In this document: piece by piece, positions 1 to 64,000 of the stretch
How the letters are laid out: the number at the start of each line of letters is the position of its first letter
Position numbering within the stretch: position 1 is the stretch's first letter
Origin: Paenibacillus swuensis
Lineage (GTDB): Bacteria > Bacillota > Bacilli > Paenibacillales > DY6
Reading direction: 5' to 3'
Length of the DNA stretch: 64,000 nucleotides
Assembly (NCBI RefSeq): GCF_001644605.1
Contig: NZ_CP011388.1
Span: forward strand, 2,498,501 to 2,562,500
Position numbers and translations under genes: made by a program
Notes under the pieces: generated by a model
What the model was told of the DNA's origin: nothing
The model's input: the letters and a program-made list of their open reading frames with translations, nothing else
The model's database searches: none

Positions 1-845
1 CCTTTCCCGAGCGCCGCCTCGTAACCCTCTATGGAGGAAGCGAGCAGCGATGGGAGGAAGGCGATATCGTACTCGCTACGACACATCAGTTGTTGCGGTT
101 TAAGCATGCTTTTGACGTGGTGATTATCGATGAGCTGGACGCGTTCCCCTTTCACAACAATCCCATGCTGGAATTCGCCGCGCGCAACGTTTGCAGGGAG
201 GACGGGAAGTTCATCTTCCTCTCCGCCACACCCCCGCCACACCTGCAAAAACTCGTCCGCAGCGGCCGCATGCCCCATATCCGCGTTCCGGTACGCTATC
301 ATCGCCATCCCCTTCCCGTCCCGCGGCGAATGCAGATCCCGAAACTAAACCGGTGGATAAACGGACAAACACTCCCCCGCAAGCTCACATCCGCACTCCA
401 GCAATCCTTGGACCGGGGGGCGCAAATTTTTCTTTTTGTTCCCAAAATCAGATGGATTCCCCAAGTATTATTGCTGTTAAAACAACGGTTTCCGGACCAT
501 CGCATCGAGGGGACCTCCTCCAAAGACGATGAACGAGCCGCCAAAGTACAACATTTTCGCGATGCCGCAATCCGAATTCTAGTGACGACCACAATTTTGG
601 AAAGGGGTGTGACGGTGCCGAAGACGGATGTGTTTATTTTGGATGCGGATGATGCGCTCTTTGATGAGGCCGCTTTAGTGCAAATGTCGGGTCGCGCAGG
701 ACGTTCCGCCGCGGATCCGGCCGGTCACGTGTATTTTTTCTCGGCGGATCATAATGGACAGCAGGCAGCGGCGATCAAGCAAATTCGCGCCATGAATCAG
801 TTGGCAGCACGCAAAGGTTATTTACGGGAGGGATCTCATGTTTAG
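1..845 (+). CDS. comFA: ComFA late-competence DNA helicase, C-terminal part (5' end outside window)
   Basis: The reading frame is open to the left edge (first full codon at position 3), so about 280 C-terminal residues are present. Superfamily 2 helicase motifs are visible in order: a Walker B box VIIDELDAFP, motif III (SATPP), motif V region (LVTTTILERGVT) and motif VI (QMSGRAGRS). The DELDAFP form of the box is typical of ComFA, the ATPase that drives single-stranded DNA import during transformation at the inner face of the membrane. The stop overlaps the comFC start by 8 bp, indicating translational coupling. In Bacillus subtilis a small comFB lies between comFA and comFC; it is absent here. 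Family assignment is firm because of motifs and neighbours. Confidence 0.93.
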   Translation, partial: FPERRLVTLYGGSEQRWEEGDIVLATTHQLLRFKHAFDVVIIDELDAFPFHNNPMLEFAARNVCREDGKFIFLSATPPPHLQKLVRSGRMPHIRVPVRYHRHPLPVPRRMQIPKLNRWINGQTLPRKLTSALQQSLDRGAQIFLFVPKIRWIPQVLLLLKQRFPDHRIEGTSSKDDERAAKVQHFRDAAIRILVTTTILERGVTVPKTDVFILDADDALFDEAALVQMSGRAGRSAADPAGHVYFFSADHNGQQAAAIKQIRAMNQLAARKGYLREGSHV

Positions 846-1578
846 CTCGGAGCATCAAGGCAGAATCAAGTCTGCTCTATCCAATCTTTTGTCACAACTA
901 AACAGCTGGCTGTCACCGGATTCGTTCTCTTGTGTAAGTTGCGGCGGGCGATCGACCCAGTTGTCTTCAGCTGGTTTATGCTCCCCCTGCAATCGTACGT
1001 TCCCGTGGATATTGGAGGCGCTGTGTGAGGTTTGCGGGCGATATGAGCGTTGTTATGATTGCGAGCGGCGGGAGCGGACTTATTTTGCCATGAACCGTAG
1101 TGTTGTGGTGTACGATGCCGCCATGAAAAACCTGCTCGCACTCTATAAATATCGGGGGCAGGAGCGGTTGCAGGCTTTGTTTGTGGAAATGCTCAGCGGC
1201 GCTTATGATCATTTTCAGATGTCGGTGGATGTCATTACGTTCACCCCTCTGAGCTCGACCAGGCTGGCGGAGCGGGGGTTTAATCAGGCGGAACAGCTGG
1301 CGCGGGGGCTGGGGGCGGCGAAAGGTATCCCGGTAGTGCCCCTATTGGCGCGAATCAAGCATACGGAGAAACAAAGCTTCAAAACCCGCAAAGAACGTCT
1401 GGGCACCCTGGAACACGTATTTTCATTTCAAAAAGACCCCGATTTCACCCCGCGCGAGGGATTAAGAGTCTTGATTGTGGATGATGTGTACACGACGGGA
1501 AGCACGTTGAATGAATGCGCGAAGGTGATTCGGGAGGGGATGTGGGCGGAGATTTACGGACTTACTTGGGCGAGGTAA
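838..1578 (+). CDS. comFC: ComFC family phosphoribosyltransferase-like competence protein
   Basis: The 246-residue protein has an N-terminal cysteine-rich zinc-finger-like region (CVSCGG, CSPC, CEVCGRYERCYDC) and, near residues 211-223, the PRPP-binding loop VLIVDDVYTTGST of type I phosphoribosyltransferases. This is the ComFC/GntX/YhgH architecture. ComFC is needed for natural transformation and is thought to act with ComFA on incoming single-stranded DNA. The ATG lies inside the end of comFA, so the two are co-translated. The length matches the family and no defect is seen. Confidence 0.95.
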   Translation: MFSSEHQGRIKSALSNLLSQLNSWLSPDSFSCVSCGGRSTQLSSAGLCSPCNRTFPWILEALCEVCGRYERCYDCERRERTYFAMNRSVVVYDAAMKNLLALYKYRGQERLQALFVEMLSGAYDHFQMSVDVITFTPLSSTRLAERGFNQAEQLARGLGAAKGIPVVPLLARIKHTEKQSFKTRKERLGTLEHVFSFQKDPDFTPREGLRVLIVDDVYTTGSTLNECAKVIREGMWAEIYGLTWAR

Positions 1579-1672
1579 ATATTTTGTAGAAAAATGTAGC
1601 AAATAATCGATGAAAATCTTCAGCAGATCGGGTAAGATTGAGAGGAGGAATCAGACGAACGGGGGAACCAGG

Positions 1673-2074
1673 ATGAGCTTGAATGTGGCGAATTGCCCAA
1701 AATGCGGCCGAGTTTATGCGAAAAATTTCAGGGACATATGCCCTAATTGTTATAAGGAAGTGGAGTTGCAGTATGAGAAATGCGTGAAGTATTTGCGGGA
1801 ATATCGTAAATGCACTTTATCAGAACTCAACGAGGCCACAGGGGTTTCCGTGCACCAGATCGCCAAGTTCATCCGAGAGGGCCGTATTTCGCTTACGCAG
1901 GCGCCGAACCTGGCATTTCCTTGTGAAATTTGCGGAACGGATATTCAAACGGGGACGATTTGCGAGGGGTGCCGGAAGAAGCTGCTTACCGATGTAAACA
2001 ACATGAATGCGTCGGAGCAACTTAAGTCCCAGCCCAACAGCAAGAACGGTTACGGTTACAAAATAGGCGACTAG
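1673..2074 (+). CDS. yvyF: YvyF/TIGR03826 family flagellar-operon regulator-like protein
   Basis: The 133-residue protein carries two CxxC pairs at the N terminus (CPKCGRVYAKNFRDICPNC), a helix-turn-helix-like middle (LSELNEATGVSVHQIAKFIREGRI) and two more CxxC pairs (CEICG, CEGC). This is the YvyF family found just upstream of flgM in Bacillales. The frame opens earlier at 1610, but the ATG at 1673 begins at the conserved NCPKCG region and has GGGGG seven bases upstream, so it is preferred. The exact function of the family is not established; zinc and nucleic-acid binding are inferred from the cysteines and the HTH-like segment. Confidence 0.88.
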   Translation: MSLNVANCPKCGRVYAKNFRDICPNCYKEVELQYEKCVKYLREYRKCTLSELNEATGVSVHQIAKFIREGRISLTQAPNLAFPCEICGTDIQTGTICEGCRKKLLTDVNNMNASEQLKSQPNSKNGYGYKIGD

Positions 2075-2121
2075 GACCTGCTATATTCTCTGTGAGGTTT
2101 GTCCTATAATTGAATAGGGTA

Positions 2122-2149
2122 TACATTTTTATGTATCAATAGCCGATAA
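2122..2149 (+). promoter_or_regulatory. Sigma-D-like promoter of flgM
   Basis: TACA (2122-2125), a 16-nt spacer and GCCGATAA (2142-2149) lie 50 bp before flgM. The B. subtilis sigma-D consensus is TAAA-N15-GCCGATAT, so the -10 matches 7 of 8 and the -35 matches 3 of 4 with a spacer one base longer. The same layout occurs before hag and flaG. The -10 also forms the left arm of an imperfect 10-bp inverted repeat (2141-2150 with 2161-2170, 10-nt loop). Autoregulation of flgM by sigma-D is known in Bacillus. Confidence 0.65.
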
Positions 2150-2198
2150 TACTATTAATGATTATCGGTTATTTTCTATTTGGAGAGGTGATGAGATC

Positions 2199-2465
2199 AT
2201 GAAAATTAACGACACGCAGCGCATCGGCGCGATGAACAACTATAGAAAGAACAACCAGCAGCAAGCCGAAGTAACAGGCAAGAAACAGAAGAAGGATGAA
2301 ATCCAGATATCCGCGGAGGCGCAGGAATTGTTGACGCAACAGACGCAAGGCGAGGACCCGATCCGCGCCGAAAAGTTGAATGAGCTGAAGCAGAGTGTGG
2401 CTTCGGGCACCTACAGTGTGGATCCGAGGAAGCTGGCGGAGAAGTTGTTCCCTTACATCAAGTAA
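2199..2465 (+). CDS. flgM: Anti-sigma factor FlgM (sigma-D inhibitor)
   Basis: The 88-residue, charged, low-hydrophobicity protein ends in the conserved FlgM helix region (RAEKLNELKQSVASGTYSVDPRKLAEKLFPYIK) and has the start MKINDTQRIGAMNNYRKN typical of Bacillales FlgM. FlgM holds sigma-D inactive until the hook-basal body is complete and the inhibitor is removed, which then releases transcription of hag, flaG and other late genes. The start has the ribosome site GGAGAGGTGATG upstream. It heads the flgM-flgN-flgK-flgL unit. Confidence 0.96.
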   Translation: MKINDTQRIGAMNNYRKNNQQQAEVTGKKQKKDEIQISAEAQELLTQQTQGEDPIRAEKLNELKQSVASGTYSVDPRKLAEKLFPYIK

Positions 2466-2499
2466 AACTATCATTATGAGAATAGACAGGTGAGCGGGC

Positions 2500-3000
2500 A
2501 TGTCCATGCAGGCAGTAACGGAAGCGATGGAGTCGTTGAACGACCTCTATCTGGAGATGATTGATCTTGGCGGTCAGAAGAGGGAGTTCATTGTGCATAA
2601 TGACGTGGACGGCTTAAGCCGGGTCATGAACAGGGAATCCAAGCTTATGAAGCGTTCGACGGAAGTAGAACAGGAGCGGTTGATGGCTGTAGCCGGGTAT
2701 CTTAAAGAGAAGAATCTCCGTCTTCCTAGCTCCATAACGATGACGGAGCTGACTCGAGTTGTGTTTAACTTAGAGGATAAGGAACGTTTGGCGATTACTC
2801 ACAATCAATTGCTTGAGACCATAGTTAAGATGAAGGAAATCAATGAGCTTAATCAACAGTTAATTGAACAATCATTAGATTTTATTGATTTGTCTCTAGA
2901 TTTATTGACAGGTCCCGTTTATGACAGTCCAGTATACAGCAGACCGAATCAAACTTTAAATGAAAGCAATAGATATGCTTTTTTTGATAGAAAAGCTTAG
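2500..3000 (+). CDS. flgN: Flagellar export chaperone FlgN
   Basis: This 166-residue, mostly helical protein lies between flgM and flgK, the fixed place of flgN (yvyG). It shows the family's long amphipathic coiled segment (EAMESLNDLYLEMIDLGGQKREFIVHNDVDGLSRVMNRESKLMKR at the N-terminal half). FlgN binds the hook-filament junction proteins FlgK and FlgL in the cytoplasm and delivers them to the flagellar export gate. The ATG at 2500 is preferred; another in-frame ATG follows at 2506. Confidence 0.92.
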   Translation: MSMQAVTEAMESLNDLYLEMIDLGGQKREFIVHNDVDGLSRVMNRESKLMKRSTEVEQERLMAVAGYLKEKNLRLPSSITMTELTRVVFNLEDKERLAITHNQLLETIVKMKEINELNQQLIEQSLDFIDLSLDLLTGPVYDSPVYSRPNQTLNESNRYAFFDRKA

Positions 3001-3009
3001 GAGGTCAAC

Positions 3010-4539
3010 ATGAGATCTACATTTCATTTGTTGGAGACAAGCAAGCGAAGTTTGTTTGCTCACCAAACATCCCTTAGTACAACAGGACATAATATTGCCA
3101 ATGCCAACACAGCTGGATATTCGCGCCAAGTTGCTAATTTAGTTCATAGTCGACCAATTGAAGTTCCTGGTATGCAACGCTCCAACACGCCCGGACAGCT
3201 TGGCACAGGAGTTGAGGTAAGTTACATTCGCAGAATACGTGAAGGTTTTCTGGATGACCAGTTCCGTAATGAGAACAAGTCCTATGGATCTTGGAGCATC
3301 CAAAGTGATACTCTGCAAAAGTTAGAAACGATCATGAATGAACCGACGGATAGCGGAATTCGGACATTGATGGATAACTTCTGGAAATCATGGTCAGACT
3401 TGAGCAAGAACCCGGAGAGTAAATCGGGTAGGGTTATCGTAAAGGAGAATGCCATCGCTTTGGCAGATGCATTTAATGCGACTAACATTCAGCTTACGGC
3501 TCTTCAGAATGACTTAACGGATAGTATTCATATCAAAGCAGATGAGATTAACTCAATTACTTCGTCCATTGCCAATCTTAACTTACAGATACGTAAAGTT
3601 GAGAGTTTGGGAGATAACGCGAATGATCTGAGAGACCAAAGGGATAATTTAACGGATGAGTTGTCCAAAATAGTAAATATTCGTTCTGTTGAGGTAGATC
3701 CGGACGGATACAATATTCAGATGGGCGGAGTTATATTAGTTGAAGCGGACACTTCCTTGCAAGTTACAGGGGAGTCGTTAGAACAGGCACACGCTTCAGG
3801 AGAGCTAACAAGCGGTGAAGTATACGGGATGATTGAGTCCAGAGATCGTATTGTTAATGCTTATATACAGGAATTAAATACGCTAGCGGATACCATTGCC
3901 AATGGTGAAATTGAAGTAGTTATCCCTGCGGGTTCCGTACTGCCTGGAGGCGGAGGTGTGGTAACTACAGATACGACTATGAAAGTCTTAGGAATTAACG
4001 GACTTCACAAGTTAGGTTACGCTTCAACAAGTCCTTTGGAGGTAGGAAGTGACTTTTTTACTTTTAATAAAGGTGGAGTTGGAGCTTCTGCGAATATTGG
4101 GTTTAATCCATATCTTATGGCCAATCCCGATAAAATTGCAGCATCTATGAGAACGATGAATGGACCTGGCGGAGAAATCGTAGTAAATGGTAATAACACG
4201 CTCGCACTACTTATGACTCAATTAAAAGATACTAAATTTAGTTTCTCAGGTAATAGCGGCGGACCAGGTATTACAGGGACAATAGACGATTTCTTTCGAG
4301 CCGTTGTCGGTAAGCTTGGCGTAGAAACTAAAGAGGCTAATAGACAAGTTGATAATCAAATGGCAATACTAGATCAAGTGGATTCGCGAAAGCAATCCGT
4401 TAGCGGGGTATCCCTTGATGAAGAAATGTCAAATCTCGTAAAGTTTCAGCATGCCTATAGCGCAGCTGCACGAGTGATGACCACGTTTGATGAAATGTTA
4501 GACAAAGTAATCAACGGAATGGGTATTGTAGGTAGATAA
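3010..4539 (+). CDS. flgK: Flagellar hook-associated protein 1, FlgK
   Basis: The 509-residue protein starts with the flagellar rod/hook N-terminal motif (LSTTGHNIANANTAGYSRQ, about residues 22-40) and ends with the matching C-terminal coiled-coil motif (SGVSLDEEMSNLVKFQHAYSAAARVMTTFDEMLDKVI). These paired D0 regions define FlgK, which forms the first hook-filament junction ring outside the cell. It follows flgN by 9 bases with the site AGGAGGT. The length is normal for the family. Base composition drops towards AT from here to fliT. Confidence 0.97.
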   Translation: MRSTFHLLETSKRSLFAHQTSLSTTGHNIANANTAGYSRQVANLVHSRPIEVPGMQRSNTPGQLGTGVEVSYIRRIREGFLDDQFRNENKSYGSWSIQSDTLQKLETIMNEPTDSGIRTLMDNFWKSWSDLSKNPESKSGRVIVKENAIALADAFNATNIQLTALQNDLTDSIHIKADEINSITSSIANLNLQIRKVESLGDNANDLRDQRDNLTDELSKIVNIRSVEVDPDGYNIQMGGVILVEADTSLQVTGESLEQAHASGELTSGEVYGMIESRDRIVNAYIQELNTLADTIANGEIEVVIPAGSVLPGGGGVVTTDTTMKVLGINGLHKLGYASTSPLEVGSDFFTFNKGGVGASANIGFNPYLMANPDKIAASMRTMNGPGGEIVVNGNNTLALLMTQLKDTKFSFSGNSGGPGITGTIDDFFRAVVGKLGVETKEANRQVDNQMAILDQVDSRKQSVSGVSLDEEMSNLVKFQHAYSAAARVMTTFDEMLDKVINGMGIVGR

Positions 4540-4562
4540 GTAGTACTCGGGAGGGTCGAATA

Positions 4563-5459
4563 ATGTCGGTTCGAATAACGCAAAACATGATAAGCACTCA
4601 GCTTAATAGGAATTTAAATAACAACATGCGCAAGACAGAATTATATCAGGAGCAACTATCAACAGGGCGAAAGTTAAATAAACCTTCTGATGATCCCGTA
4701 GGTACACTTTATTCTCTTAGGTATCGGAGTAATATTAATGCCAATGAAGAATACAAGAACAATCTGGATCAAACGCAGTCTTGGCTTAACTTTACAGATT
4801 CTATGACCGGCCAAACTACAGATGTCTATCATAGACTTAGGGAGTTAGTAACTCAAGCTTCCAATGGAACGAATCCGCAGTCCGCTATGGATGCAATTAA
4901 GAGCGAAGTTGTCGAACTGAAAAAGCAACTAGTTAGTATAGGAAACAGTAAGTTAAGAGATAATTACGTGTTTAATGGTCAGTTAACCGATATTGAACCC
5001 TATTCAGCAACTAATCCCGCAAACGATTCAACGGACCCTTATTCCATATCTTACGATTTAGGTCTAGGTGTTCGAATTCCAGTAAATATAACAGGCAACG
5101 CAGTGTTTGGAGAAGCGAATGCGGCAGACAATATTTTTAAGATTGTTGATGATATGACGACCTTCTTAGATACTAAAAATCATACTGCGCTAAGCGGATT
5201 AATTAACCCTTTGGATGCTCGGCTTGGGAAAATGCTCAATGTGCGGGCTGAAATTGGCGCAAAGGTGAATAGAACGGAATTTATAAGCAATAGGTTAGAT
5301 GATTTAGGTTTAAATTTAGTGGATCTACAGTCGAAAGTTGAAGATGCGGATATGGCGGAGACCATTATGAAACAAAAGATGAACGAAAGTGTCTACCAAG
5401 CTTCTTTAGCAACCGGAGCCAAGATTATTATGCCTACACTAGTCGACTTCTTACGCTAG
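4563..5459 (+). CDS. flgL: Flagellar hook-associated protein 3, FlgL
   Basis: The 298-residue flagellin-like protein has the N-terminal helix region MSVRITQNMISTQLNRNLNNN...LSTGRKLNKPSDDPVG and the C-terminal helix region EDADMAETIMKQKMNESVYQASLATGAKI, with a short variable centre. FlgL forms the second junction ring to which the filament attaches. It is 23 bases after flgK with a GGGAGG ribosome site, in the standard operon order. Confidence 0.97.
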   Translation: MSVRITQNMISTQLNRNLNNNMRKTELYQEQLSTGRKLNKPSDDPVGTLYSLRYRSNINANEEYKNNLDQTQSWLNFTDSMTGQTTDVYHRLRELVTQASNGTNPQSAMDAIKSEVVELKKQLVSIGNSKLRDNYVFNGQLTDIEPYSATNPANDSTDPYSISYDLGLGVRIPVNITGNAVFGEANAADNIFKIVDDMTTFLDTKNHTALSGLINPLDARLGKMLNVRAEIGAKVNRTEFISNRLDDLGLNLVDLQSKVEDADMAETIMKQKMNESVYQASLATGAKIIMPTLVDFLR

Positions 5460-5471
5460 GGGTTGTGAAAT

Positions 5472-6038
5472 ATGCAACTTCCAGCTATTCAAATTAGGCA
5501 ACAGTATGGTCGTCTTGGTATGGAGTCCGAGAGAGCTTTTGTGGAGATGAAGCAAGAAAGAGCAACTCAAGACTTTGATATTCAACCTGCAGAAATAACC
5601 ATTGAATCTCCTCGTGGCGAACTCCATATTGATCAATCTAGGGCCTGGGAAGCATTAAACGGTGGTGTAATCGAAAGTTTCAATCATCGAATTTATAGTA
5701 ACAATAAACAGTTAGCATTAGACGGCATTGCTAACATCGTTAGTAAAGGTAATCGTATGGCGGCTATTCATCTTAGAACCAATGTTATTGCAGATTTAGG
5801 TTTCGAAAGTTATTTCGAAGACTATTATATGAATATATTTGGTGAAGCCTCTTATGATAACATAGATATTCATTACACTGCTCATAAACCAGTTATTAAT
5901 TATAACCCTGGGGTCACGGATACACAGACGATTGCTAACAAGGCGGAATTCTCCTATGTTTCGGGAAAGTTGAACATCTATATGTTACAGTTTCCCTCAA
6001 TTGAAATTATCCCCCCGAATTTAGATATGAGAATGTAA
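5472..6038 (+). CDS. yviE: YviE/DUF6470 family protein
   Basis: The 188-residue protein occupies the place of B. subtilis yviE between flgL and fliW and starts 12 bases after flgL. It begins MQLPAIQIRQQYGRLGMES and contains the family-like stretch ITIESPRGELHIDQSRAWEALNGG. No signal peptide or membrane segment is visible. The function is unknown; operon position suggests a flagellar role. A hairpin terminator follows immediately. Confidence 0.85.
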   Translation: MQLPAIQIRQQYGRLGMESERAFVEMKQERATQDFDIQPAEITIESPRGELHIDQSRAWEALNGGVIESFNHRIYSNNKQLALDGIANIVSKGNRMAAIHLRTNVIADLGFESYFEDYYMNIFGEASYDNIDIHYTAHKPVINYNPGVTDTQTIANKAEFSYVSGKLNIYMLQFPSIEIIPPNLDMRM

Positions 6039-6049
6039 TAAGATATAAT

Positions 6050-6080
6050 GACTATAGACGGTTTCTCTATAGTCTTTTTT
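6050..6080 (+). terminator. Intrinsic terminator between yviE and fliW
   Basis: GACTATAGA (6050-6058), a 7-nt loop and TCTATAGTC (6066-6074) form a perfect 9-bp stem followed by a T run. It lies inside the upstream extension of the fliW reading frame, which supports the later fliW start. It may reduce readthrough from the flg operon into fliW-csrA. Confidence 0.85.
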
Positions 6081-6116
6081 GCTTTGTATTTTTTAATAGA
6101 GAGGATGCTGCTTAGC

Positions 6117-6554
6117 ATGAAATTACAAACCAGAACCATGGGCGAGATTGAAATTAAGGAAGAAGACATTATTACATTTGGTACAGGAATACCTGGATTC
6201 GAAGAGTACAGTAAATATATAATTGTTACACCTGATACCTCTATTCCGTTTAACTACTTACAAAGCGTAGAGGATAGTAATTTATCGTTTATAGTCACAG
6301 ATCCTTTTGTGTTCTATCCTAGCTATGATATCAATATCCCAGATGAAGTATTGGAAGAATTGAGGATTGAAAAGCCGGAACATGTTGCGGTATATTCCAT
6401 CGTGACCATTAAAAACTCCTTAAATCAAGCAACCCTGAATTTACTTGCGCCTATTGCGCTGAACATCACAAATAAATGTGCGAAGCAGGTTATTCTAACC
6501 GATACCAAGTACAGAACGAAGCATTCTATATTTAATAGTGAATCGGGGGCGTAG
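6117..6554 (+). CDS. fliW: Flagellar assembly factor FliW, CsrA antagonist
   Basis: The 145-residue protein MKLQTRTMGEIEIKEEDIITFGTGIPGFEEYSKYIIV... is a clear FliW. FliW binds free flagellin or, when flagellin has been exported, binds and blocks the translational repressor CsrA; this couples hag translation to export. The frame is open from 6048, but that region contains a terminator hairpin, so the ATG at 6117 with AGAGAGG 12 bases upstream is chosen. csrA follows after 3 bases and hag after that, the arrangement needed for the partner-switch circuit. Confidence 0.96.
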   Translation: MKLQTRTMGEIEIKEEDIITFGTGIPGFEEYSKYIIVTPDTSIPFNYLQSVEDSNLSFIVTDPFVFYPSYDINIPDEVLEELRIEKPEHVAVYSIVTIKNSLNQATLNLLAPIALNITNKCAKQVILTDTKYRTKHSIFNSESGA

Positions 6555-6557
6555 AGA

Positions 6558-6806
6558 ATGCTGGTACTGAGCAGGAAAAAGGGCGAGTCTATTATCATCG
6601 GAGATCAGATTGAAGTTACTATTCTTAGTGTGGAAGGCGATGCTATTAAGCTTGGAATAAATGCCCCTAAACATATAGAGATATTCCGAAAAGAGCTGTA
6701 CGATGCGATTCTAACCGAGAATAAAGAAGCTATTGGAAATACACTAGATGTAGAAATCTTACAGCAAATTTTATCTGTTGAAAAAGAGAGGGAAACACAG
6801 GGTTAA
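6558..6806 (+). CDS. csrA: Translational repressor CsrA
   Basis: The 82-residue protein begins [25 protein letters not shown] and contains the RNA-binding C-terminal strand region [15 protein letters not shown] with the conserved Arg. CsrA dimers bind GGA motifs in hairpin loops and block ribosome access. The likely target is the hag leader directly downstream, which carries two such sites. It is a little longer than the usual 60-75 residues owing to a C-terminal extension, as in other Bacillales. Confidence 0.97.
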
Positions 6807-6872
6807 GGTATGAAATAAGAGATAATATACGGTTATGTCGTAAAAACAAGTAAATTCGAGTGAATATAACTC

Positions 6873-6900
6873 TACATTCCTTCTCATTGCATTGCGATAA
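6873..6900 (+). promoter_or_regulatory. Sigma-D-like promoter of hag
   Basis: TACA (6873-6876), a 16-nt spacer and TGCGATAA (6893-6900) repeat the layout seen before flgM and flaG; the -10 differs from GCCGATAA at two bases. It would give a leader of about 90 nt containing both CsrA sites. Sigma-D control of hag is established in Bacillus. Confidence 0.55.
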
Positions 6901-6912
6901 ATATAATATAAG

Positions 6913-6991
6913 CTGGTTAGGGGCGGCCGACCCAATAACCAGTAATAATTTTCCACATGGATGTGGAAATAACTTACCTTCAGGGAGGAAG
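6913..6991 (+). promoter_or_regulatory. hag leader with two CsrA-binding sites
   Basis: A first hairpin pairs CTGGTTA (6913-6919) with TAACCAG (6936-6942). A second, perfect 8-bp hairpin (6950-6957 with 6962-6969) displays GGA in its loop as ACATGGATGT, fitting the CsrA consensus RUACARGGAUGU core. A third GGA-bearing segment (6979-6991) is the Shine-Dalgarno itself. This matches the two-site arrangement (upstream hairpin plus SD site) by which B. subtilis CsrA represses hag. Confidence 0.85.
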
Positions 6992-6998
6992 AATTACA

Positions 6999-7823
6999 AT
7001 GAGAATTAACCACAATATTTCCGCATTGAACACGCACCGCCAGCTTTCTTTCAACAACCTTAACTCTTCGAAATCGATGGAGAAATTGTCTTCCGGTTTC
7101 CGCATCAACCGTTCCGCTGATGATGCAGCAGGTCTTTCCATCTCCGAGAAAATGAGAGGCCAAATCCGCGGTATGGAGCAAGCTTCCCGTAACTCCCAAG
7201 ACGGTATTTCCTTGATTCAGACGGCTGAGGGTGCAATGGCTACTGTTTCCGACATGCTAGTTCGTGTACGTGAACTTGCAACGCAAGCGGCTAACGGTAC
7301 TTACAGCGCAACTGAAGACTTGGCTCGTATTCAAGAGGAAGTAACTGAGATTGCTAAACAAATCACTAACGTTAAAGACAACACGAAATTCAACGGAATT
7401 AAGTTGCTTGACGGTTCCAAAGACGTTCAACTTCATATCGGTCAAGAGTCCACTCAAACATTAACACTTACTCTTTCTGCTGTAACTAACAACTTGGCAG
7501 CTGTAGATACTGCGGTAACTGCTTACAACTTAGGCACACAAGCAGGCGCTGTTACTGCATTGGCAAACGTTGAAACTCGAATCAACGCAGTAAGTGCTGC
7601 TCGTTCATACCTTGGAGCTAACCAAAACCGTCTTGAGCACACAATCAACAACTTGGATACTACGGCTGAGAACCTTCAAGCAGCTGAATCCCGTATCCGT
7701 GATGTAGATATGGCTAAAGAAATGATGAACTTCACTAAGAACAACATCCTTACTCAAGCTGCACAATCCATGCTTGCACAAGCTAACCAACAACCTCAAG
7801 GCGTTCTTCAATTGCTTCGTTAA
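6999..7823 (+). CDS. hag: Flagellin
   Basis: The 274-residue protein starts MRINHNISALNTHRQLSFNN and ends with the D0 helix ILTQAAQSMLAQANQQPQGVLQLLR; it consists almost only of the D0/D1 domains. The frame extends to 6957 but the ATG at 6999 with AGGGAGGA upstream is the flagellin start. Codon use is strongly biased, as expected for a highly expressed gene. All lysines lie at residues 25-141 and 240-247; residues 142-239 have none, which matters for the neighbouring lysine methylase. Expression is likely set by sigma-D and by CsrA/FliW. Confidence 0.98.
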   Translation: MRINHNISALNTHRQLSFNNLNSSKSMEKLSSGFRINRSADDAAGLSISEKMRGQIRGMEQASRNSQDGISLIQTAEGAMATVSDMLVRVRELATQAANGTYSATEDLARIQEEVTEIAKQITNVKDNTKFNGIKLLDGSKDVQLHIGQESTQTLTLTLSAVTNNLAAVDTAVTAYNLGTQAGAVTALANVETRINAVSAARSYLGANQNRLEHTINNLDTTAENLQAAESRIRDVDMAKEMMNFTKNNILTQAAQSMLAQANQQPQGVLQLLR

Positions 7824-7843
7824 TACGAGGTTGCTTCGAGAAG

Positions 7844-7875
7844 GACTCGGGAACCCCCGAGTCTTTCTTTTTTTA
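7844..7875 (+). terminator. hag terminator
   Basis: GACTCGGG (7844-7851), loop AACC and CCCGAGTC (7856-7863) form a perfect 8-bp stem followed by a T-rich tract. It isolates the flagellin transcript. Confidence 0.93.
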
Positions 7876-7905
7876 TAACCATACACCACGAAGGAGCGGT
7901 TTGAT

Positions 7906-9141
7906 ATGAACAAATTAGCGAATAAACTTGAAGCGAGTTATATGGAACAGTTCTCTTGTACCGGAGGGGCATGTGAGGATACTTGCTGTCAAGGCTGGAA
8001 AATTTATATCGACCGTCCGACCTACAAGAAATATAAGAATATTAAAGATGCTGAATTGGGGCCCATGTTGGATGAGGCTGTTAAGCGTCAGAAGAAAGAT
8101 GCGAACGATAATCGGTATGCCTATATTCAGTTGGATGAGCAAGGGTTCTGCCCGTTGTTAACTGAAGAGAAGTTATGCTCACTTCATAAGCAGTTAGGCG
8201 AAAGTTACTTATCGACGGTCTGCAGTAAATATCCTAAGATCTGGAACTCTGTAGATGGAACATTGGAAGTTTCGGGGGTTGTTTCCTGTCCTGAGATTGC
8301 TAGAGGTGTGTTATTAAATCCGAATTACCTTGAATTTAATGCAGGCATCCATTCATTTGAACAATTTAACAAGAACATGATTGCAAACGGAATTAATACA
8401 ACTGCCAACCATGACTCCGGCAATCTAACACCGCTGTTCTGGCCATTGCGAACTTTCGCCATTCAGGTACTTCAGAATAGATCTTACAGTATCAATGATC
8501 GGTTGATTATGCTGGGCATGTTCTTCTTTGAATGTTCAGAGTTGGTTCGTGACAATCGTTCTGATACGATTGATGAATTAATCGCAAACTACACCCATGT
8601 CATTGATTCTGGTGACTTGCGTGAAACCTTATCGGAAATTCCAACGGTCTCTTCCATTCAGGTTGAGTTTTTAAGACTGTTGACTGAGATTTTAATTCAG
8701 AACAAGAGCGCACGCTATGAACAATGCTTTACAGAATTTAAAGCAGGCATCGGCATGGATGCTGCGTTTGATCTCGATCAAATAACAGTTAAATATGAAT
8801 CAGCGTATAATGATTACTATGTACCCTTTTTTAATGAGAGAGAGTATATCTATGAGAACTACCTAGTAAACTTCGTGTTTAGCAAGCTGTTTCCGTTTAA
8901 TGAGAAGGACTTGTATGATAGTTATCTAATGATGATCATTCATTATTCTCTAATTAAGATGAACTTGATTGGCATGTCCGGATATCATAAGAGGCTTGAT
9001 GAAGAATTGGTTATTAAACTCTTCCAATCGTTCTCTAGGAATTTTGAACACAGCCAATCGTCATTGACATCCCTAATGAAAATTGTTCATAGTGTGGGCT
9101 ATACACAGATGTCCCAACTTATGATTTTAATAAAAAACTAA
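7906..9141 (+). CDS. fliB: Flagellin lysine-N-methylase FliB
   Basis: The 411-residue protein has the FliB-type cysteine cluster FSCTGGACEDTCCQGW (Cys 18, 23, 27, 28) and further cysteines in GFCPLL, LCSLHKQLG, TVCSKYPK and VVSCPEIARG. In Salmonella FliB methylates surface lysines of flagellin. The gene sits between hag and flaG with its own ribosome site (GAAGGAG), after the hag terminator. Position and cysteine pattern make the call firm; the substrate here is inferred to be the neighbouring Hag. The metal or Fe-S role of the cysteines is an inference. Confidence 0.9.
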   Translation: MNKLANKLEASYMEQFSCTGGACEDTCCQGWKIYIDRPTYKKYKNIKDAELGPMLDEAVKRQKKDANDNRYAYIQLDEQGFCPLLTEEKLCSLHKQLGESYLSTVCSKYPKIWNSVDGTLEVSGVVSCPEIARGVLLNPNYLEFNAGIHSFEQFNKNMIANGINTTANHDSGNLTPLFWPLRTFAIQVLQNRSYSINDRLIMLGMFFFECSELVRDNRSDTIDELIANYTHVIDSGDLRETLSEIPTVSSIQVEFLRLLTEILIQNKSARYEQCFTEFKAGIGMDAAFDLDQITVKYESAYNDYYVPFFNEREYIYENYLVNFVFSKLFPFNEKDLYDSYLMMIIHYSLIKMNLIGMSGYHKRLDEELVIKLFQSFSRNFEHSQSSLTSLMKIVHSVGYTQMSQLMILIKN

Positions 9142-9162
9142 CTAATTTAAAAGATTTACATG

Positions 9163-9190
9163 TACATTTTACAAAAAATAATACCGATAT
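9163..9190 (+). promoter_or_regulatory. Sigma-D-like promoter of flaG
   Basis: TACA (9163-9166), a 16-nt spacer and ACCGATAT (9183-9190) lie 38 bp before the flaG start. The -10 matches 7 of 8 bases of the B. subtilis sigma-D -10 GCCGATAT. The spacing equals that seen before flgM and hag. It could drive flaG-fliD-fliS-fliT. Confidence 0.7.
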
Positions 9191-9228
9191 TATTTATATA
9201 AGATTCTATTAGGGAGAGGGAGATTTCA

Positions 9229-9630
9229 TTGGTCACTAACATTAATTCAGGCGCGCTGACACCACTAAACGGTGTTTCTGTTAATCCCGTAACGATTCGT
9301 CATACAGAGCAACCCTCGAGAAAGCAAGGAAGCGTGGAATTAGATTTATTTAATTCTACCCGTGAAGTGGAAGTTGCCGAAATTCAGGGAAAGAGTATCT
9401 CAATTGGAGAGAAGAACTTTATTCAAGCGATAGACAGAGCCATTAAGGCCATTGAAGGGCCTTACTTAACAGCTGAATATTCTGTTCATGACAAGACCAA
9501 TCAAATTATGGTGAAAATTCTTAACAGAGACACCGGCGAAGTCATTCGAGAGCTACCTCCTGAGAAAGCGTTAGACCGATTAGTGTATCTGCTTGAATCT
9601 GCAGGATTAGTTATAGATGAGAAGAGATAA
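9229..9630 (+). CDS. flaG: FlaG family flagellar protein
   Basis: The 133-residue protein shows the FlaG C-terminal domain (LTAEYSVHDKTNQIMVKILNRDTGEVIRELPPEKALDRLVYLLESAGLVIDEKR). FlaG proteins influence filament length. The start is TTG at 9229 with AGGGAGAGGG eight bases upstream. It heads the flaG-fliD-fliS-fliT unit, as in B. subtilis (yvyC). Confidence 0.93.
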   Translation: MVTNINSGALTPLNGVSVNPVTIRHTEQPSRKQGSVELDLFNSTREVEVAEIQGKSISIGEKNFIQAIDRAIKAIEGPYLTAEYSVHDKTNQIMVKILNRDTGEVIRELPPEKALDRLVYLLESAGLVIDEKR

Positions 9631-9667
9631 ATTCAAGAATATATAAGCACAACAAGGAGGAGATGTT

Positions 9668-11152
9668 ATGAGAATCACCGGAATGTCTTCAGGCATGGAT
9701 ATTGATTCCATTGTTAAGGATTTAATGAAAGCACATCGAGTGCCAATTGATCGGTTAGGTCAGAAGAAACAAGTACTGGAATGGCAACGCGAAGAATATA
9801 GACAGATGAATTCAAAGCTTGTCGATTTTCGTAACAATAAACTGTTTAACTACAGCTTGAACAGCTCCATCGACACGAAGAAAGCGACAGTAACGGGTGA
9901 AACGGCTGCACTTACAGCGGCAAGTACGAAATCAGCCGTTGAAGGCTCGTTAACCATTCGAGTCAATGAATTGGCGAAGAGCGGTTCTGTAGTATCCAAT
10001 GGTGCAGGTATAGATCCTACCGCGTCCACAACGGCAACGCTGCAGAACTTAATTGACAACGGGAAGATGGCTGATTTCTCAGGTTCCATCACCGTTAATG
10101 GTGCGCCAATTACAATTGACAAGGCGACAGATACAATCAATTCACTACTGTCGAAGATAAATACGAATGCTGCAGCGAAAGCCTCTGCATTTTATGACAC
10201 CGCCACAGGTAAACTGTCCATCACATCCAAAGAAACAGGAAAAATCAACGGGACTGGTGAAGTAACGCTGAGCGGCGCATTATTAACTTCTTCGTTCAAC
10301 ATGACAAATGTAACTCTCGGAGATGATGCCCAACTTGAAATTAACGGCATTGCGACAACACGTTCCAGTAATATCTTCTCTATTAATGGAGTAGAGGTCA
10401 CGCTTAAAGCCAAGACTGTTGCAGACCCGACGGAAATCAAAGTGTCCAAAGACGTGGATGCCATCGTTAATACCATTAAGTCATTCATTAACGATTATAA
10501 TGACTTGCTATCGACAATGAGCGACAAGGTGAAAGAAGAACGGAATAGGAATGTATTGCCTCTTACGAAAGAGCAGAGAGACGACATGAAGGAAGATGAA
10601 GTCACAAGATGGGAATCCAAAGCGAAGAGCGGACTTCTCCGGAATGAGGCGCTGCTAACTAAGACGATTAATGATGTTAGGGCGAGTACGAACAAACCTG
10701 TCACCATTGGCGCAGAGACCGTCACATTAGGTATGCTTGGCATTGAAACAGGCAAATATTTTGAGAACGGCAAACTGTACTTAAAAGATGAGAACAAATT
10801 GAGGGAAATGCTGGAGGACAACCCAACAAAGGTGATGAGTTTCTTCACGCAACAAAGCGGTTCCGTAAGTTCCAAAGGTCTGTTTGAAAGAATGCGGGAT
10901 GATATTCAAATTTCGTTGAACGCGATCTCTTCTAAAGCGGGTACGTCTGCTTTCACGAGCTCATTGACGCAGCCATTCAGTTCAGAGAGCATGATCGGTA
11001 AAGATCTCAAGCAACTTACGGACCAGATGATTCAGAAGGATTCTAAGTTGAGTGACCTGGAGAATAATTACTATAAGAAATTCAATGCCATGGAGCAAGC
11101 AATGAACAAATACCAATCGCAATCCGCTTACTTAGCAAATGCACTTGGATGA
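9668..11152 (+). CDS. fliD: Flagellar filament cap protein FliD
   Basis: The 494-residue protein starts with the FliD N-terminal region (MRITGMSSGMDIDSIVKDLMKAHRVPIDRLGQKK) and ends with a C-terminal coiled coil (MIGKDLKQLTDQMIQKDSKLSDLENNYYKKFNAMEQAMNKYQSQ). FliD forms the cap at the filament tip and helps flagellin fold and insert. A strong site (AAGGAGGAG) precedes the ATG. Length and domain order are normal. Confidence 0.97.
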   Translation: MRITGMSSGMDIDSIVKDLMKAHRVPIDRLGQKKQVLEWQREEYRQMNSKLVDFRNNKLFNYSLNSSIDTKKATVTGETAALTAASTKSAVEGSLTIRVNELAKSGSVVSNGAGIDPTASTTATLQNLIDNGKMADFSGSITVNGAPITIDKATDTINSLLSKINTNAAAKASAFYDTATGKLSITSKETGKINGTGEVTLSGALLTSSFNMTNVTLGDDAQLEINGIATTRSSNIFSINGVEVTLKAKTVADPTEIKVSKDVDAIVNTIKSFINDYNDLLSTMSDKVKEERNRNVLPLTKEQRDDMKEDEVTRWESKAKSGLLRNEALLTKTINDVRASTNKPVTIGAETVTLGMLGIETGKYFENGKLYLKDENKLREMLEDNPTKVMSFFTQQSGSVSSKGLFERMRDDIQISLNAISSKAGTSAFTSSLTQPFSSESMIGKDLKQLTDQMIQKDSKLSDLENNYYKKFNAMEQAMNKYQSQSAYLANALG

Positions 11153-11177
11153 TTCGTGATTTGAGGAGGAGAGTCTC

Positions 11178-11576
11178 GTGTTAAGCCAACAAATGAGAAA
11201 CACATATACGCAGAATACTACTTTAACATCGACTCCAAATCAGCTTTTACTCATGCTATATGATGGAGCAATACGTTTCTGTAAACTGGGGATTGAAGGC
11301 ATTGAATCTAATAACTATGAACTAGCAAATACCAACTTGTGTAAAGCTCAGGCCATAATCTATGAGTTTATTTCATCATTGGATATGAAACAGCCGGTGT
11401 CCAAGGACTTATTGGTTATGTATGAATACATTATTCATCTGCTTGTTCAAGGGAATGTTAAGAAAGACCTCATCTTGATTACTGAAGCGTTAGGCTACAT
11501 TGAAGAGTTAAGGGAGACATGGGCAGAAGCTTCAAGGCTGGCAGGAAGCATGAAACCCTCTAACCATTATGTATAG
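11178..11576 (+). CDS. fliS: Flagellin export chaperone FliS
   Basis: The 132-residue helical protein has the FliS signature start (NTYTQNTTLTSTPNQLLLMLYDGAIRFC) and the helix pair LVMYEYIIHLLVQGNVKKD. FliS binds the C terminus of Hag, prevents premature polymerisation and takes it to the export gate. The start is GTG at 11178 behind GAGGAGGA. It overlaps fliT by 8 bp. Confidence 0.96.
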   Translation: MLSQQMRNTYTQNTTLTSTPNQLLLMLYDGAIRFCKLGIEGIESNNYELANTNLCKAQAIIYEFISSLDMKQPVSKDLLVMYEYIIHLLVQGNVKKDLILITEALGYIEELRETWAEASRLAGSMKPSNHYV

Positions 11577-11904
11577 TTGGATGGAACAACTCGAAACCAT
11601 GACGATGGCATTGGTTCATCAGATTGAGCACTCAACCGAGGAAGACATTGTGGCCTTCGTTCAACAACGTGAAGAACACATCGACCTGTTAAAGAACGGA
11701 ACGGTCAATCAAGCTCAGTTACAAGAAATGAGAGACCAACTGAGCAAGTTGCTGGCGTACGATGAGATCATTCTGGGTCGTATGAACGAGTTCAAAATAT
11801 CTGCTGAACTGGGAATGCACAAAACAAGCACAGCCAGAAAACAAAAGTCTGCTTATGAGAGTACAATTCTTTACGATAGTCTGTTATTCGACACAAAAAA
11901 ATAA
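11569..11904 (+). CDS. fliT: FliT-like flagellar chaperone
   Basis: A 111-residue, largely helical protein overlaps the fliS end by 8 bp, the standard location of fliT. Sequence conservation in this family is low; assignment rests on position, size and predicted helices (QLQEMRDQLSKLLAYDEIILGRMNEF). FliT chaperones FliD. It is the last gene of the flagellar block. Confidence 0.75.
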   Translation: MYSWMEQLETMTMALVHQIEHSTEEDIVAFVQQREEHIDLLKNGTVNQAQLQEMRDQLSKLLAYDEIILGRMNEFKISAELGMHKTSTARKQKSAYESTILYDSLLFDTKK

Positions 11905-11907
11905 ATA

Positions 11908-11936
11908 TTGACAGACTTGTAATGGGGTTATAATAT
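11908..11936 (+). promoter_or_regulatory. Sigma-A promoter ahead of the c-di-GMP riboswitch
   Basis: TTGACA (11908-11913) is perfect. TATAAT follows with a 15-bp spacer (11929-11934), or TAATAT with 17 bp (11931-11936). It lies directly after the fliT stop and upstream of the riboswitch, so the adhesin gene has its own transcript. Confidence 0.75.
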
Positions 11937-11961
11937 TGTACTGGGTATAATTTCCTAAACT

Positions 11962-12060
11962 AAATACTGGCAAACTTGCAGAAATGCAAGGACGCAAAGC
12001 CATTGGGTCTTCCGTAGTAGGTATATAGTAACAACTGCTATCAGATCGCCAGGTTGCAAA
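11962..12060 (+). promoter_or_regulatory. Class I cyclic-di-GMP riboswitch (GEMM-I)
   Basis: The conserved elements of the GEMM-I aptamer are present in order: GGCAAAC, a stem closed by a GAAA (GNRA) tetraloop (CTTGCA-GAAA-TGCAAG), the GGACGCAAAGCC block, a second stem region and the closing GCCAGGTTGC, whose TTGC pairs with the GCAA of GGCAAAC. A terminator hairpin lies 14 nt downstream, then the ribosome site of the vWA/IPT gene. The RNA should therefore sense c-di-GMP and control transcription elongation. Whether the ligand turns the gene on or off cannot be decided by eye. Confidence 0.92.
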
Positions 12061-12074
12061 TCTTTCATTATCTA

Positions 12075-12118
12075 AAAATGGAGCATTAGCAATGTCTAAT
12101 GGCTCCATTTTATTATTT
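12075..12118 (+). terminator. Riboswitch expression-platform terminator
   Basis: A 10-bp outer stem (12075-12084 with 12102-12111) encloses an ATTAG/CTAAT inner stem with one bulged G and a 6-nt loop. The TTTTATTATTT tract follows. It sits between aptamer and ribosome site, so it is the likely regulated element. Confidence 0.88.
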
Positions 12119-12134
12119 AATAGGAGGAGTTTCG

Positions 12135-15014
12135 ATGAGAACAACAGGCAAGTGGTTTAACGTGTTTTTATGCTTTCTTTTCGTACTGTCCACACTGAGC
12201 TTCTCTCAACAGACCGAAGCGGCAGCGGATTATGTCAATGTGAACAAGTCAGTGAATCCCACTCAAATTACAACTGAGGGTGAAGCTGAAGTTACATTAC
12301 AGATACAAGGTACTCCACCTGTTAATGTCATTATGCCTAGTGATGTTATTCTTATCATCGACCGCTCCGGTAGTATGAGAGGTCAGAAGATGAGCGACGC
12401 AATTAAATCAGCGAAAGAATTTGTTGATCTTGTAGATTTAACAAAGCACCAAGTCGGTATAGTTGATTTCAGCTCAGACACTAAGGCTCTACCACTGACA
12501 ACAGATGCTGTACAATTGAAAAGCTACATCAACGGACTCGCAGCGAACGGATCTACAGCAACGGGTGATTCCATTGATAAAGCCATGGAAATGCTTGCAA
12601 ACCATAGACCCGAAGCTCAGCCTGTTATCGTTCTTATGACAGATGGAGATGCGACTGTTCCTACGGTCAATCCATACCAGTATGCCAAAGATAAAGCGTT
12701 GTTGGCAAAAGAAGCGGGTATTGTATTTTATACGATTGCATTGCTAGACACTAATGCGGATCCGACTACCAGCGGTCCGAACATCCTATTGAAAGAAATG
12801 GCGACAACATCTTCACATCATCATTTCGTACTTGGATCTGTAGGATTGTCCGATATCTACAAAGCGATTGTTCGTGAGATCGGTATGGCAAGTGCCTACA
12901 ACATTGTCGTTTCGGATCTCGTCGCACCTGAATTCGAGATTGTTCCTGACTCTTACAAAGATAATATACCTCAGCCTACTGTAGTCGGAAATCAATTGCA
13001 GTGGAACTTCCTTGAATTGAAAAACAGCCTTCTAACGTTCAAATACAAGATTAGACCTAAAGATAAGAATAAAGCAGGCACTTATTACACTTCAGATTTA
13101 ACTTCTAAATTAGAATATAATGACTATGCCGGCGCAAAGCGGATGAAATTTCTACCTGCGGTTCAACTGAGTGTTAAGTTCCCGGCACCGGTAATTACCT
13201 CTGTAGAAGCTAATGAAGGCGCACCGGAAGGCGGCAATACAATTACATTGAATGGTACTAATTTCCGTCAAGGTGCGACCGTAACCTTCGGTGGAACGCG
13301 TGCAACGAGCGAGCAATTCGTCAGCTCAACCGAGGTGAAAGTTGTCGTGCCTCAAGGTGCACAAGGTTCAGTAGAAATAAAATTAACTAATCCTGATAAC
13401 CAAATTGCACTAAGTAATTACAAATACAAAGCAACGCCGGTGGTGACTTCCATTGACCCGGCAACCGGGCCTTTCAAAGGCGAAAACCTTGTTGCAATTA
13501 ACGGTAAGTATTTTATGCCTGGGGCCAAAGTCACGCTAGGTGATAAATCTGCAGCTATTGTCCTGGTACATCCGAGTGTAATTAAAGTTACTGCTCCTCA
13601 AGCTGCTGCAGCAGGTCCGGTCAATGTTACTGTTGAGAACCCTGACGGTAGCAAAGTAGTTGTAGCCAATGGATATACCTATGAAGAAGAAATAATTGAG
13701 AAGCTTGAAATTACAGCTGTTTCACCTAACAAAGGATTGGTAAGCGGCGGAGATTACGTAGTCATTGACGGTAAGAAATTCGTTCCTTCAACTAAAGTAT
13801 ATTTCGGCACCACGGCTGTATCGGTGGGGACGTTCTTCTCTGAGACTAAAATCAGAGTAACAGCACCTGCGGCTACAACTGCCGGATTAGTCGATATTAC
13901 CGTAGAGAACACCGACGGTAGAAGAGCGGTACTTGTGGGCGGGTATACGTATGAACCGCTTCCGGCAGCACCTGCACCTCAAATCACCAGAATTACGCCT
14001 AATACCGGAGAATCAACAGGCGGGACTACGGTTATCGTAGACGGAGCTAATTTTACGACACAATCCAAAGTATTCTTTGGTAGTGTTGAAGGCGTTAGTG
14101 TAACTTATTTCTCCCCAACAAGACTTAGAGCCTATGCACCGGCAGGCACTGTCGGAGCTGTTGATATTAAAGTCGTGAATAAAGATCTGCAAGAAGCAGT
14201 GGTAACAGGTGGATATACTTACGTTGCGCCGGCCATGGCACCTGCTCCTACCGTTACTTCCTTGACACCGAACAGCGCACCTTTGAATGGCGGAACTATA
14301 GTACTTGTATATGGTACAAATTTCGTTAGTGGTGCAAAGGTTTACTATGGAAGTACGCAAGCACAAGTCAACAATGTCATTAGCACGCGTATAACATCCG
14401 TTTTGCCACAAACGGCTGCACCCGGTCAAGTCAATGTTAGAGTCGTCAATCCGGACGGACAGGAGTTCATACTGACCAATGGGTTCACCTACACAGAGCT
14501 CTTGCCAACAATTACGGCTACAACGCCGAACAAAGGGCCTCTTGAGGGTGGAACATTTGTAATCATCGACGGAACGAATTTCGATAGAAACATCCGAGTT
14601 AACTTCAATGGCGTCAATGTTCCCGTAACATACTTTAGCGATACGCGTATCCGGGTAACCTCTCCAAGCAGTGTCGTAGCAGGTCCCGTAACGTTCACAT
14701 TGACGAATCCGACCGGTTCGCAAGTCTCCGGTACATTTACTTATGAGAACCCGGTACTGCCTAGTCCGGTCATTACAAGACTGAACAGCACAAGTGGACC
14801 GTTATCGGGCGGGAGTTTCCTAATAATCGATGGATCCAATTATACAACTAGTTCTAAAGTGTATATGAATGGCGTGCTTGTGCCAAACACATTCTTCTCG
14901 GTTAACCGATTGAGAATAACAGTACCTGCTTCAGCTACTCCTGGAACTGTGGATATCTATGTCGAGAATGCAGACGGTCAAAGAAGTAACGTTGTAACCT
15001 ACACCTATCTATAA
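12135..15014 (+). CDS. Secreted vWA-domain protein with seven IPT/TIG repeats (adhesin-like)
   Basis: The 959-residue protein has a signal peptide (about 1-31), a von Willebrand A domain (about 70-240) with the metal-binding MIDAS motif DRSGSM, an intermediate beta domain (about 260-350) and seven IPT/TIG immunoglobulin-like repeats of about 85 residues, each opening with a form of ITxxxPNxGPxxGG and a GxNF segment. It ends after the last repeat without LPXTG motif, SLH domain or membrane anchor. The frame is open from 12099, but that part lies in the terminator hairpin; the ATG at 12135 with AGGAGG is the start. Such domains usually mediate protein or surface binding. The c-di-GMP riboswitch upstream suggests a role in attachment or the motile-sessile switch; this is inference. 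Confidence 0.88.
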   Translation: MRTTGKWFNVFLCFLFVLSTLSFSQQTEAAADYVNVNKSVNPTQITTEGEAEVTLQIQGTPPVNVIMPSDVILIIDRSGSMRGQKMSDAIKSAKEFVDLVDLTKHQVGIVDFSSDTKALPLTTDAVQLKSYINGLAANGSTATGDSIDKAMEMLANHRPEAQPVIVLMTDGDATVPTVNPYQYAKDKALLAKEAGIVFYTIALLDTNADPTTSGPNILLKEMATTSSHHHFVLGSVGLSDIYKAIVREIGMASAYNIVVSDLVAPEFEIVPDSYKDNIPQPTVVGNQLQWNFLELKNSLLTFKYKIRPKDKNKAGTYYTSDLTSKLEYNDYAGAKRMKFLPAVQLSVKFPAPVITSVEANEGAPEGGNTITLNGTNFRQGATVTFGGTRATSEQFVSSTEVKVVVPQGAQGSVEIKLTNPDNQIALSNYKYKATPVVTSIDPATGPFKGENLVAINGKYFMPGAKVTLGDKSAAIVLVHPSVIKVTAPQAAAAGPVNVTVENPDGSKVVVANGYTYEEEIIEKLEITAVSPNKGLVSGGDYVVIDGKKFVPSTKVYFGTTAVSVGTFFSETKIRVTAPAATTAGLVDITVENTDGRRAVLVGGYTYEPLPAAPAPQITRITPNTGESTGGTTVIVDGANFTTQSKVFFGSVEGVSVTYFSPTRLRAYAPAGTVGAVDIKVVNKDLQEAVVTGGYTYVAPAMAPAPTVTSLTPNSAPLNGGTIVLVYGTNFVSGAKVYYGSTQAQVNNVISTRITSVLPQTAAPGQVNVRVVNPDGQEFILTNGFTYTELLPTITATTPNKGPLEGGTFVIIDGTNFDRNIRVNFNGVNVPVTYFSDTRIRVTSPSSVVAGPVTFTLTNPTGSQVSGTFTYENPVLPSPVITRLNSTSGPLSGGSFLIIDGSNYTTSSKVYMNGVLVPNTFFSVNRLRITVPASATPGTVDIYVENADGQRSNVVTYTYL

Positions 15015-15031
15015 GTTCATGCAATATCTTA

Positions 15032-15066
15032 TGCCCAGCGACCTATGTCGTTGGGCATTTTGGTTG
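15032..15066 (+). terminator. Terminator after the vWA/IPT gene
   Basis: TGCCCAGCGAC (15032-15042), loop CTAT and GTCGTTGGGCA (15047-15057) form an 11-bp stem with one G-T pair, followed by TTTTGGTT. The group II intron fragment begins at its 3' edge. Confidence 0.93.
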
Positions 15067-15160
15067 TGCGCCCAGCATGGGCGCTATCTCTAGGATTTAA
15101 GTCCCGAATGGTGAAGGCAGTAGTAGTCATAGCTTAAGGCAATGTAACCAAGATGATTGA
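15066..15160 (+). mobile_element. Group II intron 5'-end fragment
   Basis: The segment starts GTGCGCCCAGCATGGGCGC and continues with AGGATTTAAGTCCCGAATGG, TGAAGGCAGTAGTAG and TAGCTTAAGGCAA. These blocks match in order the remembered 5' domain I of a common bacterial group II intron type (GTGCGCC...GGGTGAGAGTCCCGAA...GTGAAGGCAGAAGTAG...TAGCTTAACGCAAGGG). No intron-encoded reverse transcriptase, domain V or 3' end is present, so only a stump remains. It lies exactly downstream of an intrinsic terminator, a preferred site of some bacterial group II introns. Confidence 0.7.
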
Positions 15161-15175
15161 CGTTAACAACTATAA

Positions 15176-17188
15176 CGAACATTCAGACGATGGCCCAGGA
15201 CCGAGAAACGAGTAACCCAAACGGGTGAGTTTGAGCAATACGCACACTCTGCGGACGGTAACTTGTACAGCGCGATCAACAAGAATGTAATTGACGTATT
15301 CAACTACACACCTAATGGAAACGTATTGAATAAGACCCGTAACGGTCAATTGGTCTTAAATTATGGTTATAACGCAGAAGGTCAAGTTTCGGAAGTAACC
15401 GACATGAACAACCAACGCGTTAATTACACCTATGATCCACTAGGCAGATTGAAAGATGTTCTTACTAACGACAAGCTTGTCGCATCCTATAATTATGATG
15501 CAGACAACAACGTTAGCGGCATTAATTATAACAGTGGAACCAATGTTCAGTACGGCTACGATAAGGATTCCAACATTCTATCTATTTTGAGCCGAAACAA
15601 ACAAGGTAACACCGTAGACAGTCACTCTTACAGCTATGATGGAAACGGTAATAAACTAACTGCAACGGAAAACGGACAAACAACGTCGTACACTTATGAC
15701 AAACTGCAAAGACTAACCCATGTAAACTATCCAGGTAAAGGCGCAGAACAGTATAGATATGACGATGCCGGAAACCGGATTGAGCACAGTGTTGCAGGTG
15801 TGACAACCTCGTATTCGTATGATCGGAACAACAGACTGTTATAGATGAGTAACCCACAAGGTCAGACAACGTTCAACTATGACCCGAATGGGAATATGAT
15901 GAGTAAACTTGGTCCGAACGGGAAAGACGAATTCAAATACAACGGATTCAATCAATTGATAGAGTCCGCCATGTCTGACGGCAACTGGATGCGTTATAGT
16001 TATGATGCACTTGGACTGCGCTCGAGTATCGCTGAGAATGGAGTGCTTACGAACTTCACGTTCGACGGTGACCAAGTCATGTCGGAAACGACAGCATCCG
16101 GTAATCGTGTGGCTAACTATGTTCGCGGTTATGGTCTTTTGTCCCAAGTTGATCCTCAAGGTCGTCTCTATGACATGTTAAGCAATGGTCATGGCGATGT
16201 AACAGGACTTTTGAACTGCAAGGGTGAATTGGTTAACAGTTACACTTACGACGCTTTTGGTCAAACTACGGAGAAGAAAGAACTCATCCAGAACCGCTTC
16301 TTATACTCAGGAGAGCAGTATGATGAGATTACCGACACTTACTACCTGCGTGCAAGAAACTATGACCCGAACTTGGGCCGATTCACGCAAGAGGATACAT
16401 TCCGTGGGGATGGGTTAAATCTTTATTCTTATGTGAAGAACAATCCTGTTAATTTTGTGGATCCTAGTGGAAATATATGTGTTGAGGTAGGTGGTGGTGG
16501 TACTTCCACATGGGATGGAAAGAAATTAAATTCCATTACTACCACGTCCAAAGAGTTGGAACAACACTATTTAAAAGTCCTCTATTCTGTAAGTAGTTCT
16601 AATTCAAATAATTATTGGAAGGCTCGAGAGTGTTTAGGTAATAATAAAAACAGTTGGTGGAGGTAAACACGCTGCTGAAGCTAAGAGAAAGATTGTTGAA
16701 GATCTTCATGAAGGTAAAGCAGCAGAAATGCAACTGATGGCTGAAATAAGTATGTCAATTAATACAGGTGGCGGAGGTCGTGGCAAAGCAGTTATTCCTA
16801 TTGTAAGGGAGTTGCTAGTGTAACAGGAACTATAGCGAAAAAAGTTTCTGGTGCATTATCTAAGGGTGCGGAAAATGTCGCTAAGATTGGCGACAGCTTT
16901 GGAAAAGCCGGAACACTCGTTAAAAATTCTGACACTAAGATTGAATGGTCAAAGGTTTCTAATCATGGCTTGGAGAGAATGAATGAACGTGGTGTAACAA
17001 AAGAGATGGTGGAATCTCGGGTCAAGAATGGTAAGGCACTTTCACAGAATAATGGAAGCAAGCATTTGTTTTTCACGGATGAAGGCGCTGCGGTTATTGC
17101 CAACGATGGAACGTTAGTGACGGTAATTCCGAAGAGCAAATATGATGATGCTTATAAAGCATTGTCGGAATCTTTATTCGGGAGGTAA
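15176..17188 (+). pseudogene. Rhs/YD-repeat polymorphic toxin gene, decayed (amber stop and two frameshifts)
   Basis: The frame starting near 15176 encodes YD repeats (YDPLGRL, YSYDGNGN, YTYDKLQRL, YDDAGNRI). It is interrupted by an in-frame TAG at 15842-15844, then continues unchanged (NPQGQTTFNYDPNGN). The Rhs core terminus follows (YYLRARNYDPNLGRF, NLYSYVKNNPVNFVDPSGN), ending at 16666. The next coding segment is in another frame (16638-16823, VGGGKHAAEAKRKIVEDLHEG). A third, from about 16808, returns to the first frame and ends in the toxin-like domain HGLERMNERGVTKEMVES...VVxVIPKSKYDDAYKAL-type sequence (stop 17188). The N-terminal secretion part is missing. The tip domain resembles DUF4258-like/BECR-type toxin domains; that is a tentative assignment. 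Any product would be broken. Confidence 0.85.
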
Positions 17189-17199
17189 GGGAGTAACAA

Positions 17200-17439
17200 A
17201 TGAGAGATATTATCATTCAAATAATTAACGAATGGAATCCGGTGGACATTTATCCATTACTGAAAGATGAATATTATTCTGAGTCACAAAAGGTGTTTGA
17301 GGCAATGGATCTCACCAGTACAGCAAATGAACTAGCTAAAGAAATGTTCAACATTTTTGTAAAGTCTTTCGGTAAGGAGTTCAACAAGTCTATGGATGAA
17401 TGCAGATATATTGCAAAGAAAATCATCAATTCAAAATAA
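17200..17439 (+). CDS. DUF1871-like small protein, probable immunity protein of the Rhs tip
   Basis: The 79-residue acidic protein begins MRDIIIQIINEWNPVDIYPL and ends FGKEFNKSMDECRYIAKKII, a pattern resembling DUF1871 proteins. It starts 11 bases after the toxin-tip stop with a GGGAG site, the usual place for the immunity gene of an Rhs/CDI toxin. It is intact although the toxin gene is broken. The immunity role is inferred from position and size. Confidence 0.65.
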   Translation: MRDIIIQIINEWNPVDIYPLLKDEYYSESQKVFEAMDLTSTANELAKEMFNIFVKSFGKEFNKSMDECRYIAKKIINSK

Positions 17440-17570
17440 AACGGCGGGGGCTACCAAGTTCCGAGTGAAACCATATCATTTAATCAATAAAATAGATTAA
17501 CTTGGTTCTCCATCAATGTATTACAACTTATAGTTAAGAAATTGAAAGTGAATTGCTAAAAGATCAAACC

Positions 17571-17610
17571 AGAACCTTGACTGGCTTAAGCCTTTCAAGG
17601 TTCTTTAAAA
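17571..17610 (+). terminator. Terminator after the immunity gene
   Basis: AGAACCTTGA (17571-17580) pairs with TCAAGGTTCT (17595-17604) around an inner palindrome GGCTTAAGCC, followed by TTTAAAA. Within the 350-bp gap 17440-17791 only this hairpin and the candidate promoter at 17647 were recognised. Confidence 0.7.
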
Positions 17611-17646
17611 CCTCAAATCCAGAACTCGAATCGATCAATTTCCCCA

Positions 17647-17674
17647 TTCATTTACAACATCTTTACACCGATAT
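17647..17674 (+). promoter_or_regulatory. Possible sigma-D-like promoter of the SLH-protein gene
   Basis: TTCA (17647-17650), a 16-nt spacer and ACCGATAT (17667-17674) lie 118 bp before the SLH gene. The -10 is identical to that of flaG and the spacing equals the other three sites, but the -35 is poorer. Confidence 0.4.
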
Positions 17675-17791
17675 ACTATTTAGGCCATCCGCGTTTGTTA
17701 TGGTTTACATAGTTCCAAAGTCATAGAGGTTCATCCTGGGTACAACCAGTTTACATAAACGACAGCAACTCACTTACAAAGGAGAATTACC

Positions 17792-20425
17792 TTGAAACCA
17801 TCATCTACATTTAAACGTTTCATCTCACTCGCGCTTGTTATGATACTTATTGTATCGACATTCGCACCGCTCGCAGGGGCAGCTACTAAGACTACCAAAA
17901 AACATTGGGCAGACGCCTGGATTCAACAATGGAACGAACAAGACCTTATCTCTTCAGCGACATTCCAACCGAACGCACCAGCCACTCGCGGCGAATTGGT
18001 GAATTGGATTAATAAAGTGTTTGCTATTCCTGCGACATCTGGAAATGTAGCGAAGAACGTCTATTTCACAGATGTCCCCGTGAGCAGCTCGGTATACAGC
18101 AATGTGTACACAGCGGTGCAAGCCGGTTACATCTCTGGACTGGGCGACGGTACATTTGGCGCACAGAAATCAGTAACACGTCAGGAAACAGCTGTTATGC
18201 TGGCGAAACTTTTTGCGCTTAGTACAACAACTTCGGACAAGCTTGCTTACACCGATGGTGCATCCGTGGCAAAATGGAGCGCAGGCGCAGTTCAATCCGT
18301 GACGGAACAAGGCTTCATGACAGGCAATGCGGGTAAATTTTCGCCCAAAAAAGTTCTAACAAAAGCCGAAGCAATTGTCCTCATCGACCGCGCTTTGAAG
18401 TTGCCTAGTATCACAATCAACAAAGCAGGCACTAATGGACCGACAATAGGTCATTCCTACCTTCCGAAGAACGTTATCATTAACGTGCCGGGTGTAACGC
18501 TACAGAACGTAACGATTGCGGGCAACCTGGAAATCGGTGAAGGCGTTGGTCAAGGCGAAGCATACATCCGCAACGTGAACGTAAAAGGTACTACGACCGT
18601 CAAGGGCGGCGGGGAGAATAGTATCCATTTTGAAAATGCGGTCATGGTTACGATTGTTGTAGATAAAGCGAATGGTACCGTTCGTCTGGTAGTTGAAGGC
18701 AGAACGCACATTAGCGACATCATTATCCAATCTCCTGCCAAAGTAGAAGCTTCGAACGAGTCGGCCATCAATGCCGTGACGTTGTCGGAGGAGTTGCCTA
18801 AGGATAGTCACGTACAATTGCTAGGTTCATATGAGACTGTAAACGTGAAGGCTAGTAGCATTGTCGTTGATTTGCCAAAAGGTAGCGTAGATAACATGAT
18901 CGTCGACCCTACTGCAAAAGGCACCACAGTAAACACATCTAAAGAAGTCGAAATCCTTAAGTTGATCATGAATGCTGCGATTAAAGTAACCGGTCAAGCT
19001 TTGGTTCAAAATGCAGTCGTGAACGCCGCGGGCATTACGATGGATAAGGCTGCAACGAAGATGGAAAAAGGCAAGGACGTACCAGCGGATGTTCAAATTA
19101 CGGTTGGCGGCCAAGCGAAGGGTGTAGGCACAACAACAACGGCGACACCTACACCGACAGCTCCTGCTACAAGCACCCCGGATACGGGATCTGTTACGCC
19201 ACCTACCACAACTACACCGGATTCAGGTTCTATAACGCCTCCAGTAACACAACCGGAGCCTCAACCTAAACCGGAAGATCAGACAGCACCAATTGTTACG
19301 GGTGTAACAGGGAATGTATATATTGGCGATACACTAACATTGCAGAGTAATGAAGATGGCCATATCTACATTGTGCCTGAAGGTTCAACGTTCACTAAAA
19401 TTTATTTGGATATGATTGTGTCTAACACTAAAGGTGTTAAAGCTGAAAACATTAAGGATACAGATATTACTCTTTCTACTCAGGGTCTGACAGAAGGTAG
19501 ATATGCAGTTGTCGCGGTAGATGCAGCAGGCAATGTGTCTCAACCTGTTAGGTTGAAAATAGAATCTTTAACTCAAACTACATTAACCTTTTTGCATATT
19601 GGGATAGGCTTCAATGATCATATTGGTCTCAGATTTAATAAAATTATTTACAGTGTTTACAGTACCTCAGAAACTTTAAAAGCAGCAGTTTCCATCTCCA
19701 AGGATGGAATAAACTTTACCGCGCTTGCGGCCGAAGATCGGGTATCCATTTCTCAAGATGGTGTGTCTATTGATTTTCATGAAGAATTCAGAGGTAAAAC
19801 TTATATAAAATTGGCTTCTAATTCCGTTGAAGATACAGGTGGGGACATATATCCAAATGAAATCTCAGTAAACTTTAACTCAGGAACTAATGTGGATTTA
19901 CTCTCTGCAGATAGAATAGATCCTAATGGAAGAGTAGACTTTAAAGTTGACGCAGCGGTTGCAGTCTATTTTGTACCAGACAATGTATGGGGAACCTTGA
20001 CTAATTATGAGAATGCAGTAGTTAGAGGAGATGCTCTTAAACGTATAGTTTTGCCAAATGAGGTTGATCAGCCAATATTTTTTGATACAACAGGGCTTCG
20101 GGAAGGTTATTATCGATTAATGGTATGGGCTGGTGAAAGCAAACAGATTAAAATAAGTATTCCCGAAAGTCCTAGAATAAACCTTAACCAAGTTGATATT
20201 ATTCATGATACGGTCAATAGGACCGCTACCTTTACTTTTAATAATCTGTTGCCAACCGATGTTATCAAAGTTTACGAGATTAATGCATCAACACCTATTT
20301 ACACTCTATCTCCAAAAGCAGGAGAAAATTTCGTGAAAATCGAAGGCTTACAACTTTACAAAATGCATCAATACACGCTAACTCAACAAGGTAAAAAAGA
20401 AAGTATGGTACAAGAGATATTGTAA
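17792..20425 (+). CDS. S-layer-homology (SLH) surface protein with beta-repeat and Thr/Pro linker
   Basis: The 877-residue protein starts at TTG (AAGGAG seven bases upstream). A signal peptide (about 1-30, ending LAGA) is followed by three SLH domains: about 38-90 (WADAWIQQW...TRGELVNWINKVF), 92-140 (TAVQAGYISGLGDGTFG...TRQETAVMLAKLF) and 150-205 (QSVTEQGFMTGNAGKFSP...KAEAIVLIDRAL). SLH domains bind pyruvylated cell-wall polymers, so the protein is displayed at the surface. Residues about 210-440 look like a beta-solenoid (VTLQNVTIAGNLEIG, VNVKGTTTVKGGG). A Thr/Pro/Ser linker follows (about 445-495), then an unrecognised C-terminal half that is AT-richer in codon use. The function of the C-terminal half is unknown. 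Confidence 0.88.
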   Translation: MKPSSTFKRFISLALVMILIVSTFAPLAGAATKTTKKHWADAWIQQWNEQDLISSATFQPNAPATRGELVNWINKVFAIPATSGNVAKNVYFTDVPVSSSVYSNVYTAVQAGYISGLGDGTFGAQKSVTRQETAVMLAKLFALSTTTSDKLAYTDGASVAKWSAGAVQSVTEQGFMTGNAGKFSPKKVLTKAEAIVLIDRALKLPSITINKAGTNGPTIGHSYLPKNVIINVPGVTLQNVTIAGNLEIGEGVGQGEAYIRNVNVKGTTTVKGGGENSIHFENAVMVTIVVDKANGTVRLVVEGRTHISDIIIQSPAKVEASNESAINAVTLSEELPKDSHVQLLGSYETVNVKASSIVVDLPKGSVDNMIVDPTAKGTTVNTSKEVEILKLIMNAAIKVTGQALVQNAVVNAAGITMDKAATKMEKGKDVPADVQITVGGQAKGVGTTTTATPTPTAPATSTPDTGSVTPPTTTTPDSGSITPPVTQPEPQPKPEDQTAPIVTGVTGNVYIGDTLTLQSNEDGHIYIVPEGSTFTKIYLDMIVSNTKGVKAENIKDTDITLSTQGLTEGRYAVVAVDAAGNVSQPVRLKIESLTQTTLTFLHIGIGFNDHIGLRFNKIIYSVYSTSETLKAAVSISKDGINFTALAAEDRVSISQDGVSIDFHEEFRGKTYIKLASNSVEDTGGDIYPNEISVNFNSGTNVDLLSADRIDPNGRVDFKVDAAVAVYFVPDNVWGTLTNYENAVVRGDALKRIVLPNEVDQPIFFDTTGLREGYYRLMVWAGESKQIKISIPESPRINLNQVDIIHDTVNRTATFTFNNLLPTDVIKVYEINASTPIYTLSPKAGENFVKIEGLQLYKMHQYTLTQQGKKESMVQEIL

Positions 20426-20477
20426 GTGAGCTAGTATCGACGATAATTCAACTCAATACCTATTAAACTGAACTATA

Positions 20478-20528
20478 ACCCGAAAGAATGACACTCAAAA
20501 AAGTGTTGTCTTTCGGGTCTTGTATTTT
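20478..20528 (+). terminator. Terminator after the SLH gene
   Basis: ACCCGAAAGA (20478-20487) pairs with TCTTTCGGGT (20509-20518), with an inner ACACT/AGTGT stem, followed by CTTGTATTTT. Confidence 0.88.
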
Positions 20529-20603
20529 ATTCAACATAATAAAGCATTTGAAGTGCCTAACATCGTAATTTATGTGAGTAGTATTTCTGGAGGACTGAGT
20601 TGA

Positions 20604-20851
20604 TTGAAGAAAGAAGTTGAGATTATTGAGTATTCTTCTGAGCGAGGTATTCAACTAGTTTGGGAAGACGGATCAACAATAAAGACGTCCATTCAAGATA
20701 ATGTTGTTGTGATTAGAGGCGATACGGCTGGCTTAGTCTCTCTTGCGCAACACTTGCTCAAGCAGAAGTGCCCAAGGGCCATCATGTTCATTATGATGAA
20801 TCTAATTCATTAGAAGAAGGCTCGTGTGATGTCATTATAGAAAAATTGTAA
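20604..20851 (+). pseudogene. Imm32-like immunity gene with a frameshift
   Basis: From the TTG at 20604 (GGAGG ten bases upstream) the frame encodes IEIIEYS-like sequence ending VVIRGDTAGLVSLAQHLL, then runs into an unrelated tail with a stop at 20813. In another frame the sequence continues QAEVPKGHHVHYDESNSLEEGSCDVIIEKL to a stop at 20849-20851. Joined, the two parts look like a complete Imm32-type immunity protein (the HYDE...NSLEEGS...IIEK ending is characteristic). One base appears lost near 20757-20765. No cognate toxin lies adjacent. The family call is from memory of the motif. Confidence 0.72.
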
Positions 20852-20936
20852 TAAAAAGAGTTTCAGTGGGGCTAAACGACCGTATGGAATTCAATATTCT
20901 AAGCGGATATAGATCCTGCATTATAATAGTTATAAC

Positions 20937-20980
20937 AAAAGTGGCTTCCGAGTAAACAACAGCCACTTTTAATTTTGCAC
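20937..20980. terminator. Hairpin terminator in the Imm32-csp gap
   Basis: AAAAGTGGCT (20937-20946) pairs with AGCCACTTTT (20961-20970), followed by AATTTT; symmetric enough to act in both directions. The rest of the 494-bp gap 20852-21345 holds a DnaA-box cluster and the csp promoter. Confidence 0.8.
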
Positions 20981-21129
20981 ATAGTCCAATCTCCTTAACT
21001 ACAGACGAATCCAAAAGAATGACCATTTACACAAACCCATCCCCCTTTTTAGGCTATTCGACCTGTTTTGTCTACAAAATACCCCATCGTTCATGTTACC
21101 TTTTGTCGAAAATATGTGCACATTCTCCC

Positions 21130-21191
21130 TGTGGATAATGTGTATAACTCTGTTAATAACTAATGAAAACAAGCTTTCAGCGTGTGAATAA
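21130..21191 (-). promoter_or_regulatory. DnaA-box cluster
   Basis: Three 9-mers fit the DnaA box TTATNCACA on the minus strand, read on the plus strand as TGTGGATAA (21130-21138), TGTGTATAA (21139-21147, abutting) and TGTGAATAA (21183-21191). A weaker TGTTAATAA (21151-21159) lies between. The first is the perfect consensus TTATCCACA. All have the same orientation within 62 bp. DnaA-box clusters away from oriC act as replication-control sites in B. subtilis. Confidence 0.6.
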
Positions 21192-21264
21192 ACTCGTCTT
21201 ATTTTGTGTATATTTCAATTTTCAGACAATGGCTTACATGAAATGTCAACGCTTACAATTATGA

Positions 21265-21294
21265 TTGACAATTCTTGATTGGCAGTGATATATT
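21265..21294 (+). promoter_or_regulatory. Sigma-A promoter of the cold-shock gene
   Basis: TTGACA (21265-21270), an 18-bp spacer and TATATT (21289-21294). A GTGGG/CCCAC hairpin follows in the leader. Confidence 0.65.
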
Positions 21295-21345
21295 TGGCTT
21301 GTGGGCAGACCCACAGCATTTGAAGATGAAGGGATGTAATCGAAC

Positions 21346-21543
21346 ATGCAAGGAAAAGTGAAATGGTTTAACGCTGAGAAGGGCTACGGCTTTATCGAAA
21401 CAGAAGATGGCGGCGACGTATTCGTACATTTCTCCGCAATCCAGACAGACGGATTCAAGACTCTTGACGAAGGTCAAGAAGTAGAGTTCGACATCGTTGA
21501 AGGCGCACGCGGACCACAAGCAGCTAACGTAATCAAGTTGTAA
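21346..21543 (+). CDS. csp: Cold-shock protein (CspA family)
   Basis: The 65-residue protein [33 protein letters not shown]... carries both RNA-binding motifs, KGYGFIE and VFVHFSAI. CspA-type proteins are single-stranded RNA chaperones. It is a monocistronic gene with its own promoter and a downstream terminator. It cannot be assigned to a particular csp paralogue. Confidence 0.97.
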
Positions 21544-21604
21544 TCATCAGCCCGATCGGGCTCCGATAGATGGTTAGACTGATCCACATCATAAAGCTTG
21601 CAAG

Positions 21605-21635
21605 GACACCCTGTTTAATGGGGTGTCTTTTTGTG
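21605..21635 (+). terminator. csp terminator
   Basis: GACACCC (21605-21611) pairs with GGGTGTC (21621-21627), followed by TTTTTGTG. A short palindrome AGCCCGATCGGGCT precedes it at 21549-21562. Confidence 0.85.
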
Positions 21636-21724
21636 TACATATACTATACTCTACGATATGGCCAAGCTCTCAATCCACAGCCAACACATTTGACTAAATA
21701 TTCTGAATATTTAACGCGAATTGT

Positions 21725-21753
21725 AAAGGATTTTTTAAGTGGATGGCGAATAC
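21725..21753 (+). promoter_or_regulatory. Sigma-H promoter of hpf
   Basis: AAAGGATTT (21725-21733), an 11-nt spacer and GGCGAATAC (21745-21753) fit the sigma-H consensus RNAGGAWWW-N11/12-RNNGAATWW with one mismatch at the last base. B. subtilis yvyD/hpf is known to use sigma-H and sigma-B. A 7-bp hairpin with loop TAAC (21791-21808) lies just before the ribosome site. Confidence 0.75.
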
Positions 21754-21827
21754 GTATGAGGTAAGGCCGAAAGCTCATGCATACGTAGAGGTTTTGCTAA
21801 CGCAAAACTAAAGGAGGAGTTTTACTT

Positions 21828-22376
21828 ATGAATCTTTTGATACGCGGTGATCACCTAGAAGTCACGCAAGCCCTCAAGGACTACACAGAAAAGAAATTGT
21901 CCCGCCTGGAAAAGTATTTCGAGTCTCCCCCTGCATCTGACGTTCACGTTACGCTTACAGCCGTCAGAGGCATGCACGGTGTTGAGGTAACCATCCCGCT
22001 GCAAGGGCTGCTCCTGAGAGCGCAAGAGAAGAGCGGGGATATGTACGGCTCTATCGATACGGTCGTGGATAAACTGGAACGACAAATTCGCAAACATAAG
22101 ACAAAAGTGAATCGCAAATTAAGGCAAGAACGCGGCATGCGCGATCTGTTCAAAGTTACGACAGACGGCGCAGGATTGTATGAGGAAGAGGATGAACTGG
22201 AATTGGTTCGCACGAAACAATTTGCATTGAAACCTATGGATCTGGAAGAAGCCATTCTCCGTATGAATATGGTGGGACACAGCTTCTTTGTATTCTCCAA
22301 CGCGGGTTCCAATGTCATTAATGTGGTGTACAAGCGCAATGACGGCAAATACGGCCTGATCGAGCCAGCCACCTAA
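21828..22376 (+). CDS. hpf: Ribosome hibernation-promoting factor, long form
   Basis: The 182-residue protein has the N-terminal S30AE domain (MNLLIRGDHLEVTQALKDYTEKKLSRLEKYF) and the C-terminal dimerisation domain (VRTKQFALKPMDLEEAILRMNMVGHSFFVFSNA), the long-HPF architecture of Firmicutes. It dimerises 70S ribosomes into inactive 100S particles in stationary phase. The start has AAAGGAGGAG. It directly precedes secA, as in B. subtilis. Confidence 0.97.
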   Translation: MNLLIRGDHLEVTQALKDYTEKKLSRLEKYFESPPASDVHVTLTAVRGMHGVEVTIPLQGLLLRAQEKSGDMYGSIDTVVDKLERQIRKHKTKVNRKLRQERGMRDLFKVTTDGAGLYEEEDELELVRTKQFALKPMDLEEAILRMNMVGHSFFVFSNAGSNVINVVYKRNDGKYGLIEPAT

Positions 22377-22396
22377 AATATGAATACGACAATGAC

Positions 22397-22430
22397 AGCT
22401 CGGCCATCCGGCCGGGCTTTTTAATTTTTT
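22397..22430 (+). terminator. hpf terminator
   Basis: AGCTCGGCC (22397-22405), loop ATCC and GGCCGGGCT (22410-22418) form a 9-bp stem with one wobble, followed by TTTTAATTTTTT. Confidence 0.92.
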
Positions 22431-22477
22431 CCGCCAAATAAACCTATTTATACCAAGCTCAGCCCCTCGTTCTGTGG

Positions 22478-22506
22478 TTGCGGCATGTTCCACAAACTGT
22501 TACAAT
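22478..22506 (+). promoter_or_regulatory. Sigma-A promoter of secA
   Basis: TTGCGG (22478-22483), a 17-bp spacer and TACAAT (22501-22506), 44 bp before the secA start. Confidence 0.65.
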
Positions 22507-22549
22507 TTAAGGCAAACCATGCGTTAGGCAAGTAGAAAGGGGAAAACCC

Positions 22550-25066
22550 ATGCTGGGATTGGTAAAGAAGATTTTCGGGGACTCAAACGAACGTGAAATC
22601 AAGAAAATGTTGAAGACGGTAGACCGCATCAACCAATTGGAGTCTGACTTCCAAAGTTTATCGGACGAGCAATTAGCTCACAAGACGATTGAATATAGAG
22701 AGCGCCACGAGAAAGGCGAATCCCTGGACGATCTGATGCCTGAGGCGTTCGCGACTGTTCGGGAAGCTTCTAAGCGTACCCTGGGCAAACGTCATTACGA
22801 TGTACAAATGATCGGTGGTATGGTGCTTCACGAAGGCCGTATTGCGGAGATGAAAACTGGTGAAGGTAAGACGTTGGTCGGTACCCTATCTGTGTATTTG
22901 AACGCTCTGACAGGCAAGGGCGTGCATGTGGTTACGGTCAATGATTACCTGGCACAGCGTGATAGCGCGGAAATGTCCCAGATTTATAACTTCCTCGGAC
23001 TAACGGTTGGCGTCAATCTGCATGAGCTGACCCATGACGAGAAGCAAGAAGCATATGCTTGCGATATCACTTACGGAACGAACAATGAGTTCGGGTTCGA
23101 TTATTTGCGCGACAATATGGTCATGTACAAAGAACAGATGGTACAACGGCCTCTTTACTATGCGATCATTGACGAAGTAGACTCCATCCTGGTGGATGAA
23201 GCGAGAACACCGCTGATCATCTCAGGACAGGCTGCTAAGTCGACGGAGCTTTATTTTGCTGCGGATCGCTTTGTTCAGCGTCTTACGTTTGAAGAGGATT
23301 ACACGGTTGATATCAAGGTCCGCTCCGTTGCTTTAACGGAAGCCGGCGTAGCCAAAGCGGAACGCGCTTTCGGCATCGACAACCTGTTCGATCACGAGCA
23401 TGTCACACTGAATCACCACATTCAACAAGCGCTTAAAGCGAACTACATCATGCGTAACGATGTGGACTATGTCGTACAGGACGGCGAAGTGCTGATCGTC
23501 GATGAGTTCACGGGCCGCATCATGACAGGCCGCCGTTACAGCGATGGCCTTCACCAGGCGATCGAAGCGAAGGAAGAGCTGGAAGTACAGAATGAAAGCA
23601 TGACACTTGCTACGATTACATTCCAGAATTACTTCCGGATGTACCGCAAGCTGGCGGGTATGACGGGTACAGCGAAGACCGAGGAAGAAGAGTTTAAGAA
23701 AATTTACGGCCTGGATGTAGTCCAAGTGCCTACGAACCGCCCGAACATCCGTCAGGATATCCCGGACGTAGTATACAAGTCGGAAGGCAGCAAATTCCGC
23801 GCCGTTGTGGACGAAATTGTCCAACGCCATCAGAAGAACCAACCGGTTCTGGTCGGTACGATCTCCATCGAGAATTCCGAGAAGCTGTCGGATATGCTCA
23901 AGAAGAAAGGCATTACACATAAAGTATTGAATGCCAAATACCATGCGGAAGAAGCCGAAATCGTATCCCGCGCCGGCGAACCGGGTTCGGTTACGATTGC
24001 TACGAATATGGCGGGCCGTGGTACGGATATTTTGCTTGGTCAAGGCGTACCGGATACAGGCGGTTTGCATATTATAGGTACAGAACGTCACGAAAGCCGC
24101 CGGATCGATAACCAGCTGCGCGGTCGTGCGGGACGTCAAGGCGACCCGGGCTCCTCCCAGTTCTATCTGTCTCTGGAAGATGAACTGATGCGCAGATTCG
24201 GCGCGGAGAACATCATGGCGATGATGGATCGTCTTGGCTTTGAAGAGGATCAGCCGATTGAAAGCCGTCTCATCACAAGAGCGATTGAATCCGCGCAGAA
24301 GCGGGTGGAAGGCAACAACTTCGACCTGCGGAAAGTGGTACTTCAATATGATGACGTGATGAATCAGCAACGTGAGATTATTTACAAGCAACGCCGTGAA
24401 GTGCTGAACTCCGAGAATGTGCGTGAGATTGTGCTGGAGATGATCTATCCGGTTATTGACCGCATCGTGAAAGCTCATGCTTCCGAAGATGTGATTCCGG
24501 AAGAGTGGGATCTTCAAGCCATTGCGGATTACGCCAACGCGACCTTCCTGCAAGAAGGCGAAACGCAAGCGGCTGAGCTTGAAGGCAAGGAACAGGATGA
24601 TATACTCGAGTTCCTGAAGGCCAGAGTGCTCAGCGATTACGATGCCAAAGAAGCGAACATGGGCTCCGAAACGATGCGTGAATTCGAGAAAGTCATCTTG
24701 CTTCGTTCCGTAGACAGCAAGTGGATGGATCACATTGACGCGATGGACCAGCTTCGTCAAGGAATACATCTTCGGGCTTACGGCGGTACAGATCCGCTTC
24801 GGGAATACCAGTTCGAAGGCTTCGAGATGTTCCAGGAGATGATCAACAGCATTCAGGAAGAAGTAGCCACTTATATTATGAAAGCGCAAGTGGAGCAGAA
24901 TCTGGAGCGTAAGCCGGTTGTGGATGAGCAGGCCATTTCCACGAACAGCAGCGAAGCGCAAGTGAAGCGTCCTGTTGTGAACAAGGAAGAAAGCCGAATC
25001 GGACGCAACGATCTCTGTCCTTGCGGCAGCGGCAAGAAGTACAAGAACTGTCACGGTCAAGCGTAA
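22550..25066 (+). CDS. secA: Preprotein translocase ATPase SecA
   Basis: The 838-residue protein has the SecA N terminus, a Walker A motif (MKTGEGKTL, about residues 100-108), the DEAD-type box ([21 protein letters not shown]), the second helicase half with [11 protein letters not shown] and [15 protein letters not shown], and the C-terminal zinc-binding motif [14 protein letters not shown] that contacts SecB or ribosomes. SecA drives secretory proteins through SecYEG at the membrane; clients here would include the vWA/IPT and SLH proteins. Length equals the B. subtilis protein. Confidence 0.99.
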
Positions 25067-25087
25067 CGTTAAATATAGCTGTACAAG

Positions 25088-25121
25088 GGAAGGATCCGCG
25101 ACCTGCGGATGCTTCCTTTTC
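25088..25121 (+). terminator. secA terminator
   Basis: GGAAGGATCCGC (25088-25099) pairs with GCGGATGCTTCC (25105-25116) with one internal mismatch, followed by TTTTCC. Confidence 0.8.
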
Positions 25122-25162
25122 CGTATACCAGATGAAAACAATAACTTTAGAGGTGAGCGTAC

Positions 25163-26267
25163 ATGATCGAAATGAAACAAGATTTGCGCGAAGTATCCAA
25201 ACGATTACAAGCCCTTAGGGGGTCTCTTTGACTTAGATCTTAAACTGGAGCATATCGGCAACTATGAAGAGAAGATGGCCGCTCCGGACTTTTGGGACGA
25301 TAATGAGGAAGCTCAGAAGACGATTGCGGAGATGAACGCGATTAAATCCGTAGTCGATGATTACAACGCATTACAAGCGGAGTTTGAAGACAGTGAAGTT
25401 ATGCTGGAACTGGCGCAAGAAGAAGGCGACGACAGCATCGCGGCGGATCTGGGGCAGAGCATCACGGCGCTGGTGAAGAAACTCGAAGACTTCGAGCTCC
25501 AGCTCCTGCTAAGCCAGCCTTACGATAAGCTGAACGCGATTCTGGAGCTGCATCCGGGCGCGGGCGGCACCGAGTCGCAGGACTGGGCGAGTATGCTGCT
25601 TCGCATGTACACCCGTTGGGCGGAGAAGCGCGGCTTTAAGGTCGAGATGCTCGACTACCTGCCTGGCGACGAAGCGGGCCTCAAGAGCGTAACCCTGCTG
25701 ATTAAAGGGTATAACGCCTACGGTTATCTGAAAGCGGAGAAAGGCGTGCACCGTCTTGTTCGGATTTCACCTTTTGACGCATCAGGCCGCAGACATACCT
25801 CCTTTACCTCCTGTGATGTGGTTCCTGAAATTGAGGACGACGTGGAAATCGAAATTCGTACCGAGGACCTCAAAGTCGACACGTACCGGGCAAGCGGCGC
25901 GGGCGGACAGCATATCAACACAACTGACTCGGCTGTAAGGATTACGCATATTCCGTCGGGTGTCGTTGTAACCTGCCAAACCGAACGTTCCCAAATCAAA
26001 AACCGCGAGCGGGCGATGAAACATTTACGCTCCAAGTTGTATGAGAAGAAGATTGAGGAACAAGAGAAGCACCTCGCGGAAATTCGCGGCGAACAAAGCG
26101 AGATCGGCTGGGGCAGCCAAATTCGTTCCTATGTATTCCACCCGTACAGCATGGTGAAGGATCACCGCACATCTGTGGAAACCGGTAACGTGGGCGCAGT
26201 CATGGACGGAGACCTCGATGGATTCATCGACGGTTATCTGAGAATGCAGATTAAGCAAGAAGATTAA
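25163..26267 (+). CDS. prfB: Peptide chain release factor 2 (programmed +1 frameshift)
   Basis: Translation starts at ATG 25163 and reaches an in-frame TGA at 25229-25231 after 22 sense codons. The site reads AGGGGGTCTCTTTGAC: an internal Shine-Dalgarno, CTT slip codon, TGA and C, the classic RF2 autoregulatory frameshift. After the +1 shift (join 25163-25228 and 25230-26267) the product is 367 residues, as expected. It contains the stop-codon recognition motif SPF (RISPFDASG) and the catalytic GGQ ([13 protein letters not shown]). RF2 reads UAA and UGA; low RF2 favours shifting at its own UGA. It follows secA, as in B. subtilis. Confidence 0.98.
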
Positions 26268-26278
26268 ACGCGGCAAGG

Positions 26279-26331
26279 TCCCTGAAAGGAAAGAACAAAG
26301 TCAGAACGACTTAACTTTCCTTTTACAGGGA
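26279..26331 (+). other. Long imperfect hairpin between prfB and the YitT gene
   Basis: TCCCTGAAAGGAAAG (26279-26293) pairs with CTTTCCTTTTACAGGGA (26315-26331) with small bulges, around an inner AAGTC/GACTT stem. No T tract follows, so it is not a standard terminator; it may be an RNA-stability or processing element. Confidence 0.45.
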
Positions 26332-26354
26332 ATAGTGTAGGGAGACGGAACTTA

Positions 26355-27245
26355 GTGCGGGGTGCAACCAGTTTGGGCAAAAGACAACCGAAGATACCAA
26401 CCCAAGGCCGGATGGGCCGAGTTATTGAATATGTATACTTAATTATAGGATCGCTGATTATCGCGTTAAGCTTTAATATTTTTCTCGTACCGAACCAAGT
26501 GGCTTCCGGAGGCGTATCGGGCATTTCCATTATCGTCAAAGAACTTTTCGGCGTGACCCCGGCTCTGACGCAGTGGGCGTTGAATATTCCGCTGTTTTTT
26601 GCGGGATTATGGTTGCTTGGGGGCAAATTCGGAGCGAAGACTTTGGTGGGCTCGGCCGTGCTTCCTCTTTTCGTTTTATTGACCAGTGGTTGGACAACCC
26701 TGACGGATAATACTCTGCTTGCTGCGATTTACGGCGGCATCGGGGTTGGTGCGGGTTTGGGGCTGGTGTTCAAAGGACGCGCATCCACAGGCGGTTTGGA
26801 CCTGGCGGCACAAATCTTGCATAAATATACGGGCTTGACCCTCGGGTTATGCGTAGCGATTATGGACGGGATTGTGATTCTGACAGCAGGCATTACGATT
26901 TCACCGGAAAAAGCGCTCTATGCGCTCATAGGGCTCTATGTGACCATTAAAACGATCGACGTCGTGCAAATGGGTTTCGGTTATTCCAAAGTGGCTTTTA
27001 TCATCTCCAATGAAACCGCCAAGCTTAGCGAAGCGATCTTACATGATCTGGACCGGGGATTAACGCGATTGACGGCGCAAGGCGGGTTCACGAACGAAGA
27101 CAGGCCGGTGCTGATGGTCGTAGTGGGGCAGACGGAGGTTACGAAGCTGAAGACGCTGGTGCAGGGAGTGGATCCCTCGGCGTTTATTATTATCAGCGAT
27201 ACGACGGAAGTGTTGGGCAAGGGGTTTAAGTTAGAGGGAAATTAG
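26355..27245 (+). CDS. YitT family membrane protein (DUF161/DUF2179)
   Basis: The 296-residue protein has about five hydrophobic segments in its first two thirds (VYLIIGSLIIALSFNIFLV, ALTQWALNIPLFFAGLWLL, TLVGSAVLPLFVLLTS and others) and a soluble C-terminal DUF2179 domain (ETAKLSEAILHDLDRGLTRLTAQGGFTNEDRPVLMVVV). This is the YitT/YpjC architecture. Its function is not established. The GTG at 26355 with GGGAGACGG upstream is used; an in-frame ATG at 26412 is an alternative. Confidence 0.88.
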   Translation: MRGATSLGKRQPKIPTQGRMGRVIEYVYLIIGSLIIALSFNIFLVPNQVASGGVSGISIIVKELFGVTPALTQWALNIPLFFAGLWLLGGKFGAKTLVGSAVLPLFVLLTSGWTTLTDNTLLAAIYGGIGVGAGLGLVFKGRASTGGLDLAAQILHKYTGLTLGLCVAIMDGIVILTAGITISPEKALYALIGLYVTIKTIDVVQMGFGYSKVAFIISNETAKLSEAILHDLDRGLTRLTAQGGFTNEDRPVLMVVVGQTEVTKLKTLVQGVDPSAFIIISDTTEVLGKGFKLEGN

Positions 27246-27273
27246 AGAGGGACTTCGGTCTCTCTTTTTTTTG
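27245..27273 (+). terminator. Terminator after the YitT gene
   Basis: A stem of about 8 bp (AGAGGGAC with GTCTCTCT, one wobble) closed by a TTCG loop and followed by T8. Confidence 0.85.
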
Positions 27274-27365
27274 TTATGTTATAATAATAGTAATTAAACA
27301 ACGCGGGATTGTTCACCTCAAACAGTTTGTACTAGACATGGAAAAGTCTCTTAGGAGGTTCAACA

Positions 27366-28115
27366 TTGCTACAAGTGCAGATTCGAAACGCAGGTTATGC
27401 GTATAACCAACACATCATTCATGACATTGAATTCTCTGTGAAACCAGGTGAGCTTGTTGGATTAATTGGAGTGAACGGCGCAGGAAAGAGTACGACCATC
27501 CGGGCGATCTTAGGCTTACTGGAGTATAGTGATGCTGATATTAGGTTTGGCAGCAAGGATTCCGCAGGAGCTAAGTACAGTTACATTCCGGAACAACCCA
27601 TTTTATATGATGGATTAACGTTGTGGGAGCATTTGGAGTTGGCGGCAGCGGCTTATGGCTTGGAGGAATCGCGGTTTCACCAACAAGCGGAGGCATTGCT
27701 GATTCGGTTTCGGTTGAATGATGCTCGCCATCATCTGCCTCAAAGCTTCTCCAAAGGAATGCAGCAAAAACTAATGCTCATCATCAGCATGTTAATTCAG
27801 CCGGACTACTATATCATTGACGAACCGTTTATCGGCTTGGATCCTTTTGCGACGAGAGATTTCCTGGAGTTTCTCATTGGGGAGAGAAGCCGCGGCGCGG
27901 GAATACTAATGTCCACTCATGTGCTGGACACGGCTGAGAAAATTTGCGATTCCTTCCTCGTTATTCACCAAGGTAAGTTGACCGCACAAGGTGACTTGCG
28001 TAAGTTGCGTCGATTAAGCGGTGTGACGGCTAATGAGTCGCTGTTTGAATGTTTTTTGCAGATGGTATCGTTTGACGGTAACAGGAGGAATGCCCTTGCT
28101 GCAACTGACACTTAA
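27366..28115 (+). CDS. ecsA: ABC transporter ATP-binding protein, EcsA-like
   Basis: The 249-residue protein has a Walker A motif (GVNGAGKST, about residues 37-45), a signature-like SFSKGMQQKL, Walker B (YYIIDEPFIGLDP) and the H-loop (MSTHVLDTAEK). The following gene is EcsB-like, so this is an EcsAB-type pair. In B. subtilis Ecs affects secretion, sporulation and competence through intramembrane proteolysis by RasP. It overlaps the ecsB start by 26 bp. A weaker signature (SFSKG instead of LSGG) is normal for this subfamily. Confidence 0.85.
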   Translation: MLQVQIRNAGYAYNQHIIHDIEFSVKPGELVGLIGVNGAGKSTTIRAILGLLEYSDADIRFGSKDSAGAKYSYIPEQPILYDGLTLWEHLELAAAAYGLEESRFHQQAEALLIRFRLNDARHHLPQSFSKGMQQKLMLIISMLIQPDYYIIDEPFIGLDPFATRDFLEFLIGERSRGAGILMSTHVLDTAEKICDSFLVIHQGKLTAQGDLRKLRRLSGVTANESLFECFLQMVSFDGNRRNALAATDT

Positions 28116-29244
28116 ACGCATCAAGCTGGAGTGGATGTATCAATATCAGGTCATTCGACTGGCTGTGGACTGGACGGTGGCGCTGTAAATTGTGATTCCG
28201 TTATGTCTGCTGTCTGGGAACCAATATTATCGATGGTGGGTAACCGAGGACATTCTTACGCTGAATTTTCCTTTTGGACTCACTGTAATCGCTTTGTACT
28301 TGTTCTGCTGGACAGGCACCATCCGGTCCTTCATTCACGAAGCCGATCAGTTGTTTATGCTGACTCAACCAGATCGTATGCAATCGCTTAAACGATACAG
28401 TTTGTTGTATTCAGTTATCATCCATTTAGTCTCGTGTGCGGTGGTCTGGGTGATACTGCTGCCTTATTGGGTTCGAATTGAGGGCTGGTCCATTTCAATT
28501 TGGCTTCTGACGCTGGTCTGTACCATATTGTTCCGGTTTATTATTTCTTGTGTGCATAAATATAATTTCTTGTTGAACATGCAATTTTGGAAAAGGTTGA
28601 TTACGCATTTGTCGTTCATAGTCATTAGTGCAGCGGTTTACTCGGCGACCTTACTTTTATTAATCAGACAACATACAGCAGGTTATTGCTTGCTTCTGTT
28701 GCTCGTGCTAATTATGTCGGTGCTGTGCAGAAGGATAACTCGTTTTCAACGCAGTCATTTGGTCAAGGAAGCGGAGTTTGAGTGCAGACAGAGAGGTCGG
28801 ATGTTGTCGTATATACTGGGGGGAGTAGTGAACAAGAAGCGGATATGGAGAAGAAAGAATCCGTATATACTTAAAATGTCGAATCCTCTATTTACCAAAA
28901 GAAGCACATCCTCTATTCTTGTGGAAACGCGATTAAAGGCGTTTGTGCGTGATTCCAGCCAAGTGAATATTGTGCTTCAATATTTGGTAATCGGTGCGGG
29001 GGCAATCTGGTCGGTTCCTTGGTGGATGGGATGGGGGGTGTGGTTGTTCCTTACAGTAGGACTGGTTGTCTGGATGAGTCAATATTACAAGCAAAGTCTG
29101 CAAGAATCCTATATGCGGATGTTTACTTGGAACTGGAGAGACGTCCAGAAGGCTCATCATGCAACGGTTGTATTGCTCAGTTTGCCGTCGTTGCTGTTAT
29201 TGGTTGCAGTGGTTGTTGTAAGTTTATGGAGCCACACAAGATAA
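28090..29244 (+). pseudogene. ecsB: EcsB-like ABC transporter permease interrupted by an in-frame stop
   Basis: ATG 28090 (GGAGGA-type site, inside the ecsA end) opens a frame encoding LLQLTLKRIKLEWMYQYQVIRL...WTVAL. It meets TAA at 28186-28188 and continues in the same frame as IVIPLCLLSGNQYYRWW... to 29244. Both parts together (384 codons) have the length and the many hydrophobic segments of EcsB. The rest of the frame is intact, so a single TAT/TAC-like codon changed to TAA is the simplest reading. Reinitiation at GTG 28192 could give a 350-residue protein lacking the N-terminal segment. It may be a true nonsense mutation or a sequencing error. Confidence 0.8.
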
Positions 29245-29246
29245 CA

Positions 29247-29300
29247 GCTCTGCTTACCATAATAGATTAGCAGAGCCGGAACCTTTTATTTTATTTAGGG
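29247..29300. terminator. Convergent terminator between ecsB and the TraB gene
   Basis: GCTCTGCT (29247-29254) pairs with AGCAGAGC (29269-29276), followed on the plus strand by CCTTTTATTTTATTT. The two flanking genes converge here. Confidence 0.7.
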
Positions 29301-30611
29301 TTTTTCCACCGTATACCCCTGTTTTTTCAACTGGTTCACGATGCCGGATTCATTGAGCATGTGCCCCGCACCGACAACCACAAAATAATCCTTCTCCTGA
29401 TCATCTGTAAGCATCTTCGTGATTTTGGCAGTCATGTTAGCGTTGCGTGTCAACCATATTTTATCGTTTATTTCGGCCGCCACGGCATCTTTAGGCTCGA
29501 TTAATACCAATTTCTCCAGTGTAGCGTCATCGCCTGCTTTCCAGGCCGTCATTAACTGTTTCATGACATCGGCGGTTTGTTCTGGTTGTTCATGATTTTC
29601 CAGTAAGCCCTGAAGATTCTTCACCTGCAGCTCTTGGGAGAAATTATCGAACATATCGATCTGGAACCGTGCGCCCTCCAACTCCACAATCGGCTTCTTC
29701 CCTGTCGCCATGCTCAAGAAGTACAAGTCGATGCCGTAATTGGCGGAGTAATCCGCTTTCCCCGCATGAATCGACTGCATGATTAACGCCGCATACCAAG
29801 GCTCGAACTTGTTATAAACTTCAGGTGTGAGACCGAGCGGAGCTATAGCTTTCACATAAGCATCGTACGTTTCTTTGGGCAGCACTTGATCGATCGTGGT
29901 ATCACCCTCGAACATGCTTTTCTTCTGTATGTATTCGGCATCATTCTGAATCTGAAGCATATTGGCTTCTACCGCTATTACTTCAGCGTCCGCATATCCG
30001 TCTCTAATCACTTCACTCAGCGGATAGATACTGCCATCTCCCACATGAATGGAACCAAGTAGATATACGGTGTTATCCTCATCCGACACTTTCCAGTACA
30101 TTCCCTTAGTACCCTGACCGTTGCTGTAAGTCAAATGCTCGTATACTCGTGTGTATAAGGTAAGCAGTTCCTGCTTCGTTATAGGTGTGTTCAAATTGTA
30201 AGATGTGCTGTTGCTGCCCACATAAATCTTATGTTCATGAAGGTAAGGCACCGCTTTAGCAGTAAGGAGTTGTCCGTTCTTTTCATGAATCTTTTGGATA
30301 AATTGATAGAGGGCTTGAAGAGCGTCATTCCGGCTAAGTTTGGTCAAGGATACCGGTGCTGCTTTCCCGCCTGCGAATTTCCACGAAAGGTAATTTAGAA
30401 TGACGTTGAAGTCCGATACCGTGGCCGGAGAGGTGTATTTGTTGAACAGTTGAGGAGACTTTAACCCGTAAACGGTGGACATGCTCACTTCATGCTGGGC
30501 CCAGGCTTGCGGCAGTTCTGCAGGCGGTGCTGTTTCGGCGGCGAAGATCGTGGTTCCTGCACCAAGCAAGCTTGAGATTAATAAAGAGCTAATACCGGCT
30601 TTCCATTTCAA
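29295..30611 (-). CDS. Secreted TraB/GumN family protein
   Basis: The 438-residue protein has a signal peptide (MKWKAGISSLLISSLLGAGTTIFAAE). An SLH-like N-terminal stretch follows (LPQAWAQHEVSMSTVYGL...YTSPATVSDFNVILNYL). A TraB/GumN domain then runs from about residue 170 (WKVSDEDNTVYLLGSIHVGDGSIYPL) to the end (DYFVVVGAGHMLNESGIVNQLKKQGY). The GSIHVG and GAGHM motifs carry the conserved His/Glu set thought to be a metal-dependent protease-like site. The start is TTG with AGGAG upstream on the minus strand. The substrate is unknown. It is a single gene between convergent and divergent neighbours. Confidence 0.87.
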   Translation of the reverse strand: MKWKAGISSLLISSLLGAGTTIFAAETAPPAELPQAWAQHEVSMSTVYGLKSPQLFNKYTSPATVSDFNVILNYLSWKFAGGKAAPVSLTKLSRNDALQALYQFIQKIHEKNGQLLTAKAVPYLHEHKIYVGSNSTSYNLNTPITKQELLTLYTRVYEHLTYSNGQGTKGMYWKVSDEDNTVYLLGSIHVGDGSIYPLSEVIRDGYADAEVIAVEANMLQIQNDAEYIQKKSMFEGDTTIDQVLPKETYDAYVKAIAPLGLTPEVYNKFEPWYAALIMQSIHAGKADYSANYGIDLYFLSMATGKKPIVELEGARFQIDMFDNFSQELQVKNLQGLLENHEQPEQTADVMKQLMTAWKAGDDATLEKLVLIEPKDAVAAEINDKIWLTRNANMTAKITKMLTDDQEKDYFVVVGAGHMLNESGIVNQLKKQGYTVEKP

Positions 30612-30772
30612 AATTCATCGACTCCTGACATTTGTAGTGATATGCATTGCGGAAGTTGAAACTAACAATAAAAGCACTCTATCATTATACATTCTATAAT
30701 TGCCATAATAAAGATAATTCTAGTAAAAGATTGGAAGATAGAAATCGAATCGATGATTTTAAATTTGTGTTG

Positions 30773-30806
30773 TATAATTAATCATAAGTATGTATAATAA
30801 TGCATA
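30773..30806 (+). promoter_or_regulatory. arg promoter region with ARG-box-like operator
   Basis: TATGTATAATAATGCATA (30789-30806) resembles the ArgR/AhrC operator CATGAATAAAAATKCAAK at most positions and contains a TATAAT (30793-30798); a second TATAAT is at 30773-30778. No convincing -35 was found. The AT-rich stretch continues with related half-sites (CATATATGCAAG at about 30837). This would let the arginine repressor block the promoter. The rest of the gap 30612-30877 shows nothing else. Confidence 0.55.
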
Positions 30807-30877
30807 TATTTTCGAGAATATACATACTTTATGCACTCATATATGCAAGTACGGGAACAAGGCAGGGGGAAGGCTAC

Positions 30878-31927
30878 ATGGGAGAGCAGTTGAGGGTAGC
30901 GATTGTGGGTTCAACGGGGTATGGCGGGGTTGAGTTAATCCGATTTCTGATAGGACATCCGCAGGTACAGATTACTTCGGTCATTTCATCATCCAGCGCG
31001 GGAGGCTTGCTCAGCGAGGGGTTTCCGCATCTGAACGAGATCGTAACCGACACGTTGGACGGGGTAGATATAGAATTGATTCGCTCCAAAGCGGATCTGG
31101 TATTCACGGCGACACCTCATGGCGTCTCCTCCAAGCTTGTTCCGCAGTTGCTGGAAGCGGGCTTGAAAGTGGTTGATCTGTCGGGGGATTTCCGATTGCG
31201 GGACGGCTCGGTATACGAGCACTGGTATAAACATGAACCTGCCGACAGCCGTTACCTCGAGCAAGCCGTGTACGGGTTGGCTGAAGTGTTCGGCGAGGAT
31301 GTGCGCGATGTTTCCTTCGTCTCCAACCCGGGATGCTATCCGACGGCGACGCTGCTGGGGTTGATTCCCGCGGTTCAGGCGGGCTGGATCGATCCTGCAA
31401 CGATCATTATCGACGCCAAGTCGGGCGTATCCGGGGCTGGCCGCGGGTTGGGATTAACGGTCCATTATTCGGAAATCAATGAAAACTTTCTGGCTTACAA
31501 AGTGAACAAACATCAGCATACACCTGAGATTGAGAGCGTGCTGAGCCGAGTTGCAGGACACGAGGTTACAACAACATTCACGACCCATTTGGTTCCGATG
31601 ACGCGAGGCATTCTGTGCACGATGTACGCCTCTATGAACGGGGAACGGACGGATGAGGATTTCATAGATTTATATAAACAGTTTTACGAGGGACGCCGGT
31701 TTGTGCGCATTATCGCGAAAGGGAAATGGCCTGCGACCAAGGAAGTCTGGGGATCCAACTATTGCAATATCGGCTTCTCCGCGGACGCGCGCACGGGACG
31801 GGTCACGATCGTTTCGGTTATTGACAATCTGGTCAAAGGCGCGGCGGGGCAAGCGATTCAGAATATGAATCTCATGATGGGCTGGGATGAGGCGCTGGGC
31901 TTGGGGTTAACGCCGGCGTTTCCATAA
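30878..31927 (+). CDS. argC: N-acetyl-gamma-glutamyl-phosphate reductase
   Basis: The 349-residue protein starts MGEQLRVAIVGSTGYGGVELIRFL with the NADP-binding GxTGxxG pattern and has the catalytic cysteine motif SNPGCYPTA. ArgC reduces N-acetylglutamyl phosphate to the semialdehyde, step three of arginine synthesis. The frame is open from 30800, but the ATG at 30878 behind CAGGGGGAAGG starts at the conserved N terminus. It heads argCJBDFGH. Confidence 0.97.
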   Translation: MGEQLRVAIVGSTGYGGVELIRFLIGHPQVQITSVISSSSAGGLLSEGFPHLNEIVTDTLDGVDIELIRSKADLVFTATPHGVSSKLVPQLLEAGLKVVDLSGDFRLRDGSVYEHWYKHEPADSRYLEQAVYGLAEVFGEDVRDVSFVSNPGCYPTATLLGLIPAVQAGWIDPATIIIDAKSGVSGAGRGLGLTVHYSEINENFLAYKVNKHQHTPEIESVLSRVAGHEVTTTFTTHLVPMTRGILCTMYASMNGERTDEDFIDLYKQFYEGRRFVRIIAKGKWPATKEVWGSNYCNIGFSADARTGRVTIVSVIDNLVKGAAGQAIQNMNLMMGWDEALGLGLTPAFP

Positions 31928-32002
31928 ATGGCATAGGAATATAAACGAAGTTACACCAACATGGGATGATGGAGATACGGAATGATGAACAGAGGGGGAT
32001 GC

Positions 32003-33259
32003 ATGGCGATGTTGACAGAAACAGGAACAGGAACAGGAACAGGTGCGTTCTATGCGGTGGTGGAAGGCGGAACGGTGACGACGCCTAAGGGGTTTCGGGC
32101 CGGAGGCCTGCACTGCGGACTGAAGAAGAACGGACGCCATGACCTGGGCGTGATCTTGTGCGACGTGCCGGCCGCGGCGGCTGCAGTGTACACCCTCAAC
32201 GCCTTTCAGGCGGCGCCGCTGGCGGTGACCCGGGACAGCATCGCCCGTGAAGGGCGCCTGCAGGCCATGCTGGTCAACAGCGGCAACGCCAACGCGTGCA
32301 CCGGCAAGCAAGGCGATGCCGACGCACTGGAAATGCGCAGCGCGATGGCAGCAAGCCTCGGCTTGCCCGAGCACTACGTCGGCGTGACGTCGACGGGTGT
32401 GATCGGGGAGCCGCTGCCGATGGAGCGCGTGCGGGAAGGCATCGCGGCGCTGCCCGCGCAGGTTCACGCCGGCGGCGGGGAGGACTTCTGCCAAGCGATC
32501 CTGACGACAGACCTCGTGAAGAAGGAGGTCTGTGTGCGGGTGAGCGTGGGCGGGAAGGACGTCTATATCGCCGGGGCGGCGAAGGGGTCTGGCATGATTC
32601 ATCCGAACATGGCCACGATGCTGGGCTTTATTACGACGGATGCGCTGATCGAACCGGCGGATCTGCAAGGTTTGCTGAGCGGCGTGACGAATACGACGTT
32701 CAACATGATTACGGTGGACGGCGATACGAGTACGAACGATATGGTTGTGGCGATGGCGAGCGGCTTGTCCGGCGGCGTGGCGTTACGGCCCGGCGATGCC
32801 GATTGGGCTGCGTTCGAGGCGGGCTTCCGGCATGTGTCGGAGCATCTGGCCAAAGCGATCGCCCGGGACGGGGAAGGCGCGACCAAGCTGATCGAGGTGC
32901 GCGTGAACGGCGCGGTTTCGGACGAAGCGGCGCAAGCCATCGCGAAAACGGTGGTCGGATCCTCTCTGGTGAAGTCGGCCGTATTCGGAACGGACGCCAA
33001 CTGGGGCCGCTTAATTGCGGCGGTCGGCAGGGCGGGGCAACCGGTGAATGCGGAGACGGTGGACATCCGCATTGGCGACATTCCGGTACTGGCGCAATCC
33101 AGCCCGGTACGTTTCAGCGAAGAGGATGCACTGGTGTATTTACAACAGGATGAAATCGTGTTTCACATCGATTTGCATATGGAACAAGGCAGCGCGATCG
33201 CTTGGGGCTGTGACCTGACTTACGATTATGTTCGCATCAATGCGGCATATCGGACTTAG
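32003..33259 (+). CDS. argJ: Bifunctional ornithine acetyltransferase / N-acetylglutamate synthase ArgJ
   Basis: The 418-residue protein contains the autocleavage and catalytic motif AKGSGMIHPNMATMLGF, in which the Thr of MATML becomes the N-terminal nucleophile of the beta chain. ArgJ recycles the acetyl group from N-acetylornithine to glutamate; bifunctional forms also use acetyl-CoA. Three nearby ATGs compete: 31982, 32003 and 32009. The last two lie behind AGAGGGGG. A GAACAG hexamer array at 32014-32043 encodes a Thr-Gly run in the variable N terminus. Confidence 0.95.
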   Translation: MAMLTETGTGTGTGAFYAVVEGGTVTTPKGFRAGGLHCGLKKNGRHDLGVILCDVPAAAAAVYTLNAFQAAPLAVTRDSIAREGRLQAMLVNSGNANACTGKQGDADALEMRSAMAASLGLPEHYVGVTSTGVIGEPLPMERVREGIAALPAQVHAGGGEDFCQAILTTDLVKKEVCVRVSVGGKDVYIAGAAKGSGMIHPNMATMLGFITTDALIEPADLQGLLSGVTNTTFNMITVDGDTSTNDMVVAMASGLSGGVALRPGDADWAAFEAGFRHVSEHLAKAIARDGEGATKLIEVRVNGAVSDEAAQAIAKTVVGSSLVKSAVFGTDANWGRLIAAVGRAGQPVNAETVDIRIGDIPVLAQSSPVRFSEEDALVYLQQDEIVFHIDLHMEQGSAIAWGCDLTYDYVRINAAYRT

Positions 33260-33274
33260 GAGGAGGCAGGGCGC

Positions 33275-34102
33275 ATGGGCGAAGCGGGAAACATAAAACC
33301 AACAAAGTTTGTGATGAAATGCGGCGGCAGCACCTTGGTGGCATTGCCGGATTCCTTCTTTGAGGATTTGCGGCAATTGCAGGCCGACGGCGTCATTCCG
33401 GTCATCGTGCACGGGGGCGGACCAGCCATTAACGATACATTGAACAAACTCGGAATCGAGTCGGAATTTGTAAACGGCTTACGGAAGACGAATGAAGCGG
33501 TGCTGGATGTCGTCGAGATGGTGTTAGCCGGGCAGATCAACAAAGAGATTGTGCGGCGCATTCAAGGAGCGGGCGGAAAGGCCATCGGCTTATCCGGCGT
33601 GGACGGCGGTTTAGTCACGGCAGTTCCGGTTGCAAGTGCGGCGGAGGTCGGCCTGGTCGGCGACGTGGTCGCGGTGGCCGCGGAAATCGTGGAAGGCATC
33701 GTAGCGATGGGCTACATGCCGGTCATCGCGCCGATTGGCCTTGGCGAGGACAATCAGCGCTACAACATCAATGCCGATACGGCGGCGGGTGCTGTGGCAT
33801 CGCATATCGGCGTGAAGCGCATGATCGTGGTCACCGATGTGCCTGGCATCATGCGTGAGCACGATAGCGGGTCCGGGGCTGCGAAAGTGAGAGTGATTTT
33901 GCCTCAGGTAACGTTTGCGGATATAGAAGAAATGATGGCTTCCGGTGAAATTTACGGGGGAATGATTCCCAAAGTGAAGGCAGCGATGAAGTGCATCCAC
34001 GGGGACGTGGAAGAAGTGGTCATCGTGAACGGTTCGGAGCCTGAAGTGCTGAGCAAGGTGATGCGCGGCGACGCCATCGGTACGAGGATTGTTAAGGGCT
34101 AG
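33275..34102 (+). CDS. argB: Acetylglutamate kinase
   Basis: The 275-residue amino-acid kinase starts with FVMKCGGSTL and has VIVHGGGPAIN, GLSGVDGGLVTA and NINADTAAGAVASHI, the nucleotide and substrate sites of NAGK. It phosphorylates N-acetylglutamate, step two of the pathway. It follows argJ by 15 bp with TAGGAGGAGG. Whether it is feedback-inhibited by arginine cannot be told by eye. Confidence 0.97.
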   Translation: MGEAGNIKPTKFVMKCGGSTLVALPDSFFEDLRQLQADGVIPVIVHGGGPAINDTLNKLGIESEFVNGLRKTNEAVLDVVEMVLAGQINKEIVRRIQGAGGKAIGLSGVDGGLVTAVPVASAAEVGLVGDVVAVAAEIVEGIVAMGYMPVIAPIGLGEDNQRYNINADTAAGAVASHIGVKRMIVVTDVPGIMREHDSGSGAAKVRVILPQVTFADIEEMMASGEIYGGMIPKVKAAMKCIHGDVEEVVIVNGSEPEVLSKVMRGDAIGTRIVKG

Positions 34103-34161
34103 AATGCTCGTTGAGCCTTTAAGGGTATAGATTTATTCTGAGGAGAGGGAGTGGAAAGGTT

Positions 34162-35415
34162 ATGGTGAACGAGGCACAAAACGCGAACGCAGCGGCCGTA
34201 CAGGCGGTTCAGGAGGTGCGGCCGGCAGAAGGATCTTCTTTGTTCCCGACGTATGCCCGCTATCCGATCGCTTTGGTGAAAGGCGAAGGGAGCTGGCTGT
34301 GGGACGATCAAGGGAAGAAGTACCTCGACTTTATGTGCGGTTTGGCGGTCACTAACCTGGGCCATGCGCCGAAATCGGTTAAGGCGAAACTCCAAGAACA
34401 GCTGGACCAGTTGTGGCATGTGTCAAACCTATTCCACATCCCGAACCAAGAGAAACTTGCCGGCTTGCTGACGTCTAATTCCTGCGCGGATGCGGTATTC
34501 CTCTGCAACAGCGGCGCCGAGGCGAATGAAGCCGCTATCAAGCTGGCCCGCCGTTATAACAGCAAGGTGCTGTGCAACGTGAAATACGAAGTAATTACCT
34601 TCGAACGTTCCTTCCACGGCCGGACACTGGCTACGTTAACGGCGACGGGTCAAGAGAAAGTAAAAGAAGGCTTTCATCCTTTGCCGCAAGGGTTTGTCAG
34701 TGTGCCGCTCGGCGATCTGGATGCGTTGAAGGATGCGATAACCGAACATACAGGCGCGATTATGCTCGAGCTCATTCAAGCGGAAGGCGGAGTCTACCCG
34801 GTGGACGTCGAATTTGTCAAAGCCGTGCGCGAGCTGTGTGATGAGCGGGGGATTCTGTTGATTTTTGACGAAATCCAGACCGGTATGGGCCGCACAGGGA
34901 AGTTGTTCGCCTACGAGCACTACGGCGTGGAGCCGGACATCTTCACCCTAGCCAAAGGCCTCGGCAGCGGATTTCCGATTGGCGCGATGCTGGCCAAAGC
35001 GAAGCTGCGCGAAGCGTTCTCCGCGGGCAGCCACGGCTCCACGTTCGGAGGCGGGCCCTTGGCGACAGCGGCTGCAATCGCAACGGTGGAGACGATGCTG
35101 GAAGAGCATGTCGCGGAGCAGGCCGCGGCAACCGGCGCCTACATGATTGAGCGTCTCCGCACAGAGCTTGCCGGCAACAGCTTCGTGATAGAGGTCCGCG
35201 GACAGGGCATGATTATCGCGATTGAGTGTGCCGAGCCCGTGGCAAAGCTGGTGGAAGAGGGGCAGCGCCAAGGACTGCTGTTCGTGACCGCGGGTCCGAA
35301 CGTGATCAGGCTGCTGCCAAACCTGCTGCTTACACGTGAAGAAGCAGATCAGGGGATCACGATTCTTAGCTCTATTTTGACCAGTACAAATGCAGCTGCG
35401 GCTGTTCAACCATAA
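34162..35415 (+). CDS. argD: Acetylornithine aminotransferase
   Basis: The 417-residue class III PLP aminotransferase has NSGAEANEAAIKLAR, FDEIQTGMGRTGKLFAYEH and the PLP-lysine motif LAKGLGSGFPIGA. It converts N-acetylglutamate semialdehyde to N-acetylornithine. The C terminus (TNAAAAVQP) is slightly extended. It precedes argF by 16 bp. Confidence 0.96.
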   Translation: MVNEAQNANAAAVQAVQEVRPAEGSSLFPTYARYPIALVKGEGSWLWDDQGKKYLDFMCGLAVTNLGHAPKSVKAKLQEQLDQLWHVSNLFHIPNQEKLAGLLTSNSCADAVFLCNSGAEANEAAIKLARRYNSKVLCNVKYEVITFERSFHGRTLATLTATGQEKVKEGFHPLPQGFVSVPLGDLDALKDAITEHTGAIMLELIQAEGGVYPVDVEFVKAVRELCDERGILLIFDEIQTGMGRTGKLFAYEHYGVEPDIFTLAKGLGSGFPIGAMLAKAKLREAFSAGSHGSTFGGGPLATAAAIATVETMLEEHVAEQAAATGAYMIERLRTELAGNSFVIEVRGQGMIIAIECAEPVAKLVEEGQRQGLLFVTAGPNVIRLLPNLLLTREEADQGITILSSILTSTNAAAAVQP

Positions 35416-35431
35416 GAAGGGGGCGGTTCAT

Positions 35432-36397
35432 ATGATGTCGATTCAAGAGGCAACGGCGGATGAAGTCGGGTTGAATTTGAAAGGGAGAGATTTTCTTGCG
35501 CTGGTGGATTACACGCCGGAAGAGCTTCGGTATCTGATCGATTCTGCGATTGAAATTAAACGCAAACATAAAGCCGGAGAAGTGTATCAACCGTTGAGAG
35601 GGAAAACACTCGGCATGATTTTTGAGAAATCATCGACGCGTACGCGGGTTTCTTTTGAAGTGGGCATGTATCAGCTCGGGGGTCAGGCGCTCTTCCTCAG
35701 CAAAAACGACATTCAGCTCAACCGCGGCGAAACGGTATGGGATACCGCTCAGACGTTGTCGCGTTACCTGGACGGCATTATGATCCGCACCTTTGCCCAT
35801 CGGAATGTGGTGGAACTCGCGCGCGGCGCTACGGTCCCTGTCATTAACGGACTAACGGATTTATCCCATCCATGTCAGGCGTTGGCTGATTATCAGACGG
35901 TTTTGGAGCACAAAGGCCGTTTGGAGGGGCTTAAGATCGCTTTTGTAGGTGACGGCAATAATATGGTGCATTCGTTGATGGTAGGGGCGAGCAAGCTGGG
36001 CATGCATTTCGCTTTGGCGACACCGGAGGGGTATGACGCGGATCCTGAAGTGGTGCAGTTGGCCCGTGAGAACGCGTCGTTGACAGGCAGCCGGCTGTCG
36101 TTCACCCGCGATGCTCAGGAGGCGATAGCCGATGCGGATATCGTGTACACGGATGTGTGGGCGAGCATGGGGCAGGAGGAAGAGCAGAAGGTGCGGGTAA
36201 AGGCGTTCCGTAACTTCCAGGTGAAAGAGGATTTGGTGAAATACGCGAAGAAAGATTATCTGTTCATGCATTGTTTGCCGGCGCACCGCGGGGAAGAAGT
36301 GAGCGAAGGGGTCATTGACGGACCGAATTCCATTATCTTCGACCAGGCGGAGAATCGTCTGCACGCGCAGAAAGCCATCATGGCCGCAACAATGTAA
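35432..36397 (+). CDS. argF: Ornithine carbamoyltransferase
   Basis: The 321-residue protein has the carbamoyl-phosphate motif SSTRTRVSFE, HPCQALADYQT, DGNNMVHS and the ornithine/catalytic motif MHCLPAHRG, all OTCase hallmarks. The frame opens at 35390 within argD, but the ATG at 35432 behind AAGAAGGGGG is used; a second ATG follows directly. It makes citrulline. Confidence 0.97.
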   Translation: MMSIQEATADEVGLNLKGRDFLALVDYTPEELRYLIDSAIEIKRKHKAGEVYQPLRGKTLGMIFEKSSTRTRVSFEVGMYQLGGQALFLSKNDIQLNRGETVWDTAQTLSRYLDGIMIRTFAHRNVVELARGATVPVINGLTDLSHPCQALADYQTVLEHKGRLEGLKIAFVGDGNNMVHSLMVGASKLGMHFALATPEGYDADPEVVQLARENASLTGSRLSFTRDAQEAIADADIVYTDVWASMGQEEEQKVRVKAFRNFQVKEDLVKYAKKDYLFMHCLPAHRGEEVSEGVIDGPNSIIFDQAENRLHAQKAIMAATM

Positions 36398-36427
36398 TGG
36401 ATTAACACGAAAAGGAGCTGCACATTC

Positions 36428-37699
36428 ATGCCCAAAAACAAAATCGTTCTCGCCTACTCAGGCGGTTTGGATACATCGGTTATTTTGAAATGGTTGAAAG
36501 AGACCTACGATGCGGAAATTATAGCGTTCACGGCGGATATCGGGCAAAAGGAAGAGCTCGACGGTCTCGAGGAGAAAGCGCTCAGCACCGGGGCTTCGAA
36601 AGTATACATTGATGATCTGCGCGAGGAATTCGCTCGTGATTTCATCTACCCGATGTTCCAGTCGGGCGCTTTATATGAAGGGCAATATTTGCTCGGCACG
36701 TCTATCGCGCGTCCGCTGATTGCCAAGCGTATGGTCGACATTGCCCGCGCGGAGGGCGCCATTGCGATTGCCCATGGCGCAACAGGGAAGGGCAACGATC
36801 AGGTGCGCTTCGAGTTGACGGCGGCGGCATTGGCGCCGGAGTTGGAAGTTATCGCGCCATGGCGGCTGGAGGCGTTCCGCGAGGAATTCCCGGGACGCGC
36901 GGAGATGATCGCTTATGCGGAGAAGCACGGCATTCCGGTGCAGGCTTCCGCATCAAAGCCTTATTCGATGGACCGCAACCTGCTGCATATCTCTTTCGAG
37001 AGCGGCATGCTGGAGGATCCTTGGTTTGACGCCAGCCACACGGACAACGAAGAGATGTACGTGCTTAGCGTTTCGCCGGAGCGGGCGCCGGATGAGGCGG
37101 AATATATCGAGCTGGAATTCAGCGCTGGCGATTGCGTCGCTGTGAATGGCGTTGAGATGGATCCACTAGGCGTGATGGAGAAGCTGAATGAACTCGGCGG
37201 CAAGCACGGGGTGGGCCGCGTGGATATGGTGGAGAACCGCTTCGTCGGCATGAAGAGCCGCGGCGTATACGAAACCCCGGGCGGCACCATCTTGTTCGCC
37301 GCGCACCGCCGCATGGAGTCGCTGACGATGGACCGCGAAGTGATGAGCTTACGCGATTCACTGATTACGCGTTACAGCACGCTCGTGTACAACGGGTTCT
37401 GGTTCGCGCCGGAGCGTCTGGCGCTGCAGGCGCTGGTGACGGAAAGCCAGAAGAATGTGACCGGAACGGTGCGCATCAAGCTGTACAAAGGCAACGTCAT
37501 CGCAGCCGGCGTCAAGAGCCCCGTTAGCTTGTACAATCCGGAGATTGCGACGATGGAAGCGGACGCGACACAAGCTTACAATCAATCCGACGCGGCAGGA
37601 TTTATCCGTTTGAACGCTTTAAGGCTTAAGGTGTCCTCCGGTGTCGAGCAGAATGACAAAGGCAAGGACAAGGACAAAGTGCTGCAAGCCCAAAACTAA
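36428..37699 (+). CDS. argG: Argininosuccinate synthase
   Basis: The 423-residue protein starts [22 protein letters not shown] with the PP-loop ATP site (YSGGLDTS) and contains [14 protein letters not shown]. It joins citrulline and aspartate. The last 15-20 residues ([17 protein letters not shown]) are a lysine/aspartate-rich tail beyond the usual end. Confidence 0.98.
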
Positions 37700-37707
37700 T
37701 CGATTCA

Positions 37708-37737
37708 GGCGGCCTGAAGCGGGCCGCCTTTACATTT
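37708..37737 (+). terminator. Weak terminator or attenuator between argG and argH
   Basis: GGCGGCC (37708-37714) pairs with GGCCGCC (37722-37728), followed by TTTACATTT. The interrupted T tract suggests partial readthrough into argH. Confidence 0.6.
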
Positions 37738-37779
37738 GCAGGACAGATCAGGTGGATTTTCGGAAGGAGCGGAATTGGA

Positions 37780-39204
37780 ATGAGCAAGTTATGGGGCGGC
37801 CGTTTTACAAAGCAGACGAACAAGCTGGTGGAAGAGTATACCGCATCGATTCTGTTTGACAAGGCTTTGGCCGAAGAGGACATTCAGGGTAGTCTGGCGC
37901 ATGTGAAGATGCTGGGGAAATGCGGGATCCTGCCTGAAGCAGACGTGGAGAAGATTCGTGACGGGTTGCTGAAGGTGCTGCAACGCATTCGCCGCGGCGA
38001 AGCGGAGTTCTCGGTGGCGGATGAGGACATTCATATGAACATTGAGAAGCAGCTGATTGACGAGATCGGACCTGTGGGCGGGAAATTACATACGGGACGC
38101 AGCCGGAACGATCAGGTGGCCACGGACATGCATCTGTATTTGCGCCGCCATGTGGTGGAGTTTGTGGGCTTGCTGACTTCGTTGCAGGAGGCGTTGATTG
38201 AACAGGCGAAGAACAATCTGGATACGATTGTGCCGGGATACACGCATTTGCAGAGGGCGCAGCCGATTCTGTTCGCGCATCATTTGCTGGCGTATGTGTC
38301 GATGTTTCAGAGGGATATCGAGCGATTGCAGGACAGCTACAAGCGGATTAATATGCTGCCCTTAGGCGCGGGTGCCTTAGCCGGAACCACGTTCCCGATT
38401 GACCGTCACTTCGTTGCGTCGGAGTTGGGCTTCGACCGGGTGTACGACAATTCCCTGGATGCGGTGAGCGACCGTGACTTTATTGTGGAATTTCTGGCGG
38501 GCGCTTCGTTGATTATGACGCATCTGTCCCGTTTTTGTGAGGAGCTCGTGCTGTGGTCTTCGACGGAATTCGCTTTTGTGGAGCTGGATGACGCGTTCTG
38601 TACAGGGAGCTCGATAATGCCGCAGAAGAAAAATCCGGACGTGGCCGAACTGGTTCGTGGCAAAACAGGGCGCGTATACGGCAATTTAGTAGGCTTGCTG
38701 ACCGTGCTTAAAGCGTTGCCGCTTGCTTACAACAAGGACATGCAAGAGGATAAAGAAGGCATGTTCGACACCGTTCGCACGTTGCAGGGGGCGTTGCAGC
38801 TGTTCGCGCCGATGGTAGCGTCGATGAAGGTGAACCGCGACCGGATGCGCCAGGCGGTGAATAATGATTTCTCCAATGCGACGGATATCGCGGATTATCT
38901 GGTGGGCAAAGGCTTGCCGTTCCGCCAGGCGCATGAGGTTATCGGCAAAACGGTGCTGTATTGCATCGGCGAAGGAAAGTATCTGCTGGACCTGAAGCTG
39001 GAGGAGTTCTTGCAGTTCTCGGAGTTGTTTGACGCGAAAATTTATGAGGTGTTGCAGCCGGAGCACGTGGTCAATGCGCGCAACGTCTTCGGAGGCACCG
39101 CGGCGCCGCAGGTGCAGGCGGCCATCGGCCGTGCGGAAGAGGCTAACGCATCTGCGATCGCATGGGTGCAGGAGTATGAGGCGAAGACGGCTTTGAAGGT
39201 GTAA
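37780..39204 (+). CDS. argH: Argininosuccinate lyase
   Basis: The 474-residue protein has the fumarase/aspartase-superfamily signature [12 protein letters not shown] with the catalytic serine, plus [13 protein letters not shown] and [14 protein letters not shown]. It splits argininosuccinate into arginine and fumarate, the last pathway step. It is 80 bp downstream of argG with GGAAGGAGCGG upstream. Confidence 0.98.
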
Positions 39205-39217
39205 CGGGAATAAAGTA

Positions 39218-39251
39218 AGCCGAACTCATGGACTGAGTTCGGCTTGTTTTA
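39218..39251 (+). terminator. arg operon terminator
   Basis: AGCCGAACTCA (39218-39228), loop TGGAC and TGAGTTCGGCT (39234-39244) form a perfect 11-bp stem followed by TGTTTTAT. Confidence 0.93.
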
Positions 39252-39267
39252 TGTTACCGGCGAAATA

Positions 39268-39800
39268 GGCGCGATATTGCTACAAATGGTGGTTGTCGCG
39301 GACACACTCGGTGTTGTTGATGGAAATTGTAGCGAAAACGCTACAAATGACCCTAGATTGGTCGGTGGACAACGAAATTGGCGCGGTATCGCTACAAATG
39401 GTGGTTGCCGTTGACACATTTGGTGATGTTGGTGGAATTAGTAGCGGGAACGCTACTAATAATCCTAGATTGGTCGGTGGACACACGAATTGGCGCGATT
39501 TCGCTACAAATGGTGGTTACCGCGGACACACTCGGTGTTGTTGGTGGAATTAGTAGCGGGAACGCTACTAATGATCCTAGATTGGTCGGTGGACAACGAA
39601 ATTGGCGCGATATCGCTACAAATGGTGGTTATCGCGGACACACTCGGTGTTGTTGGTGGAATTAGTAGCGGGAACGCTACTAATGATCCAAGATTGGTCG
39701 GTGGACACACGAATTGGCGCGATATCGCTGCAAATGATGGTTGTCGGGGACACATTTGGTGATGTCGGTGGTTATTGTATCGAAAACGCTACAAATGCCG
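39268..39800. repeat. 112-bp tandem repeat (minisatellite), about 4.75 copies, each with hairpins
   Basis: Units start with GGCGCG at 39268, 39380, 39492, 39604 and 39716, exactly 112 bp apart; the last ends near 39800. Each unit contains a GCGATATCGC-like palindrome followed by TACAAATG and a stem-loop. In units 2-4 it is ATTAGTAGCG-GGAA-CGCTACTAAT (10-bp stem). In unit 1 it is TTGTAGCG-AAAA-CGCTACAA; unit 5 has the same with one mismatch. Because 112 is not a multiple of three, similar peptides appear in all three frames, so the array is not coding. It fills the gap between the arg terminator and the 3' end of the VanW gene. Confidence 0.93.
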
Positions 39801-39816
39801 CTGTCACCTACCACAC

Positions 39817-41319
39817 CTACCAAGCCACAGCTACGCCGTCTTCGATGACGTCAGGCTCCTTGCGCGGCTCCGCCGGATTAGGCAACGGCGTGTTACCCGT
39901 GTTCGCGGCGACCAATGCGGGCTGAGCTTTATAGGTATCCTTGGAAATCCGTTCAGATGAGACAATCCGCCCGTTCATTTTCTTATAGCGATACGTCTCA
40001 ACGACATATCCCTCTTTCCCCTTTTGCAGCACCTGCTCTGAGCCAATCGGCAAGGAGGTGTTTCGCACATATTTCACTTTCGGCGCCAGCGTCTTCACGG
40101 TTTTGGACACGATATCGTAGCTGACCCCCTCCGGCATGGAGCCGAACAGCTTGGCCACCACCCGGCCGTCCTCCAGATAGGTGCGAATTACGAGATGATG
40201 ACCGGTCGTGTTTTTGAACTTAAAGTTGATATATCCCCCGGCATAGGTCGCGTCCTGCCCGAGTGTCGCGTAACTGACCGGCAACGAATGGTTTCGCCGC
40301 TCCACAATCTCGAGCCCCAGGCGCAGCGCCGCCGCATACAGCGTGCTCGAAACCTGGCAGATCCCGCCACCGACGCCCGGCACCATCTTGCCGTTCAAAA
40401 TCACGGGCGCCGCCCTGAACCCGAAGTTCTTCTCCGCCGCTTTAATAACCCGCGCGTAGTCGAACACGGCGCCCGGCGCCAGCTCCATGTCGTACATCTG
40501 CTGCGCAGCCGCCGACATGTTGTGCTCCCGGCCCGCGCCCTTCGAGCGGATCGGCGTCGAGAACGCCGATACCAAGCCTCGCACCCCGCGGGCCTGGAGC
40601 TTAGCCAGCGTTAACGGCGGTTCCACCCGCCGTAACGCCAGCTCTTGCCGCAGGGGCGGCGCCGGCTGCACCGCCGCCCACAGCGGCCCCGGCAGGCGCG
40701 CCGTCAGCGCCTGCGCCAGCTTCGCCGTATCCACGCGGTACCCCGCGCGATGCGGCTTGTACACCACGCGGTCGCCGGCGGTTATGCGCCGCTCGGCGTC
40801 CGCGGGCTGCGTGCGCTGCAGCGGGGCCCACGCTGCATCCACGGTGCGCTGCAGCGCGGCGGTATCCACGCGCGCCGTCAGCGTAAGCTCGCGCTCGAAG
40901 CGCCAGCGCGCGCGGGCCCGCGACCAAGCGGTGCCCTGGAACAGCGGCGCCAGCTCCGCCTCAATCTCCTGCGCGTTCCACCGCACGCCCAATTGGCGAA
41001 GCGTGAACGTCACGCCCGGCCGGACAGGCTCCGCCAGCCCCAACTCCTGCGCCGCATCCGCAATCTTTTGACCGCCGCTTACATATACCGTCTGCTTGTC
41101 CAATGCATCCAACCTAGAAGCCAACGCCTTCTGGAAAGCAGGATATCGCATCTTCCCGGGCAGCCAGCCCGAAACATTCACACCGTCCGGAAGCCTGCCG
41201 TTGACGCCATATCCGTAAACCGCCATGACGAGCAGCACGAAAATACCCGTGAATACGGCTATCATTTTGACCATCCAATGGCTAGTAAACGTCTTTGTAA
41301 CCTTCTCCAACTCTCTCAC
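39817..41319 (-). CDS. VanW family membrane-anchored protein with G5-like domain
   Basis: The 500-residue protein has one N-terminal membrane segment (about 18-37, VKMIAVFTGIFVLLVMAVYGYGV), a YoaR-type peptidoglycan-binding-like region (about 45-250, very GC-rich and Ala/Arg-rich in part) and a VanW domain (about 265-400: FSTPIRSKGAGREHNM, PGVGGGICQVSSTLY, ERRNHSLPVSYA). A G5-like domain follows (about 410-470). VanW proteins are envelope-associated; the biochemical role is unknown. The start is GTG at 41319; an in-frame ATG lies 16 codons later. It converges on the 112-bp repeat. Confidence 0.85.
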   Translation of the reverse strand: MRELEKVTKTFTSHWMVKMIAVFTGIFVLLVMAVYGYGVNGRLPDGVNVSGWLPGKMRYPAFQKALASRLDALDKQTVYVSGGQKIADAAQELGLAEPVRPGVTFTLRQLGVRWNAQEIEAELAPLFQGTAWSRARARWRFERELTLTARVDTAALQRTVDAAWAPLQRTQPADAERRITAGDRVVYKPHRAGYRVDTAKLAQALTARLPGPLWAAVQPAPPLRQELALRRVEPPLTLAKLQARGVRGLVSAFSTPIRSKGAGREHNMSAAAQQMYDMELAPGAVFDYARVIKAAEKNFGFRAAPVILNGKMVPGVGGGICQVSSTLYAAALRLGLEIVERRNHSLPVSYATLGQDATYAGGYINFKFKNTTGHHLVIRTYLEDGRVVAKLFGSMPEGVSYDIVSKTVKTLAPKVKYVRNTSLPIGSEQVLQKGKEGYVVETYRYKKMNGRIVSSERISKDTYKAQPALVAANTGNTPLPNPAEPRKEPDVIEDGVAVAW

Positions 41320-41421
41320 CCCGTCATTTCACCGTTCGGTTGATTTCAACTCTCTCTATCAGTGTATGCGCCTCTTTTTGAAATTTTCATCCGATTTTAA
41401 TGTCGGTTGCGGTCGGAAGCG

Positions 41422-41430
41422 TGCTATAAT
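41422..41430 (+). promoter_or_regulatory. Extended -10 promoter of ftsE
   Basis: TGCTATAAT is a perfect extended -10 element (TGnTATAAT). No good -35 lies at the usual distance, which extended -10 promoters tolerate. The leader to ftsE is about 90 nt. Confidence 0.6.
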
Positions 41431-41525
41431 TTAATAATGTGGTGAAAAAAGGTAGAAAATTAAAGGATTTAACCGCTTACTGTCGAATATCTTCAAGCGC
41501 AATTACGATTCAGGATGTGATAGAG

Positions 41526-42212
41526 TTGATAGAAATGCAGGATGTCTGGAAGAATTATCCGGATGGTACCCCTGCTCTGCGGGGCATTAACGTCAAGATT
41601 GATAAGAATGAATTTGTGTATATCGTAGGGCCTTCCGGAGCCGGAAAGTCAACGTTCATGAAACTTATATATCGGGAAGAAAAGCCGACCAAAGGTCAGA
41701 TTTCAGTCAACGGGTTCAACCTTGGCAAGCTCAAACAACGCAAAATCCCTTACATACGCCGCAATATCGGTGTGATTTTTCAAGATTTTCGACTGCTGCC
41801 GAAGCTCACGGTTTACGAAAACATCGCCTTCGCCATGGAAGTCATCGAAGCGCCGAAACGCTTGATTCGCAAGCGAACGTTCGAAGTGCTTGAACTGGTT
41901 AACCTCAAGAATAAGGCGGGAAATCTTCCGGCCCAGCTGTCAGGCGGCGAGCAGCAACGCGTTTCCATCGCCCGCGCGATTGTGAATAATCCATCGGTCA
42001 TTGTGGCGGACGAGCCTACCGGAAACCTGGACCCCGAAACATCATGGGGCATTATGCGGTTGTTGGAGGAGATTAACTTCCGCGGCACAACCATACTGAT
42101 GGCTACGCACAACAAAGAGATCGTGAACACCATGCGCAAGCGTGTCATCGCCATCGAGAGCGGTACCATCGCGCGGGATGAGATTCGGGGTGAATACGGC
42201 TATGAAGATTAG
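41526..42212 (+). CDS. ftsE: Cell-division ABC ATPase FtsE
   Basis: The protein has Walker A (GPSGAGKST), the FtsE-specific REEKPTKG, the Q-loop region [17 protein letters not shown], signature QLSGGEQQR and Walker B ([13 protein letters not shown]). FtsEX senses division or growth signals and activates wall hydrolases; the next gene but one is such a hydrolase. The frame is open from 41439. A TTG at 41526 (11 bases after AGGA) gives [14 protein letters not shown], aligning with B. subtilis FtsE and the same length of 228 residues, so it is preferred. Confidence 0.96.
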
Positions 42213-43119
42213 CACCGGATTTCGTCACCTGCGGGAAGGCACCCGCAACATTGTGCGCAACGGTTGGATGTCGTTCGCCTCGATCAGTTCCATCTCCATT
42301 TCGCTGTTTATTCTGGGTGTGTTCCTGATCCTGACCTTGAATGTGAATTCGATGGCGGATCAGATTGAGAGCGATGTGGAGGTTCGCGTCTATCTCGCGC
42401 TGGGCCTGAAGCAGGACAAGATTAACGAACTGAAAACGCAGATTGAAGGGATCCCGGATGTCAGTACGGTTGCTTTTGTTTCCAAAGAAGAAGGAATCAA
42501 GCAACTGATCGACAAGCTCGGCGATGACAATAAAGAAGTTCTGAAAGGCTTCGAAGGGGAGAACAACCCGTTGCCTGATTCGTTCACGGTGAAGGTTGTC
42601 GAACCGACTCGTGTAGCCGAGGCCGCCGCCCAGATTGAAACGCTGGGTGTGAATGACCCGACCAAACCGATTACCAAAGTGAATTACGGTAAAGGGGCCG
42701 TCGAAGTGCTGTTTAAAGTAACCAACGCGATCCGTAATGTAGGATTAATTATCGTCGGGGGGCTTGCGCTGACCGCGATGTTTCTCATTGCCAACACGAT
42801 TAAACTCACTATTTTGGCCAGACGCAGGGAAATCGGCATCATGAAACTCGTGGGAGCTACCAACAGCTTTATCCGGTGGCCCTTCTTTATTGAAGGCGCG
42901 CTGCTCGGCGTCATTGGTTCGATTATCCCGATTTCGATCTTATTCTATGGCTATTATGAACTCATTTCTTATTCGAGGATTGAACTGGGCATTCTCATGA
43001 TTCAGCTGATTCCGGTGGAGGAATTAATGCGCAAAGTCGGCTTGCTGTTGCTGGGTTTAGGCACGGTTATCGGAATATGGGGAAGTACACTGTCGATTAG
43101 AAAATTCTTGAAAGTATAA
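42202..43119 (+). CDS. ftsX: Cell-division membrane protein FtsX
   Basis: The 305-residue protein has an N-terminal cytoplasmic helix, one membrane segment (FASISSISISLFILGVFLILTL), an extracellular domain and three C-terminal segments (VGLIIVGGLALTAMFLIANTI, FFIEGALLGVIGSIIPISILF, VGLLLLGLGTVIGIWGSTL), the FtsX topology. The ATG at 42202 overlaps the ftsE end by 11 bp; the longer upstream frame is inside ftsE and is not used. It transmits FtsE ATP hydrolysis to the extracellular hydrolase. Confidence 0.96.
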   Translation: MKISTGFRHLREGTRNIVRNGWMSFASISSISISLFILGVFLILTLNVNSMADQIESDVEVRVYLALGLKQDKINELKTQIEGIPDVSTVAFVSKEEGIKQLIDKLGDDNKEVLKGFEGENNPLPDSFTVKVVEPTRVAEAAAQIETLGVNDPTKPITKVNYGKGAVEVLFKVTNAIRNVGLIIVGGLALTAMFLIANTIKLTILARRREIGIMKLVGATNSFIRWPFFIEGALLGVIGSIIPISILFYGYYELISYSRIELGILMIQLIPVEELMRKVGLLLLGLGTVIGIWGSTLSIRKFLKV

Positions 43120-43158
43120 AGCAAGCAACGCTTAAAACCATGCAAGGAGGAAACTTTT

Positions 43159-44439
43159 TTGAAGAAGATGTTTCTGCCTCTGGTCCTGACAGCAGGACTG
43201 CTGGCGCCTATCGCGTTGCCGGCCCAAGGGTTGGCGGTATCGGAATTGGAGAAAGTGAATCAACAGCTGAGAGAGGTCAAGAAGCAGCAGGAATATGCGG
43301 CTTGGCACGCGCGGCAGGCTGAGAAAACGATGGCCGATGTACAGTACAAGAAGAAGCTGACTAAAGATAATCTGGTTCATTTAATGGGTGAAATTGATAA
43401 AGTCGGCAGCGTAATGAGCAATTATGATAATCAAATTATCGACCGTTCGACCAAGTTACAGAAGGCGGGGAAAGACCTGCAAAGCGCGGTGGACCGGGTT
43501 AAAGAGCGCGACAGCTTACTGAAGGACCGCATCCGGCTGATGTACACGAACGGGTCGGTTTCTTATCTGGATGTGTTGTTCAGCGCAACGAGTTTTTCGG
43601 ATTTTCTGGACCGGTATGACGCCTTAAAGTCGATTGTTCAGAAGGACAAGGAAATACTGGCGGACAACAAGAAAGATCAGGCCTCGATTACGAAGCAAAA
43701 GAAGTCCATTGAAGGCCAATTAGTTGAAGTTAAACAGCTGTACGCCAAGATGGAAAGTCAGAAGATCAGCCTTGTTTCCAAGGAGCGGGAGAAAGAGGTT
43801 CTGATCGCGAACCTGAGCGCGCAAGAGGACCATCTCGAGGAAATCGGCGAGGAAGCGGAAGCGGAATTAATGACTTTGGCACGCAAAAAGTCGGGCTTAA
43901 ACCGCCAGGTCGACGCGATTAAGGAAGAGCAAGCCCGCAAGGAACGGGAAGAGCGGGCGCGGAAGCTGAAAGCGGCGCAGGCGAAGAAGAAAAAGAAGAA
44001 GAAGAGCAGCTCATACAGTGTTGCTTCCAGTTCTCTCGGGGGCGGAACGCTGGGGATTCCGATCGACGGGCCGCGAATTACTTCCGGCTTCGGATATCGT
44101 ACGCATCCGGTAACGGGGGAGCGCGAATCCTTCCACAAAGGGACGGATTTCGGCGCGCCGGCGGGAACCGATATTTACGCTGCGGAAGACGGTCAGGTCA
44201 TTGTCGCTCAATGGTCCAGCGGTTACGGCAACTGTGTAATCATTGATCATGGCGGCGGGATGTGGACACTGTACGGACATATTCGTAACGGCGGCATTAA
44301 AGTGGAAGAGGGACAGAACGTGAAGCGCGGCCAGAAAATTGCCGAAGTCGGATCGACGGGCCGTTCCACCGGGAACCATCTGCATTTTGAAGTGCGCATT
44401 AATGAAGAGCCCGTAAATCCCATGAATTATTTGAATTAG
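43159..44439 (+). CDS. Secreted M23 peptidoglycan endopeptidase with coiled coil (FtsEX-linked)
   Basis: The 426-residue protein has a signal peptide (about 1-26), long coiled coils (about 28-110 and 165-280) ending in a Lys/Arg-rich stretch, and a LytM/M23 domain (about 325-420). The domain has the zinc-site motifs FHKGTDFGAP and HLHFEV. This EnvC/CwlO-like layout and position directly after ftsEX indicate that FtsEX controls it, as FtsEX controls CwlO in B. subtilis. Note that B. subtilis CwlO is an NlpC/P60 enzyme, so the catalytic domain differs. The start is TTG behind AAGGAGG. Confidence 0.92.
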   Translation: MKKMFLPLVLTAGLLAPIALPAQGLAVSELEKVNQQLREVKKQQEYAAWHARQAEKTMADVQYKKKLTKDNLVHLMGEIDKVGSVMSNYDNQIIDRSTKLQKAGKDLQSAVDRVKERDSLLKDRIRLMYTNGSVSYLDVLFSATSFSDFLDRYDALKSIVQKDKEILADNKKDQASITKQKKSIEGQLVEVKQLYAKMESQKISLVSKEREKEVLIANLSAQEDHLEEIGEEAEAELMTLARKKSGLNRQVDAIKEEQARKEREERARKLKAAQAKKKKKKKSSSYSVASSSLGGGTLGIPIDGPRITSGFGYRTHPVTGERESFHKGTDFGAPAGTDIYAAEDGQVIVAQWSSGYGNCVIIDHGGGMWTLYGHIRNGGIKVEEGQNVKRGQKIAEVGSTGRSTGNHLHFEVRINEEPVNPMNYLN

Positions 44440-44536
44440 CTTCAGACCACCCCAATCTTGTATAATAATCAGTACAAGCGTGCATATACTAAACGTATGA
44501 CAAAGGTTGGAAATAAAAGGTGGTGTCTTTCGGAAG

Positions 44537-45982
44537 ATGCAATTTAAAGGACGTACGGTTGTGGCGTTTATTCTGCTTTCCATCTTCGCAAGCAGCTTGA
44601 TTACACTCACTGTGGTGGATTCCTCGTTTATGGTCCGTCAAGGATTTGCGGATGAGGAAGGCCAGCAGGCGAGCAGCTTGACTGCCAAAGAGATGAACAA
44701 AGTAGCGGCTGCTTTTTCATTAATTGAAGAGAAGTATGTTACACCGATTGACCGCAAAAAATTAGTCGACGGCGCCATTCACGGAATGGTAGGCGCGCTT
44801 GATGATCCTTATAGCTCGTACATGGACGAGCAGGAAGCAGAGCAGTTTACGGATAACGTGCAAGGCAGCTTTTCCGGGATCGGCGCCGAAGTAACTCTGC
44901 TGGACGGCCGTGTCATGGTCGTTTCACCGATTAAAGGATCGCCCGCGGAGAAGGCCGGCATTCACGCCAAGGATATTCTGTTGTCCGTGAACGGGCACAA
45001 GCTGGACGGGCTCAAGCTTTCGGATGCATTGACGTTTATTCGCGGCCCGAAGGGCACCAAGGCTAAGATTATGATTCTGCGCCAGGGCTCCACGGAACCG
45101 ACGGAAATTACATTGGTACGGGATACAATTGATGTGGAAACGGTCTTTTCCACAATGCTGGACGGACAGATCGGCAAGATTGAAATCCGACAGTTTTCGA
45201 AGAATACAGGAGAACGGTTCCTTGCGGATTTGAAGTCGCTTGAGGCCAAAGGCATGAAGGGCTTGGTGATTGATGTTCGGAACGATCCGGGCGGGATACT
45301 GCCGGTCGTTGTACAGATTGCTCAGCCGTTCGTGCCGAAGGGGGAAGCGGTCGTTCAGGTGGAAGACCGGGCGAAGCGGCGCAAGGCGACCCCTTCTGAA
45401 GGAGAAGGCAAGCCATATCCTGTTGTGGTGTTGATCAACAAGGGAAGCGCCAGCGCCTCGGAGATTCTCGCAGCGGCCATCCGTGAAGGCGGAGGCGGTA
45501 AGCTGATGGGCGAAACGAGTTTTGGTAAGGGCACCGTACAGATCAGCTACGGCGAAGAAATGGGCGACGGCAGCATTCTGAAGATGACGATTGCCAAGTG
45601 GTTAACGCCTAACGGCAACTGGATTCATGAGAAAGGCATCAAGCCTGATATTGCCGTTGAACAGCCTGCATACTTCAATGTAGCGCCGTTATCGAAATCA
45701 TCCACGTTAATGCCGGACCAGAACAGCGAAGAGATCAAGAGCGTTCAGGTGATGCTCAAAGGGCTGGGATTGGATCCCGGCAGACAGGACGGATATTACA
45801 GCGCGGGTACGGTGGATGCGGTGAAATCGTTCCAAACTTCCAAAGGCTTGCCGGTGAGCGGTAAGCTGGATAAGAAAACGGCAGCGGAGCTGGAAGCGGA
45901 GATTGTCAAAGAGATTCGCAAGCCGGAGAACGATAAACAGCTGCTTGAAGCGGCCAAATACCTCCGTGAACTGACCCGATAA
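44537..45982 (+). CDS. ctpB: C-terminal processing protease, S41 family (CtpB-like)
   Basis: The 481-residue protein has an N-terminal membrane or signal segment (VVAFILLSIFASSLITLTVV), a PDZ domain (about 100-180, FSGIGAEVTLLDGRVMVVSPIKGSPAEKAGI) and the S41 domain. The latter has the Ser of NKGSASASEI and the Lys of SFGKGTVQ as the catalytic dyad. A peptidoglycan-binding domain ends it (about 410-465). In B. subtilis CtpB acts in sporulation signalling. The ATG at 44537 is preferred over TTG 44507, which gives ten extra residues before the membrane segment. Confidence 0.94.
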   Translation: MQFKGRTVVAFILLSIFASSLITLTVVDSSFMVRQGFADEEGQQASSLTAKEMNKVAAAFSLIEEKYVTPIDRKKLVDGAIHGMVGALDDPYSSYMDEQEAEQFTDNVQGSFSGIGAEVTLLDGRVMVVSPIKGSPAEKAGIHAKDILLSVNGHKLDGLKLSDALTFIRGPKGTKAKIMILRQGSTEPTEITLVRDTIDVETVFSTMLDGQIGKIEIRQFSKNTGERFLADLKSLEAKGMKGLVIDVRNDPGGILPVVVQIAQPFVPKGEAVVQVEDRAKRRKATPSEGEGKPYPVVVLINKGSASASEILAAAIREGGGGKLMGETSFGKGTVQISYGEEMGDGSILKMTIAKWLTPNGNWIHEKGIKPDIAVEQPAYFNVAPLSKSSTLMPDQNSEEIKSVQVMLKGLGLDPGRQDGYYSAGTVDAVKSFQTSKGLPVSGKLDKKTAAELEAEIVKEIRKPENDKQLLEAAKYLRELTR

Positions 45983-46032
45983 TGTCCAATTGCAGAGAAG
46001 GATTATGAAAGCATAACGTCGAATATTACGAA

Positions 46033-46066
46033 GAAGGTTGAATTCGTTCAACCTTCTTTTCATTTT
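46033..46066 (+). terminator. ctpB terminator
   Basis: GAAGGTTGAA (46033-46042), loop TTCG and TTCAACCTTC (46047-46056) form a perfect 10-bp stem followed by TTTTCATTTT. Confidence 0.93.
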
Positions 46067-46092
46067 GTTGGAATCAAAGGAGAAATGGTCGT

Positions 46093-47373
46093 ATGGATAC
46101 CGCTATTGAATTGTTACAGCGTTTCGCCGGGGCTTTGCTGCAGCTGCTGATCCAGCCATTTTACTATATAGGCATTCTGTTGATAGTGCTGCAGTATCGC
46201 AGACAAATTCGCTTGGAGCGCAAGTTGTTTCACACTAAGCTGCACTCTCTGATGGACGAAACATTACGCACGATCGGATGGGGATTTGCCGGTGGATTAG
46301 CGGCTTCAGTTCTACTGGCCTTTACGGGAGTTCAATTGAAACCGGAAACCATAGTGCTCTTATGGGCGGTCTCCGTCCTGTTGATGTTTGTCCGGTCCAG
46401 ATATCTATGTTTCGCCTATTCCATCGGGATGCTGGGAATCGTTTATTTCGCAACAGGATTCCTGCCGGAATCTGCTGAAACGGAAAGCTTGGGCTGGTTG
46501 GTTGCCATGATTCGCGACTTGGACATGCCTGGACTGTTAGCCCTGGTGGCTGTGGTACATGCTGTCGAGGCGGTATTGGTGCGCACGCAGGGCCAAAGAT
46601 CGGCCACGCCGCTGTTTATGGAAAGCAAGCGGGGCAAGGTTGTAGGCGGTTTCCAGCTGTACGGCTTCTGGCCGGTGCCTTTATTTTTGACCGTACCCGT
46701 GGCTTCGGGCGGCTCTTCTATGAGTTGGCCGACCTTGTTCGACGGGTTATCCGGCACGGGAGGCTGGACGTTTATGGCATTTCCGTTGATCATCGGATTT
46801 ACAGAGATGACGATTACCCGGTTGCCTGGTGTCAAAGTGCGTTTAAGCAGCGCGCTCCTGATGGCTTATAGTCTTATTATTCTTGCTTTTGCCATTGCGG
46901 CAGGGATGTGGAATGTCTTAATTCTGCCGGCCTCGATCGCCGCTGTATTGTTACACGAAGCGATGATCTGGTATAGTTTGCGTTTGGAAAGCGAAGGCTC
47001 CCCGATGTTTGTGCATGACCGCATGGGCTTGATGGTGTTGGACGTATTGCCGGGCTCTCCCGCGCATGAACTGGGAATTCAGACGGGTGAACGAATCCAC
47101 AAAGTAAATGGCGTGCGCGTGAACCGGAAAGAAGATTTGCATGCGGCTTTGGCGCTGCAGTCCGCTTTTTGCAAGCTGGAAGTGATGAATCTGGAGGGTC
47201 AGAGTAAATTTCTGCAACGCGCGTTGTTTGCGGGTGAGCATCATTTGCTCGGTGTAATTTTGGCGCCGGATCAGCAAGCGATGTATGTCGTGGAGACGAA
47301 ACAAACCAATTTATGGACCGTGTTGAGCGCGAAGTTGACCGGTGTTTCCTCGCAACGTTCGTCAGATGTATAG
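46093..47373 (+). CDS. minJ: MinJ-like polytopic membrane protein with PDZ domain
   Basis: The 426-residue protein has about seven or eight hydrophobic segments (FYYIGILLIVLQY, TIGWGFAGGLAASVLLAFTG, TIVLLWAVSVLLMFV and others up to about residue 300), then a PDZ domain (about 310-390: MGLMVLDVLPGSPAHELGIQTGERIHKVNG). This is the architecture and location (after ftsEX/ctpB, before uvrBA) of MinJ, which bridges DivIVA and MinD at poles and septa. Sequence similarity could not be tested, so the name rests on architecture and synteny. Confidence 0.82.
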   Translation: MDTAIELLQRFAGALLQLLIQPFYYIGILLIVLQYRRQIRLERKLFHTKLHSLMDETLRTIGWGFAGGLAASVLLAFTGVQLKPETIVLLWAVSVLLMFVRSRYLCFAYSIGMLGIVYFATGFLPESAETESLGWLVAMIRDLDMPGLLALVAVVHAVEAVLVRTQGQRSATPLFMESKRGKVVGGFQLYGFWPVPLFLTVPVASGGSSMSWPTLFDGLSGTGGWTFMAFPLIIGFTEMTITRLPGVKVRLSSALLMAYSLIILAFAIAAGMWNVLILPASIAAVLLHEAMIWYSLRLESEGSPMFVHDRMGLMVLDVLPGSPAHELGIQTGERIHKVNGVRVNRKEDLHAALALQSAFCKLEVMNLEGQSKFLQRALFAGEHHLLGVILAPDQQAMYVVETKQTNLWTVLSAKLTGVSSQRSSDV

Positions 47374-47376
47374 CAC

Positions 47377-47409
47377 AGAGGTTCCGCCGCAAGGCGGGGC
47401 CTCTTTTTC
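47377..47409 (+). terminator. minJ terminator
   Basis: AGAGG and CCGCC pair with GGCGG and CCTCT around a GCAA loop with a small internal loop, followed by TTTTTC. Confidence 0.88.
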
Positions 47410-47431
47410 ATGGAAAACATTTTACAAACAT

Positions 47432-47483
47432 TTGCAACAATTACTTGAAAAAGGTATAATGGAGAAATGGGAACAAGCATTCC
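47432..47483 (+). promoter_or_regulatory. uvrBA promoter with SOS (LexA/DinR) box-like site
   Basis: TTGCAA (47432-47437), a 17-bp spacer and TATAAT (47455-47460) form a good sigma-A promoter. GGAACAAGCATTCC (47470-47483), just downstream, matches 12 of 14 positions of the Bacillus DinR/LexA box CGAACRNRYGTTYC. That would repress uvrBA until DNA damage, as in B. subtilis. Confidence 0.7.
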
Positions 47484-47541
47484 TATCCATAATTGACCAC
47501 ATCATTGTTGATTCAAAATATAGATGAAATCAGGTGAAAGA

Positions 47542-49539
47542 ATGAGCGATGTTATCGTTAGCGACAAGAAATTTGAATTGGTTTCTGAGTTTACGCCTCA
47601 AGGCGATCAGCCGGCCGCGATTGAACAGCTATTACGCTCCATTCAAACCGGACAGAAGCATCAAACATTGCTGGGAGCGACAGGTACGGGGAAGACGTTT
47701 ACGGCGGCGCAGGTTATAGCCAAGTTGAACCGTCCTACTCTTGTCATTGCCCACAACAAGACTCTAGCGGCACAGTTGTGCGCGGAGTTCAAGGAGTTCT
47801 TTCCCAATAACGCGGTCGAATACTTCGTAAGTTATTACGATTATTACCAGCCGGAAGCCTATATTCCTTCCTCCGACACGTTCATTGAGAAGGACTCCAG
47901 CATCAACGACGAGATCGACAAGCTTCGCCATGCCGCGACGAGCGCGTTGTTTGAACGACGGGATGTCATCATCGTGGCCAGTGTGTCCTGTATTTACGGT
48001 CTAGGTTCGCCGAAAGAGTACTATGAGATGGTCATGTCTCTGCGCGTCGGTCAGGAACGATCCCGTAATGACATTCTGCATCGCTTGATTGACATTCAGT
48101 ATCAGCGTAATGACATGAATTTCATTCGCGGTACGTTCCGCGTGCGCGGGGATGTAATTGAGATTTTCCCTGCCTCCAAGGGCGAGCAAGCGATTCGGGT
48201 CGAGCTGTTTGGCGATGAAGTTGAACGGATTACGGAAATCGACGTGTTGACGGGTGAAGTGCTGGGCGAGCGCGATCATGTTGCGATCTTCCCGGCGTCT
48301 CACTTTGTTACCCGTGAAGAAACGATGAAGCGGGCCATCGTGAATATTGAACGCGAATTGGAAGAGCGATTGACGTTCCTGCGCGAGAACAACAAGCTGC
48401 TTGAAGCCCAGCGGCTGGAGCAACGGACCAGGTACGACCTGGAAATGATGCAGGAGATGGGTTTCTGTTCAGGGATTGAGAACTATTCCGGACCGATGAC
48501 GTTCCGTGAGCGCGGCGAGCCGCCTTATACGCTGCTGGACTTCTTCCCGAAAGACGACATGTTGATTGTTGTCGATGAGTCGCACGTGACTTTGCCGCAG
48601 GTTCGGGCGATGTATAACGGTGACCAGGCTCGTAAAGAAATGTTGGTCGAGCATGGTTTCCGACTACCTTCCGCCAAGGATAACCGTCCATTGCGTTTCG
48701 AGGAATTTGAGGAGCGGATAAACCAGGCTATGTACATTTCGGCGACACCGGGACCTTATGAGCTGGAGCATTGTCCCGAGATGGTGCAACAAATCATTCG
48801 TCCAACCGGGTTGGTTGATCCTGTCATTGAGATTCGTCCGACTAAAGGGCAGATTGATGATCTGTTGGAAGAGATTCGTGTAAGAGTGGCTAAGGACGAA
48901 CGTGTCTTGGTTACGACGTTAACGAAGAAGATGTCCGAGGATTTAACGGATTATATGAAGGAAGTCGGCATCAAAGTTAAATATTTGCACTCCGACATCA
49001 AGACGTTGGAGCGGATGCAGATTCTTCGAGATTTACGGATCGGTACGTTCCATGTGCTGATCGGAATTAACTTGTTGCGGGAAGGTCTGGATTTACCGGA
49101 GGTTACGCTGGTATCCATTCTGGACGCGGACAAAGAAGGTTTCCTTCGTTCGGAGCGCTCCCTCATTCAAACGATTGGACGCGCCGCCCGTAACTCCGAG
49201 GGTAGGGTTATTATGTACGCGGACCGAATCACAGACTCTATGGCCAAGGCGATGTCTGAGACCGAGCGCCGGCGTACCATTCAGGAAGCCTATAACGAGA
49301 AACACGGCATAACACCGCAGACGATTCGCAAGAAAGTACGCGATGTCATCGAAGCAACGAAAGTTGCGGAAGAGAAGGCGGATTATCTGACAGATCAAGC
49401 GGGTAAAATGTCTAAGAAGGACAGAGCCTTGCTGATTGAGAGATTAGAAGTGGAAATGAAAGACGCCGCGAAGAATTTGCAGTTTGAACGAGCTGCCGAG
49501 CTTCGGGACGCATTAATGGAATTGAAAGCTCAAGGCTAA
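47542..49539 (+). CDS. uvrB: Excinuclease ABC subunit B
   Basis: The 665-residue helicase-like protein has Walker A (GATGTGKTF), the damage-wedging beta-hairpin [22 protein letters not shown], motif VI (QTIGRAARN) and a C-terminal UVR domain ([27 protein letters not shown]) that binds UvrC. It verifies lesions handed over by UvrA. The frame opens at 47524, but the ATG at 47542 behind CAGGTGAAAG is preferred. uvrA follows closely. Confidence 0.98.
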
Positions 49540-49565
49540 TCGGATAAGGGGATGTGGAGAGACAA

Positions 49566-52500
49566 GTGTCACTGGACAAAATCGTGATCAAAGGTGCTCG
49601 CGCGCACAATCTGAAGAATATAGATGTTACAATACCGCGCGATAAATTTGTCGTTTTGACGGGACTCAGCGGTTCGGGGAAATCATCGCTCGCATTTGAT
49701 ACCATTTACGCGGAAGGACAGCGTCGTTATGTGGAGTCTCTCTCCGCGTACGCCCGTCAGTTTCTGGGGAACATGGATAAGCCGGATGTGGACTCCATTG
49801 AGGGTCTTTCCCCGGCGATATCGATTGATCAGAAGACAACAAGCCGTAACCCCCGTTCCACGGTAGGTACGGTTACAGAGATATATGATTATTTGCGGTT
49901 GCTGTTTGCCCGGATCGGGCGTCCGCATTGTCCGGTTCACGGGATTGAAATTACATCCCAGACCGTGCAACAGATCGTTGATCGTCTCATGGAATATCCG
50001 GAACGGACCAAGATTCAGATCTTGGCGCCGCTTATTTCCGGACGTAAAGGCGAACATACGAAAGTGCTTGCGGATATTCAGAAGGAAGGTTTTGTTCGGG
50101 TACGCGTGAACGGCGAAGTTCGCGACGTTACGGATAAGATTGAATTGGAGAAGAACAAGAAGCATAACATCGAAGTTGTTGTGGACCGGATTGTGATCAA
50201 GGATGATATTGAAACACGCTTGGCCGACTCTGTGGAGACGGCTCTGAAGTGGGGCGAAGGCCGTGTTCTCATCGATGTCATTGATCAGGAAGAGCTGATG
50301 TTCAGCACGAATTTGGCTTGCCCGGAATGCGGCTTCAGCATTGACGAATTGGCTCCGAGAATGTTTTCTTTCAACAGTCCGTTCGGGGCTTGCCCGGATT
50401 GTGACGGTCTCGGCATGAAGATGATTGTGGACCCGGACATGCTTGTGCCGGATATGAGCAAGTCCATTGATAACGGAGCATTTGAGGCATGGGCAGGTTC
50501 TACCTCCAATTACTATCCTCAATTTCTGGCTTCCGTGTGTAAACATTACGGAATTCGTACGGATGTGCCTGTTTCCGATCTGACAGCCGAGCAGATGAAG
50601 AAATTGTTGAACGGTACAGGAGGAGAGCGAGTCAAGTTCCGCTACCAGAATGAATTTGGACATACCAAGGAAGCTCTGGTTCCGTTTGAAGGTATCATTC
50701 GTAATCTGGAGCGGCGTTATCGGGATACAGCCTCTGAAGGTATACGTGAATACATTGAAGCTTATATGAGCGCGAAGCCTTGCGGTTCCTGTAAAGGCAA
50801 GCGTCTTAAACCTGAGATTCTCGCAGTAACCATTGATAAGTTGAACATTGCGGATTTAACGGAACAGTCCATTGGCGAAGCGCAGAAGATTTTTAACGGA
50901 CTGGATCTCAATGAGAAGGAACGCACGATTGCGAACCTGATCCTTAAAGAAATTAGCGCTCGCCTAGGCTTCCTGGTCAACGTAGGACTGGATTATTTGA
51001 CGCTGAGCCGCGCAGCCGGAACGTTATCCGGCGGTGAAGCTCAACGGATCCGACTAGCCACGCAGATTGGTTCAAGCTTGATGGGTGTTCTGTATATTCT
51101 GGATGAGCCGAGTATCGGGTTGCATCAGAGGGATAATGACCGTCTTATTCAGACCCTTGAACATATGCGGGACTTAGGTAACACCTTGATTGTCGTCGAG
51201 CATGATGAGGACACGATGCTGGCTTCCGATTATATTATTGATATCGGTCCCGGCGCGGGTATCCATGGAGGACAAGTTGTCGCTCAGGGAACTCCGCAGG
51301 AAATTATGAATGACAATAACTCACTTACCGGTCAATATCTAAGCGGTAAGAAGTTCATCCCGATCCCGAAGAAGCGGCGCAAGACGAACGGCAAATGGCT
51401 TGAGATTCGCGGCGCTAAGGAGAACAACCTGAAGAACGTGAATGCCAAAATTCCATTAGGTGTATTTACGGCTGTTACCGGGGTCTCCGGCTCCGGTAAG
51501 AGTACGCTTATTAACGAAATTCTCTACAAAGCGTTAGCTCGCGATTTAAACCGCGCCAAAGCGCGTCCGGGGGAACACAAGGAGATCAAAGGTCTGGATC
51601 TCGTAGACAAGGTTATTGAGATTGACCAGTCTCCGATCGGACGTACTCCTCGTTCCAATCCGGCGACATATACCGGCGTGTTTGACGACATTAGGGACGT
51701 GTTTTCCGTCACGAATGAAGCCAAGATGCGCGGATACAAGAAAGGCCGCTTCAGCTTTAATGTGAAAGGCGGTCGTTGTGAAGCTTGCCGCGGCGACGGG
51801 ATTATTAAGATTGAGATGCATTTCTTGCCGGACGTCTATGTACCGTGTGAAATTTGCAAGGGCAGCCGGTATAATCGCGAGACGCTTGAAGTGAAATATA
51901 AGAATAAGAACATTTCCGAGATTCTGGATTTAACGATTGAAGACTCCGTGGAGTTCTTCAAGAACATTCCGAAGATTCACCGCAAGTTAAATACGTTGCT
52001 GGATGTTGGTTTGGGCTACATGAAGCTTGGACAGCCTGCGACGACATTGTCGGGCGGGGAAGCTCAGCGTGTGAAGTTGGCCGCTGAACTTTATCGCAGA
52101 AGCACGGGCAAGACGATTTACATTCTGGATGAGCCTACAACAGGTCTTCACATCCACGACATCGACCGTTTGCTGGAAGTGCTTCATCGCTTAGTCGATA
52201 ACGGCGAATCCGTGTTGGTGATCGAGCACAATCTGGATGTCATTAAGACAGCCGATTACATTCTGGATCTGGGTCCTGAAGGGGGCAGCGGCGGAGGTGT
52301 TATCATCGCATCGGGTACACCTGAGGATATCGTAAAAGTGGATCTTTCATATACGGGGCGCTACTTGAAGCCGGTACTCGAACGGGACCGCAAACGTACC
52401 GATGAGATGGATGACGCTGACGGTTCTACGGAAGGTTCATCGGGAACGGCGACGGGAAAGAAGAAGTTGAAGAAGGCTAAGGGAGCCGTAGCAACTGAAT

Positions 52501-52685
52501 CGGACTACGATCAAGGCTCTGCCAGCAATGTAGATGGCACAGATTCAACGGCTGAGCAGCTAGATGAAACTATGGCAGAGACGATTCGCATAGCGGTGGA
52601 ATCTGACCTTGCAAACGCGGCTGCCGAACCGGCAGAAGCTAAAGATGTTCCAGAAGCTGAACCGGTTGAGGTTTTGGATAAATAG
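49566..52685 (+). CDS. uvrA: Excinuclease ABC subunit A with a long acidic C-terminal tail
   Basis: The 1039-residue protein has two ABC modules: Walker A motifs GLSGSGKSS and GVSGSGKST, signatures [10 protein letters not shown] and [10 protein letters not shown], Walker [11 protein letters not shown] and [10 protein letters not shown]. It also has the zinc fingers CPECGF...CPDCDG and CEACRGDG...CEICKG. It scans DNA for bulky lesions with UvrB. The core ends about residue 955 as in B. subtilis. Some 80 further residues, rich in Asp/Glu/Ser/Ala with a short KKKLKKAKG patch, are unusual. GTG 49566 gives [18 protein letters not shown], the family start; GTG 49554 would add four residues. Confidence 0.97.
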
Positions 52686-52712
52686 ACTGATTAACTGAAA
52701 TATAAATTAAAG

Positions 52713-52757
52713 AGGGAAACATCTGTTATCTATGATAATAGGGTTTCCCTTTTTTTA
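52713..52757 (+). terminator. uvrBA terminator
   Basis: AGGGAAAC (52713-52720) pairs with GTTTCCCT (52743-52750) around an inner TTATC/GATAA hairpin, followed by TTTTTTTA. Confidence 0.9.
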
Positions 52758-52842
52758 TATGATAGAAAATACATAATTTTAGGTGATAACTAGGGTTTAC
52801 ATTTCTTTAGGGGGGCGATAGTTGTACTTGTTTTTAACCCGA

Positions 52843-53185
52843 ATGCTGGGTTATCCCAAAGGCTCAGTGGAGTGATAAAAGCAGGCAATGAAGTGATATT
52901 TAGAAAATCAGAGCTTATGATCAGAAGAATTAAAATCAAATTTTAAACAAAGCGATAGTCTGGTTAATGTTTAGAGTAAGAGAGATAAACTACAAAGACA
53001 CAATCCTCACTCCCCTTACGCAATACAGGAACAAACGTTCTGTATATGTCATATAATACCAAACATATGTTCTTATTACAACTGATTTTTGAAAAGAACG
53101 AATATTATTTTTACCTGATTCTTAGGGATAACCCAGCATTGGAACTAATATAATGTTCACCTGATTCTTCGGGATAACCCAGCAT
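52843..53185. repeat. Inverted and direct repeats in the uvrA-sulfite reductase gap
   Basis: The 15-mer GGGATAACCCAGCAT occurs directly at 53125-53139 and 53171-53185 and inverted at 52843-52857. The two direct copies are part of a nearly identical 30-bp repeat (from ACCTGATTCTT) 46 bp apart. The inverted copy could be the other end of a 297- or 343-bp element. No open frame of note lies between. The rest of the 640-bp gap 52686-53325 holds only the terminators. Confidence 0.75.
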
Positions 53186-53278
53186 CGGTGCTGAAACCCA
53201 TTTAATACTTGGCAGTTAAGCGAACAACATCGATCCAGCAACAGAATTCGGGATAGAGCATTTGGCGTATTAAAAACG

Positions 53279-53315
53279 CAAAAAAGGCAGGAAGGGAAAT
53301 TCCCTCACTGCCTTA
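53279..53315 (-). terminator. Terminator of the sulfite/nitrite reductase gene
   Basis: On the minus strand AGGCAG...GGGAA pairs with TTCCC...CTGCCT with a small internal asymmetry, followed by TTTTTTG. Confidence 0.85.
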
Positions 53316-53325
53316 TCCATTTAAT

Positions 53326-54948
53326 TTAAGCTACAATTTCAGTCAGCAACTCCGTTAATTTCTCCTGGAACGTCGGCAGACCAACACGTTGAACGTATTT
53401 GTGGAACGTTTCGCCTTCCAACTTGTTGTTCTTGTAGAAAAGGACCAACTCTTTCAACACCGGTGCCACACGATCGTGACGCACACGGCCTTTCAGAGCG
53501 GTATTGAACGTCGCATCCGGACCCAACGTACCGCCAACCGCGATATCAAACGCATCCACCATACCCTCAGGTGTCTTTACAAGCGCGCCTTGCAAACCGA
53601 TGTCCGCGATATGTTTCTGTCCGCAAGAGTTCGGGCATCCGATGAAGTGAATACGCACTTCTTCATCAATCCGACCCAGCTCGTTGTCCAAGTATTTAGC
53701 TACTTCACGCGCGAATTCTTTGGTCTCAACCAATGCCAAGTTACAGAACTCGTTTCCTGTGCAAGATACGGTGCGGCTCATGAAACGGTTCGGGAACGGA
53801 GTCAGACGCTCCAACACCTGCTCTGCCAACAACGCGTCCACTTTCTCGTTCGGTACGCCCGCCAGAATAATGTTCTGGGACTGGGTTGTGCGCACGGTTC
53901 CGTCTCCGTATTCATCCGCCAAGCGAGCCAACTCATCCAGCTCATCGCTGTTCAAACGGCCAACCGGCACGTTCAAGCCGACATAAGACAATCCTTCTTG
54001 CTTCTGTGGATGAACGCCGTCGTAATAAGAAGAAGTCCAGCCCACAGTCTTGTCTTCGCCGCGCTCCGGCATAGGACCGATCAGCTCAAGAAGTTTCTCC
54101 TGGAACTTTTCAACGCCCCAATCCGCAATCAGGAATTTCAAGCGGGAATGGTGACGCTTCTCACGATAACCATGGTCACGGTAGATCACGGTAATGCCTT
54201 CGGCTACCTTCAACACCTCTTCCGGACGAATGAACATATTCATTTGACGGGCAAGGAAAGGTTTAGCGGAAAGTCCGCCGCCCACATGCGCGTGGAAACC
54301 GATAACTTCTGCACCGTCGATCACCTTAACCGCAGGCGTAAAGGCCAGGCAGTTAATCTCAGCGTTCCCGTTGTTATGAATGTTGCTGGAGATCGACATT
54401 TTGTACTTACGCGGCAGGTTGGAGAAATCCCGGTTCATCAAGAAGAAATCATTCACTTCTTCCACGAGCGCCGAAGTATCCATTAATTCATCTTTATCGA
54501 TGCCTTGCAGCGGATTTCCAACGATGGTACGAGGGCAGTCGCCGCACGCCTCATAGGAGTACAACCCGACTTCCTCCAGCCTTTTGAAAATATCAGGCAT
54601 ATCTTCAACCTTCAACCAATGGTACTGAATCGCTTGGCGAGTAGTCACATCAATCAGTCCGCGGCCATAATCTCTGCCTAAGCTTGCGATTGCACGGGTC
54701 TGAGCCGAAGTAAGCACACCGGAGTTGATCCGAATCCGCATCATAAAATAGCCGTCTTTAGGCTTTTGTTCATAGACACCCGCCCATTTAAACCGAAGCA
54801 TATCGTCCGGGTCAATTGCAGCGTAACCTTTGTCCGCGTATTCCTCAATAATGGTGCGTATTACGTCCAAGCCGTCCTTCTGGATTTTAGCAAATTCAAA
54901 TTTATTCAACTTAGACGGATCTTCCATCCAAATCGGTTCGTATGCCAT
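53326..54948 (-). CDS. Siroheme [4Fe-4S] nitrite/sulfite reductase (ferredoxin type)
   Basis: The 540-residue protein has the four cluster cysteines in the pattern CTGNEFC (396, 402) and CPNSC (438, 442), plus TTRQAIQYHWL and ACGDCPRTIVGNPL of the ferredoxin-type nitrite/sulfite reductases. These enzymes carry out six-electron reductions of sulfite or nitrite using siroheme. No nitrate or sulfate genes lie nearby, so the substrate is undecided; sulfite assimilation is the commoner role for this stand-alone form in Bacillales. A good GGGGGAAATATT leader region precedes the ATG on the minus strand. Confidence 0.92.
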   Translation of the reverse strand: MAYEPIWMEDPSKLNKFEFAKIQKDGLDVIRTIIEEYADKGYAAIDPDDMLRFKWAGVYEQKPKDGYFMMRIRINSGVLTSAQTRAIASLGRDYGRGLIDVTTRQAIQYHWLKVEDMPDIFKRLEEVGLYSYEACGDCPRTIVGNPLQGIDKDELMDTSALVEEVNDFFLMNRDFSNLPRKYKMSISSNIHNNGNAEINCLAFTPAVKVIDGAEVIGFHAHVGGGLSAKPFLARQMNMFIRPEEVLKVAEGITVIYRDHGYREKRHHSRLKFLIADWGVEKFQEKLLELIGPMPERGEDKTVGWTSSYYDGVHPQKQEGLSYVGLNVPVGRLNSDELDELARLADEYGDGTVRTTQSQNIILAGVPNEKVDALLAEQVLERLTPFPNRFMSRTVSCTGNEFCNLALVETKEFAREVAKYLDNELGRIDEEVRIHFIGCPNSCGQKHIADIGLQGALVKTPEGMVDAFDIAVGGTLGPDATFNTALKGRVRHDRVAPVLKELVLFYKNNKLEGETFHKYVQRVGLPTFQEKLTELLTEIVA

Positions 54949-54980
54949 AATATTTCCCCCTCATCCTGAGTTGTTCTTGT

Positions 54981-55000
54981 TAATTCCGATAATTTTAGTA
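54981..55000 (-). promoter_or_regulatory. Possible CymR-type half-site upstream of the reductase gene
   Basis: On the minus strand ATTATCGGAATTA lies about 33-45 bp upstream of the start. ATCGGAATT resembles half of the operators of the cysteine regulator CymR, but the partner half is poor and the consensus is recalled from memory. The remaining gap 55001-55227 shows no other element. Confidence 0.25.
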
Positions 55001-55227
55001 TGAATATAATGATAGTACCACATTTTAAGACCATTCGTATACGATTTCATGAAGGCAAGCTATAAGACTTTGTTATAAAAGATAGGAGATATCCTTATAC
55101 GGACCCCAACGACCTGCCGGTTGTGACAAACTTGTTAAAAGTATGCGTTAGCACTTGCATCCGCGACCCAAGATAGATAACATAGATTAATATAGGAATA
55201 TTGTGTGAACTAAAAAGGAGGGCCCCC

Positions 55228-55443
55228 ATGTTTCTGGCAGAAGAGGCGGCAAAGACTACAAGTAATTTTGATCCGTTTGATCTATTCATTATCGCATTCA
55301 CCGTTATCGTCCTGATTGGATTTCTGCGTTTGTTGAAAGCGCCCGAGAAGAATAAATTTGCAATCGGTTTCGGCGGAGTCAGTCTGTTGGTGTTCCTGTT
55401 TTTGGATTACCTGATGATCAAGAACTGGCTGGGCTTGCTGTAG
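55228..55443 (+). CDS. Small two-segment membrane protein, unknown function
   Basis: The 71-residue protein has two hydrophobic segments (LFIIAFTVIVLIGFLRLL and IGFGGVSLLVFLFLDYLMI) separated by a charged KAPEKNKFA loop. The ATG at 55228 has AAAAGGAGGG upstream. It somewhat resembles DUF2759-type small proteins, but this is not secure. It stands alone, converging on the next gene at a shared terminator. Confidence 0.7.
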   Translation: MFLAEEAAKTTSNFDPFDLFIIAFTVIVLIGFLRLLKAPEKNKFAIGFGGVSLLVFLFLDYLMIKNWLGLL

Positions 55444-55485
55444 CATTGTAATTTTTTTGAAAGAATGAACTATACTCGTAACGCC

Positions 55486-55525
55486 AAAAAAAGCCCGACA
55501 CAGCCAAACTGTATCGGGCTTTCTC
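55486..55525. terminator. Bidirectional terminator between converging genes
   Basis: AAAGCCCGACACAG (55490-55503) pairs with CTGTATCGGGCTTT (55509-55522) with one wobble; A7 on one side and TTTCTC on the other. Confidence 0.9.
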
Positions 55526-55532
55526 TATGAGC

Positions 55533-56501
55533 TTAAACCCACCACATCTCGCCAACAGGCTCTTTGATGAGAATTTGCTGCAGGTTGTTAACCGCTTTGG
55601 TGAAGCCTTCGTCGATCGACATCAAGCCGTCTTCGTGCTCAATACTCACAACGTAATCGTAGCCTACCAAGCGAAGCGCGCTCAGAATGTCCGCCCACAC
55701 TTTAAGATCATGACCATAGCCGACGGTACGGAACTGCCATGCGCGATCCAGCATCAAGGAATAAGACTGCATGTCCGTTACGCCGTGTTTGTTGACGTTA
55801 ATCGGGTCAATCGTTGTATCCTTGGCATGGAAATGATGAATAGCTCCTTCGCGGCCCAAAATATGAACAGCTTGCACCGGATCAATCCCTTGCCACCACA
55901 TGTGACTAGGATCCAGGTTCGCGCCGATCACTTCGCCGGCTGCTTCACGCAAACGCAACAATGTAGCAGGAGTGTGAACGGAGAATCCGCCATGCAACTC
56001 CAAGCCGAATTTCACGCCGCGGTCGGATGCGAATTTACCGGTTTCGGTCCAGTAAGGAATAACCTTGTTCGTCCATTGCCAGTCCAAAATTTCTTGGAAA
56101 TCATTCGGCCATGGAGCTACCGGCCAGTTCGGATATTTCGCGTCTTCATGATCGCCCGGGCAACCGGAGAATGTGTTAACTACAGGAACTTCTAGTCTTT
56201 GCGCAAGCTCTACCGTCAAACGGATAATATCATCCGCTTCTTTGGCAATGGCCTTCTGTGGATGAAGAGGGTTGGCATGACAGCTTAATGCGCTGATGGT
56301 CAGTCCGCGGGAATCCACGGCTTGTTTGAACGCTTTCAGCTTTCCTTCGTCCGCCAGCAATGCGGCAGGATCGCAATGCGCGTTACCCGGGTATGCGCCC
56401 GTTCCAAGCTCTATGGCGTCCAAGCCTTTGGATGCGATGTAATCTAATGCTTCTTCAAACGGTTTCTGAGAAAACAATACTGTAAATACACCTAACTTCA
56501 T
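55533..56501 (-). CDS. Sugar phosphate isomerase/epimerase (xylose isomerase-like TIM barrel)
   Basis: The 322-residue protein MKLGVFTVLFSQKPFEEALDYIASKGLDAIELGTG... is an AP endonuclease 2/xylose isomerase-like barrel. Likely metal ligands appear in LELHGGF, NLDPSHMWWQG, HFHAKD and VSIEHEDG. Such proteins (IolE/IolI-like) isomerise or epimerise keto-sugars or inositol derivatives; the substrate is unknown. The frame extends to 56549, but the ATG at 56501 behind GGAGGTG is the start. No sugar genes are adjacent. Confidence 0.88.
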   Translation of the reverse strand: MKLGVFTVLFSQKPFEEALDYIASKGLDAIELGTGAYPGNAHCDPAALLADEGKLKAFKQAVDSRGLTISALSCHANPLHPQKAIAKEADDIIRLTVELAQRLEVPVVNTFSGCPGDHEDAKYPNWPVAPWPNDFQEILDWQWTNKVIPYWTETGKFASDRGVKFGLELHGGFSVHTPATLLRLREAAGEVIGANLDPSHMWWQGIDPVQAVHILGREGAIHHFHAKDTTIDPINVNKHGVTDMQSYSLMLDRAWQFRTVGYGHDLKVWADILSALRLVGYDYVVSIEHEDGLMSIDEGFTKAVNNLQQILIKEPVGEMWWV

Positions 56502-56715
56502 TAATAGCACCTCCGAATTAGAAAACGTATACAAGCTCAAGTATACCATTACTCCGCCCAGGGTTAAAAGACAGAGGTTTGCGAAGATTATATGTTATTT
56601 TGGCATAAGGCGTCGTTTTTTGGTAAAATAGGAAATTGGGTATCCGCATGGAATTCAGACCCTGAATTAAGGTACACTAGTAGTAGAAGAAAGCAACACA
56701 CTTGGAGGAAACCGA

Positions 56716-59223
56716 ATGAATCAGCACCAACTTACAATAGATGATGTAGAGTTACTGGCGCCGGCAGGGGATTGGGATTGCATGAAGGCGGCGGTGGCGA
56801 ACGGAGCTAACGCGATCTTTTTTGGGGTAGAGAAGTTCAATGCCCGGGCACGCGGCAAAAACTTTACCATGGCCGAGCTGCCGGAGATCATGTCTTTTCT
56901 TCACAGTTACGGGGTTAAAGGATTTCTTACGTTTAATATTCTTGTTTTTGAAAATGAATTGCCTGACGCCAAGCAACTGATCGACGCTTGTATTGATGCG
57001 GGTGTGGACGCTGTAATCGTGCAGGACCTGGGTTTGGTCCGGATGATCCGCGAAATTTCCCCGGACTTCCCGATTCACGGCTCCACGCAGATGACGATTA
57101 CGTCGCCGGAAGCGGTGGAATTCACGAAGCCGTTCGACATCGAACGGGTCGTGCTGGGCCGGGAGAACAACCTGAAGCAGATCAAGACCATCGGCGACCA
57201 GGCGAAGCTGCCGATGGAAGTATTCGTGCACGGCGCGCTGTGCGTTTCCTATTCCGGACAATGCCTCACATCGGAGATGTGGGGCGGCCGGTCCGCGAAC
57301 CGGGGCGAATGCGCGCAGGCGTGCCGTTTGCCGTACGACCTCATGGTCGACGGCGTGCACCAGCCGATGGGCGACATCGCATACCTGCTGTCGCCCAAGG
57401 ATCTCGCGGCACTGGAACTTGTGCCGGAGCTCATTGAAGCTGGCGTGACTTCGTTCAAGATCGAGGGGCGTCTGAAGAGCCCCGAGTATGTCGCGAACGT
57501 CGTCAGCAAATATCGCAAAGCGATCGACCGCTACTTCGAGGGACAGAATCCACGTCCGGAGAAGGAAGAGCTGCGGGAGCTGCAGCAGAGCTTTTCCCGC
57601 GGCTTTACCCATGGGTTCCTGACGGGCACCAACAATAAAGAGTTGGTGGAAGGAACCTTCCCTAAGAGCCGCGGCGTGTATTTGGGACGGGTCAAGGAAA
57701 TTCTCCGCGACGCCGTCATCTGTGAACTGGAGGCGCCGGTGAAGCGCGGCGACGGCATCGTGTTCGACGCGGGCGACCCGACGAAGAAAGAGGAGGGGGG
57801 CCGCGTCTATGATCTTCGCAAGCGGGGCGTGAAGATGGAAGGCGAAGCCGCCGAGGGCGCGGTTATCGAAATCGTGGCGGGCCGTAATGATGTGGACTTG
57901 AAGCGGGTGCATGTCGGGGACCGGATCTGGAAGACGAACGATCCGCACCTGGACAAGCGCCTGCGCCAGACGTTCGAGACGGAGAAGCCGTACCATACGT
58001 TCCCGGTCGATATCCGTGTGACGGGCGCCGTCGGCGCACCCCTGCGCACGCAGTGGACCGACGCGCGCACAGGCAACTCCGTCCTCGAAGAGACGGAGCT
58101 GCCTCTCGAAGCCGCGCAGAAACGCCCGATGGACGAGGCGTTCCTGGCGGAACAACTGGGCCGCCTCGGCGGCACGCTCTTTGAGCTCGGCAAGCTTGAC
58201 GTCCACCTGCAAGTGGACGTGATTGTGCCGATGCGCGAGCTCAACAACCTCCGTCGCCGCGCGGTGGAGCGGCTGACGGAAGAGCGCGGCAAGCCGCCGG
58301 TCTACGTCAAACGGGATATTGACGTTTACGGCGATGCCGCGCCGGCTGCGCCGCGTCCGCAGCAGCCGGTGCTGACGGCTTTGTGCCGCAGCCTGGAGCA
58401 GGTGCATGCGGTGCTTGAGACGAACGTCGACTTCATCTACGCCGACTTTGAATTTATCAAGCAATTCCCGGCGGCTGTTGAAGCGGTACGCGCCAAAGGC
58501 AAGAAGATCGCCTTGGCCACGCCGAGAATTCATATGCCGAACGAGAACGGCTATCATAAGAACATCCTGAACCTGAAGCCTGATGCAGTGCTCGTTCGCA
58601 ACACAGGCGCGCTTTATTATTATTTGAAGAATCGCCGGGAGAACCCTAATGAGACGCATCCGGAACTGATTGGAGATTTCTCGCTGAACATCGCGAATCA
58701 CAAAGCGGTAGAACTGTTCCTGGAAGCGGGCTGTGACCGGGTAACCCCGTCGTATGACCTGAACATTCAGCAAATGGTGGACATGCTTGGCCGGTCGGAC
58801 GGTTCCAAGATGGAGCTGGTCATCCATCAGCATTTGCCGATGTTCCATACAGAACATTGCGTTTATTGTACCTTCATGAGCGAAGGCACCGATTTCACCA
58901 ACTGCGGCCGTCCTTGCGAGGAGAAGCGCGCTTCCCTGCAAGACCGGATCGGCATGTCCCATCCCGTGCGCGTGGATGAAGGTTGCCGGAACACCGTATA
59001 TAATGCTGTAGAACAGTCCGGGGCGGAATATCTGCAGAATTTCATGGATTTAGGCGTAACCTCATACCGTGTCGAATTCCTGGAAGAAACCGCCGAGAAA
59101 GTTCATGAGGTGTTGAGTTTATACAACCGGGCATTGCGCGGAGAAATCAGCGGCAGTCAGGTGTGGAAATCGTTGAAAGCGACCAATCAACTGGGTGTAA
59201 CACGAGGTCAACTGGTCAAATAA
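56716..59223 (+). CDS. U32 peptidase-family protein with DUF3656 (RlhA-like)
   Basis: The 835-residue protein starts ELLAPAGDWDCMKAAVANGANAIFFGVEKFNARA and has the U32 cysteine cluster LCVSYSGQCLTSEMWGGRSANRGECAQACRLPYDL, which binds an iron-sulfur cluster in relatives. DUF3656 follows (about 380-510), then a second TIM-like half with further cysteines (HCVYCTFM, NCGRPCEEKR). E. coli RlhA, with this architecture, hydroxylates 23S rRNA C2501; TrhP relatives act on tRNA. An RNA-hydroxylating role is therefore more likely than proteolysis. Its middle (57.0-58.4 kb) is markedly GC-rich. Confidence 0.85.
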   Translation: MNQHQLTIDDVELLAPAGDWDCMKAAVANGANAIFFGVEKFNARARGKNFTMAELPEIMSFLHSYGVKGFLTFNILVFENELPDAKQLIDACIDAGVDAVIVQDLGLVRMIREISPDFPIHGSTQMTITSPEAVEFTKPFDIERVVLGRENNLKQIKTIGDQAKLPMEVFVHGALCVSYSGQCLTSEMWGGRSANRGECAQACRLPYDLMVDGVHQPMGDIAYLLSPKDLAALELVPELIEAGVTSFKIEGRLKSPEYVANVVSKYRKAIDRYFEGQNPRPEKEELRELQQSFSRGFTHGFLTGTNNKELVEGTFPKSRGVYLGRVKEILRDAVICELEAPVKRGDGIVFDAGDPTKKEEGGRVYDLRKRGVKMEGEAAEGAVIEIVAGRNDVDLKRVHVGDRIWKTNDPHLDKRLRQTFETEKPYHTFPVDIRVTGAVGAPLRTQWTDARTGNSVLEETELPLEAAQKRPMDEAFLAEQLGRLGGTLFELGKLDVHLQVDVIVPMRELNNLRRRAVERLTEERGKPPVYVKRDIDVYGDAAPAAPRPQQPVLTALCRSLEQVHAVLETNVDFIYADFEFIKQFPAAVEAVRAKGKKIALATPRIHMPNENGYHKNILNLKPDAVLVRNTGALYYYLKNRRENPNETHPELIGDFSLNIANHKAVELFLEAGCDRVTPSYDLNIQQMVDMLGRSDGSKMELVIHQHLPMFHTEHCVYCTFMSEGTDFTNCGRPCEEKRASLQDRIGMSHPVRVDEGCRNTVYNAVEQSGAEYLQNFMDLGVTSYRVEFLEETAEKVHEVLSLYNRALRGEISGSQVWKSLKATNQLGVTRGQLVK

Positions 59224-59228
59224 AGAAT

Positions 59229-59275
59229 GGAAGGCTGCCCTAAATGTTTTATTTTAGGCGGCTTTTCTTTTTTTG
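59229..59275 (+). terminator. Terminator after the U32 gene
   Basis: AAGGCTGCCCTAAA pairs with TTTTAGGCGGCTT with mismatches, followed by TTCTTTTTTT. Confidence 0.85.
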
Positions 59276-59385
59276 ATATATTTACGAACATATGTTTGTT
59301 TGGTAAAATGAAGGAAGCAAATTGACAGTCTCCGAAGGGTAAATTATGCTTGAAATGTACTGTTAAAGTTGGGGGCATATGCGCA

Positions 59386-60081
59386 TTGAAAACAGCTATG
59401 AAAGAATGGAAGCATGTATTTAAATTAGATCCCGACCGGGAGATCAGCGATGAGGATTTGGACAGGCTGTGCATGTCCGGTACCGATGCCGTAATCGTAG
59501 GCGGTTCCAGCGGCGTAACCTATGACAACACCGTTGATTTACTTTCCCGGATTCGTAAATATACGGTACCGGTTGCTTTGGAAATATCCGTGGCGGAGGC
59601 CGTTGTGCCCGCATTTGATCTGTACTTTATCCCTGTGGTACTTAATACATCGCAAGGGGAATGGATTACAGGACGCCACCAGCAAGCGGTGAAAGAATTT
59701 AATCATATGACGCCTTGGGAGGAAATCGCTTCTCAGGGATATGTTGTGCTTAACCCGGACTCCGCGGTAGGCAAACTGACAGGCGCGCAGACGGATTTGG
59801 ATGCCAAGGATGTGGCAGCTTATGCTCAGATGGCTGAACATCTGTTTCGAATGCCGATCTTCTATGTAGAGTACAGCGGCATGTTCGGCGATATGAATCT
59901 GGTGCGCAAGGCGCGTAACCAGCTGACCGAAACTCGACTTTTCTACGGCGGCGGGATTGATTGCTTGGAGAAAGCGGAGCAAGCGGCTGAGGCGGCTCAC
60001 ACGATCGTTGTCGGGAATGTGATCTATGAGAATTTAGAGCGCGCGCTTGAGACGGTTAGAGTGAAGGAAGGACAGCATTAG
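59386..60081 (+). CDS. pcrB: Heptaprenylglyceryl phosphate synthase PcrB
   Basis: The protein has [71 protein letters not shown] and [26 protein letters not shown], all typical of PcrB/GGGPS TIM barrels. It couples a heptaprenyl chain to glycerol-1-phosphate, making an archaeal-type ether lipid. The frame opens at 59350. TTG 59386, ten bases after GGGGG, gives 231 residues; ATG 59398 is an alternative matching the B. subtilis start. It directly precedes pcrA. Confidence 0.95.
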
Positions 60082-60098
60082 AAAGGAACGATGGCGGG

Positions 60099-62402
60099 AT
60101 GAACGAAAGTTTGAATATATTTAAAGCGATAGATCGATTGAATCCTCCCCAGAAGGAAGCGGTGGAAACGGTCGAAGCGCCTCTTCTGATTATGGCTGGA
60201 GCGGGCAGCGGCAAGACGCGGGTGTTAACCCATCGCATAGCTTATCTGATTGCCTCGAACAAGGCGGCGCCGTGGAGCATTCTGGCGATTACCTTTACGA
60301 ATAAAGCGGCGAGAGAAATGCAAGAGCGGGTGTCTAAGCTGGTGGGGCCGTCGGGGCGCGACATATGGGTATCCACATTTCACTCTATGTGTGTGCGTAT
60401 TTTGCGTAAAGATATCCAGAGGCTAGGGTACTCCTCGAACTTTACGATACTGGACTCTACCGACCAGCTCTCCGTCATCCGGAATTGTATGAAAGAATTG
60501 AATGTGGACACGAAGAAATTCGAACCTAAAGCCGTACAAGCGGCCATGTCCACAGCGAAGAACGAATTGATTACGCCGCAGCAGTATGAAGCGAAGATCG
60601 GCGACTATTTCCAGGGCATTGTGGCCAAAGTGTACGCGATGTACCAGAAGCGTCTGAAGGCGAACAACTCGCTGGATTTTGATGACTTAATCATGGTCAG
60701 TATCCGACTGTTCGAAGAGGCTCCGGACGTGCTCGAGTATTACCAGAATAAATTCAAGTACATCCATGTTGATGAGTATCAGGATACGAACCGGGCCCAG
60801 TATATGCTATGCAAAATGATCGCGGACAAACATCAACGTATTTGCGTTGTCGGCGACAGCGATCAATCCATTTATGGCTGGCGCGGGGCGGATATATCCA
60901 ATATCCTTAACTTTGAGAAGGATTATCCTGACGCCGTGACAATCCTCTTGGAGCAGAATTACCGTTCCACCTCGAATATTTTGAACGCCGCGAATGAAGT
61001 CATTAAGCTGAACCTGGGCCGTAAGCCCAAGAATCTGTGGACAGATAAAGAAGGCGGCAAGAAAATTCAGGTTTACCAAGCCGATTCCGAGCATGAGGAA
61101 GGATACTTCATTTGCGGGGAGATTATTAAGAACCGTAAATCCGGGAAAACTTATCATGACCACGCCATTTTGTACCGGACGAATGCCCAATCCCGTGTCA
61201 TAGAGGAAATTCTCATAAAATCAGATATTCCGTATCAGATTGTCGGCGGCATTAAGTTCTATGATCGTAAAGAAATTAAGGATATTCTCGCTTATTTGAG
61301 ACTGGTTTCCAATCCGGATGATGATATATCGTTGCAACGCGTCATTAACGTCCCTAAGCGGGGAATCGGCGGAACGACGATGGACAAGCTGATGGAAGGG
61401 GCACAGATGCGGGGCATCTCGGCTTTCGCTATGCTGCGGAATCTGGATGTGTTGGACATCGCGCCGCGCACCAAGAGCATGATGGCCGAGTTTCGTAATC
61501 TAATTGATCATCTTACGCAGATGGTGGAGTACCTCTCGGTTACCGAATTAACAGAGCAAATGCTGGAGATGTCCGAATACAAGCTTGAACTGCATCGTGA
61601 AGGGACGATTGAATCCAAGTCCAGGCTGGAGAACATTGAGGAGTTCCTGTCCGTTACGCTGGAGTTTGAGAAACGTAACGACGATAAGTCACTGCTTTCC
61701 TTCCTTACCGATTTGGCATTGATCGCGGATATTGATTCCATGGACAAGGATGAGGAAGTGAAGGATTCCGTTGTGCTCATGACGATGCACAGCGCCAAAG
61801 GCCTCGAGTTCCCGGTCGTCTTTATCTGCGGCATGGAAGAGAACGTATTCCCGCATTCCCGCGTACAGAATGACGCGGAAGAGCTTGAGGAAGAGCGACG
61901 ACTGGCTTATGTCGGCATTACCCGTGCGGAGAGAGAACTGTTCCTGACTTCCGCACGCATGCGGACGCTGTTCGGACGAACCGCGGCGAACGCGCCGTCC
62001 CGTTTCCTTGAAGAGATCCCCGACGACTTCAAGGAGCTGGTTTCACCGACACGCGGCTTTGGCCGAAGTGTCGGAGGAACGGGCTTCGCGCGCGGCGGGC
62101 GCGGAGCGGGCGGTGGCGCCAGCGGCGGCAGCTTCGGCGGAGCTAACCCGTTCGGGGGAGCGGCCTTCGGCGCCGCAAGCGGCGGTCCGGTGAAGACGCA
62201 GATGACTTCGGCGCCGGCTGTAAACCGGCCGAAGCCGGGCGAGTTTGGCGTAGGCGACAAAGTGTCCCACGGCAAGTGGGGCACGGGCACGATTGTGGCC
62301 ATGAAGGGTTCGGGCGACGATACCGAACTCCAGATCGCGTTCCCTGCGCCGGTCGGTGTTAAGCGGCTGTTGGCGGGTTTTGCTCCAATCACCAAAGTGT
62401 AA
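60099..62402 (+). CDS. pcrA: ATP-dependent DNA helicase PcrA
   Basis: The 767-residue UvrD/Rep-family helicase has motif [10 protein letters not shown], motif Ia [11 protein letters not shown], motif [38 protein letters not shown] and [16 protein letters not shown] Gly/Ala/Ser-rich linker (about residues 655-705) precedes the C-terminal Tudor-like RNA-polymerase-binding segment ([31 protein letters not shown]). PcrA unwinds DNA in repair and plasmid replication and removes RecA and stalled polymerase. It lies between pcrB and ligA, as in Bacillales. Confidence 0.98.
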
Positions 62403-62459
62403 CGACATATTGTTGCGCTTGTATATAGATGGAAAGTTAACAAGAGAGGAAGATCCCCT

Positions 62460-64000
62460 ATGTCGACGGCCATGGACGACCGCACCGAGGAGATTCAGCA
62501 GCTGATAGACCTGATTCTAAGTCATAATTATCAATATTATACGCTCGACAAGCCTTCCATCAGCGATGCTGAATACGATAAGCTCTATGATCGTTTGGCT
62601 CTGCTGGAGAAGGAAACAGGCATTGTCATGCCTCATTCGCCTACGCAACGGATTGGCGGCGATGTGCTTAAAGGTTTTGCGCCTCATAAGCATTTATCGC
62701 GGCTGTGGAGTTTGGATAAAGCCCAGAATTTTGAACATCTCCTAGCATGGCAGCAAAGAGCAGTACGATTGATTAACGATTACAACAGCAAGAATCCGGA
62801 GACTCCTTTGCCCGAGCCATCCTATGTTATTGAGCTGAAGTATGACGGTTTAACGCTCAATCTTACATATGAGAACGGGGAGTTAGTCTCGGCTGCAACC
62901 CGGGGCAACGGCACGGTAGGCGAGGAGATTATGGCACAGGTCAGAACCATTAAATCGGTTCCGCTGCAGATTCCTTTTCGCACGGGCAAGGTTGAGGTTC
63001 AAGGTGAAGGCTTGATGTATCTGTCTGTGCTGGAATCTTACAATAAGACGGCTGCGGAGCCGCTCAAGAATGCCCGGAATGCGGCAGCCGGCGCTTTGCG
63101 CAATCTCAATCCGAAGGTGACGGCATCGCGTAAATTGGATGCTTTCTTCTATAACATTGGTTACAAGGAAAATTTATCTTTTACGAATCATCGGGAAATG
63201 CATGATTTTCTGAGAGAGAATAGGTTCAAGGTCAATTCATTTGCGCACTATTGCGATACGATGGACGATGTATTTACAGAATTGCAGAAGGTGGAAGCTT
63301 CGCGCCATGATCTGGACTTTTTGATTGACGGCGCGGTGATTAAGCTCGTGGATTTACGTACCCGTGAAGTGCTGGGGTATACGGATAAATTTCCGCGTTG
63401 GGCGGTTGCTTATAAATTTGAGGCTGAGGAAACGACTACGATACTGGAACATGTGAACTGGGAAGTAGGCCGTACCGGCAAAATCACTCCGTTAGCCAAC
63501 GTAGAACCCGTTGATATCGGTGGCGTGACCGTAAAAAATTGTACGTTAAATAATGTGGGGGATATTGACCGTAAAGGGCTGAAGCACGCGCTGGGCACAT
63601 TGGTGTACATCCGCAGGGCCAATGACGTAATCCCTGAGATGATCGGTAAAGTGACCGATGAACAAGACGGTGGTGAAATTATTGCGCCTACACACTGTCC
63701 GGCATGCGGTTCTGTGTTGGAAGAGAAGGGCGCGCATCTTTTCTGCGTGAACAAGTACGGTTGCCGTCCGCAATTAGTGGGCCGTATTGTACATTTTGCA
63801 TCCCGGGATGCTATGGATATTGAGACATTCAGTAATATGACGGCGGAGCAGTTATATGATGAGCGGGGGGTTAAAGACCCGGCAGACCTCTATGACCTGA
63901 CTTTGGAAGATTTGATGGGTCTTGCGCGGTTTGGAACCAAGAAGGCGACAAACTTGCTGGCATCCATTGAGAAGAGCAAGGAAGTTGATCTTGCATCCTT
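62460..64000 (+). CDS. ligA: NAD-dependent DNA ligase LigA, divergent type (3' end outside window)
   Basis: An intact frame from ATG 62460 runs off the right edge with 513 codons. It has the Ia domain (SHNYQYYTLDKPSISDAEYDKLYDRL), the adenylation motif ELKYDGLTLNL (Lys 127), AATRGNGTVGEEI, the OB-fold region (GRTGKITPLANVEPVDIGGV) and the zinc finger (HCPACGSVL...FCVNKYGC), and reaches the helix-hairpin-helix region. The motif is KYDG rather than the common KxDG forms KIDG/KVDG, and the SLDN-type motif reads SLDKAQN. It belongs to a divergent branch of LigA but keeps the catalytic lysine. It seals nicks in replication and repair. Confidence 0.93.
   Translation, partial: MSTAMDDRTEEIQQLIDLILSHNYQYYTLDKPSISDAEYDKLYDRLALLEKETGIVMPHSPTQRIGGDVLKGFAPHKHLSRLWSLDKAQNFEHLLAWQQRAVRLINDYNSKNPETPLPEPSYVIELKYDGLTLNLTYENGELVSAATRGNGTVGEEIMAQVRTIKSVPLQIPFRTGKVEVQGEGLMYLSVLESYNKTAAEPLKNARNAAAGALRNLNPKVTASRKLDAFFYNIGYKENLSFTNHREMHDFLRENRFKVNSFAHYCDTMDDVFTELQKVEASRHDLDFLIDGAVIKLVDLRTREVLGYTDKFPRWAVAYKFEAEETTTILEHVNWEVGRTGKITPLANVEPVDIGGVTVKNCTLNNVGDIDRKGLKHALGTLVYIRRANDVIPEMIGKVTDEQDGGEIIAPTHCPACGSVLEEKGAHLFCVNKYGCRPQLVGRIVHFASRDAMDIETFSNMTAEQLYDERGVKDPADLYDLTLEDLMGLARFGTKKATNLLASIEKSKEVDLAS

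Follow-up and report, generated by a model that had tools for sequence, protein, structure and literature searches.

In Paenibacillus sp. NAIST15-1, hard-agar motility requires the secreted factor CmoA (PMC5072692). The article describes the protein as being both secreted and cell associated, as restoring a cmoA mutant when the secreted protein is added, and as enveloping cell clusters and falling in a hag mutant; 29 homologues are already listed there, and the terms "riboswitch" and "c-di-GMP" each occur 0 times in its main text. Among c-di-GMP-I riboswitches, Cd1 is described as an OFF switch in which the aptamer and the terminator coexist and the antiterminator uses an aptamer strand (PMC9262584), whereas Bc1 of Bacillus thuringiensis is reported to respond neither in vitro nor in vivo (PMC11218506).

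We analyzed a window of 64,000 nucleotides from the genome of Paenibacillus swuensis and found a c-di-GMP-I aptamer between fliT and a cmoA homologue (Table 1). Judging from its predicted folding, the leader is rather probably a transcriptional OFF switch. The riboswitch class is already known, and the novelty lies in its target. The locus resembles that of cmoA in NAIST15-1 in (i) the protein architecture, namely, a signal sequence, one vWA domain, and tandem IPT/TIG repeats (eight in CmoA versus seven in the window), and (ii) the position of the gene behind fliD-fliS and a small gene (PMC5072692). However, cmoA of NAIST15-1 is probably cotranscribed with yvyC-fliD-fliS according to that article, whereas the window gene is preceded by a separate promoter match and by a c-di-GMP-I leader. 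With Cd1, located before Clostridium difficile flagellar genes, the window switch shares the aptamer class, a separate terminator, a predicted antiterminator that uses an aptamer strand, and a flagellar locus, but Cd1 gates a flagellar gene block, while the window switch, with its predicted OFF logic, would gate a single secreted accessory protein (PMC9262584). The cyclic-dinucleotide ON switch of pilM has a closely similar aptamer domain; its terminator, in contrast to that of the window, is described to use an aptamer strand (PMC9262584). Bc1 is likewise a Bacillota c-di-GMP-I switch with intrinsic termination but has two terminators, and the genes downstream of it are reported to be unresponsive to c-di-GMP (PMC11218506).

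Table 1. Features of the riboswitch-cmoA locus in the window
Feature	Position	Strand	Basis
fliT, last of the flaG-fliD-fliS-fliT series	11569..11904	+	FliT PF05400, position behind fliS
Sigma-A type promoter, TTGACA-15 nt-TATAAT	11908..11934	+	12/12 consensus matches
c-di-GMP-I (GEMM-I) riboswitch aptamer	11959..12061	+	RF01051, 57 bits
Predicted antiterminator	12053..12093	+	12053-12057/12089-12093 and 12059-12069/12077-12087 pairing
Intrinsic terminator	12075..12111	+	15-bp stem, one bulge, U-rich tail, about -15 to -16 kcal/mol
Shine-Dalgarno AGGAGG	12122..12127	+	Sequence
cmoA homologue, secreted 959-aa protein, vWA plus seven IPT/TIG repeats	12135..15014	+	ORF, Pfam, alignment
Terminator-like hairpin 3' of the cmoA homologue	15031..15058	+	Terminator scan

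An earlier note on this DNA had described the product of the gene as a signal peptide protein with a vWA domain and seven IPT repeats, and Pfam bore this out, with matches to VWA (PF00092, 4.8e-18) and seven stretches of TIG (PF01833); the signal peptide was judged by eye. The protein is 42% identical to CmoA over 981 alignment columns with an identical domain order, and the vWA metal-site residues, which we take to be the MIDAS motif, are conserved in six homologues. By analogy with CmoA, we infer that it would be secreted, surround cells, and ease movement over dry surfaces. Since CmoA is both secreted and cell associated and the added protein rescues the mutant, a covalent wall anchor may be unneeded by the window protein as well. 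The earlier note had taken the protein for one that promotes attachment under c-di-GMP, a view at odds with its nearest studied homologue being a hard-agar motility factor (PMC5072692) and with the OFF layout of the leader. The FliT match of the upstream gene is below threshold (E 2.8e-4, 22.1 bits versus a cutoff of 29.5). In view of the terminator-like hairpin behind it, the cmoA homologue is likely a one-gene unit with its own promoter.

Flagellar genes lie just upstream of the gene in all 45 named relatives found, which agrees with the link to flagellar genes drawn before. The earlier claim that this gene is absent there from other Bacillales is wrong in view of these loci and is also countered by the homologues listed in the CmoA article (PMC5072692). 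A gene unique to the window genome was thus ruled out. In 7 of the 45 named loci, the gene is directly behind a flagellin gene. A c-di-GMP-I aptamer precedes it in 10 of the 45 relatives, one of which is a Clostridium, and none was found at cmoA of NAIST15-1 (L096), the strain in which the role of CmoA was shown. We scanned 11 of the 35 named loci without a c-di-GMP-I match, mainly those with longer gaps, against all Rfam families, and the only matches were two group II intron pieces, both in L091 and downstream of the gene. A rescan without filters gave nothing above 2 bits as leftover aptamer in L086 and L091 and 9 bits in L113 (E 0.025 for a 571-base search), where the sequence retains the 3' half of the aptamer and the terminator. 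L113 is a decayed leader with its terminator kept, and L086 is probably another.

The RF01051 covariance model covered the window aptamer from position 1 to 87 of its 87 positions with 57 bits (cutoff, 35; E 1.7e-8), in support of the GEMM-I riboswitch proposed in the earlier note, and this was the sole Rfam match in the window at gathering thresholds. The 5.01-Mb genome contains five such matches, with 83.8, 79.8, 75.2, 61.6, and 57 bits, that of the window being the lowest. As this aptamer is already included in alignment A3, the match of R1 to the window is by construction. The ligand pocket blocks GGCAAA and GACGCAAA are present in the alignments, as is the invariant C at 12057. The pocket residues of c-di-GMP-I aptamers are G20, A47, and C92 in the numbering of Vibrio Vc2, with G rather than A at position 20 for c-di-GMP; these numbers presumably match the conserved blocks of the window, A47 not being singled out. 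Such aptamers are closed by a P1 helix. In the window, the P1 duplex energy is +1.3 kcal/mol, corresponding to no stable P1 and the poorest value among the 47 switches compared, P1 being unpaired in the RF01051 model itself. Since no P1 helix was seen, the window aptamer may bind c-di-GMP weakly.

The sigma-A promoter noted before was recovered with TTGACA at 11908 to 11913 and TATAAT at 11929 to 11934; its spacer is shorter than the usual 17 nt, and its score was equaled by 0 of 200 shuffles. A generic scanner gave instead a TTGACA/TAATAT alternative with a 17-nt spacer. The promoter starts right behind the fliT stop, without room for a terminator between them. Own promoters were discarded as a general rule for these leaders, given that only 4 of 13 (window, L074, L110b, and L080) have one that beats shuffles (<0.05); in L116, the aptamer begins 1 nt past the flagellin stop. 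The terminator is found, as previously stated, just ahead of the ribosome site, is absent from the list of the generic scanner, and has a 5' arm that starts 18 nt past the conserved aptamer C and thus leaves the aptamer strand unused. Its helix covaries across 12 leaders.

Of the 13 leaders of the interval, 12 have a terminator that stands apart from the aptamer and begins 9 to 22 nt past the conserved aptamer C, whereas L081 has a weak ON-like layout with a terminator overlapping the aptamer; the 13 leaders exclude the second switch of L094 (OFF-like call), the hairpin of which extends into the coding region. A terminator after the aptamer is common in the background (16 of 33 c-di-GMP-I switches, a nonrandom sample of the other four of the genome and 29 mostly top-scoring matches), and the layout alone is therefore not special; the automatic calls are rough, L002 being readable either way. 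Of the 12 leaders folded as nascent RNA, 10, including the window, paired the aptamer 3' strand with the terminator 5' arm or loop (5 to 7 pairs in nine leaders and 2 in L076; none of this kind in L074 and L080), and in all 12 the linker paired with that arm or loop. For the window, this amounts to 6 aptamer strand and 10 linker pairs. The aptamer 3' strand involved (GUUGC, 12053 to 12057) includes the conserved C, and the antiterminator is the minimum-energy structure of window transcripts ending at 12095 to 12105. Antiterminator energy was better than that of shuffles (<0.05) in 9 of 12 leaders and marginal in the window (0.065, better than 93.5% of shuffles), and the count of paired aptamer strand bases taken alone was below 0.05 in 1 of 12 (L084, 0.029). 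The outer stem was paired in 87.5% of cells, compared with at most 53.1% when slid. Covariation of the antiterminator was poor, with one two-sided change that was equaled in 115 of 500 shuffles, and was rejected as proof. The terminator formed in full-length RNA in 12 of 12 leaders in the "bound" state, defined by forcing the aptamer P3 base pairs only and without holding the two pocket bases unpaired, and in 10 of 12 in the free fold.

c-di-GMP is a settle-down signal, and low levels characterize the motile state. In the mechanism we propose, the GUUGC strand and the linker would, without ligand, pair forward with the terminator 5' arm and block the terminator. With ligand, this strand would be kept inside the aptamer, so that the terminator would form and RNA polymerase would stop ahead of the cmoA ribosome site. 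Transcription of cmoA would thus be let through in motile cells at low c-di-GMP and ended as c-di-GMP rises. Control would be kinetic; the OFF logic needs this because the terminator is favored by the finished leader whether or not ligand is bound. Transcripts reading through from the fliDST genes should be subject to this gate too, since the promoter starts just past the fliT stop. Given the OFF layout and the homology to CmoA, c-di-GMP would silence a motility factor rather than activate an adhesin, and the predicted direction of control is the reverse of that assumed earlier. The gene, which had the appearance of an orphan adhesin, thereby gains a likely function, and c-di-GMP gains a simple, testable link to collective hard-surface movement in Paenibacillus-type bacteria.

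Alternatively, the protein may be switched off by c-di-GMP but serve a role other than surface movement, for instance at the flagellar filament or on plant surfaces. The limited identity to the studied CmoA (only 42%) would allow this, and the loci with the gene directly behind flagellin would suit a filament-associated protein; however, domain order and the kind of locus are as in CmoA, and we consider such a role rather unlikely. The drop of CmoA in the hag mutant and its envelope around cell clusters, as described (PMC5072692), are compatible with both roles. Somewhat less likely still is a switch in decay, in which an aptamer without P1 responds poorly and the terminator attenuates cmoA at a fixed level. 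The window aptamer is indeed the weakest of five in the genome, its P1 is not predictable, its full-length fold prefers the terminator anyway, L113 and probably L086 exemplify decay with a kept terminator, and a silent switch has a precedent in Bc1 as described (PMC11218506). Nevertheless, the aptamer scores 22 bits above the cutoff and retains the conserved core blocks, the antiterminator is still predicted, and the strong promoter match is retained. Finally, an ON switch by which c-di-GMP raises a vWA/IPT attachment protein as cells settle appears improbable, since the occurrence of IPT repeats and of vWA domains with conserved metal-site residues in adhesion proteins and the weak ON-like terminator of L081 are set against the OFF layout of nearly all interval leaders, the window included, and the flagellar genes upstream in every named relative.

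Returning to the OFF switch, we tentatively propose, as a possibility short of an even chance, a recurrent riboswitch-cmoA cassette. One switch subtype would travel with the gene between Paenibacillus-type bacteria and a Clostridium, would have given way to an unrelated c-di-GMP-I switch on at least one occasion (L081), and would decay where unneeded (L113 and L086). c-di-GMP would then set, for each cell separately, whether it bears the cost of a shared secreted movement factor, a public good of the moving colony. The locus variants, with the switch present, absent, different, or decayed, provide ready natural comparisons. Genome-wide, there are 11 GGDEF and 7 EAL matches.

At Rfam gathering thresholds, the c-di-GMP-I riboswitch RF01051 was the sole family found in the 64-kb window, with a score of 57 bits (cut-off, 35). 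The aptamer, promoter, terminator and vWA/IPT ORF that the earlier note had described from the sequence alone were confirmed by this match, the promoter score, the terminator stem and the recovered domains (see table). Upstream of the ORF are the genes for flagellin, the flagellin lysine methylase FliB, FlaG, FliD, FliS and FliT, the last with a match below the Pfam cut-off. Downstream, between this ORF and an SLH protein gene ahead of hpf, lies an RHS/YD-repeat gene that is apparently broken.

Features of the window at and around the switch-controlled gene (window positions)
Feature	Positions	Strand	Remarks
Flagellin lysine-N-methylase FliB	7906-9141		NF038110, 319 bits; flanked by flagellin and flaG
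Promoter match TTGACA-15-TATAAT	begins immediately past fliT stop		12/12 matches; as good in 0/200 shuffles
c-di-GMP-I aptamer (RF01051)	11959-12061	+	starts 54 nt past fliT (stop 11904), upstream of ORF 12135-15014
Terminator, 15-bp stem	12075-12111		ends 10 nt ahead of Shine-Dalgarno
ORF (959 aa)	12135-15014		vWA domain and seven IPT/TIG repeats
Terminator-like hairpin	3' of ORF 12135-15014
RHS/YD-repeat protein	15263-16666		two ORFs, 15263-15844 and 15845-16666
SLH protein gene	17792-20425

By sequence comparison, the ORF is a cmoA homologue, since its product shares 42% identity over 981 columns with the 1064-aa ORF of Paenibacillus sp. NAIST15-1 (L096; vWA and eight TIG stretches), which matches the published CmoA. 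That publication (PMC5072692) describes a secreted protein that is required for movement on 1.0-1.5% agar and surrounds cells and cell clusters; movement of the mutant was rescued by adding the secreted protein, cmoA transcription rises on agar, as for flagellar genes, and 29 homologues are listed, Cohnella thermotolerans and a Clostridium included. We infer the function of the window's homologue from CmoA; the role of CmoA was demonstrated only in NAIST15-1, whose gene shows no detected aptamer, whereas the window's gene has one. When species genomes were scanned with an alignment covering the N-terminal 340 residues, 45 named loci emerged, and 44 of 392 genomes taken from the order (including that of the window) contained a strong match; this contradicts the earlier claim that other Bacillales lack the gene at this place. 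Flagellar genes (flagellin, flaG, fliD or fliS) were upstream at all 45 loci, and the cmoA-type gene directly follows flagellin in L101, L104, L107, L108, L112, L115 and L116. Five relatives (G043, G052, G058, G012 and G022) belong to two further families of the order; in these, the homologous ORF lies 12-18 nt past a small gene at the fliT position, which matched no Pfam family in the three scanned, and no aptamer precedes the ORF in any of the five. The FliB homologue of these relatives is downstream of cmoA, unlike its upstream place in the window.

We trained a covariance model on 28 of the order's aptamers, one of which is that of the window, and searched it over 80 sources. Besides the window, 10 of the 45 named loci had a match directly ahead of cmoA, namely, L074 (P. 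curdlanolyticus), L076, L078 (P. xylaniclasticus), L080 and L081 (two P. harenae strains), L084 (P. terricola), L088, L094, L110 and L116 (Clostridium punense), so the switch is not unique to the window. This model detected no aptamer in the other 35 loci, L113 and L086 included. L110 has two tandem cmoA-type genes with one aptamer each, and in L094 a second aptamer precedes a neighbouring IPT protein without vWA. A second model, of the aptamer together with its platform, was built from 10 leaders and run over the 392 genomes under strict filters; it gave nine matches of at least 93 bits in seven genomes, the next score being 80.3. By place, six of the nine were its training sequences; the other three (the second switches of L110 and L094, and one in genome G145) all occupy the interval that follows fliS and the fliT-position gene. 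In G145 (L193:8228-8487), an aptamer fragment is directly ahead of a complete aptamer, with the fliT-position gene upstream and an IPT protein without vWA directly downstream, which suggests that a deletion between two tandem switches removed cmoA.

Two arrangements are described in PMC9262584. In Cd1 of C. difficile, in which the ligand ends transcription (OFF), aptamer and terminator can be present together, in competition with an antiterminator that draws on the aptamer strand; in pilM, in which the ligand permits transcription (ON), the terminator itself takes up the aptamer strand. We folded twelve leaders (the window, L074, L076, L078, L080, L084, L088, L094, two in L110, L116 and L193). 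In all twelve, (i) the terminator starts 9-22 nt past the invariant C, (ii) the linker pairs with the terminator 5' arm or loop, and (iii) the full-length leader retains the terminator when the P3 pairs of the aptamer are forced. The aptamer strand pairs with the terminator 5' arm or loop in ten (5-7 pairs in nine, 2 in L076) and shows no such pairing in L074 and L080. In window transcripts ending at 12095-12105, positions 12053-12057, the aptamer 3' strand including the invariant C, pair with 12089-12093, and the linker pairs with the terminator 5' arm; the terminator prevails after its 3' arm is transcribed. It also appears in the unforced full-length fold of 10 of the 12 leaders, so any switching must occur during transcription. 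Antiterminator energy beat shuffles at below 0.05 in nine leaders and lay above this value in the window (0.065), L074 (0.085) and L080 (0.132); the bare count of aptamer-strand pairs did so in one of twelve. The terminator helix covaries, with five pairs changed on both sides and a score reached by 0 of 500 shuffles. For the outer antiterminator stem, 87.5% of cells are paired, versus at most 53.1% when slid, and its covariation amounts to a single two-sided change, equalled by 115 of 500 shuffles. The layout was OFF-like in 12 of 13 leaders and weakly ON-like in L081; among 33 other c-di-GMP-I switches, 16 were OFF-like and 7 ON-like (one of them weakly), and 10 had no terminator. The window leader is thus predicted to be an OFF switch; the comparison of leaders supports this reading well, and the window taken by itself supports it moderately.

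At low c-di-GMP, typical of motile cells, cmoA would be made alongside flagella, and a rise in c-di-GMP would stop its production; this logic agrees with the place of the gene and the known role of CmoA. The earlier note had proposed an attachment protein promoted by c-di-GMP, but an adhesin turned on in this way would be at odds with both, and the predominance of OFF-like leaders, the flagellar genes upstream and the homology to a motility factor speak against it. In relatives without the switch, the cmoA-type gene is mostly close behind flagellar genes, and this closeness would couple it to motility in another way. The genome of the window contains 11 GGDEF and 7 EAL matches, so that c-di-GMP can probably be both made and removed. 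c-di-GMP-I switches on motility genes are of an already known kind; among the titles and abstract openings found in searches of open-licence papers, none describes a riboswitch ahead of cmoA, and as far as these searches show, both the choice of cmoA as a target and the recurrence of this pairing are new. Among the five aptamers of its genome, that of the window scores lowest. No P1 helix is predicted for it, its P1 being the poorest among 47 switches compared, and it may be a weak binder or in decay. For Bc1, a conserved c-di-GMP-I switch of B. thuringiensis, no response was found (PMC11218506).

In a quick tree built from 48 vWA domains, switch carriage required 5 changes, of which starred branches force at least 3, versus a shuffled mean of 10.7; 0 of 500 shuffles were as low. 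The window belongs to a starred group that comprises 19 rows, including 11 of the 12 switch rows; the remaining one, C. punense, is outside it. Of 46 aptamers compared, the eleven closest to the Clostridium aptamer (identity 0.71-0.80) were all from the cmoA interval, which points to a probable common history of gene and switch across classes. The L081 aptamer is closest to ordinary c-di-GMP-I switches and its platform differs, so it looks like a separate acquisition. Likely riboswitch relics were seen in L113 (5838-5950), where the aptamer is broken and its 3' half and a cmoA-type terminator are kept, and in L086 (5880-5950), where this terminator alone is kept and the aptamer is unrecognisable.

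Four further c-di-GMP-I aptamers are found in the window's own genome (G000, contig C1). (i) The one at 1885788-1885877 (-) (L004, L073) lies ahead of the gene for a SinI-type anti-repressor of 50 residues (PF08671, 9.7e-11). A GNAT gene comes next, and two SinR-like regulators and a Wzz/exopolysaccharide gene set are adjacent; c-di-GMP may be linked directly to a biofilm switch of the SinI/SinR type. (ii) That at 162413-162507 (-) (L002, L071) precedes a PilZ-domain protein (PF07238, 3.6e-8), and a likely c-di-GMP receptor may thus itself be under c-di-GMP RNA control. (iii) The remaining two, at 1132594-1132687 (+) and 1230005-1230097 (-), lie upstream of the genes for a three-SLH surface protein and for a secreted transglutaminase-like protein.
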